Shown here: one piece after another, positions 1-64,000 of the stretch
Numbering within the stretch: position 1 is the stretch's first letter
Layout: every line of letters begins with the position of its first letter
DNA from: Chitinophagaceae bacterium
Lineage (GTDB): Bacteria > Bacteroidota > Bacteroidia > Chitinophagales > Chitinophagaceae
Assembly (NCBI GenBank): GCA_024643645.1
Contig: JAHEMN010000002.1
Coordinates: 20,175 to 84,174, forward strand
DNA length: 64,000 nucleotides
Direction of reading: 5' to 3'
Translations under genes and position numbers: made by a program
Notes under the pieces: generated by a model
The model's input: the letters and a program-made list of their open reading frames with translations, nothing else
Told to the model about the DNA's origin: nothing
Database searches by the model: none

Positions 1-358
1 TTTCCGCTTCAGTTTTTACATCGCTTTTCTTTTTCCCGGCTATCCAACCCGGTATACAAACATTTTCAAGAGCTGAAAATTCAGGTAAAAGATGGTGAAA
101 CTGGAAAACAAATCCAATATGCTTGTTTCGAAAAGCTGACAGCTTTACTCCACTAAGGGAATTAACCAACATATTATTCATTTTCACTTCGCCTGAATCT
201 GCATTATCTAAAGTGCCGAGAATATGTAATAATGTACTCTTTCCTGAACCGGAAGGACCCACAATTGAAACCACTTCTCCTTTATTTATCTCCAGGTCTA
301 CTCCCTTCAATACTTCTACTTTTCCGTAGCGTTTAAAAATATTTTTTCCTGATATCAT
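1..358 (-). CDS. ABC transporter ATP-binding protein, LolD-like (3' part outside window)
   Basis: This is the N-terminal 119 codons of an ABC ATPase that runs off the left edge of the window. The Walker A motif GPSGSGKST lies at residues 34-42, and the Q-loop FQFHHLLPEF (Gln86) is the form typical of the LolD/MacB group. LolD powers release of lipoproteins from the inner membrane to the LolA carrier. The start is the ATG complementary to 356-358. A LolC/E-like permease is encoded far away at 47365-48588, and whether the two are partners cannot be told from sequence. The family is clear, while the LolD assignment rests on the Q-loop and on general resemblance. Signature and Walker B motifs lie outside the window. 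Confidence 0.85.
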   Translation of the reverse strand, partial: MISGKNIFKRYGKVEVLKGVDLEINKGEVVSIVGPSGSGKSTLLHILGTLDNADSGEVKMNNMLVNSLSGVKLSAFRNKHIGFVFQFHHLLPEFSALENVCIPGWIAGKKKSDVKTEAE

Positions 359-522
359 GCAGCTAATAGTTCATTATATTAATCAATTGAATTGATATTG
401 GCAGCCCGAAACTATACAAATCAAGTTGAAAATTTTTCATAAAAGCCGGGTGATTCTAAAACAAAATTGCTTGTGTCCCGTTAAATTGAAAAATGCTCAA
501 AAAAACTGTTAAAAACTTAGGA

Positions 523-553
523 TTTGGAAAATACGTTAATACTACTACTTTTG
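523..553 (+). promoter_or_regulatory. Bacteroidota-type promoter (TTTG-N19-TACTTTTG)
   Basis: TTTG at 523-526 and TACTTTTG at 546-553 are separated by exactly 19 nt. This matches both elements of the Bacteroidota primary sigma factor consensus (-33 TTTG, -7 TAnnTTTG). It is the best two-element promoter I found in the window. It would give a 5' leader of roughly 60 nt for the small gene at 623. The 264-bp gap 359-622 holds nothing else I recognise. Confidence 0.7.
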
Positions 554-622
554 CGGAAAATTAAGGTATCTGAGTATAGCAATATATAACTAACCTTATT
601 CAAAAAATTAAATACCTAGAAG

Positions 623-844
623 ATGTTTTGGACTTTAGAATTAGCCTCGTACCTCGAAGACGCACCCTGGCCGGCTACCAAGGATGAATTGATTGATTAT
701 TCAATTCGTTCAGGTGCACCCATTGAAGTTGTAGAAAATTTACAGGAACTGGAAGATGAAGGTGATGTTTATGAAACCATCGAAGATATCTGGCCAGATT
801 ATCCTACGCATGAGGATTTCCTTTTTAATGAAGATGAATACTAA
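623..844 (+). CDS. DUF2795-like small acidic protein
   Basis: This 73-residue soluble acidic protein begins MFWTLELASYLEDAPWPATK and ends in a run of Asp/Glu/Tyr. The pattern of an aromatic N-terminus, a helical segment with DELIDYSIRSGAP, and an LQELEDEGD segment resembles the DUF2795 family that is widespread and highly conserved in Bacteroidota. I assign it from memory of that family and cannot give a function. It stands alone between a strong promoter at 523-553 and an intrinsic terminator at 889-919, so it is probably a monocistronic, well-expressed gene. No transmembrane or signal segment is visible. Confidence 0.8.
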   Translation: MFWTLELASYLEDAPWPATKDELIDYSIRSGAPIEVVENLQELEDEGDVYETIEDIWPDYPTHEDFLFNEDEY

Positions 845-888
845 TACACTTCCCCTTAAGGGGCAGAAATAACTTATTCTTATATTAC

Positions 889-919
889 AGAAGCCTCCAA
901 ATTGGAGGCTTCTTCTTTT
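889..919 (+). terminator. Intrinsic terminator
   Basis: AGAAGCCTCC (889-898) pairs perfectly with GGAGGCTTCT (904-913) around a 5-nt loop, followed by TCTTTT. It sits 45 bp after the stop of the 73-residue gene and ends its transcript. The convergent fabI gene ends at 981. Confidence 0.85.
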
Positions 920-980
920 ACATTTATGTTATTAAAAAGATATACAACAGATTTAATTTCCCTTTAGTAGAAAGGGGGGG

Positions 981-1796
981 CTACTCTACTCCTAACTTTT
1001 CCATTACTACATTACTAACTCCCGTTGTCGAATATCCTCCATCATGGAAAAGATTCTGCATAGTAACCATTCTGGTCAGGTCACTGAAAAGGGTGATACA
1101 GTAATTGGCACAATCTTCTGCCGATGCATTACCCAATGGTGCAATTGCCTCCGCATAATCAAAGAAATCGCCAAAGCCTTTAATACCTGTACCTGCTGTT
1201 GTTTTTGTAGGTGATTGTGAGACTGTATTGATACGTACTTTTTTATCAACCCCATAATGATAACCAAAGCTACGGGCTATAGATTCCAGCATTGCCTTTA
1301 TATCAGCCATATCTGTGTAAAAGGGATAAGTACGTTGTGCTGCCATATAAGTTAATGCCACTACACTACCCCATTCATTAATGGCATCAAGTTTTTTTGC
1401 AACTGCTAGCATTTTATGCAAAGACATGGCTGATACATCGATTCCTTTCATGAAATAATCATAATTCGATTCTGTATAAGGTATTTTTTTACGAATATTC
1501 ACACTCATACCTATAGAATGAAGTACGAAGTCAATTTTTCCACCTAATACTTCTTGTGATTTTGTAAATAAAGTAGTCAGTTCTTCCACATTTGTGGCAT
1601 CCGCCGGTATGATCTCTGATTTTGTTTTTTCTGCCAACTTATTTATTTCACCCATACGCATGGCAATTGGCGCATTTGTTAGCACAAATATTGCACCTTC
1701 TTCATGTGCCTTTTCAGCGACTTTCCAGGCAATGGAGTTTTCGTCCAGTGCACCAGTAATAATTCCTCTTTTTCCTTTCAATAAATTATAAGCCAT
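981..1796 (-). CDS. fabI: Enoyl-ACP reductase (NADH)
   Basis: This enzyme catalyses the last reductive step of the type II fatty-acid elongation cycle, reducing trans-2-enoyl-ACP. The protein is 271 residues, the normal FabI length. It has the FabI variant of the SDR nucleotide-binding motif, GIITGALDENSIAW (residues 11-24). The active site is of the Y-x(6)-K type: Tyr160 and Lys167 in YTDMADIK, with the second conserved tyrosine at Tyr150. The C-terminal region LFHDGGYST is also typical. The gene is separated from neighbours on both sides. A FabH-like synthase at 2169 and FabZ (fused to LpxC at 61884) belong to the same pathway. Confidence 0.95.
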   Translation of the reverse strand: MAYNLLKGKRGIITGALDENSIAWKVAEKAHEEGAIFVLTNAPIAMRMGEINKLAEKTKSEIIPADATNVEELTTLFTKSQEVLGGKIDFVLHSIGMSVNIRKKIPYTESNYDYFMKGIDVSAMSLHKMLAVAKKLDAINEWGSVVALTYMAAQRTYPFYTDMADIKAMLESIARSFGYHYGVDKKVRINTVSQSPTKTTAGTGIKGFGDFFDYAEAIAPLGNASAEDCANYCITLFSDLTRMVTMQNLFHDGGYSTTGVSNVVMEKLGVE

Positions 1797-1835
1797 AGAT
1801 GTTGATTTTATAGCAGTAAAAATAAGGAGATATTT

Positions 1836-2042
1836 TTAAGCTCCCGGAAACAGCATTCTAATGAAAAAAACAATAATAAATGTAAGTGCAAAAATCAATG
1901 TCATTACAGTTATCATCCAAAGTAAAAATTGTTTGAGCGATTCTCTGGGCTGTATTATCCTCTCAAGATATTTAATCAGTATATATACCGGAATTAATGC
2001 CAGTAAAATAATAATTAGAATCGGAATAGCTTTTAGTTTCAT
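1836..2042 (-). CDS. Small membrane protein of unknown function
   Basis: This 68-residue protein has two strongly hydrophobic stretches, about residues 5-24 and 40-64. A short charged loop separates them (KYLERIIQPRESLKQ). This suggests a two-helix inner-membrane hairpin. I do not recognise a family. The minus-strand reading is preferred over the overlapping plus-strand frame because it gives a conventional Met-Lys start and a coherent two-helix pattern. It lies 39 bp upstream of fabI on the same strand and could share its transcript. Confidence 0.55.
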   Translation of the reverse strand: MKLKAIPILIIILLALIPVYILIKYLERIIQPRESLKQFLLWMITVMTLIFALTFIIVFFIRMLFPGA

Positions 2043-2168
2043 TTGAAATAGTTATATAAGAAGTGTAATTTATTTTAAAATATTATTTCATTCAATAAAT
2101 TATTAAGTCTTGTTAATTACCTTTATTAGAATACCTATTCTGTGAGATCTTCAATAAATTCTTATTAA

Positions 2169-3245
2169 ATGAATGTGAAAACCGTAATTACCGGAACAGG
2201 ATGTTATATCCCTGAGACAATAAAGACCAATAAAGATTTTATTGATCAGGAATTTTACACTGATGAAAATCAACATCTCTCAACACCATCTGAGGTAATA
2301 GTAGAAAAATTCAGAGACATAACCGGAATTGAGGAAAGACGTTATATTGATGATACGATGAATTCATCTGATATGGCAACTATTGCAGCCCGTCAGGCTA
2401 TTGAAGATAGTGGTATTGATCCCGAAGAACTGGACCAGATCATTCTTGCACACAATTTCGGAAATGTTATAAAACATACCATTCAAACTGATGTATTACC
2501 GGCATTAGCATCAAGAGTAAAACATGACCTGGGTATAAAAAATCCAAACTGTGTTGCTTACGATATCTTATTTGGTTGCCCCGGATGGTTACAAGGTGTT
2601 ATTCAGGCAGATGCATTTTTTAAAGCAGGTATTGCAAAAAAAGCATTGGTAATTGGTACAGAAACATTAAGCAGAGTACTTGATATGTACGACAGGGACA
2701 GTATGATATTTTCTGATGGTGCTGGTGCATCAATACTTGAAGCTATCCCTGAAGAAAAAACATCAAGTGGCATCCTTTCTTCAAGTGTTCAAAGCCATTG
2801 TGTTGATGAAGCATTTTATTTGTATTTAGGTAAAAGCAATTTCCCTGATGCTGATTCAAAAATCAGGTATATAAAAATGAAAGGGCGAAAAGTGTACGAA
2901 TACGCCATGCAATATGTTCCGGTTGCAATGAAGGATTGTTTAGACAAAGCAAATATTCCTATTCAGGAAGTAAAAAAAGTTTTTATTCATCAGGCTAATG
3001 AAAAAATGGATGAAGGAATCATCAAACGATTATTTAAACTGTATGGTGAAAAAGAAATTCCTGATCATATAATGCCGATGAACATACATAAATATGGCAA
3101 TAGTTCTGTAGCTACCATTCCCACTTTATTTGACCAGGTAAAAAGAGGCAAACTTGAAAATCAATATTTTCAAACCGGTGATATAATACTTTTTGCTTCT
3201 GTTGGAGCAGGAATGAATATTAATGCAGTGTGCTACCGCATTTGA
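2169..3245 (+). CDS. 3-oxoacyl-ACP synthase III family (FabH-like)
   Basis: This is a thiolase-fold condensing enzyme of 358 residues. The Cys-His-Asn triad is complete: Cys137 in LFGCPGW, His274 in FIHQAN, and Asn311 in HKYGNSS. FabH joins acetyl-CoA or other acyl-CoAs to malonyl-ACP to start fatty-acid synthesis. The protein is about 30-40 residues longer than classical FabH (around 320), as in the second FabH-type branch found in Bacteroidota, so it may use a substrate other than acetyl-CoA. It stands alone on the plus strand, 33 bp ahead of pheT, which has its own promoter. Family sure, exact substrate unknown. Confidence 0.9.
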   Translation: MNVKTVITGTGCYIPETIKTNKDFIDQEFYTDENQHLSTPSEVIVEKFRDITGIEERRYIDDTMNSSDMATIAARQAIEDSGIDPEELDQIILAHNFGNVIKHTIQTDVLPALASRVKHDLGIKNPNCVAYDILFGCPGWLQGVIQADAFFKAGIAKKALVIGTETLSRVLDMYDRDSMIFSDGAGASILEAIPEEKTSSGILSSSVQSHCVDEAFYLYLGKSNFPDADSKIRYIKMKGRKVYEYAMQYVPVAMKDCLDKANIPIQEVKKVFIHQANEKMDEGIIKRLFKLYGEKEIPDHIMPMNIHKYGNSSVATIPTLFDQVKRGKLENQYFQTGDIILFASVGAGMNINAVCYRI

Positions 3246-3274
3246 TAACTTAGTGCTTCTCTCTCTTATCTTTG
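3241..3274 (+). promoter_or_regulatory. pheT promoter abutting the start codon
   Basis: TATCTTTG at 3267-3274 is a perfect TAnnTTTG -7 box, and a TTTG occurs 22 nt upstream at 3241-3244, slightly wider than the usual spacing. Only GCGC, 3275-3278, separates the box from the pheT ATG at 3279. Transcription would start at or within a few nt of the ATG, giving a leaderless mRNA. Confidence 0.6.
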
Positions 3275-3278
3275 CGCC

Positions 3279-5705
3279 ATGACGATCTCATATAAATGGC
3301 TAAGTGAATATTTACCCGTAACAGTTGAACCAGAAAGGTTAAGCCGTATTCTCACTTCAATAGGTTTGGAAGTTGAGAGTATGTATCAATACGAAGAAGT
3401 AAAAGGTGGATTAAAGGGCCTTGTAATTGGTGAAGTTTTAAGTACAGAAAAACATCCAAATGCAGATAAGCTGACAGTTACAAAAGTTACTATTGGCCAA
3501 AATGAGCCTTTACAAATTGTATGCGGAGCACCTAATGTTGCTGAAGGGCAAAAAGTAGTTGTTGCTACTGTTGGCACAACTATCTATCCGTTAAATGATG
3601 ATCCTCTGACAATGAAAGTAGCAAAGATCAGAAGTGTAGAAAGTCATGGAATGATCTGTGCTGAAGACGAAATAGGATTAGGAACTTCTCACGACGGAAT
3701 TATGGTACTACCTGATGATGCAAAAGTTGGTACCGCTGCTGCTGAATATTTTCAACCTTATGAGGATGTGGTATATGAAATCGGACTTACTCCAAACCGA
3801 ATGGATGCTATGAGCCATTGGGGAGTAGCCAGAGATGTATGTGCTTATCTGAGCCACCATGATAAACAGGATTTGAAACCAAAAACCCTAATATCAAATG
3901 GTTTTAAAATTGATAATAGCTCATTGACATTGGATGTATCTGTGGAAAATGAAACCGCTTGTCCCAGATATTCCGGCGTCAGTATTGCAAATGTTTCCAT
4001 TACAACTTCTCCAAAATGGCTGCAGCAAAAATTAAAAGCTATCGGCCTCAGGCCCATCAATAATATCGTTGATATAACTAATTTCATTCAGCATGAAACA
4101 GGGCAACCTTTACATGCATTTGATATAGATAAGATCACCGGTAAGAAGATCATTGTAAAAAATCTTCCAGAAGGAACCGGGTTTATTACGCTGGATGAGA
4201 AAAAAAGAACCTTGAATGCAGAAGATCTGATGATATGTGATGCAGCAGAAGGCATGTGCATAGCTGGTGTTTTTGGAGGAATACATAGTGGCGTTACAGA
4301 TACTACAAAAAACATCTTTCTTGAAAGTGCATTTTTTGATGCTGTAGCAATAAGAAAAACCTCTTTCCGACATGGACTTAGAACCGATGCTGCCAGCCGA
4401 TTTGAAAAAGGAACGGATATTTCTGCTACTGTAAACGTTTTAAAAAGAGCTGCGAAGCTTATTAAAGAGATTGCAGGAGGAGAAATCGCTTCTGAAATAG
4501 TGGATATATATCCAACTGTAAAACCAAAAACTGAAGTAGCTGTAAAATGGCATTTCATTAAAAAATTAAGTGGTAAAAATTATCACCCGGATGCTGTAAA
4601 GGATATTCTTAACAGCCTTGGTTTTGAAACACTCAAAGAAGGTATTGATGAGTTGCGGGTTGCTGTACCTTATCATAAACCAGACATTAGTTTTCCTGCT
4701 GATCTTGTAGAAGAGATCGTTCGAATAGACGGATTGGATAATATTGAAATACCATCATCAATAACAATTACACCAGCAGTTGACGAGAACTTTGAGAAAG
4801 AAATATTCTTTGAAAAAACGGCAAATTATTTAGTGGGCCAGGGATTCAATGAAATGATGACCAACTCCATCACTAATGCAGCCTATTTTTCTGAAGAAGA
4901 AAAGGAAAATATGGTTATTATGCTGAATAGCCTGAGTGCAGAATTAAATATATTACGCAATTCATTATTTGAAACTTCATTAGAAGTAGTAGCACATAAT
5001 CTCAATCATAAAAATAATTCTCTTCGCCTTTTTGAATTTGGTAAAGCTTATTCAAACGAAGGAAACAGCAAGTACAATGAAGATGCAAGGCTAAGTATTG
5101 TTATTGCCGGAAATAAAAATGATGACCACTGGAACCAAAAAGCCATAGCAGCTGATTTCTATACACTGAAAGGTATTGTTGAAGCAATCATGAATTTGTT
5201 GGGAGTTGAACCCGATTCAATTGAAAAGAATGAAGTACCTAAACTTCATAATCATATTGTTTTTAAATTAAATAATTTAATGCTGGGAGCTGCCGGAGAA
5301 GTTAAGAAGACAATACTAGAAAAATTTGGAATAAAACAACCCGTTTTTTATGCTGAGCTTAATTGGTCGGCTTTGTATGCGTTTGCATCAAAACAAAAAA
5401 ATAAAGTAAAGGAAATTTCAAAATATCCTTTGGTACAAAGAGACCTTGCAATGATCGTTTCCAAAGAATTGAAATGGGATGAAGTACAAAAAACAGTACA
5501 AAAGATCAAATTGAATAAATTACAGGACATTAAATTGTTTGATATTTTTGAAAGTGAAAAATTAGGTAACAATAAAAAATCGCTGGCTGTTAACTTTACT
5601 TTTCAGGATGAAGAAAAAACGTTGACAGACAAAGAAATTGATGGTTGGATGAATAAGATCATGTCTGCCATGGAAAAAGAACTACAGGCTGAAATCAGAA
5701 AATGA
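3279..5705 (+). CDS. pheT: Phenylalanine-tRNA ligase beta subunit
   Basis: This is the beta chain of the alpha2-beta2 phenylalanyl-tRNA synthetase, which charges tRNA-Phe. At 808 residues it is full length. In order it has the OB-fold tRNA-binding B1 domain (about 40-150), the B3/B4 editing region (about 210-390), B5 (about 400-480), the catalytic-like core, and a C-terminal anticodon-binding FDX-ACB domain. That last domain begins near the ISKYPLVQRDLAMIV segment. pheS is not in this window. The stop codon overlaps the start of the following coiled-coil gene (ATGA), so the two are translationally coupled. Confidence 0.97.
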   Translation: MTISYKWLSEYLPVTVEPERLSRILTSIGLEVESMYQYEEVKGGLKGLVIGEVLSTEKHPNADKLTVTKVTIGQNEPLQIVCGAPNVAEGQKVVVATVGTTIYPLNDDPLTMKVAKIRSVESHGMICAEDEIGLGTSHDGIMVLPDDAKVGTAAAEYFQPYEDVVYEIGLTPNRMDAMSHWGVARDVCAYLSHHDKQDLKPKTLISNGFKIDNSSLTLDVSVENETACPRYSGVSIANVSITTSPKWLQQKLKAIGLRPINNIVDITNFIQHETGQPLHAFDIDKITGKKIIVKNLPEGTGFITLDEKKRTLNAEDLMICDAAEGMCIAGVFGGIHSGVTDTTKNIFLESAFFDAVAIRKTSFRHGLRTDAASRFEKGTDISATVNVLKRAAKLIKEIAGGEIASEIVDIYPTVKPKTEVAVKWHFIKKLSGKNYHPDAVKDILNSLGFETLKEGIDELRVAVPYHKPDISFPADLVEEIVRIDGLDNIEIPSSITITPAVDENFEKEIFFEKTANYLVGQGFNEMMTNSITNAAYFSEEEKENMVIMLNSLSAELNILRNSLFETSLEVVAHNLNHKNNSLRLFEFGKAYSNEGNSKYNEDARLSIVIAGNKNDDHWNQKAIAADFYTLKGIVEAIMNLLGVEPDSIEKNEVPKLHNHIVFKLNNLMLGAAGEVKKTILEKFGIKQPVFYAELNWSALYAFASKQKNKVKEISKYPLVQRDLAMIVSKELKWDEVQKTVQKIKLNKLQDIKLFDIFESEKLGNNKKSLAVNFTFQDEEKTLTDKEIDGWMNKIMSAMEKELQAEIRK

Positions 5706-5989
5706 GTAGTACAGAACAACATTTAAAAAGAATACAGAATAAACTTCAACTATTATTGAAGGAGCATATTGCTGTGCAAAAGGAGAATGCTAAGTTGAAA
5801 GAAGACTTAAAAGATGCTGAACAAAAAATTGTTACTCAGCAAAAGAATATGGACCAATTGAAACAACAGGTAAGTATATTAAAAGTAACCTCAGGAGATA
5901 TGAGTGCAGCTGATAAAAAGGATTTTGAGAAAAGGATAAATGGCTATCTGAAAGAAATTGACCGTTGTATTACGATGCTTGGGCAATAA
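5702..5989 (+). CDS. Small coiled-coil protein between pheT and zapA
   Basis: This 95-residue, charged, almost wholly helical protein has heptad-like Leu/Ile spacing through about residues 8-65 (LKRIQNKLQLLLKEH, then long Lys/Glu/Gln-rich stretches). It carries a short C-terminal helix with FEKRINGYLKEIDRCI. Its ATG overlaps the pheT stop by 4 nt. I recognise no named family. Its position just ahead of zapA and its short coiled-coil form make a division-associated role, for example a ZapA partner, a reasonable guess and nothing more. No signal peptide or membrane helix is present. Confidence 0.8.
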   Translation: MSSTEQHLKRIQNKLQLLLKEHIAVQKENAKLKEDLKDAEQKIVTQQKNMDQLKQQVSILKVTSGDMSAADKKDFEKRINGYLKEIDRCITMLGQ

Positions 5990-5998
5990 AGTCCGACA

Positions 5999-6253
5999 TT
6001 AGACTCTTTTCACAAGATTCATTTTCATTTCATTGTCACCGTGAGAAAGTTCCAATGTATACCTTCCATAAGGCAGATCACTTAAACCGGCCCAGGTCAT
6101 TTCTTCAAAATCAGCAATTATGTCTTTTTCGATAGTACGACAAACACATCCTGCATCATCCTTTAACACTCCACGAAGACAAATTCCTTTGGGTGCAGAT
6201 AGTTGTAATCGCAGCGCATCAATAAAAACTGATGACTTAACTTTAGCAAACAT
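5999..6253 (-). CDS. Hypothetical 84-residue protein
   Basis: This reading frame is on the opposite strand between the coiled-coil gene and zapA, ending 9 bp from the stop of the former. The protein looks soluble and beta-rich. Its C-terminal half (LPYGRYTLELSHGDNE) resembles one edge of an Ig- or carboxypeptidase-regulatory-like fold, while the centre carries an unusual GCVC pair of cysteines. I cannot name a family. It is favoured over the overlapping plus-strand frame at 6120-6320 by its more protein-like composition. Confidence 0.6.
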   Translation of the reverse strand: MFAKVKSSVFIDALRLQLSAPKGICLRGVLKDDAGCVCRTIEKDIIADFEEMTWAGLSDLPYGRYTLELSHGDNEMKMNLVKRV

Positions 6254-6378
6254 GGCAATTATATTAAATAAAAAAATCGTTTACACAATGGCTTTTAACC
6301 AATATTACAAGCGGGTATGAATTTGAGGATAATTAATGGGTAACTAATATAATAAAATATTACTAAAAAAACCAATAT

Positions 6379-6672
6379 ATGAGTGATTTAATTGCAATTT
6401 CTGCTTTGATCGGTGACCGTAATTATCGTATTAAAATCGAGCCAGCAGATGAAGAAGTAGTTAGAAAAACCCTCAAAACAATAAACGAAAAGATCGTTGA
6501 ATTTAAAACCATGTTTGCCGGTAAGGATATGCAGGACTATATAGCTATGGTGTTGATCTGGTATGCGACCGAGCAAAATGCCGGAACTGCAGCGGGGTTA
6601 GAAAAACTAAACCTAACGGATCAATTATCCACAATAGAAAAATTATTAGATGGTCAGTTAGATAACAAATAA
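6379..6672 (+). CDS. zapA: Cell division protein ZapA
   Basis: This 97-residue protein matches the ZapA family: an N-terminal beta-strand region with IGDRNYRIKI, then E-x-x-VRKTLKTINEKI. A long helix follows with the conserved DMQDYIAMVLIWYA segment. ZapA binds FtsZ and promotes bundling of Z-ring filaments. The gene lies between pheT with its coiled-coil partner and rny. The next gene, rny, is 210 bp further on and probably has its own promoter. Confidence 0.88.
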   Translation: MSDLIAISALIGDRNYRIKIEPADEEVVRKTLKTINEKIVEFKTMFAGKDMQDYIAMVLIWYATEQNAGTAAGLEKLNLTDQLSTIEKLLDGQLDNK

Positions 6673-6814
6673 TAATTCTTTATTGGGTGAATTCCGGGAT
6701 TTATCTCAGTTAAAATCAATATATCAACGTATTAGAATTGACCACTTTATCCAATAATTGAAGTTAATTTTCAATTTTCCACTATTACCCCTCGTTTTGT
6801 ATCTTCGCTATTAA

Positions 6815-6833
6815 TCCCGACATTTCGTCGGGA
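6815..6833 (+). promoter_or_regulatory. Stem-loop in the rny leader
   Basis: TCCCGAC (6815-6821) and GTCGGGA (6827-6833) form a perfect 7-bp GC-rich stem with loop ATTTC. It lies 8 nt downstream of a near-consensus -7 box (TATCTTCG, 6800-6807, one mismatch) and 49 nt before the rny ATG. It would therefore form at the very 5' end of the rny mRNA. No T-run follows, so it is not a terminator; it could protect the mRNA or bind a regulator. Confidence 0.5.
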
Positions 6834-6882
6834 AATTTAATATTAAGAAATAGCATTGTGCAACATCTAAACAAACACATTC

Positions 6883-8448
6883 ATGGATCCGAATATATTA
6901 TCTATCATAGTAGGCTCTGTTGCCCTTATTGTAGGGCTCATAGCGGGTAAATTCATATTTGCCAAAAACACAAAAAAGAAAATTGAAGAAGCAGAAATCC
7001 AGTCTCAATCCATCCTAAAAGAAGCCGCTCTAAGAGCTGAAACAATACGAAAAGAAAAGGAGCTGGAAGCCAAAGAGAGATTTGTTCAATTAAAATCCGC
7101 TCATGATAAAGAGGTCATGGATAAGACCAAAAAGATGAACGATGCGGAAAACCGAACCCGGCAGAAAGAACAATCCATCAACCAAAAAGAATCAAATCTT
7201 GATAAGCAGATCAAAGAAAATGATGCTATCAAAGAAAATCTGAACCGTCAGATACAACTGGTGAATATAAAAAGAACTGAACTGGAAAAACACCAGGAAG
7301 AGCATATTCGCCGGTTAGAAAAAATTGCAACTTTAACTGCTGAAGAAGCAAAATCACAATTAATAGAAAGTCTGAAAAGTGAGGCACATACCCAGGCGGT
7401 AGGTATCCAACAGGAGATCATTGATGATGCCAAGCAAAAGGCCAATAAAGAAGCAAGAAAAATTATAATTCAAACTATTCAGCGAACTGCGGCAGAACAA
7501 GCAATTGAAAATACGATCACTGTTTTCAATCTTGAAAGTGATGAGATCAAAGGCCAGATCATCGGTCGTGAGGGCCGAAATATCCGTGCCATTGAAGCAG
7601 CAACCGGTGTTGACCTGATCGTTGATGATACACCGGAAGCTATCCTTCTTTCTTCATTTGACCCTCTTCGCAGAGAAATTGCCCGTTTAAGTCTGCAGCG
7701 TTTGGTTGCTGATGGACGTATACACCCGGCAAGAATTGAAGAAGTTGTCGAAAAGACAAAAAAGCAGATAGAAGAACAAGTAAGAGAAATTGGTGAAAGG
7801 ACTGTGATTGAAATGGGAATACATGGATTACATAAAGAATTAGTGAGAATGGTAGGCCGTATGCGTTTCCGTTCTTCTTATGGTCAGAACCTTTTAATGC
7901 ACAGCCGTGAAACTGCTAATCTTTGTGCTACAATGGCTGCCGAATTGGGGTTAAATGCCAAACTAGCCAAAAGAGCCGGATTACTACATGATATTGGTAA
8001 AGTACCGGATGAAGAAAGTGAATTAAGCCATGCTTTATTAGGTGCTAAACTTGCAGAAAAATATGGTGAAAATCCTGCTGTTGTAAATGCAATAGGTGCC
8101 CACCATGATGAAATGGAGATGCAATATGTAATTTCTCCTATTGTACAGGCATGTGATGCCATCAGCGGTGCAAGACCCGGTGCCCGAAGAGAGATTATGC
8201 AGCAATATCTGCAACGGATCAAAGACCTTGAGAACCTGGCAATGGCGTATGATGGGGTGGAAAAAGCCTATGCTATTCAAGCAGGACGGGAACTAAGGGT
8301 AATTGTAGAGGCAGACAAAGTAACAGATCAGGAATCTGATAAATTATCTTTTGAGATTGCCCAGAAAATACAAACTGAAATGACCTTTCCCGGACAAATA
8401 AAAGTTACCGTCATCAGAGAAAAAAGAGCAGTTAATGTGGCGAGATAA
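6883..8448 (+). CDS. rny: Ribonuclease Y
   Basis: This membrane-anchored endoribonuclease initiates mRNA decay. The protein is 521 residues, the family norm. It has an N-terminal transmembrane helix (about 4-27), a long coiled coil rich in Lys/Glu/Gln (about 30-200), and a KH RNA-binding domain with the GREGRN motif near 229. The HD domain has its metal-binding pair His369-Asp370 in LLHDIGK and a further AHHDEME motif. It is preceded by a leader stem-loop at 6815-6833. The gene ends 136 bp before rplS, which has its own promoter. Confidence 0.97.
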
Positions 8449-8556
8449 TAATTTAGTATTTAAGTGATTATAGAGTAAAGTTTCAGTGTTTTGCCGATTG
8501 GTGAAATTTGAAAAAAAACATTGACCATTAAACTATAATTTTTAAACTGATTCCCT

Positions 8557-8564
8557 TACCTTTG
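8557..8564 (+). promoter_or_regulatory. rplS promoter -7 box
   Basis: TACCTTTG is a perfect Bacteroidota -7 element, 20 nt upstream of the rplS ATG. No convincing TTTG is seen at the expected -33 position, only AT-rich sequence. Confidence 0.6.
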
Positions 8565-8584
8565 CCCTCCTAAAAATCAGGAAT

Positions 8585-8947
8585 ATGAACGCTATAGCAT
8601 ATGTACATGAGCAGTTGACCGGCAAAAAAGAATTCCCAAAATTCAAAGCCGGTGATAACATTACAGTTAATTATAAGATCATTGAAGGAAATAAGGAAAG
8701 GATCCAGTCTTTCAAGGGTGATGTAATTAAAAAGCAAGGTACCGGAGCTACTGCAAGTTTTACTGTTCGTAAAATTTCTGACGGAATTGGTGTAGAAAGA
8801 GTTTTCCCTTTCTTTTCTCCAAATGTTGATTCAATAGTTGTGAATAAAACTGGTAATGTACGCAGAGCAAAGTTATTCTATCAGCGTAGCCGTAGTGGTA
8901 AGAGTGCCAGAATCCGTGAAAAACGTATGATCGTTTCTAACAATTAA
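8585..8947 (+). CDS. rplS: 50S ribosomal protein L19
   Basis: L19 lies at the interface of the two ribosomal subunits. The protein is 120 residues, and its central segments (FKAGDNITVNYKI, ERIQSFKGDVIK, FPFFSPNVDSIVV, RRAKLFYQR) are the conserved core of bacterial L19. It is monocistronic here, between its own promoter (8557-8564) and a strong terminator (8967-8999). In many bacteria rplS sits with trmD and rimM, which are not nearby. Confidence 0.97.
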   Translation: MNAIAYVHEQLTGKKEFPKFKAGDNITVNYKIIEGNKERIQSFKGDVIKKQGTGATASFTVRKISDGIGVERVFPFFSPNVDSIVVNKTGNVRRAKLFYQRSRSGKSARIREKRMIVSNN

Positions 8948-8966
8948 TAGTTTTAATAAATAATTT

Positions 8967-8999
8967 AAAAGCTTTCCAATAAAAAGGAAAGCTTTTTTT
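8967..8999 (+). terminator. Intrinsic terminator after rplS
   Basis: AAAAGCTTTCC (8967-8977) pairs perfectly with GGAAAGCTTTT (8986-8996) around an 8-nt A-rich loop and continues into a T-run. It is located 20 bp after the rplS stop. Confidence 0.92.
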
Positions 9000-9051
9000 A
9001 TTAAATGCTGTTAAATAATAACATATTAGTCCTTTATTTTTCGATACTTAC

Positions 9052-9059
9052 TATCTTTG
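9052..9059 (+). promoter_or_regulatory. tatA-gatA promoter -7 box
   Basis: TATCTTTG, a perfect -7 element, lies 19 nt ahead of the tatA ATG and downstream of the rplS terminator. It probably drives tatA and gatA. No clear TTTG is seen at -33. Confidence 0.6.
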
Positions 9060-9078
9060 ATTTCTAATTATTTTGATT

Positions 9079-9288
9079 ATGATACAACCAACTTTATTGG
9101 GTGTGCTTGGTACTAATGAGATTGTTATCATTCTTGTGATCGTACTTTTATTATTTGGAGGTAAAAAAATACCTGAGTTGATGCGTGGATTAGGTAAAGG
9201 TGTCCGTGAATTTAATGACGCCAAAACAAATGTGAAGAAAGAGATCGAGGAAAGTGCAAATGATGTAAAGAACTCTATAAAAGAGTGA
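9079..9288 (+). CDS. tatA: Sec-independent translocase component TatA/E
   Basis: This pore-forming component of the twin-arginine system exports folded proteins. The protein is 69 residues: a short N-terminal segment, one transmembrane helix (about 12-27, [20 protein letters not shown]), the FGGKKIPEL hinge that defines TatA, then an amphipathic helix and a charged tail. I choose the ATG at 9079 over an in-frame TTG two codons upstream. tatC is not in this window. gatA follows after 26 bp and is probably co-transcribed. Confidence 0.93.
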
Positions 9289-9314
9289 TCCTCTATTGAT
9301 TTTTTCTTACGCTA

Positions 9315-10757
9315 ATGTCATCGATTTTGTTTGAATTCGCTTCCATTGAGCAATACCATGCACAATTACAGGAAGGAAATGTAACCTGCTTGCAAATTGC
9401 AGAGCATTATCTGAATCGTATTGAAGAAACTAAACATCTCAATGCATTTATTGAAGTGTATAGAGATGAAGTTTTACAGCAAGCAAAATCTTTAGATGAA
9501 AAAAGAAAGTCTGGTAAACCTATCGGTAAGCTGCATGGCGTTATAATTGGCTTGAAAGATGTAATCTGTTACAAAGACCATACAGTTTCAGCAGCTTCAA
9601 AGATCCTTAAGAACTTTACTTCAATTTATTCTGCTACTGCTGTAGAAAGATTACTGGCAGAAGATGCTATAATAATCGGCAATTTGAATTGTGATGAATT
9701 TGCCATGGGTTCAACAAATGAAAACTCGGCATATGGCAAAGTGCTGAATGCATTGGATGAAACAAAAGTACCGGGAGGTTCTTCAGGCGGCTCTGCAGTG
9801 GCTGTACAAGCTGGCTGCTGTATGGTTTCACTGGGAAGTGATACCGGCGGTTCTGTTCGTCAACCCGCAGATTTTTGTGGTATCATAGGACTGAAGCCTA
9901 CTTATGGAAGAATTTCCAGATACGGACTTATTGCGTATGCTTCTTCTTTTGATCAAATAGGGATTTTTGGTAAATGTATTCCTGATGTTGCCTTGTTATT
10001 AGAGGTTATGTCGGGCGCCGATGAATTTGATAGTACCGTTTCTCATCAGGAAGTACCGGCTTATTCAAAACAACTTCAATCAGACAAAAAATACCGGATT
10101 GCTTATTTCGAAGAAGCATTAACTCATCCCGGACTGGATCCGGAAATTGGTTCAACCATTAAAAATAAAATTGAAGAATTGAAGCAGGATGGTCACACCA
10201 TCGAACCTGTTTCTTTTAATCTCCTGAATTATGTTGTTCCTGCATATTATGTGTTAACCACAGCTGAGGCATCTTCAAATCTTTCCCGGTTTGATGGCAT
10301 TAAATATGGCTATCGCTCCGATGCCCCCGGAATTGAATTAACAGAATTTTATAAGCAGAGCAGATCTGCTGGTTTTGGTAAAGAAGTAAAGCGAAGGATC
10401 ATGCTTGGAACATTTGTTTTAAGTGCCGGATACTATGATGCATACTTTACCAGGGCTCAAAAAGTAAGAAAATTACTAAATGACCAGATAGAACTGGTTT
10501 TCAAAGACTTCGACTTTATTATTCTTCCCACCTCCCCTGTTACAGCCTTCAAAGCCGGCGAAAAAATGGACGACCCTATCGCCATGTATCTTGCAGATAT
10601 TTACACAGTTATGGCCAATCTGGCAGGAATTCCAGCCATTTCAATTCCACTATTCAAACATAGCAACAATATGCCCTTTGGCCTCCAATTGATGGCAAAC
10701 CGGTTTAATGAAGTATCTTTGCTGCGAATTTCAAACCTGCTTTTAGTAGGAAATTGA
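9315..10757 (+). CDS. gatA: Glutamyl-tRNA(Gln) amidotransferase subunit A
   Basis: GatA is the glutaminase/amidase subunit of GatCAB. It releases ammonia from glutamine to convert misacylated Glu-tRNA(Gln) or Asp-tRNA(Asn). The protein is 480 residues. The amidase-signature triad is complete: Lys81 (GLKDVICYK), cis-Ser156 in PGGSSGGSA, and nucleophile Ser180 in GSDTGGSVRQP. The spacing equals that of characterised GatA proteins. gatB and gatC are not adjacent, as is common outside Firmicutes. Its presence suggests indirect synthesis of Gln-tRNA and/or Asn-tRNA. Confidence 0.95.
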   Translation: MSSILFEFASIEQYHAQLQEGNVTCLQIAEHYLNRIEETKHLNAFIEVYRDEVLQQAKSLDEKRKSGKPIGKLHGVIIGLKDVICYKDHTVSAASKILKNFTSIYSATAVERLLAEDAIIIGNLNCDEFAMGSTNENSAYGKVLNALDETKVPGGSSGGSAVAVQAGCCMVSLGSDTGGSVRQPADFCGIIGLKPTYGRISRYGLIAYASSFDQIGIFGKCIPDVALLLEVMSGADEFDSTVSHQEVPAYSKQLQSDKKYRIAYFEEALTHPGLDPEIGSTIKNKIEELKQDGHTIEPVSFNLLNYVVPAYYVLTTAEASSNLSRFDGIKYGYRSDAPGIELTEFYKQSRSAGFGKEVKRRIMLGTFVLSAGYYDAYFTRAQKVRKLLNDQIELVFKDFDFIILPTSPVTAFKAGEKMDDPIAMYLADIYTVMANLAGIPAISIPLFKHSNNMPFGLQLMANRFNEVSLLRISNLLLVGN

Positions 10758-10783
10758 TTGTAAAACGTTAATAATCATACGGT

Positions 10784-11854
10784 TTGAGGAAATTGAAGCA
10801 AATATCGATACTTAGTATTTCAGGTTTTTTATTAGTTCAGGTTGCCAGATCTGCTGGCATTGATCAGGATATGAACAATAGATCAGTTTTTAATGATACC
10901 ACGTTAAATAATGATTCCCTTGATCAAAATGCAACACTAAAAACAGATCCGAAAAAGGATTTTAAAAATCTTTTTACAACGGCAGTATTTGGTGATGGGA
11001 TCAATAGTCCCAAATTAAATCCCATGGCAATAAGTTTTGTCGAAAAATATATTTCAAAAAACAAACGGGGTTTTATGAACATGAAGGATTGGGCCAAACC
11101 CAAATTCGACATGATGGATAAGGTTTTAAGTGAACATGGTTTACCTGTTGAACTGAAATATCTGGCAGTGATTGAGTCCGGTTTAAAATACAATGCAAAA
11201 TCCTTTACAGGGGCCGTTGGGCCATGGGCATTTATGCCTGCAGCTGCAAGACAATATGGATTAAAAATGAGCCGGAATAATGATGAGCGGCTGGATTATT
11301 ATAAAAGTACACATGCTGCAGCAAGACTGTTGACAGATCTATATGAACAATATGGTGATTGGCTATTAGTAATTGCCGCCTATAATAGTGGGCCCGGTAA
11401 TGTGAGCAAAGCAATCCGAAGAAGTGGAGGAAGTAAAGACTTCTGGACCATTCAACATTTTCTACCTAATGAAACAATGAATCATGTTAAGAAATTCATT
11501 GCTGTACATTACATTTTTGAAGGGGAAGGAGGAATCACTACAGTTACAAAAAGTGAATTGAAGGATCTCGTACTAAATGCGGGAAGTAATTTGAAAGAAG
11601 ATGAATTAAACACTTCTACATCCTACAAAATAACAGGTCGTTTCAGCGCTGCAATCATTAAAAAGTATGTAGACCTGGATCATACTACATTCAATCGTTA
11701 CAATCCTAATTTCGATAACGAAATAGCATTGAACGGAACATACGAACTTCGTTTACCTACACAAAAGATGAACATCTTTGTTGCCAAGAGATATGAAATT
11801 CTGGATGAAAGTATCAAACTGCTTTTGAACCAGACTAATACCGGAACAAATTAA
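10784..11854 (+). CDS. Lytic transglycosylase (MltD/SLT family), TTG start
   Basis: This is a secreted murein lytic transglycosylase that cleaves glycan strands of peptidoglycan. Residues 1-23 form a signal peptide. The SLT domain (about 105-235) has the catalytic Glu131 in LAVIESGL, then GAVGPWAFMPAAARQYGL and IAAYNSGPGNVSKAI. The C-terminal 80 residues (from about TSYKITGRF) resemble a LysM-like wall-binding module. The only start that keeps the signal peptide is TTG at 10784, because an in-frame stop lies at 10772-10774 and the next ATG is inside the mature region. It lies 26 bp after gatA. Confidence 0.9.
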   Translation: MRKLKQISILSISGFLLVQVARSAGIDQDMNNRSVFNDTTLNNDSLDQNATLKTDPKKDFKNLFTTAVFGDGINSPKLNPMAISFVEKYISKNKRGFMNMKDWAKPKFDMMDKVLSEHGLPVELKYLAVIESGLKYNAKSFTGAVGPWAFMPAAARQYGLKMSRNNDERLDYYKSTHAAARLLTDLYEQYGDWLLVIAAYNSGPGNVSKAIRRSGGSKDFWTIQHFLPNETMNHVKKFIAVHYIFEGEGGITTVTKSELKDLVLNAGSNLKEDELNTSTSYKITGRFSAAIIKKYVDLDHTTFNRYNPNFDNEIALNGTYELRLPTQKMNIFVAKRYEILDESIKLLLNQTNTGTN

Positions 11855-11866
11855 TTCATATACTAT

Positions 11867-13105
11867 TTACTCCAAGACCTTTTTCATTGCATTTACTTTC
11901 ATCAAACATTCTTCCCATTCTTTTTCCGGATCACTATAGAATGTAATTCCTGAACCTGCAGGAAATGATAAGTATCCTGATGTTTCATTAAATAAGATAC
12001 TTCTTATCACTACATTAAAATCAAAATTTCCTGAAGGATCAATATAACCAAGGGCACCGGAAAAAACTCCTCTTTTGGTAAGTTCAAATTCTTCTATCAA
12101 CTCCATTACTCTCTTTTTTGGAGCCCCCGTCATAGAACCCATTGGAAAAGTTGCTTTAATTATTTCTGAAAATGAAATATCGTTTTTTAATTTGCCGCTC
12201 ACCGTTGAGATCATCTGGTGTACCTGTGGAAAGGAATATATTCCATAAAGTTCGTCTACTACCACTGACCCTTCTTCACAGATCTTTGCAAGATCATTTC
12301 TTACAAGATCCACCACCATTACATTTTCTGACCTGTCTTTAGCACTATTGTATAATTCCTTTTTACTTAAATCATCTCTAGTATTGTCTCCATTTATTCG
12401 TATCGAGGTACCCTTTATAGGCTGTGACAATATATTGTATCCCTCTTTTTTTAAATAACGTTCAGGACTGGCACAAATAAGCCACTGATCTTTCATCCTA
12501 TATAATGCAGAAAAAGGATTAGGTGAAACCTCGCTTAAATTATTATAGATGTAAATTGGATCGATACTTGCATTGACAGAATAAAATTCCTGACAATAAT
12601 TGATCTCGTAACAATCTCCCCGCAGGATATGCTTTTTCAATTCATTTATTGCAGTTGTATATGCACTCTTTGAAAGCCTGCTTTGAATTGAATTTTTAAT
12701 GGCGGACGAACTAGTAGTTGGTTCAATTTGTATTTCAGCTATTTCATTGAATATTTGCAGTGGATCGTTTGCTTCGATGCAAATTGAATTTCCGGAAAGT
12801 TTAATCAATACTTCAGGCTCAAAGAAAAATAAATCAGGAAACTTTAATCCGTTTTCCTTTTTTGAAGATTGTTGTTCAATCTCATTTTTAAGATCATATC
12901 CAAGATGCCCAAATAACCAGGAGTTTTTATTATCAATAAATATTTGAAGCTGATCCAGCGATGATCCGGCCTGTAAACTTATATTTCTTTTTATTCCGGC
13001 TGCCAATAAACATTCTAATGAATTTGGCTTTATCTGGTATTGGTGGTTGTCCAAAAAACAAAAAGTGCTGAACTGTCTTGCCCAGTTCAGCACTTTCTTC
13101 TTCAT
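11867..13105 (-). CDS. pabB: Aminodeoxychorismate synthase component I (PabB-like)
   Basis: This chorismate-utilising enzyme makes 4-amino-4-deoxychorismate for folate. The PIKGT motif carries the lysine that marks PabB and separates it from TrpE (alanine at that position). Other conserved blocks are ENVMVVDLVRNDL, FPMGSMTGAPKKR, GALGYI and GSGITFYSDPEKEW. I choose ATG 13105 (412 residues). A TTG at 13159 would add 18 residues of low-complexity sequence. Codons 4 to 15 encode a perfect 14-bp hairpin followed by a T-rich run, so this start region doubles as a terminator-like element. Convergent with the transglycosylase gene (12 bp apart). Confidence 0.9.
   Translation of the reverse strand: MKKKVLNWARQFSTFCFLDNHQYQIKPNSLECLLAAGIKRNISLQAGSSLDQLQIFIDNKNSWLFGHLGYDLKNEIEQQSSKKENGLKFPDLFFFEPEVLIKLSGNSICIEANDPLQIFNEIAEIQIEPTTSSSAIKNSIQSRLSKSAYTTAINELKKHILRGDCYEINYCQEFYSVNASIDPIYIYNNLSEVSPNPFSALYRMKDQWLICASPERYLKKEGYNILSQPIKGTSIRINGDNTRDDLSKKELYNSAKDRSENVMVVDLVRNDLAKICEEGSVVVDELYGIYSFPQVHQMISTVSGKLKNDISFSEIIKATFPMGSMTGAPKKRVMELIEEFELTKRGVFSGALGYIDPSGNFDFNVVIRSILFNETSGYLSFPAGSGITFYSDPEKEWEECLMKVNAMKKVLE
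13053..13096 (-). promoter_or_regulatory. Terminator-like hairpin inside the first codons of pabB
   Basis: Read on the minus strand, AAAGTGCTGAACTG (13096-13083) and CAGTTCAGCACTTT (13075-13062) form a perfect 14-bp stem with a 7-nt loop. Two Ts, one G and six Ts follow, down to 13053. This is the form of an intrinsic terminator or attenuator. A third segment, AGTGTTGAACT at 13173-13163 just after the stop of the upstream gene, could pair over 11 bp with the second arm (one G-U) and so prevent the hairpin. Confidence 0.6.
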
Positions 13106-13182
13106 TAGATCAAACTCACTGATATCAAAATTGCAATTAGTATTGGTAGTTTTATTCAAATTAGTTCAACACTGCTGTTCTA

Positions 13183-13605
13183 TTAAAAATCTTCATCGTC
13201 ATCATCATCAAAATCATCTTTATCATCAAACAGATCTTTAAACTCATCATCCAGTTTAAAATCATCATCATCTACCGCTTTTTTACCACCTCCGGATTTT
13301 TTACCCTTTGATGAAGGAGTATCAAACTCTTCAAAGTCCGGATCCCATTCCTCTTCTTCCTCTTCGGGCTTTTCCCAATCATCTGCTTCATCATCTACAT
13401 CATCATCGTCATCATCTTCCTTACCTTTTTTAGAAGACGAAGGTTTTTTCCCTTTTTTTGAAGGATTAATATCTTCATCATCCATCAACTCATCATCATC
13501 TTCTTCTTTTTCAGATTTTGATGAACTTTTTTTGGGAGCTCCTTTAGATGAAGCAGGATTAGTTTTCCCGGAAGTCTTACTTCCTTTTTCTGGTTTAATT
13601 GACAT
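13183..13605 (-). CDS. Highly charged acidic low-complexity protein
   Basis: This 140-residue protein consists of an N-terminal Lys/Ser/Pro-rich part (about 1-30), alternating acidic blocks and SKKGK-type basic blocks, and a C-terminus dominated by Asp and Phe (DDKDDFDDDDDEDF). Tryptophans occur in DDWEKPEEEEEEWDPDFEEF. It is predicted to be disordered and has no signal peptide or membrane segment. I do not recognise a family; the acidic tail is only superficially like that of the RNA polymerase delta subunit. The ATG at 13605 is clear. It lies between purA and pabB on the same strand and may be co-transcribed with pabB. Confidence 0.75.
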   Translation of the reverse strand: MSIKPEKGSKTSGKTNPASSKGAPKKSSSKSEKEEDDDELMDDEDINPSKKGKKPSSSKKGKEDDDDDDVDDEADDWEKPEEEEEEWDPDFEEFDTPSSKGKKSGGGKKAVDDDDFKLDDEFKDLFDDKDDFDDDDDEDF

Positions 13606-13700
13606 GGTATTTACAGGATTATAAGTGTAAAATTTCAGCGAAGTTTTTAATCCGCCAAATTTTTAGTTAGTTTTTTTTATTTTTTATCAAAAAGCAAAAA

Positions 13701-14966
13701 TTATTTCACTTCAACTATCTGTTCCCTTCCCGGCCCATTAGAAATATAATTAATATTTACGCCCAGGTAATTATTAATAAAGTTAATATAGTCTTTCATA
13801 GTTTCAGGTAAATCAGCATAAGAATTTATTGCACTGCTGTCTGAATTCCAACCAGAAAAATTCTTATATACCGGAATTGGTTTTGATCGCTCCATTTGAA
13901 AAGGAATTTCCCTGCTTTTATTTCCGTTCACATCATATTCAGTACAAACCTCTAATTCTTTAAAAGTATCTAATACATCTGCTTTAGTCATTACAATTTT
14001 GGTAACCCCATTGATCATGCATGCAAAATTCAACGCTACCAGATCGATCCAACCACATCTTCTAGGGCGACCGGTTGTAGCTCCAAATTCATTTCCGAGC
14101 TTTCGCAATTCTTCACCTGTTTCATTTTCCAGTTCAGTTGGAAACGGACCACTGCCTACCCGGGTACAATAAGCTTTTGTAATACCTATTACATCTTTTA
14201 TTAGCTGAGGTGCAATTCCTAAGCCACTACAGACACCTGCAGATGTTGTATTGGATGAAGTAACAAACGGGAATGTACCAAAATCAATATCCAACATGCT
14301 TCCCTGAGCACCTTCAGCAAGTATTTTCTTTCCGCTTCTGATCTTTTCATTTATAAAATACTCACCATTAACAATATTCAGTTCTTTTAAAAACTCCAAT
14401 GTTTCAAAAAATTCATTTTCCCATGCAGTAATATCTTCTTCGAAATTGTAGTTATCCAATAATTGTTGATGCTTTGAACGTAATTTATTATAAGAATTTT
14501 TAAAATCCTTATCCAGTAAATCTCCAACTCTCAAACCATTACGTCCTGTTTTATCCATATAAGTTGGTCCAATCCCTTTTAATGTTGAACCGATCTTTTC
14601 ATTTCCTTTAGACAATTCAGCTGCTTTATCTAAAGCCCTGTGTGTTGGAAGAATGAGGTGTGTTCTTTGAGCAATAAAAAGATTCTTCTTTAGATCAACA
14701 CCAAATGATGCAACTGTATCACACTCTTTTTTTAGTGTAACAGGATCAAGCACTACACCATTACCAATCAGATTTGTAATTCCTTCATGAAATATTCCTG
14801 AAGGAATTTGATGGAGAACAACTTTTTTATCTTTAACGTATAATGTATGTCCTGCATTAGGGCCACCCTGGAAACGGGCTACAACGGCATAATCTTTGGC
14901 AAAAAAATCAACAATTTTTCCTTTTCCTTCATCGCCCCACTGGAGGCCAAGTATTACATCTACCAT
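13701..14966 (-). CDS. purA: Adenylosuccinate synthetase
   Basis: PurA joins IMP and aspartate, using GTP, to make adenylosuccinate for AMP synthesis. The chosen product is 421 residues and begins MVDVILGLQWGDEGKGK, whose GDEGKGK loop is the GTP-binding signature; GPNAGHT follows, and GIGPTYMDKTGRNG is also visible. An in-frame ATG at 15035 would add 23 residues. It is rejected because a terminator (15035-15065) and a perfect -7 promoter box (15019-15026) lie in that extension. The C-terminal half holds the GRPRRCGWIDL segment. Confidence 0.96.
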   Translation of the reverse strand: MVDVILGLQWGDEGKGKIVDFFAKDYAVVARFQGGPNAGHTLYVKDKKVVLHQIPSGIFHEGITNLIGNGVVLDPVTLKKECDTVASFGVDLKKNLFIAQRTHLILPTHRALDKAAELSKGNEKIGSTLKGIGPTYMDKTGRNGLRVGDLLDKDFKNSYNKLRSKHQQLLDNYNFEEDITAWENEFFETLEFLKELNIVNGEYFINEKIRSGKKILAEGAQGSMLDIDFGTFPFVTSSNTTSAGVCSGLGIAPQLIKDVIGITKAYCTRVGSGPFPTELENETGEELRKLGNEFGATTGRPRRCGWIDLVALNFACMINGVTKIVMTKADVLDTFKELEVCTEYDVNGNKSREIPFQMERSKPIPVYKNFSGWNSDSSAINSYADLPETMKDYINFINNYLGVNINYISNGPGREQIVEVK

Positions 14967-15018
14967 GCTGCTTTTATTATTTTCCCTTTTCTGATCTGAA
15001 AAGGAACTTGTATTGAAG

Positions 15019-15026
15019 CAAAAATA
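15019..15026 (-). promoter_or_regulatory. purA promoter -7 box
   Basis: Read on the minus strand this is TATTTTTG, a perfect TAnnTTTG, 52 nt upstream of the purA ATG at 14966. It lies just past the terminator of the preceding adhesin gene, so purA appears to have its own transcript. Confidence 0.5.
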
Positions 15027-15034
15027 AGGGTTCA

Positions 15035-15065
15035 TAAAAAAGCTACCGAATTAAATCCGATAGCT
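15035..15065 (-). terminator. Intrinsic terminator of the large adhesin gene
   Basis: On the minus strand AGCTATCGGA and TTCGGTAGCT (complement of 15065-15056 and 15050-15041) form a 10-bp stem with two G-U pairs, followed by six Ts (15040-15035). It is 37 bp after the stop codon of the 1236-residue gene. Confidence 0.85.
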
Positions 15066-15101
15066 GTTAATAAGACATTTATTATGTTGATATTATTTTA
15101 A

Positions 15102-18100
15102 TTAACGAATTAAAGTAACGGTACCTTTTTTAGTAATTACCTTGTTATCATTTGCAACAACCTCAATCATCCAAACATATACTCCTGAAGGTTGTTTCAC
15201 CCCTCCAAGATTACCATCCCAACCATCATGTAATCTGTTAGTTGAGAATAATAATTGTCCCCATCGATTAAATACCCGGAAATAATTAAGCCCTTTTATA
15301 CCAACTGGTATCGGTAAAAAACGGTCGTTTCTTCCATCTCCATTAGGAGAAAATGCTGTTGCCACATAAATTTCAGGTCCTTTATATACCCGTACAGTTA
15401 CAAATCCTTCGCCTTTACAACCGGCAATGGTTGAAGTTGTTACCCTGTATTGAACTACATCACCATTTGCACCAAGCGTTACAATCGGATCAGGAATTTT
15501 AGTATCACTTAAACCTGTTGCAGGTGTCCAGGTATAATTAATGACATCCGGATCATTTGGTATAGCCAATAACTGGAACTGATCACCACTGTAACCAATA
15601 GTATCGAAAGGAAAAGTTTTTACTTTAATTGGGGGAGTTACATCAATATAAATCTGATCAGTAACCAAAGATGCACAACCATTTATGTCTGATAAAATAG
15701 AAACAGTATATGTGATATCTTTTGTAGCAGATGAAACAGGGTTTGAAATTGTCGTGCTGCTCAGATAAGTGTCAGGTGACCACAAGTATTGTGTACCACC
15801 AGTTGCCTGCAGTTGATAGGTCTGTCCGAAACATATATATCCATCTGCACCTGCATTAGGGATCGGAGCTGGATTAACGTTTACTATTACCGTATCATTT
15901 GCACTACATCTTCCTAATGTAGCAGTTACAATATATTGGGTAGTGACTGTAGGATTAGCGACAGGATTTGCAATTGTAGTACTACTTAATGCATTAGCTG
16001 GAGTCCATGCATATTGGGTTGCATTTGAGGTTAAACTTAATTGTATTGAATTCCCTTCACAAATCGTTGGGTCTGTTTGAGGAGTCATTGTAAAATTACT
16101 TCCTAATAAAACCGTAGTTGGGAAAGAAGTTGTACAACCCAGGTTATCCCTTACTGTTATTGTAAAGTTACCCGGAGCAACATTAAAAATATTACTGCTT
16201 TGCCAGTTAGTACCACCATCAATAGAATATTCATAACCTGTATTACCGCCAGTAGCAGTTACATCTATAATACCATCATTACCTCCATCACAACTTGCAG
16301 GACTGTTAGCCGAAGTTGCATTTAATGCAACAGGTTCTGTTACAGAAACGGTTTGAGTAGTTATGCAATTGTTAGCATCCCTGATCGTAATAGTATAAGA
16401 TCCGGCAGCTACATTAAAAATATTATTACTCTGCCAGACAGTACCTCCATCGATCGAATACTCATAAGGTGATATACCACCGCCAGAGCTAATAGTAATA
16501 ATGCCATTATTTTGGCCATTACAAATAACCGGTACAAATGCTGAAGAAGCAGTCAACGGTGTAGGCTCAGATACCGAAATGGATAAACTTCCCACACATC
16601 CGTTACTCTCTCTGTAAAAAACAGTATAATTTCCTGCTGCTAATCCATTAAATACATTACTACCCTGCCAACTGATTCCGTCCAATGAATATTCAAATGG
16701 TGCTGTACCGATAGTTGGTTGAGTAACAATTATCGATCCTGTAGCTGAACCACTACATAATGCATCTGTTTTACTTGCAGTTGTAAATAGAGCAGCTCCG
16801 GATGGTATGGACACATTAATTGAATTCGTAACACATCCTATTCCATCTGTTACAACTATTGTGTGTGAACCTGTCATTAATCCTGTAAATGTATAAGGTG
16901 CTGTACCAGGAACAGCTGCAGCACCATCAATAGAAAAAGTATAAGGCGCAACGCCTCCGTTAGGAGTAACTGTTATGGTTCCATTTGCTGCTCCACTACA
17001 CGTAGTAGGTGCTGCTGAAGTAGTAGCTGTTAATGTTGGACCAGCCAGAACACTTTGAGTGATAGATCTTGTACAACCAAAATTATCAGTAATGATAATT
17101 GTATGACTTCCCGAAGAAACATTATTAAACGTATATGGACTTGCTCCACTCTGTACAGGTCCTCCATCTAATTGAAATGTAAATGGTGCTGTCCCTGCTG
17201 TTGCAGTAATGGTGATCGATCCGTTTGAAGCTGTTGGACATGTTGTTGCTGCACTTGTTGCATTAGCTGTAACGCCTGTACCAACTGCAACATTGACACT
17301 TATAGGATTAGAAGTACAACCTGAACTAAGGTCAGTTACAATTACTGTATGTACACCAGGACTAACATTATTAAAAGTATATGGCAATACACCGGGCTGT
17401 GCTATACCGCCATCCAGTGTAAATGTATATGGCCCTATTCCACCAGCTGTATTGATCGTTATCGCTCCATTATTTACACCGCTGCATGAACTTGCTGCCG
17501 AAGACGATGTAGCCGGAAGTGCCCCCGCTAAAGTAACTGTTACAGGAATAGTACGGGTACATAGTAAACTTGCATCTCTGACTTCCACATTGTATATACC
17601 GGCTGTTAAACCATTAAATACATTGCTGCTTTGCCATGTAACTCCATTCAAAGAATATTCATAAGGTGCTGTTCCACCTGTTACTCCTGTTATTGTTATT
17701 GAACCATTGCTTGATCCGCAAGATGCAGCTGCTGAAGAACCATTTCCGGTTAACCCTGCTGATCTGTTAACCCTAACTGTATCAGTTCCAAAAATCTCAA
17801 CTGCAGGATCATCAAACTTTTCATATACAGACCGAATAACATATGATGTAATTGCGCCAACCGGAGAACAAACATTGGGAAATGATGCTTCAAGATTTCC
17901 ATTTCCAACACTGGCAGTTGTACCGGTTGCTATAAGTGTTCCTCCTAGATCATATAATTCAACTCTCTTTAAAAGTGAAGTACCTGTTGAAGGAACAAAT
18001 CGCCATGTTTCATTCATATTTACAGCTCCCCAGGTAGGACCTAATGCAGTTCTTCCCGGAGCCATCATTCCTTGCGTTTTTGTAAAATCCTGAATACCCA

Positions 18101-18812
18101 CAATGGCCCTTCCTGAATTCCAGGAGGTGCAGGTTTGCTTACTCATAATATTTACTTCAATAATACCTGTAGATTCATATAGAATGATCTGATGTGTATT
18201 TTCAAACAATCCTGTACATGAAGAACCAAATAATGGCACTTTATAAAAACTCAATATCCATCTGCGATGTGGTGCTACTCCCCAAACCTGGTATTGAATT
18301 CGTTGCGTTGGTTGCGCAACGTTAGGATTAAGATCATGGTTGGGCCCCATAATTAAAGCTCTGTCATAAGCTGTGCTTGGCAAATCAGATCCTATCGACC
18401 AGTGTGCAAATAAGTTTGCTTTAGAGATATCAAAACTTAAAAAACCGTTTGTACTTGCAATAAGTGAATTATATACAGTACCATAAAATGGAAAAGGGAA
18501 TCCCATATTGATCACACTTGTATAAGTATCATCTACTGTAAGACCTGATGGGGTACCTGCCGGATCGTTTGGAGCAAGGTAAACAGGAAAGCAACCTGTA
18601 GCATTGGGTGAAATGCGATTTAAAGTATATGTATTTGATAGTCGCTTAATATCGGGAATAATCCCTTTTAATGTAATACACAAACCAGGAGGACATCCCG
18701 GCACCAAAGTATCTCTGGAACAATTGAATGAAAAACTTTGTGCTTTAGAAACTTCAGAAAAAAACAGAAAAAAACTAATGTAAACACATAACCGAAGAAT
18801 AAACCGCATCAT
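15102..18812 (-). CDS. Large secreted SprB-repeat adhesin with type B T9SS sorting domain
   Basis: This 1236-residue surface or secreted protein has a signal peptide (about 1-24, ending SKAQS). An N-terminal domain (about 27-350) has NIDO-like features (FPFYGTVYNSLIASTNGFLSFD). Seven SprB-type repeats of about 78 residues each follow (about 355-905). Three Ig/PKD-like modules come next (about 905-1145; WTPANALS, WSPDTYLS, WTPATGLS). The last 90 residues are a gliding-motility-associated C-terminal domain (FSPNGDGRNDRF, FNRWGQLLF, PSGVYVWMI), which directs export through the type IX secretion system. The N-terminal domain is shared with the protein at 22253-24469. Its adhesive role is inferred from the architecture. 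Confidence 0.9.
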   Translation of the reverse strand: MMRFILRLCVYISFFLFFSEVSKAQSFSFNCSRDTLVPGCPPGLCITLKGIIPDIKRLSNTYTLNRISPNATGCFPVYLAPNDPAGTPSGLTVDDTYTSVINMGFPFPFYGTVYNSLIASTNGFLSFDISKANLFAHWSIGSDLPSTAYDRALIMGPNHDLNPNVAQPTQRIQYQVWGVAPHRRWILSFYKVPLFGSSCTGLFENTHQIILYESTGIIEVNIMSKQTCTSWNSGRAIVGIQDFTKTQGMMAPGRTALGPTWGAVNMNETWRFVPSTGTSLLKRVELYDLGGTLIATGTTASVGNGNLEASFPNVCSPVGAITSYVIRSVYEKFDDPAVEIFGTDTVRVNRSAGLTGNGSSAAASCGSSNGSITITGVTGGTAPYEYSLNGVTWQSSNVFNGLTAGIYNVEVRDASLLCTRTIPVTVTLAGALPATSSSAASSCSGVNNGAITINTAGGIGPYTFTLDGGIAQPGVLPYTFNNVSPGVHTVIVTDLSSGCTSNPISVNVAVGTGVTANATSAATTCPTASNGSITITATAGTAPFTFQLDGGPVQSGASPYTFNNVSSGSHTIIITDNFGCTRSITQSVLAGPTLTATTSAAPTTCSGAANGTITVTPNGGVAPYTFSIDGAAAVPGTAPYTFTGLMTGSHTIVVTDGIGCVTNSINVSIPSGAALFTTASKTDALCSGSATGSIIVTQPTIGTAPFEYSLDGISWQGSNVFNGLAAGNYTVFYRESNGCVGSLSISVSEPTPLTASSAFVPVICNGQNNGIITISSGGGISPYEYSIDGGTVWQSNNIFNVAAGSYTITIRDANNCITTQTVSVTEPVALNATSANSPASCDGGNDGIIDVTATGGNTGYEYSIDGGTNWQSSNIFNVAPGNFTITVRDNLGCTTSFPTTVLLGSNFTMTPQTDPTICEGNSIQLSLTSNATQYAWTPANALSSTTIANPVANPTVTTQYIVTATLGRCSANDTVIVNVNPAPIPNAGADGYICFGQTYQLQATGGTQYLWSPDTYLSSTTISNPVSSATKDITYTVSILSDINGCASLVTDQIYIDVTPPIKVKTFPFDTIGYSGDQFQLLAIPNDPDVINYTWTPATGLSDTKIPDPIVTLGANGDVVQYRVTTSTIAGCKGEGFVTVRVYKGPEIYVATAFSPNGDGRNDRFLPIPVGIKGLNYFRVFNRWGQLLFSTNRLHDGWDGNLGGVKQPSGVYVWMIEVVANDNKVITKKGTVTLIR

Positions 18813-18939
18813 AAAATTAAAAAAATGATTTACTGGTGCTAGAACAGCCTAAAACCAACCCGTAAGATAGTAAATTAAAAGTTGAAATTCAAGGAAGTGA
18901 CAGCTGATTTATAAAGCAAAATGATTGAAATCATGGAGT

Positions 18940-21177
18940 TTATGAAGGAATATCTTCCATATCATATCGTTCAACCGATTCAATGCCCGGAAGATTGAGT
19001 AATTGCTGTACCAAATTGTCTAATTCTTCTTTATCATGAACAAAAAGCCTGATATTTCCTTTGAATAATCCCTCTTTTGCTTCAATTGTCAAAGCAGAAA
19101 TATTTATTTTAAGATCCCCAGATATCAGCATGGTTATTTTATTGACCACTCCCACATCATCCATCCCAATAATCTTAATACCGGTCAGAAATGAGATCTC
19201 TTTGTTTTTGGCCCATTTAGTTTTCACTACCCGATGTCCATAGTTGGACAAAAGCTTTGTAGCATTTGGGCAATTAGTACGGTGAATGGTCAAGCCCTTT
19301 CCTGTAGTTACAAAACCAAAAACATCATCTCCCGGTATTGGCTTGCAACAATTTGCAAGATTATAAACTATCTTATCACTACTTTCTCCAAATATTACCA
19401 ATTCAGTTTCCTTCTTGCCCGGTTGAGGAACATATTCAGGTTTTTCAGTCTGAATCTTTACTGGTTTAGGAGCTTCAATTTTATCTCCATGAACATTGAA
19501 TTCTTTCAGGTCCTTAAGGTCAATATTCTTTATGGCTACCTGGTAAAAGAGATCAAGGTTTGAACCTAATTTATACCAATGCACCAGTTCATCAATATTG
19601 TGTTGTGACATCGGCACCCCAACACCTTCCAGTTTTCGCTGCAAAGTATATTTCCCCTCATCAGCTACTTCTCTTTTCTCTTCCTTCAAAGCATCCCTGA
19701 TCCTTCCTTTTGCTTTGGAAGTAACAACAAACGTTAACCAATCTTCTGAAGCTTTTTGTTTATTACTTGTAATGATCTCTACCTGGTCACCACTGTGTAA
19801 TTTATGACTGATAGGAACTAATTTATGATTCACTTTAGCACCGATGGTCTTTACTCCAATTGCACTATGTATTGCAAATGCAAAATCAAGAGCAGTAGAT
19901 CCTACAGGTAACATCTTTACATCTCCCTTTGGAGTATACACATAAATTTCCTCTGCAAGAAAACTTGTTTTAAAGTCTTGCAGAAAATCTATTCCGTCTG
20001 TTTCCTGGTTACTGATCACTTCCCTTATTTGTTGAAACCATTTATCAAAACGACTTTCATCAGTAGTTCCTTCTTTATATTTCCAATGTGCAGCTAATCC
20101 TTTTTCCGCTATTTCATTCATTCTTTTTGTACGTATCTGTACTTCCACCCATCTACCCTGTGGACCCATCACAGTTGTGTGCAACGCTTCATATCCATTT
20201 GATTTTGGATTACTCAACCAATCTCTTAATCTTTCCGGTGATGGGGTGTATTCATCTGTGATCATGGAATAAACTTTCCAGCAATCTTCTTTCTCTTTAG
20301 CAGGAGGAGAATCAAGTATTGCACGGATAGCAAACAGGTCATATACTTCTTCAAAATCTACACCCTTCTTCTTCATCTTATTCCAGATAGAATGAATGCT
20401 TTTGGGACGACCATAAATTTCCCCCTTAAGATTAGCCTTATCAATCTTTTCTTTTATCGGTTTTATAAATTCATTGATGTATCGGGATCTTTCTTTTTTT
20501 GTTTCTGATAACTTTCTTGCAATGTCTTTATAAATTTCCGGCTCCATATATTTCATAGCCAGGTCTTCCATTTCTGTTTTTATATTATAAAGACCCATCC
20601 TGTGTGCCAGCGGAGCATAAACATAGACTGTTTCAGAAGCTATTTTTAATTGCTTTTCTCTCTTCATACTGTCTAGTGTACGCATATTATGCAACCGATC
20701 AGCCAGCTTCATAAGAATAACCCTGGGGTCGTCTGTAAGGGTAAGTAATATCTTTTTAAAATTTTCTGCCTGTTGTGAAGCATTGACATCAATGACATTT
20801 GAGATTTTGGTGAGACCATCGACGATCTTTGATATTTCTTCTCCAAATTCCCTTTTTATATCATCTAAAGAAATATCTGTGTCCTCGACGGTATCATGTA
20901 ATAATGCACAAATTGTAGAACGTACTCCTAAGCCAATTTCCTCTACACATATTTTTGCCACTGCAATAGGATGAAGAATATATGGCTCACCACTTTTTCT
21001 CCGCATTGTTTTATGTGCTTCTGCTGCCATTTCAAATGCAATACGGATCAGGTTCTTATCACCCGGTTTTAATTTAACCTTTAATACCTTCAATAGGGAA
21101 CGATATTCCCTGAGGATAAGCTTCTTTTCCTCCTCATCGTTTAGATTATACTTCGGTATCTGGGCAATAGTTTCCAT
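18940..21177 (-). CDS. Bifunctional (p)ppGpp synthetase/hydrolase (RelA/SpoT family)
   Basis: This is the stringent-response enzyme, 745 residues. The N-terminal HD hydrolase domain contains RKSGEPYILHP and the intact metal pair His94-Asp95 in LLHDTVEDT, so hydrolase activity is likely. The synthetase domain follows (YGRPKSIHSIWNKM, SNGYEALHTTVMGP, VEVQIRT). Then come a TGS domain (about 400-465, EIYVYTPKGDVKMLP), a helical/CC region with the NCCKPIPGDD motif, and a C-terminal ACT domain (about 670-745). It is flanked by the two adhesin loci but shows no functional link to them. Confidence 0.96.
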   Translation of the reverse strand: METIAQIPKYNLNDEEEKKLILREYRSLLKVLKVKLKPGDKNLIRIAFEMAAEAHKTMRRKSGEPYILHPIAVAKICVEEIGLGVRSTICALLHDTVEDTDISLDDIKREFGEEISKIVDGLTKISNVIDVNASQQAENFKKILLTLTDDPRVILMKLADRLHNMRTLDSMKREKQLKIASETVYVYAPLAHRMGLYNIKTEMEDLAMKYMEPEIYKDIARKLSETKKERSRYINEFIKPIKEKIDKANLKGEIYGRPKSIHSIWNKMKKKGVDFEEVYDLFAIRAILDSPPAKEKEDCWKVYSMITDEYTPSPERLRDWLSNPKSNGYEALHTTVMGPQGRWVEVQIRTKRMNEIAEKGLAAHWKYKEGTTDESRFDKWFQQIREVISNQETDGIDFLQDFKTSFLAEEIYVYTPKGDVKMLPVGSTALDFAFAIHSAIGVKTIGAKVNHKLVPISHKLHSGDQVEIITSNKQKASEDWLTFVVTSKAKGRIRDALKEEKREVADEGKYTLQRKLEGVGVPMSQHNIDELVHWYKLGSNLDLFYQVAIKNIDLKDLKEFNVHGDKIEAPKPVKIQTEKPEYVPQPGKKETELVIFGESSDKIVYNLANCCKPIPGDDVFGFVTTGKGLTIHRTNCPNATKLLSNYGHRVVKTKWAKNKEISFLTGIKIIGMDDVGVVNKITMLISGDLKINISALTIEAKEGLFKGNIRLFVHDKEELDNLVQQLLNLPGIESVERYDMEDIPS

Positions 21178-21276
21178 TGTCTACGAATTTACTGATTAAA
21201 GCTTATAGCTCAAAAGAGTGTACAATAAATCCAACAAATATTTTTTATGAGATTTTCAATTTAAAGATCAGACTAT

Positions 21277-21316
21277 AAAAAAAGGATAAGTGTTTATGAA
21301 AAACAGCTTACCCTTT
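21277..21316 (-). terminator. Intrinsic terminator after the porP/sprF gene
   Basis: On the minus strand AAAGGGTAAG (21316-21307) pairs with CTTATCCTTT (21290-21281) over 10 bp with one G-U, then a run extending to seven Ts. It lies 22 bp after the stop of the PorP/SprF-family gene. Confidence 0.8.
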
Positions 21317-21337
21317 ATTAAAATTATTCCCTATACT

Positions 21338-22234
21338 CTATTTCAAAAAATCATATTTCAATAAAACCTCATGACCATTTGATCCTTTATCATAAACACT
21401 AAGCGGCGTTCTGAAAATATCAAAACAATATCCAATTGTAAACTTCTTTTGCACTTTTACTCCGGCAGAGATCATCCAGCTTTGTCTGGCCCTTAATGCA
21501 ACTCCCCACCAAAAAACTTCTTTATGTTCTACTCTGGCTCCCCCCTGAAATTCCAATGGTGCATTTGGAAGATAAATGAAAAGAATATTAGGGATGATCT
21601 TTGTACTTTCATCCACTTGCCATTGATAATTGCTATGTAAGTAATAATGACGGTAAAGCCTTGCTTCTTCTGTACGGCTTAAATTCCCGCTGTAAAAATC
21701 CAATTTAGATTGTAACAATTGGCTTACCGAAGCTCCAATTTGAAACTTCGTACCATTATAAGATACACCAAACCCGGCATCACCTTTAAACCGGTTAGCT
21801 GCACCAGCCAGCACAGGGTCATTTCCTAAAGACTCTTGCAATTTGGATTTGTCAATAGAAAATTGCTGAAATCTTGCTTCTAACCCTAATGAAAAAGTAC
21901 CTCCCTTTTTTAATGGAATATGATAGGCGTATGCTGTTTGTAAACCTGTTCTTTTTGTTGGTCCGGTAACATCATTATAAATATAACCACCAATACCAAC
22001 TTTTGCATTCTTCAGATACGCAGAACCAAAGAGTATTGCTGTTTGAGGTCCACCATCAATACCTTCCCACATAGAACGATATGATGCACCAATCACTCCA
22101 TGTTGAGATGCACCTGCAGTAGCAGGATTGTGCAGGTTTCCATGCTGATCATATAAAGAAGCAACAGTTAATTGCTGAGCTTCAACAGAGTTTACAATCA
22201 TAACACCAAGAAAAAAATATATAATACGTTTCAT
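21338..22234 (-). CDS. PorP/SprF family type IX secretion membrane protein
   Basis: This outer-membrane beta-barrel protein of 298 residues has a signal peptide (about 1-19, ending EAQQ). Its start LTVASLYDQHGNLHNPATAG and GVIGASYRSMWEGIDGGPQT are hallmarks of the PorP/SprF family. The family normally has an NPA motif near the N-terminus, and it is visible here. In gliding Bacteroidota SprF is needed for surface delivery of its neighbouring adhesin SprB. The gene follows the 738-residue repeat protein by 18 bp on the same strand, so the two form an adhesin-plus-partner operon. Confidence 0.92.
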   Translation of the reverse strand: MKRIIYFFLGVMIVNSVEAQQLTVASLYDQHGNLHNPATAGASQHGVIGASYRSMWEGIDGGPQTAILFGSAYLKNAKVGIGGYIYNDVTGPTKRTGLQTAYAYHIPLKKGGTFSLGLEARFQQFSIDKSKLQESLGNDPVLAGAANRFKGDAGFGVSYNGTKFQIGASVSQLLQSKLDFYSGNLSRTEEARLYRHYYLHSNYQWQVDESTKIIPNILFIYLPNAPLEFQGGARVEHKEVFWWGVALRARQSWMISAGVKVQKKFTIGYCFDIFRTPLSVYDKGSNGHEVLLKYDFLK

Positions 22235-22252
22235 AAATTCTTATTTAAAAAA

Positions 22253-24469
22253 TTATCTCAAAATGGTAAGGTTACCTTTCAACACCACTGCTTTTCCATT
22301 TATTAAATTGAAATCAATCACATAATAATAAGTGCCGTCTGCCACTGGCTTTCCTTTGTATGTACCATTCCAGGTATTTTTATAGTCATTTGATTCAAAT
22401 ACTTTATTTCCATATCTGTTGAAAACCTGTGCTCTTGCTTTCACCAGGCAATTGCCATTGGTAATTAGCCATAAGTCATTAATACCATCACCATTTGGTG
22501 TAAACGCATTCATTGGTTTTACACAATAGGGAACTACTGTGATAGTAAGATCATCTGTAGCAATACATCCTAACGGAGTAGTTACGCTTAACGTATATGT
22601 GGTAGTTGCCTGCGGAGAAGCAACCGGTGCCAATATTGAAGTTGAATTTAATCCTACTGATGGAGTCCATAAAAAAGTTCCGGCCGAACCAGTTGCCTGT
22701 ATCTGGTATGTATCTCCGGCAATTATCGTAGCATCCTGACCTGCATTTACTGAAGCACCCGGCGCAACATTCATAGTTACGGTTCGTGTTGCAGTACAAG
22801 AACCCAGTTGTACTGTTAATGTATATGTTGTTGATGTTTGAGGCGATAATACCGGATTTAGAATAGCAGGATTACTTACACCAGTTGTTGGTGACCAGCT
22901 ATAAGTTGTTCCATTTGAAGTAAAATTTGGCGTATAGCTTGCTCCGTTACAAATACTACTTTGCTGATTGGCACTAACGTTTAAGTTATTTGTAAACGAA
23001 AGTGTTATTGATTGAGATGCAGTACAATTGGAAGCATCCCTGACAACAACATTATATGTACCACCGGCTAAACTGTTGAATGTGTTTCCACTTTGGTAAG
23101 TAGTACCTCCATTTATACTATATTGATATGGGGATGTTCCTCCTGATGGAGTAATTGTAATTGATCCACCATTACAATCAGCATCTGTTTTAGTAACAGT
23201 AATAGAAAGTGTATTTATTAATGTAATAGTTACCTGTTGTATTGCTGATGGACAGGTAGTACCTACCACTCTTGCTATTACATTATAATTACCTGGAGCA
23301 ACATTATTAAAAATATTAGAAGATTGATAAGTAGCACCTCCATTAATACTGTATTCAAATGGCCCCTGTTGTCCACCTGTAACTGTTACTGTAATTGTTC
23401 CGTTTGCAGAACAGGATGCATCTGTTTTAGCAACTGTTATATCCGGACCCAATCCTTTTTTTACAAAAACAGTATCAGTAAAAATTACATCCTGTAACGG
23501 ATCGCCAATGCAATCAACATATTTAACTCTGATAACATAAGCTGTACTATCCAAAGTTGGGCAAACATTCGGGAAATTTAAATTCAACACCCCGGGTGAA
23601 AGTGTACTTGTATCCGCTGTTGCCACCACTGTTCCATTCACTTCCAATACAGCACTTTTGAACCTTGATGCACCGGATGTTGGAATAAATCTAAAACAAG
23701 AATCCATCCCTGTAGTACCCCAAACAGTAGCATTTTTTCCAGGTGCAGCTATAGCATTTGTTCTACTTTGATCCTGCATTCCAAGAATAGCAAGACCACT
23801 GTTCCAGGCAGTACAAAAAGGTTTATCCTTAATATATACTTCAACGATACCTGTACTTTCATATAGTACCATTTGATGAGTTGCCCTTGGTACAGTACAA
23901 CTGGATCCAAAGAATGGCATATCGTTATAGCTTGCAATAAATCTTCTTTGTGGAGCAGTACCTTCTACCCTCCATTCAATCTTTTTATTTGGTGAACTTA
24001 TATTTGGATTAATGTCATGATATGGGCCAAATATCATAGAAGGTGCATAAGTTGAATTAGGGATGGCACCTGTTGTTGAACTGATAGAATAACCACTTCC
24101 GGTACCAGCTCTTGAAATATCAAAAGTGATAGCTGAATTTGACCCCATAATCAAGGAAGAATAATTACTGCCATAAAAGCAAAAATTAAATCCGGGAGAT
24201 ATTACCGGACTCCAGGTATCATCAATATATATCTGAGTAACTTCATTTCCCGAAGGAGTTGTATAATTAAAAGGCACATATCCGGGATTAGTAATTACAT
24301 ATCCATTTGTACCTTTTATATGTGGGACCTGCACAGTAATGGGTGTACAAGAAGCTCCACATGGCAGATCAATATTCCTGTTAGGAATTGTAAATACAGT
24401 GGCCGGATTTTGTGCAAATCCATTGATAAATAAGAAAATACCTGAAATAAAGAAAAGAACCCTTCTCAT
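22253..24469 (-). CDS. SprB-repeat protein with type B T9SS sorting domain
   Basis: This 738-residue exported protein has a signal peptide (about 1-19, GFAQN). An N-terminal domain (about 20-345) is clearly related to that of the 1236-residue adhesin (shared FYGSNYSSLIMGSN, YHDINPN, FFGSSCT, YESTGIVEV, FPNVCP). Two SprB-type repeats follow (about 345-495; FEYSINGGATYQSSN, YQYSINGGTTYQSGN). Two PKD-like modules come next (about 500-650; YSWSPTTGVSN, FLWTPSVGLNS). The C-terminus is a gliding-motility-associated domain (FTPNGDGINDLW, FNRYGNKVFES, DGTYYYVI). Directly upstream of the PorP/SprF partner, with which it is co-transcribed. Confidence 0.9.
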   Translation of the reverse strand: MRRVLFFISGIFLFINGFAQNPATVFTIPNRNIDLPCGASCTPITVQVPHIKGTNGYVITNPGYVPFNYTTPSGNEVTQIYIDDTWSPVISPGFNFCFYGSNYSSLIMGSNSAITFDISRAGTGSGYSISSTTGAIPNSTYAPSMIFGPYHDINPNISSPNKKIEWRVEGTAPQRRFIASYNDMPFFGSSCTVPRATHQMVLYESTGIVEVYIKDKPFCTAWNSGLAILGMQDQSRTNAIAAPGKNATVWGTTGMDSCFRFIPTSGASRFKSAVLEVNGTVVATADTSTLSPGVLNLNFPNVCPTLDSTAYVIRVKYVDCIGDPLQDVIFTDTVFVKKGLGPDITVAKTDASCSANGTITVTVTGGQQGPFEYSINGGATYQSSNIFNNVAPGNYNVIARVVGTTCPSAIQQVTITLINTLSITVTKTDADCNGGSITITPSGGTSPYQYSINGGTTYQSGNTFNSLAGGTYNVVVRDASNCTASQSITLSFTNNLNVSANQQSSICNGASYTPNFTSNGTTYSWSPTTGVSNPAILNPVLSPQTSTTYTLTVQLGSCTATRTVTMNVAPGASVNAGQDATIIAGDTYQIQATGSAGTFLWTPSVGLNSTSILAPVASPQATTTYTLSVTTPLGCIATDDLTITVVPYCVKPMNAFTPNGDGINDLWLITNGNCLVKARAQVFNRYGNKVFESNDYKNTWNGTYKGKPVADGTYYYVIDFNLINGKAVVLKGNLTILR

Positions 24470-24679
24470 CAGTAGTTAGTTTAATTGAATAATTTAATCC
24501 TGCAACTAAATGTTTAGCTGCGTTTTCATGACCATTTTTAGTAGAAATAAGTAAAAAATAACTCCGGAAGATATTGGGGATATATCAAACGTACAATAAT
24601 TAATATAATTATGAAAGCGAATCACTCCTTTTTTAAGTATTATCCTTTAAATATTACTTTAAAAAAAGTAAAAATGCCC

Positions 24680-24687
24680 TACATTTG
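24680..24687 (+). promoter_or_regulatory. tRNA-Leu promoter -7 box
   Basis: TACATTTG, a perfect -7 element, is 73 nt ahead of the mature 5' end of tRNA-Leu. This leaves a short precursor leader containing GAATGGGCTTCGG. It is the only recognisable site in the 291-bp gap 24470-24760. Confidence 0.55.
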
Positions 24688-24760
24688 CAACCCAAAAGAA
24701 TGGGCTTCGGGTTGAGAATTCATGTAAGTTTAATTTGAATTTTAATCCCATTTTGAATTG

Positions 24761-24842
24761 CCGGATGTGGTGAAATTGGTAGACACGTCAGACTTAGGAT
24801 CTGATGCCGCAAGGTGTGGGGGTTCGAGTCCCTTCATCCGGA
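24761..24842 (+). tRNA. tRNA-Leu (anticodon UAG)
   Basis: This is an 82-nt class II tRNA. The acceptor stem CCGGATG (24761-24767) pairs perfectly with CATCCGG (24835-24841), with discriminator A at 24842 and no encoded CCA. The anticodon stem TCAGA/TCTGA encloses the loop CTTAGGA, with anticodon TAG at 24795-24797, reading CUN leucine codons. The T-loop GGTTCGAGTCC and the D-loop AATTGGTAGAC are standard. A variable arm (TGCCGCAAGGT) confirms the leucine class. Confidence 0.95.
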
Positions 24843-24863
24843 CTAAAGGAAGTTCGAAAAGAT

Positions 24864-24936
24864 GAACAAGGAATAACGAATGATGAAGTAACCCTTTTTT
24901 TGAGGTTATCTACTTCGATGTTCTTTATTCCTTGTT
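24864..24936. repeat. Long imperfect inverted repeat between tRNA-Leu and tig
   Basis: The left arm 24864-24893 and right arm 24904-24936 are inverted copies. Twelve identical bases (AACAAGGAATAA) are at the outer end and GAAGTA plus ACC at the inner end, with a few mismatches and a 3-nt bulge between. The intervening sequence is CTTTTTTTGA. It starts 22 nt after the tRNA and ends 26 nt before the tig ATG. It may act as a tRNA terminator or belong to a dispersed intergenic palindrome family. Confidence 0.7.
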
Positions 24937-24961
24937 TTTTATTCACTATTTAAAAGATATT

Positions 24962-26350
24962 ATGGCTACAATTACTAAAGAAAATATTGGTCTTTTACAC
25001 GAGAAGCTAACTGTGAAATTGCAGAAGACCGATTACCTGCCTTCATTTGAAAAGGCATTGAAGGAATACAGCAAAAAAGCAAATATCCCTGGCTTCAGAA
25101 AAGGAATGGTTCCATCTGGCCTGATCAAAAAAATGTATGGCCCGTCACTTTTTGCTGATGAGGTGTTAAAATCGGTTGACCGTGAATTGATCGGTTTTCT
25201 AGAAACTGATAAATTAGAAATATTTGCTCAACCACTTCCATTGGAATCAGATTTTGGTCAATTGGATGTAAACAATCCTATCGATTATACATTCAATTTT
25301 GAGATTGGTATGAAGCCGGAATTTCAATTACCTGAATTAGCAAAAGCAAAAACAACAAAATATGTTGTTACTGTAACTGATGAAATGGTAAATAATGAAG
25401 TAGACAGACTGCAAAACCGCCATGGAAATATGAAGGATGTAGATGCCGTAACTTCTGATGACAATGTATTGAATGTTAATTTTGTTGAAGCAGACTCAGA
25501 AGGAAATACAGTTGATGGAGGTATTACAAAAGATAATTCTATTCTTGTAAAATACTTTTCAGAAGCATATCGGAAAACCTGGATGGGAAAGAAAGCTGGT
25601 GATACAGAAACTGTTCAGCTTAAAAATGTATTTGATGAAAAAGAAAGAGAATGGATAATCAGTGATCTTGGATTAAAAGATGTTGAAGGTGCAGAAGAAA
25701 AATATTTCAATATTGTAATAACCAAAGTGGGGTTATTAGAGAAAAGAGAATTGAATGAAGAATTCTTCAATCAGCTTTATCCAAACAAGGAAGTAAAAAC
25801 TGCCGAAGATTTCAAAGCAAAAATAAAAGAAGAGATTCAAAAGCACTGGGATGCTCAGGCAAATAATCAGATACATGATCAGATCTTTCATGCACTTGTT
25901 GATAATACTGAAATAAAATTTCCGGAAGGTTTTCTAAAGAAATGGATCAAAACCCAGGGGACTCAGTCAAAAGACCAGGAGCCAAAAACTGATGAAGAAG
26001 TTGAAAAAGAGTTTCCAACATTTCTAAATCAACTTAAATGGACCTTGATCTCTGAAAAAATCGTACAGGATAATGCTATACAGGTAGATCCTGAAGAGAT
26101 CAAAATTTTTGCCAAACAGCAGCTTTTCAGTTATATGGGTGGTGCTAATCTTAGCGAAGATCAACCATGGCTAACGGATTATATAGATAAAATGATGAAG
26201 GATAGAAAATATGTAGAAGATGCATATACCAGAATTCAATCACAAAAAATATTTGAATGGGCAGCTACACAGGTAAAACCTACTGATAAAGAAATAAGTG
26301 CGGAAGATTTTACTAAAATGACGGAAGAACACCAGCATAGTCATCATTAA
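24962..26350 (+). CDS. tig: Trigger factor
   Basis: This ribosome-bound chaperone acts on nascent chains. The start ATG 24962 gives 462 residues; an in-frame upstream start would add ten residues from the inverted repeat and is not used. The ribosome-docking motif GFRKG is at residues 44-48. A central region without an obvious intact FKBP signature follows, then the long helical C-terminal chaperone domain and a His-rich tail (EEHQHSHH). An intrinsic terminator lies 46 bp past the stop. clpP and clpX come next, as in many bacteria, but from a separate transcript. Confidence 0.95.
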   Translation: MATITKENIGLLHEKLTVKLQKTDYLPSFEKALKEYSKKANIPGFRKGMVPSGLIKKMYGPSLFADEVLKSVDRELIGFLETDKLEIFAQPLPLESDFGQLDVNNPIDYTFNFEIGMKPEFQLPELAKAKTTKYVVTVTDEMVNNEVDRLQNRHGNMKDVDAVTSDDNVLNVNFVEADSEGNTVDGGITKDNSILVKYFSEAYRKTWMGKKAGDTETVQLKNVFDEKEREWIISDLGLKDVEGAEEKYFNIVITKVGLLEKRELNEEFFNQLYPNKEVKTAEDFKAKIKEEIQKHWDAQANNQIHDQIFHALVDNTEIKFPEGFLKKWIKTQGTQSKDQEPKTDEEVEKEFPTFLNQLKWTLISEKIVQDNAIQVDPEEIKIFAKQQLFSYMGGANLSEDQPWLTDYIDKMMKDRKYVEDAYTRIQSQKIFEWAATQVKPTDKEISAEDFTKMTEEHQHSHH

Positions 26351-26396
26351 ACCACTGTGCTCTAAGGGGAATTTAGTAACAACTTATAATATATAC

Positions 26397-26423
26397 AGCT
26401 TTGCAGAAGTGCAAAGCTTTTTT
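26397..26423 (+). terminator. Intrinsic terminator after tig
   Basis: AGCTTTGCA (26397-26405) and TGCAAAGCT (26410-26418) form a perfect 9-bp stem capped by a GAAG tetraloop and followed by a T-run. Confidence 0.92.
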
Positions 26424-26559
26424 TATTGCCTTTATGACAATAAGTCAAAAATTCTGATAAAAAAGACACACATTTTGCCGTTTTACCATTTGGACGGATA
26501 TTTGATACTTTCGGGATTGTTACTGATTAATAAATAAACGAATCACTCAATTAACTAAT

Positions 26560-27258
26560 ATGACATTTAATTCAGAATTTGAAAAATATGCGGTGAAGCA
26601 CCGTGGAATTTCCAGCAATACATTACATAGTTATGCATCGCACCTGGTTACAGGGATGACGCCAAACATTATTGAAGAACGTTCATTGAATGTTGCCGTA
26701 ATGGATGTATATAGCCGCTTGATGATGGACCGTATCATCTTTTTAGGATATCCTATTAATGATGAAATAGCAAATATTGTAACTGCCCAATTATTATTCC
26801 TGGATTCTTCTGACAGAACCAGAGATATAAATATGTATATCAACAGCCCAGGTGGAAGTGTCTATTCCGGTTTGGGAGTTTATGATACAATGCAGTATGT
26901 AAGTCCGGATATTGCAACAATTTGTATTGGCGTTGCTGCTTCAATGGCCTGTGTGCTGTTAGGAGCAGGTACGAATGGAAAAAGAGCAGCCTTGAAACAT
27001 TCCCGTATAATGATGCATCAACCAAGCGGAGCAATCGGTGGTCAGGCAAGCGATATTGAAATAACGGTGAATGAGATCCGTAAACTCAAAAAAGAGTTAT
27101 ACGAGGTTGTTAATGTACATACAGGAAAGCCAATCGATCAGATTGAAAAAGATTTTGACCGTGATAATTGGATGACGGCTGCAGAAGCAAAAGAATATGG
27201 CCTGGTAGATGAAGTTTTAATGATGAATCCAAGAAAACAGAAAAAAGAAACTAAATAA
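26560..27258 (+). CDS. clpP: ATP-dependent Clp protease proteolytic subunit (paralogue 1)
   Basis: This serine peptidase forms the Clp barrel. The protein is 232 residues, with about 30 extra residues at the N-terminus compared with typical ClpP. The catalytic triad is complete: Ser128 in GVAASMAC, His153 in MMHQPSG, Asp202 in FDRDNW. The oxyanion-loop glycines NSPGGSVYSG are present. A second clpP follows after 40 bp and clpX further on, so one chaperone probably serves both. A near-consensus -7 box (TACTTTCG, 26506-26513, one mismatch) lies upstream. Confidence 0.95.
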   Translation: MTFNSEFEKYAVKHRGISSNTLHSYASHLVTGMTPNIIEERSLNVAVMDVYSRLMMDRIIFLGYPINDEIANIVTAQLLFLDSSDRTRDINMYINSPGGSVYSGLGVYDTMQYVSPDIATICIGVAASMACVLLGAGTNGKRAALKHSRIMMHQPSGAIGGQASDIEITVNEIRKLKKELYEVVNVHTGKPIDQIEKDFDRDNWMTAAEAKEYGLVDEVLMMNPRKQKKETK

Positions 27259-27298
27259 AAAATTAAACAGGAACTATAAATATTTTAAAAATTATCAT

Positions 27299-27931
27299 AT
27301 GAATCGCAAACAATTTTTAAACAATGATTGGAGAGCAGATGACGAGGATGATGAAAAAGATGAAAATGTGAAAAGCGACCTTGGCATTTTTAGTAAAAAA
27401 TTAGAAAAATATTTTTTTCAGAAGAGATCCGTTTATCTATGGGGTGTAGTAGATGATAAAAGCGCAAAAGATATTGTAAGCAAACTTTTATTATTAGATG
27501 CCGATAAACCGGGTGAAGAAATTAAATTTTATATAAATAGCCCCGGAGGAGTGGTAACAAGCGGAATGGTGATGTATGATACCATGCAAATGATCAGCAG
27601 TCCAGTAAGTACAATATGCATGGGTCTGGCAGCTTCAATGGGAAGCATATTATTAAGCGGCGGTGAAAAAGGTAAACGTTTTATCTTCCCACACGGAGAA
27701 GTGATGATACATCAGCCTTCATTAGGAGGTTATATACAAGGTGTAACTGCTGATCTGGAAATTCAGGCAGAACAAACTAAAAGGGTGAAAGAGATTGGTG
27801 CTACTATCCTGGCAAAAAACTGTGGAAAGACAATAGAACAGATCATGAAAGATTTTGACAGGGATTATTGGATGGATGCCAAAAAAGCAATAGAATATGG
27901 TATAGCTGACAAATTAGTTGAAAAGCTATAA
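27299..27931 (+). CDS. clpP: ATP-dependent Clp protease proteolytic subunit (paralogue 2)
   Basis: This is a second, divergent ClpP of 210 residues. Its N-terminus is very acidic (WRADDEDDEKDEN, about 11-23) and unlike the normal axial loop sequence. Ser113 (GLAASMGS), His138 (VMIHQPS) and Asp189 (FDRDYW) complete the triad, with two extra residues between His and Asp compared with paralogue 1. Whether the two form separate or mixed 14-mers cannot be seen. The gene is co-directional with paralogue 1, 40 bp apart, and ends with a terminator at 27971-27996. Confidence 0.95.
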   Translation: MNRKQFLNNDWRADDEDDEKDENVKSDLGIFSKKLEKYFFQKRSVYLWGVVDDKSAKDIVSKLLLLDADKPGEEIKFYINSPGGVVTSGMVMYDTMQMISSPVSTICMGLAASMGSILLSGGEKGKRFIFPHGEVMIHQPSLGGYIQGVTADLEIQAEQTKRVKEIGATILAKNCGKTIEQIMKDFDRDYWMDAKKAIEYGIADKLVEKL

Positions 27932-27970
27932 GGCATTGTATATTAATATATTAAGGTTTAATTAATAAAT

Positions 27971-27996
27971 AAAGCCGCCCTTTTCGAGGTGGTTTT
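27971..27996 (+). terminator. Terminator between clpP and clpX
   Basis: AAAGCCGCC (27971-27979) pairs with GGTGGTTTT (27988-27996), a 9-bp stem with two G-U pairs. It is followed by ATAATTTT rather than a clean T-run, so termination may be partial. It separates the two clpP genes from clpX. Confidence 0.7.
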
Positions 27997-28048
27997 ATAA
28001 TTTTGATTGTTACGAATTCGTTTGTAGTTCGTATTATAGAAACAAATT

Positions 28049-29293
28049 ATGGCAAAAAATCCTTTACATTGTTCGTTTTGTGGCCGCAACCGGGATGAGG
28101 TAAAGATCCTTATTGCTGGTCAGGAAGGACATATCTGTGAAAACTGCGTAGAACATGCCAGGGAAATAATAGACCAGGAATTGACTGTTAAAGATGAAAA
28201 AGGGAACTCCGCATTTAAATTAACGGTCAAAAAACCAATGGAGATCACCAGGTTTTTGGATGAATATGCAATTGGCCAGAATGAGGCAAAAAAAGTTCTA
28301 GCTGTTGCTGTATATAATCATTATAAAAGATTACAGCAAAAACCATCTGAAAATCCCAATGGCAATGATATTGAAATTGAAAAGAGTAATATCATCATGG
28401 TGGGTGAAACCGGTACCGGTAAAACATTACTGGCAAAAAGTATAGCCCGTATGTTGAATGTACCCTTTGCTATTGTTGATGCTACTGTATTTACTGAAGC
28501 CGGATATGTAGGAGAAGATGTGGAAAGTATACTTACGAGATTATTACAGGTTTGTAATTACGATGTTACCGCTGCTGAGAGAGGTATCGTATATATAGAT
28601 GAGATAGATAAGATAGCCAGAAAAGGTGATAACCCTTCTATAACCCGTGATGTAAGTGGAGAAGGAGTACAACAAGGTATGTTGAAACTGTTAGAAGGAA
28701 CTGATGTACTGGTACCACCACAAGGCGGAAGAAAACATCCTGAACAGAAACTGATCAAAATAAATACACAGAATATATTATTTATTTGCGGAGGTGCTTT
28801 TGATGGAATTGATAAAATAATAGCCCGCCGGGTACAAACCAATACGATCGGATTTAATGTAGATAAGGAACTACAGGAAAACATGAAGAAAAATTTACTT
28901 CGTTATGTAAATGCAACAGACTTAAAAGGATTTGGCTTAATACCTGAATTGCTGGGAAGGTTGCCGGTAGTAACACATCTTGATCCGTTGGATGCAGAAA
29001 CATTAAGGGCCATCCTTACAGAACCAAAGAATGCTTTGGTAAAACAGTACAAGAAACTTTTTGAATTGGAAAATATTAAGCTGACCATTGAAGATGATGT
29101 GCTTGATTTTATGGTAGAAAAAGCAATGGAATATAAACTTGGTGCAAGAGGTCTAAGAAGTATTTGCGAAGGAATACTTACTGATGCAATGTATGAAATG
29201 CCATCTTCAGATGTAAAAGAATTCAATTTGGATCTCGAATATGCCAAACGACATTTTGATAAGAGTAAGTTGAGCTTATTGAAAGTAGCTTAA
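28049..29293 (+). CDS. clpX: ATP-dependent Clp protease ATP-binding subunit ClpX
   Basis: This AAA+ unfoldase feeds ClpP. The protein is 414 residues. The N-terminal C4 zinc finger has Cys8, Cys11, Cys30 and Cys33. Walker A is GETGTGKT, Walker [11 protein letters not shown], followed by the GGRKHP pore-associated stretch and the IGF loop that docks onto ClpP (TIGFN). The C-terminal domain contains LGARGLRSI. The gene is downstream of both clpP paralogues beyond a weak terminator, so it may be partly co-transcribed. Confidence 0.97.
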
Positions 29294-29318
29294 CCAGTTT
29301 CATTATAAAATAATTATT

Positions 29319-29350
29319 AAATGCCAGAGTAAATATGCTCCGGCATTTTT
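29319..29350 (+). terminator. Intrinsic terminator after clpX
   Basis: AAATGCCAGAG (29319-29329) pairs with CTCCGGCATTT (29338-29348), 10 of 11 positions, with one A-C mismatch and a T-run. It is located 25 bp past the clpX stop. Confidence 0.85.
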
Positions 29351-29385
29351 AGTATTGCTAACTTTATTTTTCAAAAAAGTATATT

Positions 29386-29532
29386 ATGCAAGAATTATTA
29401 GAAAAACTAAAGGCAGAAGCCGGACTTACTGATGAACAGGCAAAGAAAGCTATCTCTACTATTAAAAGTTACGTTGTAGAAAAATTTCCAATGCTGGAAG
29501 GTGCCGTTAGCAATGTATTTGGGAATGAGTAA
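29386..29532 (+). CDS. 48-residue small helical protein
   Basis: An ATG at 29386 opens a 48-residue frame: MQELLEKLKAEAGLTDEQAK, then a second helix and the tail KFPMLEGAVSNVFGNE. The helix-(GLTDEQA)-helix-FPM layout looks like a conserved small cytoplasmic protein that I have seen in Bacteroidota, but I cannot name a function. A near-consensus -7 box (TAACTTTA, one mismatch) lies about 20 nt upstream, past the clpX terminator, so it is probably expressed alone. Its TAA directly abuts the stop of the opposite-strand lipoprotein gene. Confidence 0.7.
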   Translation: MQELLEKLKAEAGLTDEQAKKAISTIKSYVVEKFPMLEGAVSNVFGNE

Positions 29533-29658
29533 TTAACGGATGTTACGACAATGTTTTCCTTTTGGATGATTAGCCGCTTCATATGGAGTCATTGCCCTGG
29601 AACATGATTGAAAAACAATACCTGCAAGGATCAATAAAAAAAAGATTCTGGTTTTCAT
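29533..29658 (-). CDS. 41-residue predicted lipoprotein
   Basis: The minus-strand ATG at 29658 opens a 41-residue frame: MKTRIFFLLILAGIVFQSCS, then a 22-residue tail with Pro25, Tyr26 and a second cysteine (KGKHCRNIR). The N-terminus is a compact signal peptide ending in QSC, a typical Bacteroidota lipoprotein cleavage site (Cys19 lipidated). The mature part is basic and only 23 residues long. Such very small lipoproteins recur in Chitinophagaceae, as far as I recall, but none has a known role. The stop codon touches that of the 48-residue gene with no base between. Confidence 0.65.
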   Translation of the reverse strand: MKTRIFFLLILAGIVFQSCSRAMTPYEAANHPKGKHCRNIR

Positions 29659-29812
29659 AGCTGTTTTTTTAGACAACTAAAATACATATTCCTTCAAGGT
29701 TTTATAGTAAAGAAATACTTAGAAAAATCATTTTTTTAAGGCGTAGAATTTATCAGTAAAAATTCTGGAAAATCACTCTTTAAATAAAATATTTCTGTTT
29801 TATGTATAACTA

Positions 29813-29846
29813 TTAAAAAGAACATCCCGGCGCCTGGCCGGGATGT
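29813..29846 (-). terminator. Intrinsic terminator of the ribonucleotide reductase gene
   Basis: ACATCCCGG (29822-29830) and CCGGGATGT (29838-29846) form a perfect 9-bp GC-rich stem with a 7-nt loop. On the minus strand it is followed by TCTTTTTAA. It lies 85 bp beyond the stop codon of the reductase. Confidence 0.85.
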
Positions 29847-29930
29847 AGAATTAATGGGTACTTTCTTTATTTGGTTTTTCAATCCAAACATGTTTGATGT
29901 CCGCCATTGTTATTACAACAGCAGAATAGA

Positions 29931-32900
29931 TCAACTGCAACCACCCTGGTTACCACAGTTCAGGCATTTGTAACAAGTGCCGCTTCTCATCATTATATGT
30001 CCACAAACATTACAAGCAGGTGCATCACTTTGCATACTCTTGGAAGCTGCATTCAATGCCTCTGCACCAGTATCAGGTCTTGCTGACTGTGCTACACGTT
30101 GATTCTTTACAGGCTGTGGAGCAACAGTTCCCGCTGAAGGTGTTACACGAACACTGGATAATTCATGCGGTACATATTCCAATGGATTTGATGGTACCTC
30201 ATCCCATTCATCTGCTCCAGTATTCATGATCTCAGGCTTATCCAAAACATGAACAAGATCAGTACGGCCGAGGTATTCATAACCTAATACCCTGAAAATA
30301 AAATCAACTATTGATGTTGTTGATTTGATATTCGGATGCTCTACAAATCCAGATGGGTCAAATCTTGTAAAAGCAAACTTGTCAACAAACTCTTCTAATG
30401 GAACACCATATTGTAAACCAATAGAGATTGAGATCGCAAAGCAGTTCATCATACTACGCATGGTAGCTCCCTCTTTCGCCATATCCACAAAAATTTCTCC
30501 CAATGTTCCATCACTGTACTCACCGGTGCGGAGGAAGATGGCTTGTCCGTTGATTTTAGCTTTTTGTGTAAAACCACGGCGCTTGGCAGGCAATGCTCTT
30601 CTTTCAACAATAGTGGCAAGTCTTCTTTTCAGCTTGGTATCAGGTGATGCCTGTACCCTCTTTTGTACTTCATCCAGTAATTCTTCAACAGTTAATTTTC
30701 CCAGATCAACAATGTTGGAATCACCCGTAGTATTCAACTGTTCCTTAGTAGCTGCTTCCTCCGATTTTGTATCTTCTTTTTTCTTCTTATCACTTTTATT
30801 ACTTAATGGCTGTGATAATTTAGAACCATCCCTATACAATGCATTTGCTTTCAACCCTAACTTCCAGCTGAGGTAATATGCATCTGCAATCTCTTCTACT
30901 TTAGCTTCATAAGGCAGGTTAATTGTTTTGGAGATAGCACCACTGATAAATGGTTGTGTAGCTCCCATCATGCGGATGTGGCCATGTGCATGTATATATC
31001 GTTGGCCTTTAGCTCCGCATTTATTGGCACAGTCAAAAACGGGCAAGTGTTCATCTTTTAATCCAGGGGCACCTTCAAGCATCATTGTACCACACACATA
31101 ATTATTCGCTTCCTCTATCTGCTCATCTGTGAATCCTAATGCTTCCAGCATACTCCATTCACCATCATTATATTCGTCCGCAGTAAAGCCCAGTCTTTGC
31201 AGACACTCTTCACCTAATGAATATTTATTGAAAATAAAGCCGACTTCAAATGCAGTCAATGCAGCAGCATCCAGTTTCTTAATTTCATCAGCTATAAAAC
31301 CTTTTTCACTTAACGTCTGATGATTAATATGCGGTGCACCTGCAAATGAAGCAGACCCTGTTGCATACTTAATAATATTCTCTGATTCTTTTTCAGAATA
31401 ACCCAGATGCTTTAGTGCAGATGGTACTGACTGGTTAATGATCTTAAAATAACCACCACCAGATAGTTTTTTAAATTTCACCAAAGCGAAATCTGGTTCT
31501 ACGCCTGTAGTATCACAATCCATTACCAGACCTATAGTTCCTGTAGGTGCTATTACGGTTGCCTGTGCATTTCTGTAACCAAACTTCTCTCCCATTTCTA
31601 CTGCATCATCCCATGCCTTGCAAGCTGCTTTTAATAAATAATCAGGACAATATTTTGCATGAATTCCCTGAGGCTTCAAACTTAATCCTTCGTATTCATC
31701 AGCATCATAAGCAGCAAGGCGGTGATTACGCATTACTTTCATCATGTGCTCCTTGTTCTCTTCATATCTTGGAAAAGCACCTAAAACACTTGCCATTTCT
31801 GCAGAGGTTTTATAAGCAACACCAGTCATTATTGCAGTGATAGCTCCTGCAATACCCCTTGCTTCTTCACTATCATAAGGAATACCACCAACCATTAACA
31901 TGGTGCCAAGGTTAGCATAGCCTAATCCTAATGTCCTGTACTCATAACTCAATTGAGCCACTTCTTTAGAAGGGAATTGAGCCATTAATACTGAAACTTC
32001 CAATACAACTGTCCATAAACGACAGTTATATTCATATCCTTCTACATCAAATGATTTTTTTTCTTTATCATAAAACTTCATCAGGTTTGATGAAGCCAGA
32101 TTACAAGCTGTATTATCAAGGAACATGTATTCAGAGCAAGGATTTGATGCTCTGATTTCCCCACCTTCAGGACAAGTATGCCATTCGTTGATGGTGGTAT
32201 TATATTGTGTACCGGGATCAGCACAACGCCATGCAGCGTAAGAGATCTGATTCCATAATTCCCTTGCAGGAACTTTCTTCATCACTCTTCCATCCATTCT
32301 TCCTTTCAATTCCCAATCTTCATTATTATCTAATTTTTCGAAAAATGAATTTGGAATACGGATAGAGTTATTTGAGTTCTGTCCACTTACAGTTCTGTAT
32401 GCTTCATCTTCATAGCCTGAAGGATATCCGGCAGCGATCAATGCCCCTACTTTCTTTTCTTCTTCAACTTTCCAGTTAATGAAATCAACAATTTCAGGAT
32501 GATCCAGATCCAGGCAAACCATTTTAGCAGCACGGCGTGTAGTACCACCCGATTTGATAGCTCCTGCAGCACGGTCACCAATTTTCAGAAAACTCATTAA
32601 TCCGGAAGAACTTCCGCCACCACTTAATTTTTCTCCTGAACCACGCAGATTGGAATAGTTTGTTCCGACACCAGAACCATATTTAAAAATCCTTGCTTCC
32701 CTTACCCACAGGTCCATGATTCCTCCATCATTTACCAGATCATCATCAACGCTCAGAATAAAGCAGGCATGCGGTTGTGGACGTTCATATGCATTCTGAG
32801 ATCTTTTCAATTCCCCGTCATTAGCATCTACATAATAATGGCCCTGAGGCTTACCTGTAATGCCGTAGCTTTCGTGAAGGCCAGTATTGAACCACTGAGG

Positions 32901-33311
32901 TGAATTTGGTACACACATCTGATTAAGGATACTATACACTAATTCCTCATAAAATACCTGAGCATCATTTTGACTGGCAAAATAACCATAGCGTTCACCC
33001 CAGGCTCTCCAGCAATTTGCCATGCGATGTGCAACCTGTTTTGCTGAAGTCTCTCTTCCCAAACTTCCATCTGGTTGAGGAATCCCGGCTTTACGAAAAT
33101 ATTTTTGCGCAAGAATATCAGTAGCAATCTGACTCCACTGTTTCGGCACTTCAACATTGTTCATTTCAAATACAGTTTCTCCATTCGGGTTTCGAATTAC
33201 AGAAGTACGGTAATCATACTCAAACATGTCAAATACATCGACGTCCTCACGGGTAAAGCGACGAGAAAATTGCAAACCGCTCTTTGCGGATGCTTTGGTT
33301 TTGGTAGCCAT
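29931..33311 (-). CDS. nrdJ: Adenosylcobalamin-dependent (class II) ribonucleotide reductase
   Basis: This enzyme reduces ribonucleotides to deoxyribonucleotides with an adenosylcobalamin radical, without oxygen. The protein is 1126 residues, of the large NrdJ type. Conserved blocks include SPQWFNTGLHE, GVGTNYSNLRG, EYMFLDNTACNLASSNLM (substrate and loop region), and APTGTIGLVMDCDTTG. A Lys/Glu-rich linker near residues 825-850 (SDKKKKEDTKSEE) joins the core to a C-terminal part. That part ends in a four-cysteine zinc ribbon (CNVCG, CYKCLNCG) used to re-reduce the active site. No cobalamin riboswitch was seen upstream, but DnaA-box-like sites were. Confidence 0.96.
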   Translation of the reverse strand: MATKTKASAKSGLQFSRRFTREDVDVFDMFEYDYRTSVIRNPNGETVFEMNNVEVPKQWSQIATDILAQKYFRKAGIPQPDGSLGRETSAKQVAHRMANCWRAWGERYGYFASQNDAQVFYEELVYSILNQMCVPNSPQWFNTGLHESYGITGKPQGHYYVDANDGELKRSQNAYERPQPHACFILSVDDDLVNDGGIMDLWVREARIFKYGSGVGTNYSNLRGSGEKLSGGGSSSGLMSFLKIGDRAAGAIKSGGTTRRAAKMVCLDLDHPEIVDFINWKVEEEKKVGALIAAGYPSGYEDEAYRTVSGQNSNNSIRIPNSFFEKLDNNEDWELKGRMDGRVMKKVPARELWNQISYAAWRCADPGTQYNTTINEWHTCPEGGEIRASNPCSEYMFLDNTACNLASSNLMKFYDKEKKSFDVEGYEYNCRLWTVVLEVSVLMAQFPSKEVAQLSYEYRTLGLGYANLGTMLMVGGIPYDSEEARGIAGAITAIMTGVAYKTSAEMASVLGAFPRYEENKEHMMKVMRNHRLAAYDADEYEGLSLKPQGIHAKYCPDYLLKAACKAWDDAVEMGEKFGYRNAQATVIAPTGTIGLVMDCDTTGVEPDFALVKFKKLSGGGYFKIINQSVPSALKHLGYSEKESENIIKYATGSASFAGAPHINHQTLSEKGFIADEIKKLDAAALTAFEVGFIFNKYSLGEECLQRLGFTADEYNDGEWSMLEALGFTDEQIEEANNYVCGTMMLEGAPGLKDEHLPVFDCANKCGAKGQRYIHAHGHIRMMGATQPFISGAISKTINLPYEAKVEEIADAYYLSWKLGLKANALYRDGSKLSQPLSNKSDKKKKEDTKSEEAATKEQLNTTGDSNIVDLGKLTVEELLDEVQKRVQASPDTKLKRRLATIVERRALPAKRRGFTQKAKINGQAIFLRTGEYSDGTLGEIFVDMAKEGATMRSMMNCFAISISIGLQYGVPLEEFVDKFAFTRFDPSGFVEHPNIKSTTSIVDFIFRVLGYEYLGRTDLVHVLDKPEIMNTGADEWDEVPSNPLEYVPHELSSVRVTPSAGTVAPQPVKNQRVAQSARPDTGAEALNAASKSMQSDAPACNVCGHIMMRSGTCYKCLNCGNQGGCS

Positions 33312-34016
33312 AACTAAAAGAATTTCTCAGGTTAAGTAAATGTAAACTGTGATGACGAAAATATTTTTTTGTATCTGTAATTCATAGTTAGAAATATACA
33401 CATTCTGTGGATAACAGGATTTTGAAAACCGACAATTCAAGCCTGTATTGCATCCTGTCTTTTTTTCACAAAACTGCCAAAAGTTTAGGGTAATTTTTTT
33501 TGGAAATATAACTCCGGTAACCTATCTGATTTTTTACCAAAATACTTTTGTATAGAACCTAATTCAGGCAAGGGTTTAAAAGAATAAAACGGCTGAAAGC
33601 TTTGGTACTGCTGACTTTTATAAATATACTACCTTGAAAGGCTTAGCAGCAAAGGGTTTCACAAAAAATTTATTTTTTAAAAAAAGTTGTGAAAAAAATA
33701 CTTCAAAATTTCGTTTGTGCCATACGTAAGAAAGCATAACATATAGCTTATCAATTTTATTGATCTGGCATTCATTTAAAACCAAAATGTAGATCACAAT
33801 CGTTTATTAAATTGAGATTACCAAAAAACTGTACTACTTGGTTTTATTGGATGTAGTTTATTGTTGATAACGCTTATAGAACTACCCTACTATTGAATTC
33901 TTTGTAGAAAGAAAATATGGAACATTTTGAAAAAAAGTACTTTTAAAATCAATTTTAATTACTAGTGGGCAATGCCGAAAGTTTTTTGCATTTTTGTACC
34001 TAACAACACAGGATGA
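33312..34016. other. 705-bp gene-free region with DnaA-box-like sites
   Basis: No credible reading frame or known RNA was found here. On the minus strand TTATCCACA (33406-33414) is a perfect DnaA box, 95 bp from the reductase start. Looser matches are TTTTTCACA at 33462-33470 (plus) and 33688-33696 (minus), and TTATCAACA at 33862-33870 (minus, one mismatch). A dyad ATACACA-TTC-TGTGGAT (33396-33412) overlaps the perfect box. TTTCACAA/TTGTGAAA (33657-33664, 33687-33694) is an inverted repeat around a 22-bp pure A/T stretch. The region is very AT-rich and may hold regulatory sites for the divergent genes. Confidence 0.5.
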
Positions 34017-34772
34017 ATGAAGTCATTGATTTATAATACACTTGCAGATAAAAAAAAGAACGGCAAAAAATCTTTTGCAGTACTTATTGACCCGGATAAG
34101 GTTAACAAAGGCCTGTTAGATGAACTTGTTGAACTTTCAGTAACTGCAAAAGTTGATTACTTACTGGTTGGCGGAAGCCTGGTTATTTCCAATCACCTGG
34201 ATGAATGTGTGCAACAAATCAAACAAAGTTGTGATATACCAGTAATTCTTTTTCCGGGAAGCCCGTCTCAAATCAGCAAATATGCTGATGCATTATTATA
34301 TCTTTCATTGATCTCCGGACGTAATCCGGAATTATTGATCGGTCAACATGTTGTATCTGCTCCATTTGTTAAGCAAAGCGGATTAGAAATAATGCCAACA
34401 GGTTATATTGTTGTTGATGGTGGTGCACCTACTACAGTTTCTTATATCAGCAATGCAGTACCGGTACCTGCCGATAAAAATGAGATAGCGATGTGTACTG
34501 CTATGGCAGGAGAAATGCTGGGAATGAAATTGATATATATGGACTCAGGAAGTGGTGCCAAACGGCCTGTTTCAGAAAGTATGATAAAATCAGTAGCTGA
34601 CCAGATTGAAGTTCCTTTAATCGTTGGAGGCGGAATTTTGGTTCCTGAAAAAGCTTATCTGAATTGTAAAGCCGGTGCTGATGTGATCGTAGTTGGCAAT
34701 GCCATCGAAAAAAATGCATCACTCATCAAAGAAATGAGCGATGCAGTACATTCTGTTCCCGTAACTATTTAA
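34017..34772 (+). CDS. Geranylgeranylglyceryl phosphate synthase family (PcrB/GGGPS)
   Basis: This TIM-barrel prenyltransferase joins a polyprenyl diphosphate to glycerol-1-phosphate through an ether bond. The protein is 251 residues. FAVLIDPDK at the N-terminus, LLVGGSLV, LYLSLISGRNPELLIG, YMDSGSGAKRP and LIVGGGI are the family's substrate- and phosphate-binding stretches. Bacteroidota members belong to the group II branch, which makes geranylgeranyl product in archaea-like manner; whether ether lipids result here is unknown. It stands alone and converges with the M28 peptidase gene, overlapping it by 4 bp at the stops. Confidence 0.9.
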   Translation: MKSLIYNTLADKKKNGKKSFAVLIDPDKVNKGLLDELVELSVTAKVDYLLVGGSLVISNHLDECVQQIKQSCDIPVILFPGSPSQISKYADALLYLSLISGRNPELLIGQHVVSAPFVKQSGLEIMPTGYIVVDGGAPTTVSYISNAVPVPADKNEIAMCTAMAGEMLGMKLIYMDSGSGAKRPVSESMIKSVADQIEVPLIVGGGILVPEKAYLNCKAGADVIVVGNAIEKNASLIKEMSDAVHSVPVTI

Positions 34773-36103
34773 CGCAGCTCATTTACCTGCACTCTTGTTG
34801 GTGTGGCCTTCCCCTCTAAAATGCTTTTTGAGCTTAAGGCAATTGCTTTAATTATCATCGTCATATTCGCAAGATCCAACGTTGCCACCTCATCACTCAC
34901 TTTATGATAATTAGGCTCATTATCCATTTTAGAAGTAGAAATTGTATGTGCAGGCACACCGAGTCTTGCTAAGGTTGCATTGTCTGATCTGTAAAATAAT
35001 TGCTGGTTGGGATAAGGATCAGGATAAAAAGTAAATTCAGATCCATTTAAATCCTTAGCCAATATTTCTCCCAAATCAGTTTTTTCATACCCGGTGATAT
35101 AAGCTGAATTTTTGCCCCATTTACTATCAGTACCTATCATTTCAATATTAAACATTGCTACAACTTTATCCGGGTCTATATGATTTGAAAAATATTGAGA
35201 CCCAAAACCTCCCATCTCTTCAGCAGTAAATGCAACAAAGACAATTGTTCTTTCATTGAACTTTTGCTGTTGAAAATATTTTGCCAACATAATAACGGCC
35301 GTTACACCAGCAGCATCATCATTTGCTCCATTGTAAATTGAATCACCATTAACCGGCTTTCCAACTCCGATATGGTCATAATGGCCGGAATAAACGACAA
35401 ACTCATCTTTTTTTCCTTTTCCAGGAATTACCCCAACTACATTTGCTAATTTTTGCTCTGTAATTTCATGTGTAGAAGCTATCTCATATTTATCCGGTTC
35501 AATATCTGATAACACAAATACAACATTTGTATTTTGCTTAAACATTGAATTTTTAAGCCGATTGAGATTGTTGAAATTATTGGCAAAAATTTTATCAACC
35601 AATACCAATAAGTTCTCACCGGACTTAATTAAATTTCTTGCACTTGTGAAAAAATTTTCACCGGCTTTAATAAATGATTTTTTGTAGTGTGAATTTTGAT
35701 CAATTTTCAGTTGCGGTTGACAGGTAATGACAATGATATTTTTTATATCAAGAGAAACTTTGTCAAAGCTGGCAGAAGTAGAAATATGCTTTGCTTTTAC
35801 CATCGAAAATTCCTGTTTAAATCCATTACTGTTATTCCATGTTTGAAGTCCTATTGATTTAAACTCATTTGCAATAAAATCTGCGGCTATATCTATTTCC
35901 GGTGAATAAGCCCTTCGCCCTTTCAATTCATCGGCTGCCAAAAAATTTTCTATCCTTTCAACATCATTTACATTTATTATTTCATCGAAATCAGTTCTTA
36001 CTGTTTTAGAATTTTTCTGTGAATTTCCACAACCTGAAAATAAAAAAAACGAGGCTGATAAAATCAACAACCTCGCAAGTATAGATTTCCGAATTTGAAT
36101 CAT
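34769..36103 (-). CDS. M28-family zinc aminopeptidase lipoprotein
   Basis: This is a 444-residue exported peptidase. The signal peptide ends in the lipobox LFSGC (Cys25), so it is probably anchored in the envelope. The N-terminal half carries a PA-like region. The catalytic domain begins at VVYSGHYDHIGVG (zinc ligand His), with NGANDDAAGV (bridging Asp) and FTAEEMGGFGS (catalytic and metal Glu). Family M28 enzymes release N-terminal amino acids. It follows the two-component genes on the same strand (44 bp after the regulator stop), so it may share their transcript. Confidence 0.92.
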   Translation of the reverse strand: MIQIRKSILARLLILSASFFLFSGCGNSQKNSKTVRTDFDEIINVNDVERIENFLAADELKGRRAYSPEIDIAADFIANEFKSIGLQTWNNSNGFKQEFSMVKAKHISTSASFDKVSLDIKNIIVITCQPQLKIDQNSHYKKSFIKAGENFFTSARNLIKSGENLLVLVDKIFANNFNNLNRLKNSMFKQNTNVVFVLSDIEPDKYEIASTHEITEQKLANVVGVIPGKGKKDEFVVYSGHYDHIGVGKPVNGDSIYNGANDDAAGVTAVIMLAKYFQQQKFNERTIVFVAFTAEEMGGFGSQYFSNHIDPDKVVAMFNIEMIGTDSKWGKNSAYITGYEKTDLGEILAKDLNGSEFTFYPDPYPNQQLFYRSDNATLARLGVPAHTISTSKMDNEPNYHKVSDEVATLDLANMTMIIKAIALSSKSILEGKATPTRVQVNELR

Positions 36104-36147
36104 AAATTTTTTAAATAATTGTAATTAAAAGTAAGCTGATTCCTGAT

Positions 36148-36873
36148 CTACAGACTCATCATCTCTTTAAACTTAACAGTTTGCCTGCGGCTTACTTCAA
36201 TTTTATCCCCGCCTTTCAATTCAAGCAAAAGCCCACCGTTGAAATAAGGTTCTATTTTATCTATCATTCTCAAATTCACAATATGTTTTCTATTCGCTCT
36301 GAAAAAATTTTTTTCATCCAACCTTTCTTCTAATGCATTCAATGATTTAAGTATTAGAGGCTTATTGGTTCCAAAAAATACTTTTGCATAATTCCCTACA
36401 CTTTCAAATAACCTGATCTCTCCCAGCTTTACAAACCAGCATTTTTCGCCATCTTTTACAAAGACCTGATCAGACTCCGTTAATAAACTTGTATTAACAA
36501 ACTCAGTATCGGTATTGGCTTTTCCTTCGGGTATATTCAACTTATGAATAGCATCTGCTAATCGTTTAGGCTCAACTGGTTTTAACAAATAGTCCAATGC
36601 ATTTACCTCAAAAGCTTTTAAAGCAAACTCATCATAAGCAGTTGTAAAGATCACCTGTGGTGCTTTTTCTAATTCTGATAACATCTCAAAACCAGTTTTA
36701 CCGGGCATTTGTATATCAAGAAATACAAGATCAGGTTGCAGGCTTTCAATTTTAGAAATACCTTCATCTGCATTTGTAGCTTCGTCCACTACAATTACTT
36801 CCGGAAAGTCCTGTAATAATTTTTTTAATTCTGTCCTGGCTAATCTTTCATCATCTATAATGATCGCTTTCAT
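36148..36873 (-). CDS. LytTR-family response regulator
   Basis: This 241-residue regulator has a receiver domain (1-120) with Asp7/Asp8, phospho-acceptor Asp53 (VFLDIQMPG) and the conserved Lys in YLLKPVEP. A LytTR DNA-binding domain follows (about 140-241; FESVGNYAKVFF, FFRANRKHIVNL, VSRRQTVKFKEMM). LytTR regulators bind direct repeats in promoters. The paired sensor kinase lies immediately upstream (34 bp). Targets cannot be deduced; the adjacent M28 peptidase is a candidate by position only. Confidence 0.95.
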   Translation of the reverse strand: MKAIIIDDERLARTELKKLLQDFPEVIVVDEATNADEGISKIESLQPDLVFLDIQMPGKTGFEMLSELEKAPQVIFTTAYDEFALKAFEVNALDYLLKPVEPKRLADAIHKLNIPEGKANTDTEFVNTSLLTESDQVFVKDGEKCWFVKLGEIRLFESVGNYAKVFFGTNKPLILKSLNALEERLDEKNFFRANRKHIVNLRMIDKIEPYFNGGLLLELKGGDKIEVSRRQTVKFKEMMSL

Positions 36874-36907
36874 ATAAATATTATTTTGTTCTTAAATAGA
36901 AGTTCAA

Positions 36908-37960
36908 TTAATGAATAGTAACTGGTATCATAACTTTTGCTTCAACCAATGAACCATTGATCTGTTTTATTTCAAAATTGGCATTTTCTCCATATAATAA
37001 ACTTAACCTGTTATTTGTGCTGGAAAGTCCAAATCCAAATTCATTGATCTCAGCAGGAAGTTTTCCGGTATTCTGAACTGTCAGCTCATGATAATCTCCA
37101 TTGAAATCTGATATTACTTTTATCAATCCTCCATTCACCTGTTTACTGATTCCATGTTTTATTGCGTTTTCAACCAACGTCTGCAGCATCATTGGTGGAA
37201 CAGGCTGGTTCAATGTGTCTTCATCAATCATATATTCAACTTTCAATCTGTCTTCAAATCGCATATTTTCCAATGCCAGGTAATCTTTTACTATTGATAG
37301 TTCCCTCTCAAAAGGCACTGTTTCTAATTTTTCAGACTGCATGCTGCTCCTTAAAATATTACTTAACTCTGTTATGGCTCTTCTTGCCCTTATCGGATCT
37401 TCATCAACCAATGCTCTGATACTATTTAATGCATTAAAAATAAAATGGGGATTAATATGTGCTTTGATCGTTTTTAATTCCAATTCTTTTATCAATGTCT
37501 CCAATCGCAATGTATCCAATTGTTGTCTTCTGCTTTTCTGAAAAAAATGGTAGAAATAATAGATCAATAACCAGGGCAAAATAAAAAGACCGTTACTGAT
37601 AGAATTACCAAGTAACTGTGTAAAAAAGGTCAATTTTTTATTTGATTCATTTTCAAGATTAAAAAAATTATACCCACCTAAAACGATCAAACTAAAAAGC
37701 ATTGAAGCTACTATCAATGCTATCGTTAATTTAGGAATAACCTTTATAATGGACTCCATCATCCAGCCTCTCCATTTAATTACTAAACGAAGTATATGAG
37801 TAACCAAAATGCCAGCCGTAAAAACAATTACTATTCTTCCAAATAATATTTTATTGGGAATATTAACGTTATACGTGTAGGCAAAAAATATCATTACAAG
37901 TCCAATAAAACCCCAGCCTAATAGCTGGAGCAACCAATATCTCGAATTACCAAAAAACAT
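36908..37960 (-). CDS. LytS-type sensor histidine kinase
   Basis: This 350-residue membrane kinase has four hydrophobic segments in about residues 8-155. A His_kinase domain follows, with the phospho-acceptor in HINPHFIFNALNSI, then ENMRFEDRL and an HATPase region (VENAIKHGISKQ; GFGLSSTNNRL). I use the ATG at 37960; a TTG two codons earlier overlaps the -7 promoter box. The N-terminal sensor has no recognisable extracytoplasmic domain, so the signal is probably sensed in the membrane. It pairs with the LytTR regulator downstream. Confidence 0.94.
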   Translation of the reverse strand: MFFGNSRYWLLQLLGWGFIGLVMIFFAYTYNVNIPNKILFGRIVIVFTAGILVTHILRLVIKWRGWMMESIIKVIPKLTIALIVASMLFSLIVLGGYNFFNLENESNKKLTFFTQLLGNSISNGLFILPWLLIYYFYHFFQKSRRQQLDTLRLETLIKELELKTIKAHINPHFIFNALNSIRALVDEDPIRARRAITELSNILRSSMQSEKLETVPFERELSIVKDYLALENMRFEDRLKVEYMIDEDTLNQPVPPMMLQTLVENAIKHGISKQVNGGLIKVISDFNGDYHELTVQNTGKLPAEINEFGFGLSSTNNRLSLLYGENANFEIKQINGSLVEAKVMIPVTIH

Positions 37961-37963
37961 ACG

Positions 37964-37971
37964 CAAATCTA
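37964..37971 (-). promoter_or_regulatory. Sensor-kinase promoter at the start codon
   Basis: On the minus strand TAGATTTG is a perfect -7 box, and only CGT separates it from the kinase ATG at 37960. Transcription would start at or inside the first codons, so the mRNA is likely leaderless, or a downstream start is used. Confidence 0.5.
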
Positions 37972-38170
37972 ATTAATCCTTAACCCTGTTACAATGTTTA
38001 TATACCAGTGGCGGATTGCATGGACAAAAGGATACAAAATTCAGTTATTATTTTAAAACAGGTCTCTGAACAACCATTCTCTCAATGGATTGTTAAACAA
38101 TTTGTCATAAAATGTGGAATCCTGTCCTATCAGGCAGAAAGCTTAATTTTACACCGTTTAATTTAAATAG

Positions 38171-40105
38171 ATGGAAATCACACCAGGACCGTTATTAAAA
38201 AAGATAAATTCTCCGGAAGACCTGAAAAAACTACCCCGTGAAAAATTACACCAGGTATGTGATGAGTTACGCCAATACATTACCGATGTAGTAAGTGTAC
38301 ATGGAGGTCATTTTGGTGCCAGCCTTGGAGTTGTGGAATTATCAACAGCATTGCATTATGTGTATGATACTCCCTATGACCAATTGGTTTGGGATGTTGG
38401 CCACCAGGCTTATGGCCATAAGATATTGACCGGAAGAAGAGATAATTTCCCTACCAATAGAAAATATAATGGAATAAGTGGCTTTCCGAAAAGAAGCGAA
38501 AGTGAATACGATACATTTGGAGTTGGCCATTCATCTACCTCCATTTCAGCTGCCCTTGGAATGGCAATCGCTGCAAAATATAAAGGGGAAACAGACAGAA
38601 AAGTTATCGCTGTAATTGGTGATGGTGCAATGACTGCCGGTCTGGCTTTTGAAGGCATGAATCATGCAGGTGTAGCAGATGCTGATATGCTCATAGTGTT
38701 GAATGATAATTGCATGGGCATAGATCCTAATGTTGGCGCATTAAAAGAATACCTTACTGATATTACAACATCTCCTACTTACAATAAAGTAAAGGATGAT
38801 GTTTGGAAGTTATTAGGGAAATTGCCTGTAGGAAAAAATTTCAGCCGTGCAATGGCACATAAACTTACCGATGGATTAAAAGGAATGGTAAGCAGTAGTG
38901 CTAATTTATTTGAAGCTTTGAATCTCAGATATTTTGGACCTATTGATGGTCATAATGTGGCAAAATTAGTTGACACTTTAAAGGATCTTCGAAATATACC
39001 CGGACCAAAAATCCTTCATATTATCACAACAAAGGGTAAAGGCTATGCACCGGCTGAAAAAGATCAAACCATATGGCATGCACCGGGATTATTTGATAAG
39101 ATAACCGGAGAAATAAAAAAGAAAGTATATGACCTGCCACAACCTCCCAAGTACCAGGATGTTTTTGGTCATACAATTATAGAATTAGCAGAAAAAAATG
39201 AAAAAATATTTGGTATAACTCCGGCTATGCCTTCCGGCTCCTCATTAAAATTCATGATGGAGAAAATGCCTGACCGTGCCTTTGATGTGGGTATTGCAGA
39301 GCAACATGCCGTTACTGTAAGTGCAGGGATGGCTACGCAGGGATTAAAGGTTTTCTGTAATATTTATTCTTCATTCATGCAGAGAGCTTATGATCAGGTG
39401 GTGCATGATGTAGCAATTCAAAAACTTCCGGTAATATTTTGTTTGGACAGAGCAGGGCTTGTTGGCGATGATGGCCCAACTCATCATGGTTGTTACGACA
39501 TTGCCTATATGCGTTGTATACCAAATATGATTATTAGTGCTCCAATGAATGAGAGTGAATTAAGAAACTTAATGTATACAGCTCAATTGGAATCAACCAA
39601 TATTCCGTTTGTTATCCGTTATCCAAGAGGACAAGGTGTTATGACTGAATGGAGAACTGAAATGAAGGAAATTGAGATCGGTAAAGGCCGTAAAATCAGG
39701 GAAGGAAAAGAAATAGCTATCCTTTCATTTGGCCACCCGGGCAATTTTGCTTCAACTGCAATCCGTGATTTAAAGAATGACGGATTAAATCCGGGTCATT
39801 TTGATATGCGTTTTGCCAAACCTCTAGACGAAGAATTATTACACCATGTTTGCCAGCAGTACAAAAAGATTATTACTGTGGAAGATGGAACAGTAGAAGG
39901 TGGCATAGGAAGTGCTATCCTGGAGTTTATGGCATTGCATGGATATAAAAATGATGTAAAAATTCTTGGCATTCCGGATAGATTGGTAGAACATGGTACA
40001 CCGAAAGAACTGCATAAAGAGTGTGGTTATGATGCGGAAGCCATTGCAAATGCAGTGAGGGAAATGATGAAAGAGAAGATCACTGTCAGTAATATACAGG
40101 TATAG
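38171..40105 (+). CDS. dxs: 1-deoxy-D-xylulose-5-phosphate synthase
   Basis: This is the first enzyme of the MEP isoprenoid pathway, condensing pyruvate and glyceraldehyde-3-phosphate with thiamine diphosphate. The protein is 644 residues. The N-terminal domain has VWDVGHQAYGHKILTGR and the TPP motif GDGAMTAGLAFEGMNHAG ending in LIVLNDN. The central transketolase-like domain has FDVGIAEQHAVT and RAGLVGDDGPTHHG. The C-terminal domain ends in GIPDRLVEHGTPKEL. Its products feed the polyprenyl diphosphates used by the GGGP synthase 3 kb upstream and by undecaprenyl carriers. Confidence 0.97.
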   Translation: MEITPGPLLKKINSPEDLKKLPREKLHQVCDELRQYITDVVSVHGGHFGASLGVVELSTALHYVYDTPYDQLVWDVGHQAYGHKILTGRRDNFPTNRKYNGISGFPKRSESEYDTFGVGHSSTSISAALGMAIAAKYKGETDRKVIAVIGDGAMTAGLAFEGMNHAGVADADMLIVLNDNCMGIDPNVGALKEYLTDITTSPTYNKVKDDVWKLLGKLPVGKNFSRAMAHKLTDGLKGMVSSSANLFEALNLRYFGPIDGHNVAKLVDTLKDLRNIPGPKILHIITTKGKGYAPAEKDQTIWHAPGLFDKITGEIKKKVYDLPQPPKYQDVFGHTIIELAEKNEKIFGITPAMPSGSSLKFMMEKMPDRAFDVGIAEQHAVTVSAGMATQGLKVFCNIYSSFMQRAYDQVVHDVAIQKLPVIFCLDRAGLVGDDGPTHHGCYDIAYMRCIPNMIISAPMNESELRNLMYTAQLESTNIPFVIRYPRGQGVMTEWRTEMKEIEIGKGRKIREGKEIAILSFGHPGNFASTAIRDLKNDGLNPGHFDMRFAKPLDEELLHHVCQQYKKIITVEDGTVEGGIGSAILEFMALHGYKNDVKILGIPDRLVEHGTPKELHKECGYDAEAIANAVREMMKEKITVSNIQV

Positions 40106-40146
40106 AATTATCGGCCATAGAAGACAGCTTTTACTAAATCCATATC

Positions 40147-40743
40147 ATGAAAAGAATTTGTATTCTTATTCTGTTATTTATTTTTTGTAATTCTCTTTTC
40201 GCACAATTAGGTTTGAATGTTGGCTTAAAAGCAGGCCTGAACTATTCAAACCTCACTAATTCAACCGGCATAAATGCAGATCGGTTCACTGGATATTTAA
40301 TAGGTGGATTCATTGCTCCTAAACCAAAAAAGTTTCTGGGTTTCAGATCAGAATTTATTTTATCCAGACAAGGATATAATTACAGAACCAATACCGATTC
40401 AGGTGATGTAACCCTGGATTATATATTACTACCTCAGCTAATCACCTTTAACTTTTCGAAACGAATGCAATTACAAATAGGTGGCCAGGCAGCATTTTTA
40501 TTAAATACGGGAGTTGACAGTACAGGGAATGGAAGTAGCGGTAGCCTTTTTAATTATTTAAACCAGTTCGATTATGGATTTGTGGCCGGGGGTGAAATTG
40601 TTCCCCTTGGTGGTTTTTTTATTGGAGCAAGAACTAATATCAGTATCAGTAGTCTAAGTAAAAAAGGTACTCGTCCAAATTATATACCTGACAGTAAAGC
40701 CAGAAACAATGTAATACAGGCTTATGTAGGTTGGAGATTTTAG
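40147..40743 (+). CDS. Outer-membrane beta-barrel protein (PorT-like porin family)
   Basis: This 198-residue protein has a signal peptide (about 1-19, ending LFAQ). Its mature part is made of alternating amphipathic strands. The first is GLNVGLKAGLNYSNL, a typical start for the small Bacteroidota barrel family (PF13568 type). The C-terminus ends in aromatic VGWRF, the usual barrel-assembly signal. Function unknown. It follows dxs by 41 bp and may share its transcript, and ends at a bidirectional terminator (40753-40787). Confidence 0.88.
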   Translation: MKRICILILLFIFCNSLFAQLGLNVGLKAGLNYSNLTNSTGINADRFTGYLIGGFIAPKPKKFLGFRSEFILSRQGYNYRTNTDSGDVTLDYILLPQLITFNFSKRMQLQIGGQAAFLLNTGVDSTGNGSSGSLFNYLNQFDYGFVAGGEIVPLGGFFIGARTNISISSLSKKGTRPNYIPDSKARNNVIQAYVGWRF

Positions 40744-40752
40744 ATGCTCCAT

Positions 40753-40787
40753 AAAAAAAGCCGCTTTTTTCAAATGCGGCTTTTTTT
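40753..40787. terminator. Bidirectional intrinsic terminator
   Basis: AAAAAAAGCCGC (40753-40764) and GCGGCTTTTTTT (40776-40787) form a perfect 12-bp stem with A- and T-runs on both sides. It serves the barrel gene on the plus strand and the OsmC gene on the minus strand. Confidence 0.92.
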
Positions 40788-40803
40788 ATTTTTTAATATC
40801 TAT

Positions 40804-41244
40804 TTATTGTGCCGGAGTTATTGCTCTGAAGCTCTTAACTAATTCGGCATGCATTGTAATATCAACAGCCAAAGATTTACTCACCGGACAGTTTGCCTTT
40901 GCATCTGCCGCATATTCTGCAAAAGCTGCTGCTTTACATTTTGGCACCTTTGCTCTTACTTCAAGATGACTTCCGGTAATAACACCACCCTCAAGTGTTA
41001 CTGTGCATTTTGTTTCAATACGATTAGGAGTTAATCCCGCAGCGCCTAAAATAAAACTTAATTTCATTGAATAACATCCTGCATGAGCAGCTGCAATTAA
41101 CTCTTCAGGATTGGTAAATGTGCCATCTTCGAATCGGCTTCTGTAATCATAGGCCTTGTTTTTAATTACGCCGGACTGAGTAAGTAATTTACCAGATCCT
41201 TCTTTACCTGAGCCTTTCCAATTGGCAGTTGCTGTACGTTTCAT
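40804..41244 (-). CDS. OsmC-family peroxiredoxin
   Basis: This is a 146-residue OsmC/Ohr-fold thiol peroxidase that detoxifies organic hydroperoxides. The two redox cysteines are visible in AAHAGCYSMKLSF (helix) and KANCPVSKSL. FTNPEELIAAAHAG matches the OsmC subfamily more than Ohr. It is followed on the minus strand by the terminator at 40753-40787 and preceded by scpA (15 bp), so it may be the last gene of a short scpA-osmC transcript. Confidence 0.93.
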   Translation of the reverse strand: MKRTATANWKGSGKEGSGKLLTQSGVIKNKAYDYRSRFEDGTFTNPEELIAAAHAGCYSMKLSFILGAAGLTPNRIETKCTVTLEGGVITGSHLEVRAKVPKCKAAAFAEYAADAKANCPVSKSLAVDITMHAELVKSFRAITPAQ

Positions 41245-41259
41245 AATGTAATTTTTAAA

Positions 41260-42048
41260 TTAAGGTAGTTGGTTTATATCCTCCAGATCCGCAAGGCGGT
41301 TTTCTGGTTCATTGTACTCTATTATAAAGTTATTCTTTCCTTCACCAATAATAATATTTAAAAACTTTTGCTGCACTAATTCAAGCAATGACAAGAAAAG
41401 AAAAATTGCATGTACTCTGTTTTCACATTGATCAAATATTTTTTCGAACGATAATGTTTTTTGGGCCTGCGCAAGGCTTAACATCTTGCTACGGCTCGAT
41501 TCCATTGTATAATTATACTGAACAACTGTATGAACGGGTTTGTTGAGACGGTCACTATACTTCTGCATTGCTTTTTCGAAGGCCCGCATCAGTTTAAACA
41601 AAGTAATATTCTGAATCTCTGTTCCTTCACTATCTTCTTCACCAATATGAGATAATTCTTTTTGTATGTTACCCCGCTTAACGCTTAACATACGTAATGC
41701 TTCCATTTCTGCCATTTGTGCAGAAGCTTCTTTGAACCTCTTATACTCCAGTATTTTATTCACTAATTCTTCTCTTGGATCAATCTCATTTCCCTGTGCA
41801 TCTAATTCTTTTCGAGGTAAAAGCATTTTTGCTTTAATTCTCATAAGTGTAGAAATAAATAAAATAAACTCACTACTGAGTTCAATATTTAATTCTTCGC
41901 TTTTATGTATGTAATCCAGAAAATCATTTATGATACCGGTAATTGGAATATTGTAAATATCCAATTCATCTCTTTCAATAAAGAATAACAATAGGTCAAA
42001 GGGACCTTCAAATTGAGGGAGTTTTATCTGATAGGTTGTCGGCTGCAC
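41260..42048 (-). CDS. scpA: Segregation and condensation protein A, GTG start
   Basis: ScpA is the kleisin that bridges the SMC ATPase heads in bacterial condensin. The protein is 262 residues. Its N-terminal block (PQFEGPFDLLLFFIERDELD) and IPITGIINDFLDYI are diagnostic. The C-terminal winged-helix region (ENRVHAIFLFLSLLELVQQK) is also typical. The start codon is GTG at 42048; no ATG is available upstream before the mscL terminator. scpB and smc are not in this window. Confidence 0.95.
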   Translation of the reverse strand: MQPTTYQIKLPQFEGPFDLLLFFIERDELDIYNIPITGIINDFLDYIHKSEELNIELSSEFILFISTLMRIKAKMLLPRKELDAQGNEIDPREELVNKILEYKRFKEASAQMAEMEALRMLSVKRGNIQKELSHIGEEDSEGTEIQNITLFKLMRAFEKAMQKYSDRLNKPVHTVVQYNYTMESSRSKMLSLAQAQKTLSFEKIFDQCENRVHAIFLFLSLLELVQQKFLNIIIGEGKNNFIIEYNEPENRLADLEDINQLP

Positions 42049-42061
42049 TTTTTAATATATT

Positions 42062-42097
42062 AAAGAAAAATAAAGTCCTGCTATATACAGGACTTTA
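42062..42097 (-). terminator. Intrinsic terminator after mscL
   Basis: TAAAGTCCTG (42071-42080) and CAGGACTTTA (42088-42097) pair perfectly over 10 bp with a 7-nt loop, followed on the minus strand by TTTTTC. It lies 48 bp after the mscL stop and 22 bp before the scpA start. Confidence 0.85.
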
Positions 42098-42144
42098 CAA
42101 AAATAAGGGAAATTGCTTTTTAGGATGATTCCTAAATTACCTTA

Positions 42145-42549
42145 TTATTTTTTCAAAGAATCTCTTATTTCCATCAATAATGCATCTGTTGAAGATGGAC
42201 CAGCAGGAGCCGCTTCTTCTTTTTTCTTCATAGCATTTATTGACTTGATCACCATGAACATAACAAAAGCTACAATGATGAAGTTAATCACTTGTGTTAA
42301 GAAATCACCCCATTTAACCGCTACAGCTTCTGTTACAACTTGCCCGGTAGCATCCATAACGGCTTCTTTTATTACATACATGTTTTTACTTAAGTCTGCC
42401 CCCCCAATTAGTCCAATTAGAGGAGAAACAATACCCTCGGTAAAGGCAGTAATTACCTTTCCAAATGCTGCTCCCATAACAAAGGCAACAGCAATGTCAA
42501 CCAGACTGCCTTTCATGGCAAAGTCTTTGAATTCTTTCATCATTCCCAT
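42145..42549 (-). CDS. mscL: Large-conductance mechanosensitive channel
   Basis: This 134-residue channel releases solutes on osmotic downshock. It has the short N-terminal helix (MMKEFKDFAMKGSLVD) and TM1 (IAVAFVMGAAFGKVITAF) with the small-residue pore constriction. A periplasmic loop with GLIGGADLSKN follows, then TM2 (about 75-97) and a charged cytoplasmic helix. The start could equally be Met3 or Met4 instead of Met1. It is a single-gene unit ended by the terminator at 42062-42097. Confidence 0.95.
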   Translation of the reverse strand: MGMMKEFKDFAMKGSLVDIAVAFVMGAAFGKVITAFTEGIVSPLIGLIGGADLSKNMYVIKEAVMDATGQVVTEAVAVKWGDFLTQVINFIIVAFVMFMVIKSINAMKKKEEAAPAGPSSTDALLMEIRDSLKK

Positions 42550-42662
42550 AAAATTAAATTTTGGTGTGAGTAAATTATAAAGAGCTAATATATTGTTTAT
42601 TTAACCATTTGTAAAAATTCATGGGAAGACTAAAGCAAAATGTCAATTACCCAAATGATCGT

Positions 42663-43409
42663 TTATTTCTTTAACCCCGGAAATTTCATATCAAGACTTT
42701 TCAACAAATCACTTAACTGTTTAGCAATCAGATATTCTTTGTACCAGTTTTGATCAGCCGGTACAATGGTCCACACTGGGTTGTTGCATTTATTAAAGCA
42801 ATCTTCATACATCTCCATATAAATATCCCAAAGTTTGGCTTCTGCAAAATCAGCCTCATTATACTTCCACATTTTAGCCGGATTCTTAATTCTTTCTTTT
42901 AACCTTTCCTGTTGTTCCTCCGGCGAAATATGCAGGTAAAATTTTAGTATATGACAATTATTATGGGTAATTAAAAGTTTTTCAAAATCATTGATAGCAT
43001 CAATTCTCTTTTTTGCAGTAGCATCATCGCACCACTTGTGTACCCTTGTAATCAAAATATCTTCATAATGCGACCTGTTAAAGATCTGTATCATTCCCTT
43101 AGGCGGTGTATGCCGATGTATTCTCCATAGAAAATCATGCGATAACTCTTCAGCTGTCGGAGCTTTATAGGATTGAACATTTACCCCCTGCGGATTCATA
43201 TTGCCCATTACATTTCTGATAACACCATCCTTTCCGCTGGCATCCATTCCTTGTATAACAATCAGTATAGAATGTTTACCCTCTGCATATAAAAGATTCT
43301 GTAAATCATCTAATTCATTAATGATTGCTTCTGTTTTTTCTTTTGTATCCAGCTTGTCAAATTCCTTTGGAGCTTTTGTAGATATTTCACTCAATTTGAT
43401 CTTTCCCAT
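42663..43409 (-). CDS. Polyphosphate kinase 2 family phosphotransferase
   Basis: This is a 248-residue single-domain PPK2 that transfers phosphate between polyphosphate and nucleotides. It has the P-loop-like GMDASGKDGVIRNVMGNMNP, the lid segment NRSHYEDILITRVH, and RIKNPAKMWKYNEADFAE. Its length fits class I or class III enzymes, the latter known from Cytophaga-type bacteria, so it may phosphorylate both AMP and ADP. It is flanked by mscL (same strand) and a divergent transporter. The exact class needs a tree and is not claimed. Confidence 0.92.
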   Translation of the reverse strand: MGKIKLSEISTKAPKEFDKLDTKEKTEAIINELDDLQNLLYAEGKHSILIVIQGMDASGKDGVIRNVMGNMNPQGVNVQSYKAPTAEELSHDFLWRIHRHTPPKGMIQIFNRSHYEDILITRVHKWCDDATAKKRIDAINDFEKLLITHNNCHILKFYLHISPEEQQERLKERIKNPAKMWKYNEADFAEAKLWDIYMEMYEDCFNKCNNPVWTIVPADQNWYKEYLIAKQLSDLLKSLDMKFPGLKK

Positions 43410-43520
43410 AATATTTATTTGAATAATAGTATTGCAATATACTGTTTCGAAAATTCTAAATATTTACTCCGCCAATAATTACTTAAAATCAATGTAATTA
43501 ATGACATTTGCACCCATTAT

Positions 43521-44438
43521 ATGAGTAACAAATTTGCAAGCTGGTCTATTTTTATCATTCTTTGTATAATATGGGGCAGTTCGTTTAAACTTATGCAAGA
43601 CAGTCAGCAAGGACTTTCTGCAATCCAGATTGCTGCTGTTAGAATTTTTTCCGCAGGATTTGTTTTTATCCCATTTGCTTTTTTTCATTTCAAAAAAATT
43701 CCAAAAAATAAATTAGGCCTGGTAATTCTCAGTGCTATTGTAGGCAATTTATTACCGGCATTTCTTTTTGCTGAAGCTATTACACGACTGGATAGTTCAC
43801 TTGCCGGGATCTTAAATTCATTGACACCAATTTGTGTTGTTATTATTGGTATTTTCTTTTTTAAGGATCATATAAAATCTCAAAAGATATGGGGCGTTAT
43901 TACTGGTTTTGTCGGCCTCGTTTTATTAACTATCATTCCGATGATGATTGATCATGAAAGTATAAGCCTACATAATTTCGGTTATACATTATTAATCCTT
44001 ACCGCTACTTTTCTTTATGGTATAAATGTAAATATGGTTGGTCATTATTTAAAAGGACTAAATCCGGTTCATATTGCTACAGTATCTCTGGCTGTTATGA
44101 CAATACCTACCGGAATCATATTATGGCAGCAAGATTTTCTTCATCTCAATTTCAGAAGTATTGCTGTTCAATATTCAATCTGGGCATCAATTGGACTTGG
44201 AGTGGCAGGAAGTGCTATAGCAACTGCTTTGTTTTATATTTTAGTAAAAAAAGCAGGTATTCTATTTGCTTCATTGGTTACATATGGAATACCTTTTATT
44301 GCTCTTTTCTGGGGCTTTATGGATGGAGAAAAAATAACCTGGGTAGAATGGCTTTGCCTAAGCATTATCTTGTTTGGAGTATATCTTGCTAATCTTCCGG
44401 ATAAAAAAAAGGCAACACCTGTTGATGTTGCCGTATAA
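43521..44438 (+). CDS. EamA/DMT-superfamily transporter
   Basis: This 305-residue inner-membrane protein has ten hydrophobic helices arranged as two repeated five-helix EamA units. Each starts with the usual pattern (IIWGSSFKL in the first; ILTATFLYGINVN in the second). Substrate is unknown, since members export amino acids, nucleotide sugars or other metabolites. A near-consensus -7 box (GACATTTG, 43503-43510, one mismatch) lies only 10 nt before the ATG. The gene converges with frr. Confidence 0.9.
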   Translation: MSNKFASWSIFIILCIIWGSSFKLMQDSQQGLSAIQIAAVRIFSAGFVFIPFAFFHFKKIPKNKLGLVILSAIVGNLLPAFLFAEAITRLDSSLAGILNSLTPICVVIIGIFFFKDHIKSQKIWGVITGFVGLVLLTIIPMMIDHESISLHNFGYTLLILTATFLYGINVNMVGHYLKGLNPVHIATVSLAVMTIPTGIILWQQDFLHLNFRSIAVQYSIWASIGLGVAGSAIATALFYILVKKAGILFASLVTYGIPFIALFWGFMDGEKITWVEWLCLSIILFGVYLANLPDKKKATPVDVAV

Positions 44439-44454
44439 TTAAGATTGTGTAATG

Positions 44455-45018
44455 TTAAACTGACATTATCTCTTTTTCCTTTGCTTCGAGATGTTTTTCA
44501 ACTTCACCTGTATATTTATCGGTAGCAGTCTGTACTTCAGCTTCTGCATCCTTTGCAGCATCTTCACTTAATCCACCCTTTTCAAGCTTTTTAATATGTT
44601 CAATTGCATCTCGGCGGATATTACGAATAGCCACTTTTGAATGTTCTCCTTCTCCTTGGCATTTTTTCACCAACTCTTTTCTTCGTTCTTCAGTTAGCGG
44701 AGGTAAAGATAGCCTGATAATAGCTCCATCATTTTGAGGAGTTACACCAATATTAGCTGCAATTATTGACCTTTCAATCGGTTGAAGCATATTCTTTTCC
44801 CATGGTTGAATAGTTAACGTACGGGCATCCATTACGCTTACATTAGCCACCTGGTTTATAGGTGTTGGAGATCCATAATAATCAACAACCAAACTATCCA
44901 ACATTTGTGGGTTTGCTTTTCCGGCTCTTATTTTAACCAGTTCAGCCTCCAGATGATTAATTGCTTTTTTCATATGATCATCTGCAACTTCAATAATAGA
45001 AGATATATCTTCTGACAT
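44455..45018 (-). CDS. frr: Ribosome recycling factor
   Basis: RRF splits post-termination ribosomes together with EF-G. The 187-residue protein shows the conserved KIRAGKANPQMLD, YYGSPTPINQVANVSV and RTLTIQPWEK stretches. The long C-terminal helix of domain I is also present (LPPLTEERRKELVKKC, NIRRDAIEHIKKLEK). pyrH, its common neighbour, is absent here. It has its own -7 box at 45065-45072 and stands as a single gene. Confidence 0.97.
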   Translation of the reverse strand: MSEDISSIIEVADDHMKKAINHLEAELVKIRAGKANPQMLDSLVVDYYGSPTPINQVANVSVMDARTLTIQPWEKNMLQPIERSIIAANIGVTPQNDGAIIRLSLPPLTEERRKELVKKCQGEGEHSKVAIRNIRRDAIEHIKKLEKGGLSEDAAKDAEAEVQTATDKYTGEVEKHLEAKEKEIMSV

Positions 45019-45064
45019 AAATATTTAATTTAAATTATAACCCAGGAAAAATCCTGAAGAATAG

Positions 45065-45072
45065 CAAATTTA
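45065..45072 (-). promoter_or_regulatory. frr promoter -7 box
   Basis: On the minus strand TAAATTTG matches TAnnTTTG and lies 46 nt upstream of the frr ATG. Confidence 0.5.
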
Positions 45073-45139
45073 ATAAAAGTGAATTATCTCTGAAATGATT
45101 TAAAGATATTCTAACAATAAAATTTAAAAAAGGAGATTC

Positions 45140-46276
45140 TTAATTTTTATCTACAAGTTGATTTATCTCGTTAGTAAGTGTTACAACTTTTGAAGCTTTT
45201 TTGAGTGCCGTTTTACCATTTAAGTCCTTTGCAACAACCATTTTTCGACGATTCTTATTATAATAAAGTAATGCGATACCACTAAAGGCAATAGTCAACA
45301 AAATTAAAAGTAGAAAATTAGGGCCTAAGAATCTGCCAAACCATGCTATTGCAATAAAAGAAATATTTATGATTACACAGGCAAAAGTTACTGCTGCATG
45401 GCTTAAACCATTATCTAATAATAAATGATGAACATGATTTCTGTCTGGTGTAAATGGAGATCGTCCGTTTATAATTCTTATACTGAAAACTCTTAAAGTA
45501 TCCAATAATGGAACAATAAGGATAGAGAATCCTACTGCTACTGCAGCAGGAACCTGAATTGCTACAAAAGGTGTGTCAGCAACGTTAATGAATTTAATAA
45601 CCAGAATAGCATTAACCAGTCCAATCAGAAGTGATCCTGAGTCACCCATGAATATTTTTGCCGGGTGATGATTAAAAATGATAAATGCTACTAGTGATCC
45701 AGCCAATGCATAAGCTAATAATGCATATGCCTGGTATTCAATCGCAAAGAAATAACTGCCAAATACGATCATCGACAGCAATCCAAGGCTTGTTGCAAGA
45801 CCATCCACACCATCAATAAGATTGAATGAATTGATTACTACAATAATTGTCAGGTATGACAATGCAAGACTAAAACCTTCGGGCAATAGCTCAAAACCCA
45901 TAAACCCATGCATACTATCTAGTCGAATTCCGCCAAGGTGAATAAGAATAGATGCGGCTATTATTTGACCGATAAATTTCTTAGTAGCAGAAAGAATCAG
46001 AATATCATCTTTCAACCCCACAAAAAATACAACTAAAGTAGCTGCAAAAAAATATTGAAACTCAGGATTGAGATATACCTGAATTGAAAGTAATGCTGCT
46101 AATAAAAACCCGCCAAAAATGCCAATTCCACCTAAAGAAGCAATTAACCTGGTATGCACTTTTCTTTCATCCGGAATATCATATAGCTTTTTCTGCTCAG
46201 CAATCTGAATCACAATTGGAATTGCAAGAAATGTTATAATGAAGGAAACAGAAGCAGTTAATAAAATATCTAACAT
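45140..46276 (-). CDS. Undecaprenyl-phosphate GlcNAc-1-phosphate transferase-like (WecA/MraY superfamily)
   Basis: This 378-residue polytopic membrane protein (about 11 helices) transfers a sugar-1-phosphate to undecaprenyl phosphate, starting a surface polysaccharide. The superfamily motifs are all present: IPDERKVHTRLIASLGGIGI, NSFNLIDGVDGLATSLG (metal-binding Asp pair), NHHPAKIFMGDSGSL, and DRNHVHHLLLDNGLSH. The last is the WecA-type cytoplasmic HIHH-like loop. It stands alone, so the sugar and the polymer cannot be told. Confidence 0.92.
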   Translation of the reverse strand: MLDILLTASVSFIITFLAIPIVIQIAEQKKLYDIPDERKVHTRLIASLGGIGIFGGFLLAALLSIQVYLNPEFQYFFAATLVVFFVGLKDDILILSATKKFIGQIIAASILIHLGGIRLDSMHGFMGFELLPEGFSLALSYLTIIVVINSFNLIDGVDGLATSLGLLSMIVFGSYFFAIEYQAYALLAYALAGSLVAFIIFNHHPAKIFMGDSGSLLIGLVNAILVIKFINVADTPFVAIQVPAAVAVGFSILIVPLLDTLRVFSIRIINGRSPFTPDRNHVHHLLLDNGLSHAAVTFACVIINISFIAIAWFGRFLGPNFLLLILLTIAFSGIALLYYNKNRRKMVVAKDLNGKTALKKASKVVTLTNEINQLVDKN

Positions 46277-46290
46277 CTAAGCAGTCTTTA

Positions 46291-46307
46291 AAATTTGTGC
46301 AAATTTA
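46291..46307 (-). promoter_or_regulatory. Promoter with an overlapping palindrome, upstream of the WecA-like gene
   Basis: On the minus strand TAAATTTG (46307-46300) is a perfect -7 box, 23 nt before the ATG. It overlaps a 16-bp palindrome, AAATTTG-TG-CAAATTT (46291-46306), centred just downstream of the box, where a repressor could block initiation. It is the only clear site in the 233-bp gap 46277-46509. Confidence 0.5.
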
Positions 46308-46509
46308 ACTTAAATCGAACTAAAATCATAAAAATCAATCATTAATTACGTTATAACGAATTAATTTTCAGTTAACAAAAGGAATATTTGACTTTTTGAA
46401 CAGTTTGGTTAATCCAGATGGATTTTTTATAAAAAAAGTATGCACTTTTGCAGCGCTTCGAAGGTTTGAATTAACAATATACAAAAAGTTTAATAAGAAA
46501 ATAAATATC

Positions 46510-47343
46510 ATGGCAGAATTAAAGGAAATAGCTTCACAAATCAGAAGGGATATTGTAAGAATGGTACATGGTTGCAGTAGCGGTCACCCCGGCGGTTCAT
46601 TAGGTTGTACAGATTTTCTTACTGCCTTGTATTTCAAGATCATGAAACACAATCCATCCTTCAATATGGATGCGACAAATGAAGATGTTTTCTTTTTGTC
46701 AAACGGACATATTTCACCATTATTTTACTCAACCCTTGCCCGATCAGGCTATTTTGATATAAAAGAGCTGGCAACATTCAGAAAAATAAATTCACGGTTA
46801 CAAGGTCATCCTGCAACTCATGAACACTTACCAGGTGTTCGGATTGCTTCAGGATCTTTAGGTCAGGGAATGAGTGTTGCCATTGGTGCCGCATTAACAA
46901 AAAAACTGAATGGTGAAAAAAATCTTGTATTCTCATTACATGGTGATGGAGAATTGGATGAAGGCCAGATGTGGGAAGCCATAATGTTTGCTGCACATCA
47001 TAAAGTTGATAATTTAATTTCTACTGTTGATTGGAATGGTCAACAAATTGATGGCCCTACTGATAAAGTAATGGGACTTGGAAATATCAGGGAAAAATTT
47101 GATGCATTTGGCTGGACAACACTGGAAATGAATGGCAATGATATGGATGAAGTAGTTGCAACATTAGATAAAGCCAAAACACTAACTGGCAATGGTAAAC
47201 CTATCGGCATTATGATGCATACTTCTATGGGTAAAGGCGTTGATTTTATGGAAGGCACTCATGAATGGCATGGCATAGCGCCGAATGATGAGCAATTGGC
47301 AAAAGCGTTAGCCCAATTGCCAGAAACACTTGGAGATTATTAA
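46510..47343 (+). CDS. Transketolase, N-terminal subunit
   Basis: This is the TPP-binding half of a split transketolase, 277 residues. Visible are GHPGGSLGCTDFLTAL, SNGHISPLFYS, SGSLGQGMSVAIGAAL, the TPP motif GDGELDEGQMWEAIMFA, and HEWHGIAP. Transketolase moves two-carbon units between sugar phosphates in the pentose phosphate pathway. The ATG at 46510 is used; a TTG 114 bp upstream would add a non-conserved segment. The C-terminal (pyrimidine-binding) subunit, normally the next gene, is not here; an opposite-strand gene begins after 21 bp. Confidence 0.95.
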   Translation: MAELKEIASQIRRDIVRMVHGCSSGHPGGSLGCTDFLTALYFKIMKHNPSFNMDATNEDVFFLSNGHISPLFYSTLARSGYFDIKELATFRKINSRLQGHPATHEHLPGVRIASGSLGQGMSVAIGAALTKKLNGEKNLVFSLHGDGELDEGQMWEAIMFAAHHKVDNLISTVDWNGQQIDGPTDKVMGLGNIREKFDAFGWTTLEMNGNDMDEVVATLDKAKTLTGNGKPIGIMMHTSMGKGVDFMEGTHEWHGIAPNDEQLAKALAQLPETLGDY

Positions 47344-47364
47344 TCCATTAAAGATCGCAAAGAA

Positions 47365-48588
47365 TTATTCGCTTCGTAATGAAAACTCTTGTGCTGCCGC
47401 TTTTCTTGAAGGTAGCCATGAAGCAATTAATGCAATCACAAATACTGTTGCGCCAACTAATAAGAAATCCATCAACCTGAGTTTTACCGGAAAATAATCT
47501 ATTAAAAAAGATCCGCCTGCCAGAGGTATCAAGTGGTATTGTATTTGCAAAAAGGCAATTAATAAAGCCAGCAACATTCCTACTCCACAGCCGATTATTG
47601 CTAATAACATACCCTCACTTAAAAATATCTTCTGAATAAAATTTCTATTTCCTCCTAATGCATGAAGCACACTAATATCTTTTTGTTTTTCAAGTACAAG
47701 CATTGTTAATGCCCCTATCATGTTGAAAGCTGCAACTACCAATATCAGGCAAAGAACTCCATAAATAACCCAGCGTTCAGCATTCATGATAGAATATAAA
47801 CTTCTATTTTGCTCATATTTATTTTGTACAAGGTATTTATCACCAAATAATTTCTTTATTTGATTTTTTATTACATCTGCTTGCGCAGGATCTTTTAAAG
47901 TAATTTCCAAAAAACTGTAATCATCAGGAGCTATTTTTATAGAACGCTTTACAAAATCAATATTTGTAATTCCGTATTTGTTATCAAAATCTTGTTGAAT
48001 TCGAAATGACGCTGATGACCTTATTGTATCATTACTGATATCTTCCAGCATATTGATCTGTTCAGTATTACTTTTCCTTGGCAGGTAAATCTTTAAAGGT
48101 GTACTAAACTGATCAGCATAAATCTGCAAAGCACCTTCAACACCAGCACCCAATATCAATTTTGGTTCATCAGCAGTACCAATATCATATTCACCGCTTA
48201 GTATATTATCTGCAACTCCGGTTATGTAACGATAATTTTCATCAACACCTTTCAAATAGACTACTGACTGATATTCTCCGTTTTGAACCAGTGCTTTTTC
48301 TTCCACTGATAAGGAATAATTCTTTATTCCATTTAATCCTTTCAATTTTTGAAGCTGCTCTTGAGTAATGGTCATTATCTTACCTGAAACAGGAGATACA
48401 CGGATATCTGTATAAAATGAAGAGTATAATGATTTCACCAACCCTTCGAATCCATTAAAAACACTTAACACCAGAATTAATGCGGTAGTACCGATTATTA
48501 TTGCAGAAATGCTTACCCAGGCAATTATATTTATTGCATTGGTTGATTTCTTTGCTTTAAAATATCTCCAGGCAAATAGGAAATGCAA
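47365..48588 (-). CDS. ABC transporter permease, LolC/LolE-like, TTG start
   Basis: This is a 407-residue permease with one N-terminal helix (about 20-42), a periplasmic MacB-type domain (about 45-265), and three C-terminal helices of the FtsX class (about 270-400). Its N-terminus, FAWRYFKAKKSTNAINIIAWVS, split as ARYFKAKKS and NAINII, is typical of lipoprotein-releasing LolC/E. The start is TTG at 48588, which aligns with the usual LolC/E beginning. It follows rbfA by 25 bp. The matching ATPase may be the LolD-like gene at the left edge of the window. Confidence 0.9.
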   Translation of the reverse strand: MHFLFAWRYFKAKKSTNAINIIAWVSISAIIIGTTALILVLSVFNGFEGLVKSLYSSFYTDIRVSPVSGKIMTITQEQLQKLKGLNGIKNYSLSVEEKALVQNGEYQSVVYLKGVDENYRYITGVADNILSGEYDIGTADEPKLILGAGVEGALQIYADQFSTPLKIYLPRKSNTEQINMLEDISNDTIRSSASFRIQQDFDNKYGITNIDFVKRSIKIAPDDYSFLEITLKDPAQADVIKNQIKKLFGDKYLVQNKYEQNRSLYSIMNAERWVIYGVLCLILVVAAFNMIGALTMLVLEKQKDISVLHALGGNRNFIQKIFLSEGMLLAIIGCGVGMLLALLIAFLQIQYHLIPLAGGSFLIDYFPVKLRLMDFLLVGATVFVIALIASWLPSRKAAAQEFSLRSE

Positions 48589-48613
48589 GTTGTACGTTTA
48601 AGTTTGATTAATA

Positions 48614-49000
48614 CTAATCTTTGCTATCTGAATCAGACCTGTTCTGTTTTTCTTCCTCGATCTTTTTAAAGATCTCTTCCATCTTAAAAACATGATCTAG
48701 CGTATCGTCTTTATAAAACTTTAATACAGGAATGCTACGAAGCTGATGCCTTACACTGGCGGCCAGTTCTTTTTTTATTTCATGATGCCGGCTCTCAATT
48801 TTTTCCATAGCTGCATCCGGATCTTTTACCTGAAATAAACTTAAATAAAATCTTGCTTCAAGCAGATCAGGTGTAACCTTTACAGAAGAGATAGAGATCA
48901 TCCCACCATCAATCATATTCAATCCTAATCGCTGAAAAATAGTATTCATTTCCTGATTTAAGAGCCCCGCAATCTGTTTTTGTCTTTTTCCTTCTTCCAT
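48614..49000 (-). CDS. rbfA: Ribosome-binding factor A
   Basis: RbfA is a KH-fold factor needed for late maturation of the 30S subunit and 16S rRNA 5' end. The 128-residue protein has the core motifs KQIAGLLNQEM, ISISSVKVTPDLLEARFYLS, and VRHQLRSIPVLKFYKDDTLD. It ends with a charged tail (EEEKQNRSDSDSKD). It is directly upstream of the LolC/E-like permease, and the two form a two-gene unit divergent from the MsbA-like exporter. Confidence 0.95.
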   Translation of the reverse strand: MEEGKRQKQIAGLLNQEMNTIFQRLGLNMIDGGMISISSVKVTPDLLEARFYLSLFQVKDPDAAMEKIESRHHEIKKELAASVRHQLRSIPVLKFYKDDTLDHVFKMEEIFKKIEEEKQNRSDSDSKD

Positions 49001-49078
49001 TTTATTATAATTTACCGTTCTGTTCGGTGAACGCTGTAAAATTAGTTACTTTGCGCCGTTTAAGTGTTACAATAGATC

Positions 49079-50887
49079 ATGAAGAAATATTCCCGCATTT
49101 TAAGATATTTATTGGACTATAAAGGCAAGATTGCTCTATACTTTCTTTGTATCATACTGTCGATTGTTTTTTCGATCATGTCATTTGGTATGCTTGCGCC
49201 ATTTTTTGATTTGATCTTTAAGGGAGATACAAGCAACCTCACTAAAACAATTGACAATCCTGCAATGGAATACCTGCGGAGCTTTTTGGTAAGCCAGGTT
49301 GGTCAAATGAATGCGATTGGTGCTTTGGCTTTGATCTGTTTGATCATCGTGGTTTCAATCCTGCTTAAAAATATATTCCTTTATTTTTCCTTCTATATTC
49401 TTAATCCGCTAAAAAATGAAATTGTAAATACACTTCGATCTGAAATTTATAATAAGATATTACAATTACCGATCGGGTATTTTACTGAAAAAAGAAAAGG
49501 TGACTTGATTAGCCGTAGCACCAATGATGTGTGGGAAGTAGAGAATTCACTTGTCGGTGCATTGGAAGGTTGGATAAGAGACCCCTTAACGATCCTTATA
49601 AATTTTGCAGTCCTGTTTTATATCAGTCCGCAATTGACCATTGCTATTTTAATTTTTATTCCGGTAATAGGTTTCATATTAGGTCGTATATCGAGAGCCT
49701 TAAAAAGGCAGTCAAGCGAAGCAGCAATCAAACAAGGTGAAGCACTTTCAATAATGGATGAAACATTGAATGGACTTCGGGTAATAAAAGCCTTCAATAT
49801 TGAAGGTCTACTCAGGTCAAGATTTGAAAAAACAAATGATGATCTGTTAAATGCAAAAAACAAAATAAGCCGTAGAAGAGATATGGCCTCTCCTGTTTCA
49901 GAATTTTTAGGTGTTTTGGTATTTGTCGGGATACTTTGGTTTGGCGGTCAAATGGTATTAAGTCAAAAAATTCCATTGGCTCCATCTACTTTTTTAGCAT
50001 ACCTCGCTTTATTTTACAATATCATTAATCCTGTAAAAGCACTTTCAACATCATTCAGTAATATGCAGAAGGGTTCTGCTGCTATCTTGCGTATTGAAGA
50101 AGTATTAAAAACACCTGTTACAGTAGATGATAACCCAACAGGTAAAAAATTAAATTCCTTTAATGATTCGATTGAATTCAGGAATGTACATTTTGCTTAT
50201 GCTGATACAGTGATCCTCGACAATATCAATCTCACTGTTAGAAAAGGACAAACTATTGCGTTAGTTGGTTCTTCCGGTGCAGGTAAATCAACTTTAGCAG
50301 ATCTTGTACCAAGGTTTCATGATGTAACTGGTGGAGAAGTGCTGATTGATGGAATCAACATAAAAGAATATGCATTACAATCAGTAAGAAGCCTGATGAG
50401 TATTGTTACACAGGAACCGATTTTATTTAATGATACCATTGCGAATAATATTGCACTAGGGCAAACAACCGCTACTGAAGAGGAAATAATTGAAGCAGCT
50501 AAGATTGCAAATGCCCATGAATTCATTATTAAAAAAGATGGTGGTTATAAAAGTAATATCGGCGATCGTGGAAGCAAACTAAGCGGAGGTGAAAGACAAC
50601 GCTTAACTATAGCAAGAGCTGTTTTAAAAAACCCACCGATACTTATTCTTGATGAAGCAACCTCTTCTCTAGATACAGAAAGCGAAAGGTTGGTACAGGA
50701 TGCTATAAATAACATGATGCAGAACAGAACCAGTATTGTAATTGCCCATCGTCTTTCCACTATCCGCCATGCGAATGAAATAATTGTTCTGCAAAAAGGT
50801 AAGATCGTAGAAAGAGGAAGCCATGAAGTATTACTATCTCAAAATGGCTTTTATAGAAAACTAGTTGAGATGCAGGAAGTAAAATAA
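49079..50887 (+). CDS. MsbA-like ABC exporter (fused TM and ATPase domains)
   Basis: This 602-residue half-transporter has six transmembrane helices (about 15-320) and a C-terminal nucleotide-binding domain. That domain has Walker A GSSGAGKSTL, Q-loop IVTQEPILFND, signature LSGGERQRL, Walker B ILILDEATSSLD and the H-loop AHRLST. In Gram-negatives, proteins of this form flip lipid A core. The cell makes lipid A (lpxD and lpxC here), which supports but does not prove that role; multidrug export is the alternative. A near -7 box (TTACTTTG) ends about 28 nt before the ATG. Confidence 0.92.
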   Translation: MKKYSRILRYLLDYKGKIALYFLCIILSIVFSIMSFGMLAPFFDLIFKGDTSNLTKTIDNPAMEYLRSFLVSQVGQMNAIGALALICLIIVVSILLKNIFLYFSFYILNPLKNEIVNTLRSEIYNKILQLPIGYFTEKRKGDLISRSTNDVWEVENSLVGALEGWIRDPLTILINFAVLFYISPQLTIAILIFIPVIGFILGRISRALKRQSSEAAIKQGEALSIMDETLNGLRVIKAFNIEGLLRSRFEKTNDDLLNAKNKISRRRDMASPVSEFLGVLVFVGILWFGGQMVLSQKIPLAPSTFLAYLALFYNIINPVKALSTSFSNMQKGSAAILRIEEVLKTPVTVDDNPTGKKLNSFNDSIEFRNVHFAYADTVILDNINLTVRKGQTIALVGSSGAGKSTLADLVPRFHDVTGGEVLIDGINIKEYALQSVRSLMSIVTQEPILFNDTIANNIALGQTTATEEEIIEAAKIANAHEFIIKKDGGYKSNIGDRGSKLSGGERQRLTIARAVLKNPPILILDEATSSLDTESERLVQDAINNMMQNRTSIVIAHRLSTIRHANEIIVLQKGKIVERGSHEVLLSQNGFYRKLVEMQEVK

Positions 50888-50989
50888 ATCTTCTCAGCAA
50901 AAAGTCAATTGCTATTTTACTTGCAAGTTTTATTTTCCTGTTTTATTATTCTTCAGGATAGATTATCTTTCCTATAAATCGTTAGCCAT

Positions 50990-51481
50990 ATGGGTGATAA
51001 AAAAGAATTTTTTCAGGTTAAAGTAAATGATTTTGATTTTTCATTTACAAAAGAAGAAATAGAAAAACTGGATTTTATACAAGACTCTTCGTTTTCTTTC
51101 AATCTTATCAAACAACACCGATCTGTAAGTGCACTTGTCACTGATTCAAATATTCCGGAAAAAAAATTCAACATTGAAATAGAAGGTGAAAATTTTGAAG
51201 TAGCCATTAAGAATGAATTAGATATCAAATTGGATCAAATGGGATTCAGTGCTGTTTCTACCAAACATGTGAAAGAAATAAAAGCACCTATGCCCGGTTT
51301 AGTATTAGAGATCGATGTTAAGGAAGGCCAGCAAGTAAATGAAGGAGATAAACTCCTGATACTTGAAGCAATGAAGATGGAAAACAGTATCGTAATACAT
51401 ACAGCAGCAACAATAAAAAATATTATTGTAAAAGCAGGCCAGGCAGTAGAAAAAGGACAGGTTCTCATTGAATTAGATTAA
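50990..51481 (+). CDS. Biotin carboxyl carrier subunit of acyl-CoA carboxylase
   Basis: This 163-residue protein has a C-terminal biotinyl domain (about 95-163) with the biotin-accepting Lys129 in EAMKMEN and the flanking APMPGLVLEIDVKEGQ. The N-terminal 90 residues are a small beta-rich domain with no clear homology, perhaps a subunit-docking module. It lies 17 bp ahead of a biotin carboxylase and 1.5 kb ahead of a carboxyltransferase, so the three form one operon. It carries CO2 between the two active sites. Confidence 0.94.
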   Translation: MGDKKEFFQVKVNDFDFSFTKEEIEKLDFIQDSSFSFNLIKQHRSVSALVTDSNIPEKKFNIEIEGENFEVAIKNELDIKLDQMGFSAVSTKHVKEIKAPMPGLVLEIDVKEGQQVNEGDKLLILEAMKMENSIVIHTAATIKNIIVKAGQAVEKGQVLIELD

Positions 51482-51498
51482 TAAAATGTATACTACTC

Positions 51499-52971
51499 AT
51501 GAATAAAATATTAGTAGCCAATCGTGGTGAAATTGCACTGCGTATAATGCGGACTATTAAAAAGATGGGCATAAAATCTGTGGCAGTATATTCTGAAGCA
51601 GACCGCAACTCTCCGCATGTAATTTTTGCTGATGAAGCAATATGCCTTGGCCCTGCAACATCAAATCAATCCTATTTAAATGGCGATAAGATATTAGCTG
51701 TTTGTAAAGAGTTAGGTGTCGACGGTATACATCCAGGGTATGGATTTCTCAGTGAGAATGCAGTATTTGCCCAAAAAGTAGAAGATGCAGGTATCACTTT
51801 TATTGGCCCGGATGCAAATGCAATGCGTATAATGGGATCCAAACTTTCAGCAAAAGAAAGCGTCAAAAAATATAATGTGCCGATGGTTCCCGGTATTGAT
51901 AAAGCTGTTGAAAATATTGACCTCGCTTTAGAAATAGCAAATCAAATCGGGTATCCTGTTCTTATAAAAGCATCTGCTGGTGGTGGTGGTAAAGGAATGC
52001 GGATCGTAGAAAGAGCTGAGGAGATGAAAGAACAAATGGAAAGAGCTATCAGTGAAGCTGAATCATCTTTCGGTGATGGCGCAGTCTTTATAGAAAAATA
52101 TGTTACCTCACCCCGGCATATTGAAATCCAGGTATTGGCAGATAAATTTGGCAATACTGTTCATTTGTTTGAAAGAGAATGCAGTATTCAACGACGTCAT
52201 CAAAAAGTAGTTGAAGAATCTCCTTCTGTTATCGTTAGTCCGGATATGCGAAAAAGAATGGGCGAAGCCGCTGTTTTGGTAGCCAAGTCATGTAATTATA
52301 CAAGTACAGGAACTGTCGAATTTCTTGTTGATGATAAATTGAATTTTTATTTTCTTGAAATGAATACACGGCTGCAGGTAGAGCATCCGGTTACAGAAAT
52401 GATTACAGGTCTTGATCTTGTAGAACAACAAATAAAGATTGCAAGAGGTGAAAAACTTTCCTTTACGCAAGATGATCTGTCAATTAATGGTCATGCTGTT
52501 GAATTAAGGGTTTATGCTGAAGATCCGTTGAATAATTTTTTACCATCAATCGGTAAACTTCACAAATATCAAAAACCTGTTGGTGATGGAATACGAATAG
52601 ATGATGGATACGAAGAAGGAATGACAATTCCGATTTATTATGATCCGATGATAGCAAAACTTGTTACCCATGGTAAAGACAGAACAGAGGCTATACAAAA
52701 AATGCTTGGGGCTATTAAAAATTACAAGATCGAAGGAGTATCTACTACCCTTCCATTTGGAACTTTTGTATTTGAACATAACGCTTTTCTATCAGGAAAA
52801 TTTGACACCCATTTTGTAAAGAATTATTATAGCCCTGAATTAATTAAAGAAAAGCAAAAAGCTAATGCAGAGATCGCTGCATTAGTTGCAATTAAATTCT
52901 GGATGGAAAGTGAGAAAAAATTAAAACCGGTGGAACATAAATCAACCAGTTGGAAAAGGCGTTTAGCCTAA
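51499..52971 (+). CDS. Biotin carboxylase subunit (acyl-CoA carboxylase)
   Basis: This ATP-grasp enzyme carboxylates biotin. It is 490 residues. It has the N-terminal KILVANRGEIALRI, the glycine-rich ATP loop KASAGGGGKGMR, ECSIQRRHQKVVEESPS, EMNTRLQVEHPVTE and the C-terminal domain with RVYAEDPLNNFLPSIG. It is about 40 residues longer than AccC of fatty-acid synthesis, closer to subunits of propionyl-CoA or similar carboxylases. Second gene of the carboxylase operon. Confidence 0.95.
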   Translation: MNKILVANRGEIALRIMRTIKKMGIKSVAVYSEADRNSPHVIFADEAICLGPATSNQSYLNGDKILAVCKELGVDGIHPGYGFLSENAVFAQKVEDAGITFIGPDANAMRIMGSKLSAKESVKKYNVPMVPGIDKAVENIDLALEIANQIGYPVLIKASAGGGGKGMRIVERAEEMKEQMERAISEAESSFGDGAVFIEKYVTSPRHIEIQVLADKFGNTVHLFERECSIQRRHQKVVEESPSVIVSPDMRKRMGEAAVLVAKSCNYTSTGTVEFLVDDKLNFYFLEMNTRLQVEHPVTEMITGLDLVEQQIKIARGEKLSFTQDDLSINGHAVELRVYAEDPLNNFLPSIGKLHKYQKPVGDGIRIDDGYEEGMTIPIYYDPMIAKLVTHGKDRTEAIQKMLGAIKNYKIEGVSTTLPFGTFVFEHNAFLSGKFDTHFVKNYYSPELIKEKQKANAEIAALVAIKFWMESEKKLKPVEHKSTSWKRRLA

Positions 52972-53006
52972 TTATAAATATTAATTAAGATTTTTAAAAA
53001 AGGAAT

Positions 53007-54548
53007 ATGAAATCGAAGGTTGAACAATTGAGAGATAAATTAGAAGAAGGTAAATTGGGCGGAGGACAAAAACGTATTGATGCCCAACACAAAAAAGGAA
53101 AATTGACTGCCCGTGAACGGGTTGAATTATTAATGGACCCGGGATCATTTGAAGAAGTGGGTGCATTGGTTACCCACCGAACCAAAGATTTTGGAATGGA
53201 AGATCAGCAATTCTATGGTGATGGTGTAATTACAGGTTATGGTACAGTGAACAGTAGATTAGTATATGTATTTGCACAGGACTTTACAGTTTTTGGTGGT
53301 TCATTATCTGAAACTCATGCTGAAAAAATTTGTCGCATCATGGATATGGCTATGAAATCGGGTGCACCAATGATCGGATTAAATGATTCAGGGGGTGCCC
53401 GTATTCAGGAAGGGGTTCGGTCATTAGGTGGCTATGCAGATATATTTTTCAGGAATGTACAAGCATCAGGTGTTATTCCACAAATCTCTGCAATCATGGG
53501 GCCATGCGCTGGTGGTGCTGTGTATTCACCTGCGATAACCGACTTTATTATTATGGTAGAGAATACCAGCTACATGTTTGTGACAGGCCCCAATGTTGTA
53601 AAAACAGTTACAAATGAAGAAGTAAGTTCTGAAGACCTTGGCGGAGCCTCTACACATTCCACTAAATCAGGCGTAACACATCTTACTGCGGTCAATGACA
53701 AGGATTGTATTGAACAAATAAAAAAATTATTAAGCTACGTACCACAAAATTGTGAAGACGTACTACCTAAATGGCCCTATGAATTAGGAAATGAATTAAG
53801 AGAAGAACTGGAAAGTATTGTTCCTTCCAGTGCCAATCAACCTTATGATATGAGATCAGTTATTGATGGCATCTGTGATAAAGATACTTTTTTTGAAGTG
53901 CATAAATCTTATGCAGACAATATTGTAGTTGGTTTTGCAAGATTAGCCGGAAGAAGTATCGGCATAGTAGCAAATCAACCAATGAGTCTTGCCGGAGTAT
54001 TGGACATTGATAGCTCCAAAAAAGGTGCAAGGTTTACAAGGTTCTGTGATTGTTTTAATATCCCTCTTTTAGTTTTGGTGGATGTGCCTGGTTTTTTACC
54101 TGGTACTGATCAGGAATGGAATGGCATCATTACAAATGGAGCTAAGCTGTTATTTGCTTTAAGTGAGGCTAATGTTCCCCGTTGTACAGTTATAACCCGT
54201 AAAGCATATGGTGGTGCCTATGATGTAATGAACTCAAAACATATAGGAGCAGATATGAACTATGCATGGCCGTCAGCTGAAATCGCAGTTATGGGAGCAA
54301 AAGGTGCCAGTGAAATAATTTTCAAAAACGAAATTGCTGCTGCTGCCGACCCTGCCAAAAAATTATTGGAAAAAGAAGCAGAGTATGCAGAATTATTTGC
54401 CAATCCATATACTGCTGCTGAAAGAGGTTTTATTGATGAAGTAATAGAACCAAGAGAAACCAGAAGAAAATTGATCAAAGCATTTGCAATGCTTGAAAAT
54501 AAAGTAGCAAAAAGGCCCAGAAAGAAACATGGAAACATTCCTTTATAG
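53007..54548 (+). CDS. Acyl-CoA carboxylase carboxyltransferase (PccB-type)
   Basis: This 513-residue crotonase-fold carboxyltransferase transfers CO2 from biotin to an acyl-CoA. Visible are [56 protein letters not shown], and the C-terminal [34 protein letters not shown] is also present. This is the fused form used by propionyl-CoA carboxylase and methylmalonyl-CoA decarboxylase; no epimerase or mutase is adjacent, so propionyl-CoA is the likely but unproven substrate. The last gene of the operon; converges with the acyl-CoA dehydrogenase 19 bp away. Confidence 0.94.
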
Positions 54549-54567
54549 GCCTTTAAAATTGTAATAA

Positions 54568-55707
54568 TTATTTCAACACTTCCCGGCTGATCACAATCTT
54601 TTGTATCTCACTGGTACCTTCACCAATGGTACAAAGCTTTGCATCTCTGTAATGTTTTTCTACCGGAAAATCTTTAGTATAACCATAACCACCAAACACC
54701 TGAACTGCATCATTAGATACCCGAACAGCTACTTCACTGGCATAGTATTTTGCCATAGCTGATTCTTTTGACATAGGTAGTTTTCTTTCTTTCAGATCAC
54801 ATGCCTGCAATGTCAATAACTCCGCAGCTTCTATTTCTGTAGCCATATCAGCCAGCTTAAATGAGATGCCCTGGAAATTTGAAATAGGCTGATCAAACTG
54901 ATGCCTTTCTTTTGAATACTGTAATGCAGCTTCATAAGCACCTTTTGCAATTCCTAATGAAAGGGATGCAATAGAAATTCTTCCTCCGTCTAGTATTTTT
55001 AATGCTTGTTTAAATCCACTCCCAACTTCTCCTAACCTGTTTGCATCTGGCACACGACAATTATCAAAGATCATTTCTGCCGTTTCACTGGCTCTCATTC
55101 CTAATTTATTTTCTTTTTTACCTGCAGCAAATCCTTTGGTGCCTTTTTCAACTACAAATACAGTTGAATTATTCCTCGCCCTTGGCTCTCCGGTTCTGCA
55201 AACAACAACAGCTACATCACCACTTTTTCCATGAGTTATCCAGTTCTTTGTTCCATTGATAACCCATTCATCACCCTCTTTTATAGCAGTACATGCCATA
55301 TTTCCGGCATCGCTTCCTGTATTGGCTTCTGTAAGACCCCATGCTCCTATCCATTCTGCCGTTGCTAATTTTGGCAACCATTTTTTCTTTTGTTCTTCAT
55401 TACCAAATGTCATGATATGACCTGTACAAAGTGAATTATGTGCTGCAAGGCTTAATCCGATTGAACCACACACTTTTGCAATTTCTTCAATGATCGTTTT
55501 ATATTCAAAATACGAAAGCCCTGCACCTCCATATTCCTCCGGTACTAGCACTCCCATTAAACCAAGTTTTCCCATTTCTTTAAATAAGCTAACAGGGAAT
55601 TCCTGACTTTCATCCCATTCCATTACAAAGGGTTTGATGTGTTGTTGAGCAAAGTCCCTGGTAGTTTGTGCCACCTGTTGTGTTAATTCTGCCTTTTGAA
55701 AATTCAT
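54568..55707 (-). CDS. Acyl-CoA dehydrogenase (short/branched-chain type)
   Basis: This FAD enzyme oxidises an acyl-CoA to the 2,3-enoyl-CoA. The protein is 379 residues. Family motifs seen are GLMGVLVPEEYGGAGL, LCTGHIMTFGNEEQKKKWLP, WGLTEANTGSDAG, KNWITHG, DFPVEKHYRDAK and IGEGTSEIQ. The Glu in the last motif is the usual catalytic base in short- and branched-chain members. It is an unlinked single gene, convergent with the carboxylase operon, and may channel its products there. A strong hairpin lies in its 5' leader (55736-55767). Confidence 0.93.
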   Translation of the reverse strand: MNFQKAELTQQVAQTTRDFAQQHIKPFVMEWDESQEFPVSLFKEMGKLGLMGVLVPEEYGGAGLSYFEYKTIIEEIAKVCGSIGLSLAAHNSLCTGHIMTFGNEEQKKKWLPKLATAEWIGAWGLTEANTGSDAGNMACTAIKEGDEWVINGTKNWITHGKSGDVAVVVCRTGEPRARNNSTVFVVEKGTKGFAAGKKENKLGMRASETAEMIFDNCRVPDANRLGEVGSGFKQALKILDGGRISIASLSLGIAKGAYEAALQYSKERHQFDQPISNFQGISFKLADMATEIEAAELLTLQACDLKERKLPMSKESAMAKYYASEVAVRVSNDAVQVFGGYGYTKDFPVEKHYRDAKLCTIGEGTSEIQKIVISREVLK

Positions 55708-55735
55708 TTTATTTTTTTATCGATGATTTTTAAAG

Positions 55736-55767
55736 ATTGTGCCACTCAATAAATTGGGTGGCACAAT
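55736..55767 (-). promoter_or_regulatory. Strong hairpin upstream of the acyl-CoA dehydrogenase gene
   Basis: ATTGTGCCAC (55736-55745) and GTGGCACAAT (55758-55767) pair perfectly, and the interior CAAT/ATTG extends the stem after a T-G pair. It lies 28 bp upstream of the dehydrogenase start. On the plus strand it is followed by five Ts, on the minus strand only by CTTTAAAAATC. It could end transcription from the MBL gene (113 bp after its stop) or regulate the dehydrogenase. Confidence 0.6.
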
Positions 55768-55879
55768 TTTTACCTCTATATAATGCAAGCAATATCTGCC
55801 TTAAAAAGGCAGTCGTTAAAGGTGGGTGCAAGATAATGAAAAAAGATTTAATACTAACAATCGTTAGCCTAATTAAAAA

Positions 55880-56659
55880 TCACTCAAATTTCAATTTCAA
55901 ACCATCATAAGCAAGATGCCTGTTAGATGGAAGTTCTTTTTTAATTTGTTCATGAAGCCCCAATTGATGTGATATATGTGTGAAATAGGCAGTTGGAATA
56001 TTTAATTCATTGACCATTTCAATTGCTTCTTCTAAATTGAAATGAGATATATGTTTTTTCTTGCGCAGTGCATTTAAGACAAGTACTTCGCTACCTTTTA
56101 TTTTATTCTTTTCTACATCCTCAATTTTATTGGCGTCGGTAATGTAAGTGAACTTTCCAAACCTAAAACCGAGAACCGGCATTCTGAGGTGCCAAACAAG
56201 AATAGGAGCAACCGGAATATCACCAATTACAAATGGCTCCAGCGTAATTGTATTTAAATTCAATTCAGGAATACCAGGATATTTTGTATCAGCAAAGGCA
56301 TAATAAAAATCCCTACGCAGTGCTTCTTCTGTTAATGAATCAGCATAAATATCAATTGGCTTTTTTGCAAAATAGTTGAAGGCCTTTACATCATCCAGAC
56401 CGGCCATATGATCTTTATGTGGATGAGTAAAAAGTACTGCATCCAGCTTTTTTACTTTTTCACGAAGCATCTGATACCGAAAATCAGGACCGGTATCAAC
56501 TATCAAATTTGTTTTTTCTGATTGAACAAGTATGCTTGAACGAAGCCTCTTATCCTTTTTGTTGGATGAAGTACATACTTCACATTCGCAACCGATCATA
56601 GGTACTCCACTGCTGGTTCCGCTGCCAAGAAAGGTAATTGTAAGCGATGGATATATCAC
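55880..56659 (-). CDS. PhnP-like MBL-fold metallo-hydrolase, GTG start
   Basis: This is a 259-residue metallo-beta-lactamase-fold phosphodiesterase of the PhnP/YycJ-like kind. It has FLGSGTSSGVPMIGC at the N-terminus, a CECEVC cysteine motif probably binding a structural zinc, and the metal motif HPHKDH (about residue 79). Its C-terminus also has a conserved YFTHISHQLG. PhnP cleaves cyclic phosphodiesters, and related enzymes act in nucleotide or phosphonate metabolism. The start is GTG at 56659, just after a perfect -7 box, so it is likely a leaderless mRNA. Substrate unknown. Confidence 0.88.
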   Translation of the reverse strand: MIYPSLTITFLGSGTSSGVPMIGCECEVCTSSNKKDKRLRSSILVQSEKTNLIVDTGPDFRYQMLREKVKKLDAVLFTHPHKDHMAGLDDVKAFNYFAKKPIDIYADSLTEEALRRDFYYAFADTKYPGIPELNLNTITLEPFVIGDIPVAPILVWHLRMPVLGFRFGKFTYITDANKIEDVEKNKIKGSEVLVLNALRKKKHISHFNLEEAIEMVNELNIPTAYFTHISHQLGLHEQIKKELPSNRHLAYDGLKLKFE

Positions 56660-56663
56660 CGGG

Positions 56664-56671
56664 CAAAGTTA
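56664..56671 (-). promoter_or_regulatory. Promoter abutting the PhnP-like gene
   Basis: On the minus strand TAACTTTG (56671-56664) matches the -7 box exactly and is followed by CCCG and the GTG start codon at 56659. Initiation would be at or next to the start codon. Confidence 0.5.
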
Positions 56672-56723
56672 ACTTGTTGCAATGAAAATTGAAGGAAACT
56701 GAAAGATCAGAAAAATGAATCAG

Positions 56724-57005
56724 CTATTTGCCATTGTCTTCTGTCTCCAGTTTTGACATTATTCCCTCATACATTTTTTTAGATTCTTCTGTTAAAGTCT
56801 CAATATCAATAGAAAGCTGAGGGATCAGATCTACAAGAGTACTTATTCGTCCTTCTATTTGCAGAAATTTATTAAGCACTACAACCTTTTTAGCTTCAAG
56901 AATGCAATATCCACTTTGAAAAGTACCCCTTTCATAACGTAAGATATATCCGGCTTCCTCGGGAATCGATTCTAACTTATCAAGAGTTGTCTGTGTATAC
57001 TTCAT
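56724..57005 (-). CDS. Conserved small cytoplasmic protein of unknown function
   Basis: This is a 93-residue protein with an N-terminal helix (MKYTQTTLDKLESIPEEAGY), a beta-hairpin-like stretch with RYERGTFQSGYCILEAKKVVVLNKF, and a C-terminal helix (SIDIETLTEESKKMYEGIM). The pattern is regular and the frame starts with a clear ATG preceded by a perfect -7 box at 57050-57057. I believe it is a conserved Bacteroidota protein but cannot give a family or function. It lies between porX and the PhnP-like gene on the same strand. Confidence 0.75.
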   Translation of the reverse strand: MKYTQTTLDKLESIPEEAGYILRYERGTFQSGYCILEAKKVVVLNKFLQIEGRISTLVDLIPQLSIDIETLTEESKKMYEGIMSKLETEDNGK

Positions 57006-57049
57006 ATTGAATAGTCAATTAAATAATAATCAAAAGGTACTACTACAAG

Positions 57050-57057
57050 CAAATGTA
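57050..57057 (-). promoter_or_regulatory. Promoter -7 box of the 93-residue protein gene
   Basis: On the minus strand TACATTTG is an exact TAnnTTTG, 44 nt before the ATG at 57005. Confidence 0.5.
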
Positions 57058-57125
57058 AAGCACTACACTTTTATTATTTTATAAAGGGATTTCTTCTTTT
57101 CCACAACCCATTCACCTTTCGCAGA

Positions 57126-58682
57126 TTACTTACTCTGCATTTTTATTACCGGAACAATCATTTCCTCTAAACTTACACCACCATGCTGAAAAGTATTCTT
57201 GTAATAATTTACATAATAGTTATAGTTATTGGGATAGCACAGAAAACTATCTTCCTTTGCAAAAATAAACGAGGAATTGATAGTTGGAACGGGCAACCCT
57301 GCCTCTCTAGGATCTTTAAAAGCTAAAACCTCTTTAGGTTCATATTTAAGATTGCGTCCATGTTTATAGCGAAGATTGGTAGTTGTCTGTTTATCACCTA
57401 CCACTTTATATGGAGTTTTAACCCGTACACTTCCATGGTCAGTAGCTAAAACTATCTTTATGTTTTTATCAGCAATTTTTTTCAATGCCTGATGCAGGGG
57501 GGAATGCTCAAACCAACTTGCAGTAATGCTTCTATAACTCATTTCATCACTAGCCAGTTCTTTCAACACTTCCATTTCTGTACGGGCATGGCTCAACATA
57601 TCAACAAAATTGTAAACGATCACATTAATATCATTATTCATCAAATTATGAATATTATTTACCAGATCTAACCCTGCCTGGTTATTGACCACTTTTGTAT
57701 ATGAAACTTTTAAATCCTCTTTTCCTAATCTTTTTAATTGTGCTTTAAAAAATTGTTCTTCATTAAGATTCTTGCCCCCTTCTTCCTCATCATTTTTCCA
57801 TAATACAGGGAACTGTTTTTCAATGTCAATAGGCATCAAACCAGCAAATATTGCATTGCGGCAATATTGTGTTGCAGTTGGCAAAATGCTATAAAAACTT
57901 TCTTCTTCCAGTATCCTGAAACTTTCCGCAAAAATTGGTTGAATGGATTTCCATTGATCAAACCGAAGATTATCTATCAATATAAAAAACAAAGGTGTTC
58001 CCGATTCTACATGCGGAAGTACTTTGAATTGAAATAAATTATGGCTCATTACTGGCCCATCAGTACTTTTTGGACCAACCCAACCGGCATAATTTTTTGA
58101 AACAAATTTGAAAAACTCAGTATTCGCTTCACTTTTCTGACTTTGCAATACCTCCTGCATTTCCGGACTATCACTTTTCTGCATCTCCAGTTCCCAATAA
58201 ACCAACTTTTTATAAATATCCATCCATTCATTATAATCCGGATTACTATTCAATGCTGTAAATAAATGGCGAAATTGTTGCTGATAGGATGTTGTTGTTT
58301 TCTCAGCTACCAGTCTTCTATTATCAATAATTTTTTTAAGGCTCAGCCATACCTGATTTGGATTTACCGGTTTTATCAGATAATCACTTATTTGAGAACC
58401 TATGGCTTCATCCATCAGGTTTTCTGTTTCATTTTTAGTGATCAGAACGATTGGCAACGCCTGTTTTATTTCTTTGATCTTTGCAATTGTTTCCAACCCT
58501 GTAATACCAGGCATACTTTCATCTATCAATACAACATCTACAAGATTATCTTTCACATAGTCAATTGCATCAAATCCATTTGTAAAAGTTTGTACTTCAT
58601 ATCCTTTATTCTCTAAAAACATTTTTTGTGACTGAAGACTATCAATTTCATCATCTACCCAAATAATTTTTGCTATCGCCAT
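57126..58682 (-). CDS. porX: T9SS response regulator/phosphatase PorX
   Basis: PorX is a cytoplasmic regulator of the type IX secretion system, pairing with the PorY kinase. ATG 58682 gives 518 residues; an in-frame upstream extension of 57 residues lacks receiver sequence and is rejected. The receiver domain (1-120) has Asp10/Asp11, phospho-acceptor Asp54 and Lys near 104 in YLIKPVNP. A helical linker follows (about 125-205). The PglZ-type alkaline-phosphatase-fold domain has metal ligands in FFILIDNLRFDQW, VDMLSHARTEM and LATDHGSVRV. It fits the type IX cargo and PorP/SprF partner in the same window. Confidence 0.95.
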   Translation of the reverse strand: MAIAKIIWVDDEIDSLQSQKMFLENKGYEVQTFTNGFDAIDYVKDNLVDVVLIDESMPGITGLETIAKIKEIKQALPIVLITKNETENLMDEAIGSQISDYLIKPVNPNQVWLSLKKIIDNRRLVAEKTTTSYQQQFRHLFTALNSNPDYNEWMDIYKKLVYWELEMQKSDSPEMQEVLQSQKSEANTEFFKFVSKNYAGWVGPKSTDGPVMSHNLFQFKVLPHVESGTPLFFILIDNLRFDQWKSIQPIFAESFRILEEESFYSILPTATQYCRNAIFAGLMPIDIEKQFPVLWKNDEEEGGKNLNEEQFFKAQLKRLGKEDLKVSYTKVVNNQAGLDLVNNIHNLMNNDINVIVYNFVDMLSHARTEMEVLKELASDEMSYRSITASWFEHSPLHQALKKIADKNIKIVLATDHGSVRVKTPYKVVGDKQTTTNLRYKHGRNLKYEPKEVLAFKDPREAGLPVPTINSSFIFAKEDSFLCYPNNYNYYVNYYKNTFQHGGVSLEEMIVPVIKMQSK

Positions 58683-58793
58683 TCTAAATAATTTATTTGC
58701 CGTGAAGTTACGGGTTGAGTAAAAATAGCTTATTAAATTCTGCCGTTGTACTTTTACCTCCTTTCCTTTAGGCGTCTTTAACAAAACAGCAAC

Positions 58794-60011
58794 ATGCCAT
58801 CTATACGCAAAATAATTAACGATCCTGTATATGGATTTATTACAATAGACCACCCTTTGATCTTAGAGGTTATTTCTCATCCATGGTATCAGCGATTGAG
58901 AAATATTCATCAAATGGCATTTGCCCACCTGGTATATCCAGGTGCAGTTCACTCCAGATTGCATCATTCTTTGGGAGCATATCATTTAATGTGTACTGCT
59001 TTATCAGAGTTAAAGAATAAAAATGTTGATATAACTGAAGAAGAAGAATTAGGAGCCAAAATTGCAATCTTATTACACGATATTGGTCATGGTCCTTTTT
59101 CTCATGCCTTGGAAAATGAATTAATAAATGGGATTCATCATGAAGAGATCTCAATATTATTAATGCAAAAACTGAATGAACAATTCAATGGGGCATTAAA
59201 AATAGCAATTGAAATTTTCACAAATAGACATAAAAAACGATTTTTATTTCAATTGGTTTCTGGCCAATTAGACGTAGACAGAATGGATTACCTGAACAGA
59301 GACAGTTTCTTTACAGGTGTTGCTGAAGGTGTAATCGGGTATGATAGAATAATTAAAATGCTTACAGTGCACAATGGAGAATTAATGGTAGAAGAAAAAG
59401 GCATTTATTCAATTGAAAAATTCCTGGTGTCCAGGCGGCTGATGTACTGGCAGGTTTATTTACATAAAACAGTGTTAGCTTCAGAACGAATCCTCGTCAA
59501 GATCATACAAAGAGCAAAAGAACTTTGTAAAGAAGGAATTGCCGTAATTGCAGCTACTGAAGAATTGAATTTTTTTCTGTTAGATTTCCATTCGAAACAT
59601 TCTATTGAGCAGCATTTAGAAACTTTCTGTCGTCTTGATGATCATGATGTAATGGCAACTATAAAAAACTGGTGTCATCATCCAGATAAAATATTATCTA
59701 GATTATGCCGTTCATTAGTGGAACGAAAATTGCTGAAAGTAAAATTACAAGCTGAGCCATTTGATCCATCTTTTGTTAAAGAAAAACAAAAAGAAGCTAT
59801 GGCAAAACTGGATATAAACGAAAGTGAAGTCAATTACTTTGTTTTTACTGGAGAAGCCAGTAACACAACATATGATTTTACAGATGAACAGATCAATATT
59901 TTATTTAAAGATGGAACCATAAAAGATATATCAGATGTTGACAATGCGTTGATACAGCACAACCTGAGTGGCGCAACAAAAAAATATTACTTTTGTCATC
60001 TAAGGGATTAA
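58794..60011 (+). CDS. HD-domain hydrolase (SAMHD1/YdhF-like dNTPase family)
   Basis: This 405-residue metal-dependent phosphohydrolase has the sequence HSRLHHSLGAYHLM (about 53-66), the HD pair His95-Asp96 in LLHDIGHGPFSHALE, and QLDVDRMDYLNRDSF. These are the catalytic features of the SAMHD1-like branch, which often hydrolyses dNTPs. The C-terminal half is divergent. It is divergent from porX and 12 bp ahead of lpxD, an arrangement I recall as common in Bacteroidota. The substrate is not known. Confidence 0.9.
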   Translation: MPSIRKIINDPVYGFITIDHPLILEVISHPWYQRLRNIHQMAFAHLVYPGAVHSRLHHSLGAYHLMCTALSELKNKNVDITEEEELGAKIAILLHDIGHGPFSHALENELINGIHHEEISILLMQKLNEQFNGALKIAIEIFTNRHKKRFLFQLVSGQLDVDRMDYLNRDSFFTGVAEGVIGYDRIIKMLTVHNGELMVEEKGIYSIEKFLVSRRLMYWQVYLHKTVLASERILVKIIQRAKELCKEGIAVIAATEELNFFLLDFHSKHSIEQHLETFCRLDDHDVMATIKNWCHHPDKILSRLCRSLVERKLLKVKLQAEPFDPSFVKEKQKEAMAKLDINESEVNYFVFTGEASNTTYDFTDEQINILFKDGTIKDISDVDNALIQHNLSGATKKYYFCHLRD

Positions 60012-60023
60012 CAAAAATCAATT

Positions 60024-61070
60024 ATGAATTTTTCTGCTTCACAAATTGCACAATTAATAAATGGAAAAGTTGAAGGTGATGCTTCAATACTTGTAGCATC
60101 GTTTGGTAAGATTGAAGAAGCAACTGAAGGACAGTTAACCTTTTTTGCTAATGCTAAATATGAAGATTTTCTTTACGAAACCCAAGCATCAATAGTTATC
60201 ATCAATGAAGCATATCAATTAAAAAAACCTATCAATGCTGCTCTTATAAGAGTGGCTGATGCTTATTCAGCCTTTGCTACTCTATTGACAAAATACCAGG
60301 AAATCGTACAACAAATGCTAACCGGTATTCAGGAACCATCATATATAGCTAAATCAGCTTCTTATGGTGATAATGTTTTTATCGGTGCGTTTGTATACCT
60401 GGGTGAAAATGTAAAAGTTGGAAATAATACAAAAATATATCCGAATGCATATCTGGGAGATAATGTAATGGTGGGAGATAATTCAATAATTCATCCCGGT
60501 GTAAAAATCTATCATGACTGTATTATTGGAAATAATGTAACTATACATGCAGGCACTGTAATAGGAAGCGATGGATTTGGCTTTGCTCCACAAGCAGATG
60601 GCACATTGAAAAAGGTGCCACAGATCGGTAATGTAATAATTGAAGACTTTGTAGAGATAGGTGCTAATGCTACAATAGACAGAGCTACCATCGGATCAAC
60701 ACTAATAAAAAAAGGTGCCAAGCTTGATAACCTTATTCAGATAGCACATAATGTTGAGATCGGCAATAGCACCGTTATTGCAGCACAGGCTGGTATTAGC
60801 GGTAGTACTAAAGTTGGCAAAGGTGTAATGATCGGTGGACAGGCCGGAATTGTGGGGCATATTCAAATTGCTGATGGTTCAAAAATAAATGCACAAGCTG
60901 GTTTAGGTAAATCACTAAAAACTCCTGGAACAGCAGTAACAGGTTCACCGGCTTATGATTATAGTCAGGCAATACGTAGCCAGGCAATAGCCCGTAATCT
61001 ACCAGCAATGGAAAAAAGAATTAAAGAGTTAGAAGAATTGATAAAGCAGCTATTAATTGAAAGGGTTTAA
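60024..61070 (+). CDS. lpxD: UDP-3-O-(3-hydroxyacyl)glucosamine N-acyltransferase
   Basis: LpxD adds the second acyl chain in lipid A synthesis. The protein is 348 residues. The N-terminal uridine-binding domain (about 1-100; [15 protein letters not shown]) is followed by a left-handed beta-helix of hexapeptide repeats (about 105-300). The catalytic base His242 lies in [13 protein letters not shown]-terminal helical extension ends [11 protein letters not shown]. The gene follows the HD hydrolase by 12 bp and is likely co-transcribed. lpxC-fabZ lies downstream but beyond an opposite-strand gene. Confidence 0.96.
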
Positions 61071-61111
61071 TTTAGAAATATTTCTTTGCGTAAATCCTTT
61101 ATTTATTTGTT

Positions 61112-61696
61112 TTATTCTTCTTTTATAATTTTACCGGCTCTATCTATATAAACCATTTCCCCACCTTTCATAATCCTTGCTTTGCCATCTTCAAAACGAC
61201 CAGCAAATGTAAATTTGTAAGGTATAGCTAGTTTTCCATCAATTCCAATATACCCCCACTGTTCATTTTCATTAGCAACAGCTGCAAGCCCATCTGAAAA
61301 CCCTGACGCCATTGAAAAATGAAATGGGATCTTTGCTTGGTTTGAAACATTTATGAAACCATATTTACTCCCTTTCCTTACTACTGCAAGACCTTCATAA
61401 AATGAACCAGCTTCATCATACTCAGGTTCAATAATTACTTTACCGGTACTATCCAGAAAGCCCCATTTTTTTTCCAGTTTTACTGCAGCATACCCCTCAT
61501 TAAAAGTCATTGCCTCATTATAAACTAATGGGACAACCAAATTTCCCTTTTGATCCACATATCCAATTTTACCGTCTTTACTTACTTTGGCTAATCCACA
61601 AATACAATCATCTACATAATCATATTGCTTTGTCCAGGATTGAGAATAAAGGCAGGTTGCAGCAAAAAGCAAGCTAATAAATAATAACTTTTTCAT
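61112..61696 (-). CDS. Secreted WG-repeat protein
   Basis: This 194-residue exported protein has a signal peptide (about 1-19, ending LYSQS). About five tandem WG (beta-leaflet) repeats follow; their hallmarks are KIGYVDQKGNLVVPLVY, KWGFLDSTGKVIIEPEY and KYGFINVSN. QWGYIGIDGKLAIPYKF and a final YIDRAGK are the rest. Function of such proteins is unknown. It lies on the minus strand between lpxD and lpxC, breaking what is usually a contiguous lipid A cluster. No base-composition contrast with its neighbours is evident to the eye. Confidence 0.85.
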   Translation of the reverse strand: MKKLLFISLLFAATCLYSQSWTKQYDYVDDCICGLAKVSKDGKIGYVDQKGNLVVPLVYNEAMTFNEGYAAVKLEKKWGFLDSTGKVIIEPEYDEAGSFYEGLAVVRKGSKYGFINVSNQAKIPFHFSMASGFSDGLAAVANENEQWGYIGIDGKLAIPYKFTFAGRFEDGKARIMKGGEMVYIDRAGKIIKEE

Positions 61697-61828
61697 AATT
61701 GCATTTTTAAACCAATAAAAAAAACTTTTATGTTAAGTTACCTTACTCAATGTCTGAATTATATGATTTAAAGCAGGTCAACTCATGATTAAAATACTGT
61801 ATCTACTACCGACTGTTTTCTTCTTATT

Positions 61829-61836
61829 ATCTTTGT
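61829..61836 (+). promoter_or_regulatory. lpxC-fabZ promoter -7 box
   Basis: TATCTTTG is an exact -7 element, 47 nt upstream of the lpxC-fabZ ATG. No good -33 TTTG is seen. Confidence 0.55.
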
Positions 61837-61883
61837 CCGCATTGATTTTATAAATTGAAAACAAATCACCAACTGAAAAAAAT

Positions 61884-63287
61884 ATGGCGGAAAATTTCAA
61901 CCCGGATAAACAGCATACACTTTTAAATGAGGCTAGTATCTCCGGAACCGGATTACATACCGGAATATTGGCAACTCTAACCTTAAAACCGGCAAAAACA
62001 GGATTTGGGTTTCAGTTTCAACGGATTGATTTAGCAGGCCAACCAATCATTAAAGCCGATTGTGACCTCGTTACTGATGTTAGCCGTGGGACTACTTTAG
62101 AAGCAAATGGTGCCAAAATAAGTACTGTGGAGCATGTATTAGCTGCATTAGTCGGTATGGGGGTCGATAATTGTCTTTTAGAAATAAACGGCCCAGAGAT
62201 GCCAATCATGGATGGAAGCTCTCAGCCATTTGTAGCATTAATTGAGCAAGCCGGTATTATTGAACAGGAAGATGAAAAAATCTGGTATACTATTGATGAG
62301 AACATAAATTATTTTGATGAAGAAAAAAGAGTAGAAATGGTAGCAATGCCCGCTACTGAATACCAGGTAACAACGTTGATAGATTTTAATTCACCGGTAC
62401 TAGGCACACAACATGCAGGCCTCAAACATATAAAAGATTTTAGAAAAGAAATTGCCCCTTGTCGTACGTTTTGTTTTTTACATGAACTAGAAATGTTGCT
62501 GGATAACAACCTTATAAAGGGAGGCGATATAAACAATGCCATAGTTATTGTTGATAAGGTAGTTGATGAAGAAGAATTAAAAAGGCTTAATTCGATTTTC
62601 AAAAAAGATAAGATTGAAGTAAAAAGTGAGGGTTATTTGAATAACCTTGAATTACGTTTTCCAAATGAACCGGCCAGGCATAAATTATTAGATGTTGTAG
62701 GTGACCTTGCTTTAATTGGATTTCCAATAAAGTCTAAAATTATTGCTAACAGGCCAGGCCATAGTTCAAATGTAGAGTTTGCAAAAAAGATAAAACAGTA
62801 CATTAAAAAAAATAAACAGAATAAGAATATTCCTGTTTATGATCCTACAATTCCTCCTGTACATGATTACCAATTCATTGAAAAAACATTACCACATCGT
62901 TTTCCTTTTGCTTTGGTAGACAAGATCATTGAATTAAATGAAACGACGATAGTAGGAATTAAAAATGTCACCATCAACGAATGGTTCTTCCAAGGTCACT
63001 TCCCGGGCAATCCTGTAATGCCCGGAGTATTACAGATTGAGGCGTTGGCACAATGTGGAGGCATTCTGGCAATTAATCTGAGTGGAGAAGGACAATATGA
63101 TACCTATTTTTTAAAGATCGATAACTGTAAGTTTAAGAGCATGGTAAAACCCGGAGATACTCTAATATTGAAAATGGAATTATCTGCACCAATCCGACGA
63201 GGAATTTGTGAAATGAAGGGAACTACATATGTTGGAAACAGAGTTTGTGCAGAAGCTGATATGGTAGCTCAGATCGTAAAAAGATAA
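61884..63287 (+). CDS. Bifunctional UDP-acyl-GlcNAc deacetylase / 3-hydroxyacyl-ACP dehydratase
   Basis: This 467-residue fusion, typical of Bacteroidota, joins LpxC (about 1-310) and FabZ (about 320-467). LpxC is the committed step of lipid A synthesis: zinc ligands His84 (TVEHVLAAL), His266 and Asp270 (HKLLDVVGD), with a catalytic His293 in PGHSSN. FabZ dehydrates 3-hydroxyacyl-ACP: catalytic His372 in FFQGHFPGNPVMPG and Glu386 in LQIEALAQ. The same substrate pool, 3-hydroxyacyl-ACP, feeds both activities, so fusion may balance lipid A against fatty-acid elongation. lpxA is not the next gene. Confidence 0.97.
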   Translation: MAENFNPDKQHTLLNEASISGTGLHTGILATLTLKPAKTGFGFQFQRIDLAGQPIIKADCDLVTDVSRGTTLEANGAKISTVEHVLAALVGMGVDNCLLEINGPEMPIMDGSSQPFVALIEQAGIIEQEDEKIWYTIDENINYFDEEKRVEMVAMPATEYQVTTLIDFNSPVLGTQHAGLKHIKDFRKEIAPCRTFCFLHELEMLLDNNLIKGGDINNAIVIVDKVVDEEELKRLNSIFKKDKIEVKSEGYLNNLELRFPNEPARHKLLDVVGDLALIGFPIKSKIIANRPGHSSNVEFAKKIKQYIKKNKQNKNIPVYDPTIPPVHDYQFIEKTLPHRFPFALVDKIIELNETTIVGIKNVTINEWFFQGHFPGNPVMPGVLQIEALAQCGGILAINLSGEGQYDTYFLKIDNCKFKSMVKPGDTLILKMELSAPIRRGICEMKGTTYVGNRVCAEADMVAQIVKR

Positions 63288-63350
63288 ACTTCTAAAATCC
63301 GGTATTAAATTAATAAACAAGGTAAGTTTTTCTCAAATATCAAAATTAGC

Positions 63351-63378
63351 TGAAATGCCCGATTGTCGGGCATTTTCA
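63351..63378 (+). terminator. Intrinsic terminator after lpxC-fabZ
   Basis: AAATGCCCGA (63353-63362) and TCGGGCATTT (63366-63375) form a 10-bp perfect stem with a TTG loop. It is followed by TCATTT, a weak T-run, and lies 63 bp beyond the stop. It separates the lipid A gene from gyrB. Confidence 0.82.
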
Positions 63379-63447
63379 TTTCATAAAACTCTTCAAAATT
63401 TGGGTAAAAAATGGGCTATTTTTTCAGGTCAGAAGGGGTATTTTCGG

Positions 63448-63455
63448 TACATTTG
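63448..63455 (+). promoter_or_regulatory. gyrB promoter -7 box
   Basis: TACATTTG matches the -7 element exactly, 69 nt ahead of the gyrB ATG. A short inverted repeat, TTTTTTCCCGAAAAAA (63468-63483, arms TTTTTTC and GAAAAAA), lies in the leader. Confidence 0.5.
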
Positions 63456-63509
63456 TCGGTATTCATTTTTTCCCGAAAAAATCGGGGTGTACCACATTTC
63501 TAACATTAG

Positions 63510-64000
<491 letters not shown>

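Follow-up and report, generated by a model that had tools for sequence, protein, structure and literature searches.

Predicted leaderless initiation at pheT and a conserved minority promoter layout in Chitinophagaceae

Leaderless mRNAs make up a small share of the transcripts measured in Bacteroidota. They account for 5.5% in F. psychrophilum (PMC9723704); leaders are under 10 nt for 3.7% in B. thetaiotaomicron (PMC7366714) and 10 nt or less for 13% of a promoter subset in F. johnsoniae (PMC6847099). In F. johnsoniae, the -7 box has the form TAHHTTTG with its G at position -5, and many transcription start sites (TSSs) lie 4 or 5 nt downstream (PMC6847099). A related arrangement occurs in Deinococcus-Thermus, where a -10 region adjacent to the ORF is a common layout and is found at about one third of genes in D. 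radiodurans (PMC12340547). A 2011 survey of TA-led genes counted many Bacteroidetes genes as "atypical" (PMC3160421). Our literature search on leaderless genes in Chitinophaga returned nothing specific.

Here we describe a similar arrangement at pheT in a Chitinophagaceae bacterium. It resembles the cases in F. psychrophilum, B. thetaiotaomicron and F. johnsoniae in phylum, in the TAnnTTTG -7 box and in the low share of genes concerned. The evidence there is RNA-seq from other families; the pheT start is a prediction from sequence, accompanied by conservation, gene by gene, of a 4-nt gap across species. With the Deinococcus-Thermus layout (PMC12340547) and the TA-led genes (PMC3160421) it shares a box a few nucleotides 5′ of the start codon, a predicted leaderless mRNA and its occurrence at many ordinary genes. 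Those systems use a sigma-70-type box (TANNNT), present at about one third of genes in D. radiodurans; the box here is TAnnTTTG, at about 2%. The low leaderless fractions measured in other Bacteroidota counted against reading pheT as leaderless.

The stretch of DNA that we analysed (the window, 64,000 nt) carries pheT on the + strand at 3279..5705. The gene encodes the 808-aa beta subunit of phenylalanyl-tRNA synthetase, with the Pfam domains B3_4, tRNA_synthFbeta, FDX-ACB, tRNA_bind and B5, and the best-matching named records of the protein are mostly Chitinophagaceae MAGs. Directly upstream on the same strand (2169..3245) lies a fabH-like gene, whose product has the domains of the 3-oxoacyl-ACP synthase III family (Pfam) and whose TGA stop codon (3243-3245) is separated from the pheT ATG (3279-3281) by 33 nt. 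When the N termini of about 100 distinct PheT orthologues were aligned, the motif M-x-[ILV]-[SA]-x-x-W-L began at the same codon in nearly all of them. Since orthologues start at this codon, the pheT start is correctly assigned, with no earlier in-frame start in use; upstream of the ATG, the reading frame is open for 10 codons only. At the other end of the gene, the stop codon of pheT and the start codon of a 95-aa ORF overlap (ATGA, window 5702-5705), so translation of that ORF may be coupled to that of pheT.

The sequence TATCTTTG occupies 3267..3274 on the + strand and matches TAHHTTTG, the -7 box of Bacteroidota housekeeping (sigma-ABfr type) promoters (PMC6847099). A sequence-only reading of this DNA had placed the box at these positions, 4 nt before the ATG, and the sequence bears this out; the spacer (3275..3278, + strand) reads CGCC and not GCGC as that reading had it, which alters nothing else. 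Because the box ends with its G at 3274 and this G is -5 in F. johnsoniae, the predicted +1 is 3279 (+ strand), the A of the pheT ATG (PMC6847099). The pheT mRNA should therefore begin with the AUG itself if the F. johnsoniae spacing applies, and the earlier claim that the start point coincides with the initiation codon fits in position, for a +1 that is a predicted one. A possible -33 element, TTTG at 3241..3244 on the + strand, lies 22 nt 5′ of the -7 box and overlaps the fabH-like stop codon. It is weak and not conserved, being absent at that place in the relative L032; the -33 element of F. johnsoniae is likewise poorly marked (PMC6847099). Secondary structure at the 5′ end of the pheT mRNA is unremarkable (z 0.93), and no Rfam family was found in window 1-9000.

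The explanation that we favour, and to which we give a probability of about 0.8 as a whole, is that a separate promoter, read by the Bacteroidota housekeeping sigma factor, drives pheT from within the 33 nt that follow the fabH-like stop codon. RNA polymerase would recognise TATCTTTG and initiate at the A of the start codon, 5 nt past the final G of the box. The main pheT mRNA would have no leader, and the ribosome would presumably load directly on the 5′-terminal AUG, as happens with leaderless mRNAs elsewhere. A bicistronic transcript may also arise by read-through from the fabH-like gene, since our search for terminator-like sites on the + strand of the intergenic space found none. The explanation includes two wider elements: the pheT layout would be one case of a minority promoter layout, with the box exactly 4 nt before the ATG, in about 50 genes, and in pheT itself this state would probably be derived.

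To count such boxes across the genome against a shuffled control had been proposed with the sequence-only reading, and the count gave a sharp peak at exactly 4 nt before the ATG. We used a sample of 837 kb from the same genome, with 646 genes starting with ATG, most of it from contigs already selected for a gap-4 match. TAHHTTTG stood at a gap of 4 nt in 18 of the 646 genes, compared with 0.45 expected from dinucleotide-shuffled upstream regions, a count that overstates the gap-4 share owing to this choice of contigs. By the same shuffles, the chance of the box at any one position is about 0.07% per gene. Reversed control patterns gave no peak at gap 4. In the gap distribution, gaps of 9-11 nt were empty and a second, broad hump lay at about 13-29 nt. 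Sites of the form TANNTTTG-Nk-ATG, a measure that the choice of contigs does not inflate, told the same story from the side of the ATG: the fraction that opened a called gene in the sample was 0.54 at k=4 (19/35), 0-0.24 at k=0-3 and 5-17, and climbed again to 0.09-0.36 at k=18-29. Only about 2% of all ATGs are called gene starts.

The whole genome contains 73 gap-4 sites (TANNTTTGNNNNATG), hardly more than the 67 of the reversed control, and the signal appears only once gene starts are considered. Of 71 distinct sites that we read from this complete search, which likewise avoids the sampling bias, 48 open a credible gene, defined here as an ORF whose coding score exceeds 8. These 48 correspond to about 2% of all genes, whose total we put at roughly 2,600 from the density of gene calls. 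The inflated sample had 20 genes with the box at gap 4 and 62 with it at 12-40 nt, so gap 4 accounts for at most about a quarter of genes with a box within 40 nt. Leaderless initiation is thus predicted, from these counts and the conservation described below, to be a real and conserved minority mode at about 2% of all genes, as judged by TTTG boxes at gap 4. The suggestion that it is a normal mode here is upheld in that sense, and it is not the rule. As a separate matter, TANNTTTG is rarer in window 1-64000 than expected from dinucleotide shuffles (55 sites versus 93), a pattern that would fit avoidance of stray promoter boxes.

Pfam searches confirmed that the gap-4 set includes ordinary housekeeping genes. 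Besides pheT, these are gatC, truB, trmD, a SpoU methylase gene, miaE, a DAHP synthase/chorismate mutase gene, mgtE, serC-like and serA-like genes, lipA, folD, a phosphoribosyltransferase gene (pyrE-like), recR, dut, a Mur ligase gene, nadE and an Fe-S assembly gene. An apparent excess of tRNA and rRNA genes in the sample (6 of 18) was much weaker among the 48 genes genome-wide and was dropped.

The 4-nt peak is common to three other genomes of the order, sampled by contig number without regard to box matches. A TTTG box stood at gap 4 in five cases in G022 (0.13 expected) and seven in G019 (0.09 expected); in G042, from another family, there was one TTTG box (0.17 expected) and four TTCG boxes (0.04 expected). 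Individual genes also keep the gap. Within the genus, a gap of 4 nt is found in 26 of 30 trmD orthologues and, for gatC, in 16 of 17 species; for both genes the sequence 5′ of the box varies. Outside the genus, trmD has gap 4 in L377 alone. Orthologues of aroG and truB are looser, with gap 4, gap 5 or no box. Two of the orthologues, trmD at G036:C5:155849-156523 and truB at G053:C9:73445-74110, each contain one in-frame stop codon, possibly from sequencing error, frameshift or decay.

The box at pheT is itself widespread. A TAnnTTYG box lies no more than 61 nt from the pheT start in 95 of 101 distinct upstream regions and is absent within this reach in the other six. The gap is 4 nt in 10 of the 101 (nine before ATG, one before GTG), 5-7 nt in 3, 11-12 nt in 3, 18-30 nt in 65 and 32-61 nt in 14. 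Given a start 4-5 nt past the box, gaps of 18-30 nt would correspond to leaders of about 14-26 nt. The box and gap described here are identical in L031 and in L032, L042, L044, L047, L100 and L195, the last six being species other than its own, and the upstream sequence has diverged. The intergenic space between the fabH-like gene and pheT is 27 or 33 nt in gap-4 species and 48-67 nt in leadered ones; one exception, L059, combines a leadered pheT with a 34-nt space, its box directly following the stop codon. The difference between the two states is mostly about one leader in length, as if a leader had been deleted or inserted. Judged from these alignments, pheT is a labile case, most relatives having the box some 20 nt farther upstream and a short predicted leader, so that the essentiality of the gene, which had been offered as an argument for leaderless initiation as a normal mode, does not by itself prove a rule.

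In a quickly built tree of 85 PheT proteins (eight of them gap-4 rows; many branches weak, root not inferred), the gap-4 state was scattered. Parsimony requires five changes, of which the well-supported branches account for at least two. In the more distant genera Niabella, Flavisolibacter and Terrimonas, pheT is leadered. The leaderless state is therefore probably derived, a direction that we infer from these leadered distant genera on an unrooted tree.

The two states also differ in the box. Among close relatives, leadered pheT genes have TATCTTCG and leaderless ones TATCTTTG, with one exception (L193), and a stronger box could possibly offset leaderless translation in pheT. In many leadered relatives (L033-L041, L043, L045-L046, L048-L050 and others), TATCTTCG is followed by GC and is near-identical over wide distances. 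G042 likewise favours TTCG boxes, and a -7 consensus in which the seventh base is C may be a common variant in the order. One clade (L055, L057, L060, L214, L218, L219 and L222) has TATCTTCG at 11-12 nt, between the usual states.

We considered whether pheT might instead be expressed mainly by read-through from the fabH-like gene, with TATCTTTG weak or secondary and the AUG used mostly inside a bicistronic mRNA. The two genes lie on the same strand 33 nt apart, no terminator-like site separates them on the + strand, and their order is kept in many relatives. However, the box is retained as its surroundings change, and the 95 regions that have it include those of relatives in which no fabH-like stop codon was recognised nearby. 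The initiation context points the same way. An A at position -3 is favoured in Bacteroidota, yet it is present in 1 of 10 gap-4 pheT genes compared with 38 of 78 leadered ones, a suggestive difference (Fisher p 0.04) between related sequences that are not independent. Across genomes, loss of this A in gap-4 genes was non-significant (9/33 versus 39/100, p 0.3). We regard predominant read-through as unlikely.

The box could also be a promoter whose start lies at a position 1-3 nt off the A, such as 3278 or 3280, giving a leader of 1-3 nt or some mRNAs that begin within the AUG. TSSs in F. johnsoniae fall 4 or 5 nt past the box (PMC6847099), and a gap of 5 nt also occurs in G022 genes and in truB and aroG orthologues. 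Yet gap 4 is much commoner than gap 3 or gap 5 in both this genome and G019. Transcription usually prefers to start at an A that follows a pyrimidine, as does the A at 3279 after the C at 3278, and a shifted start seems improbable. That the box is a chance match without a role is strongly disfavoured, to the point of being scarcely credible: TAnnTTTG is short and has 55 copies in the window, but these are fewer than shuffling predicts, a match at the exact position is expected in about 0.07% of genes, and the same box and gap recur in several diverged relatives.

The mechanism proposed for pheT, an own promoter and a leaderless main mRNA, is already of a known kind; what would be new is the gene-by-gene conservation of the exact 4-nt phasing and the switching of pheT between close relatives. 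A broader and more tentative proposal, which we put at slightly under even odds, is that leader length is nearly all-or-none, with either no leader and the box at 4 nt or a leader of about 10-25 nt and little between. Genes such as pheT would jump repeatedly between the two, and trmD and gatC would be held leaderless across the genus. If true, this would mean two separate modes of ribosome loading under gene-by-gene selection. For annotation, a TAnnTTTG box that ends 4 nt short of an ATG would also be a useful cue, marking a likely true start codon. Because Bacteroidota rarely use Shine-Dalgarno pairing, how their ribosomes find the start codon is a live question, and the roughly 50 predicted leaderless genes, with leaderless and leadered orthologues in neighbouring species, would provide natural pairs with which to test it.
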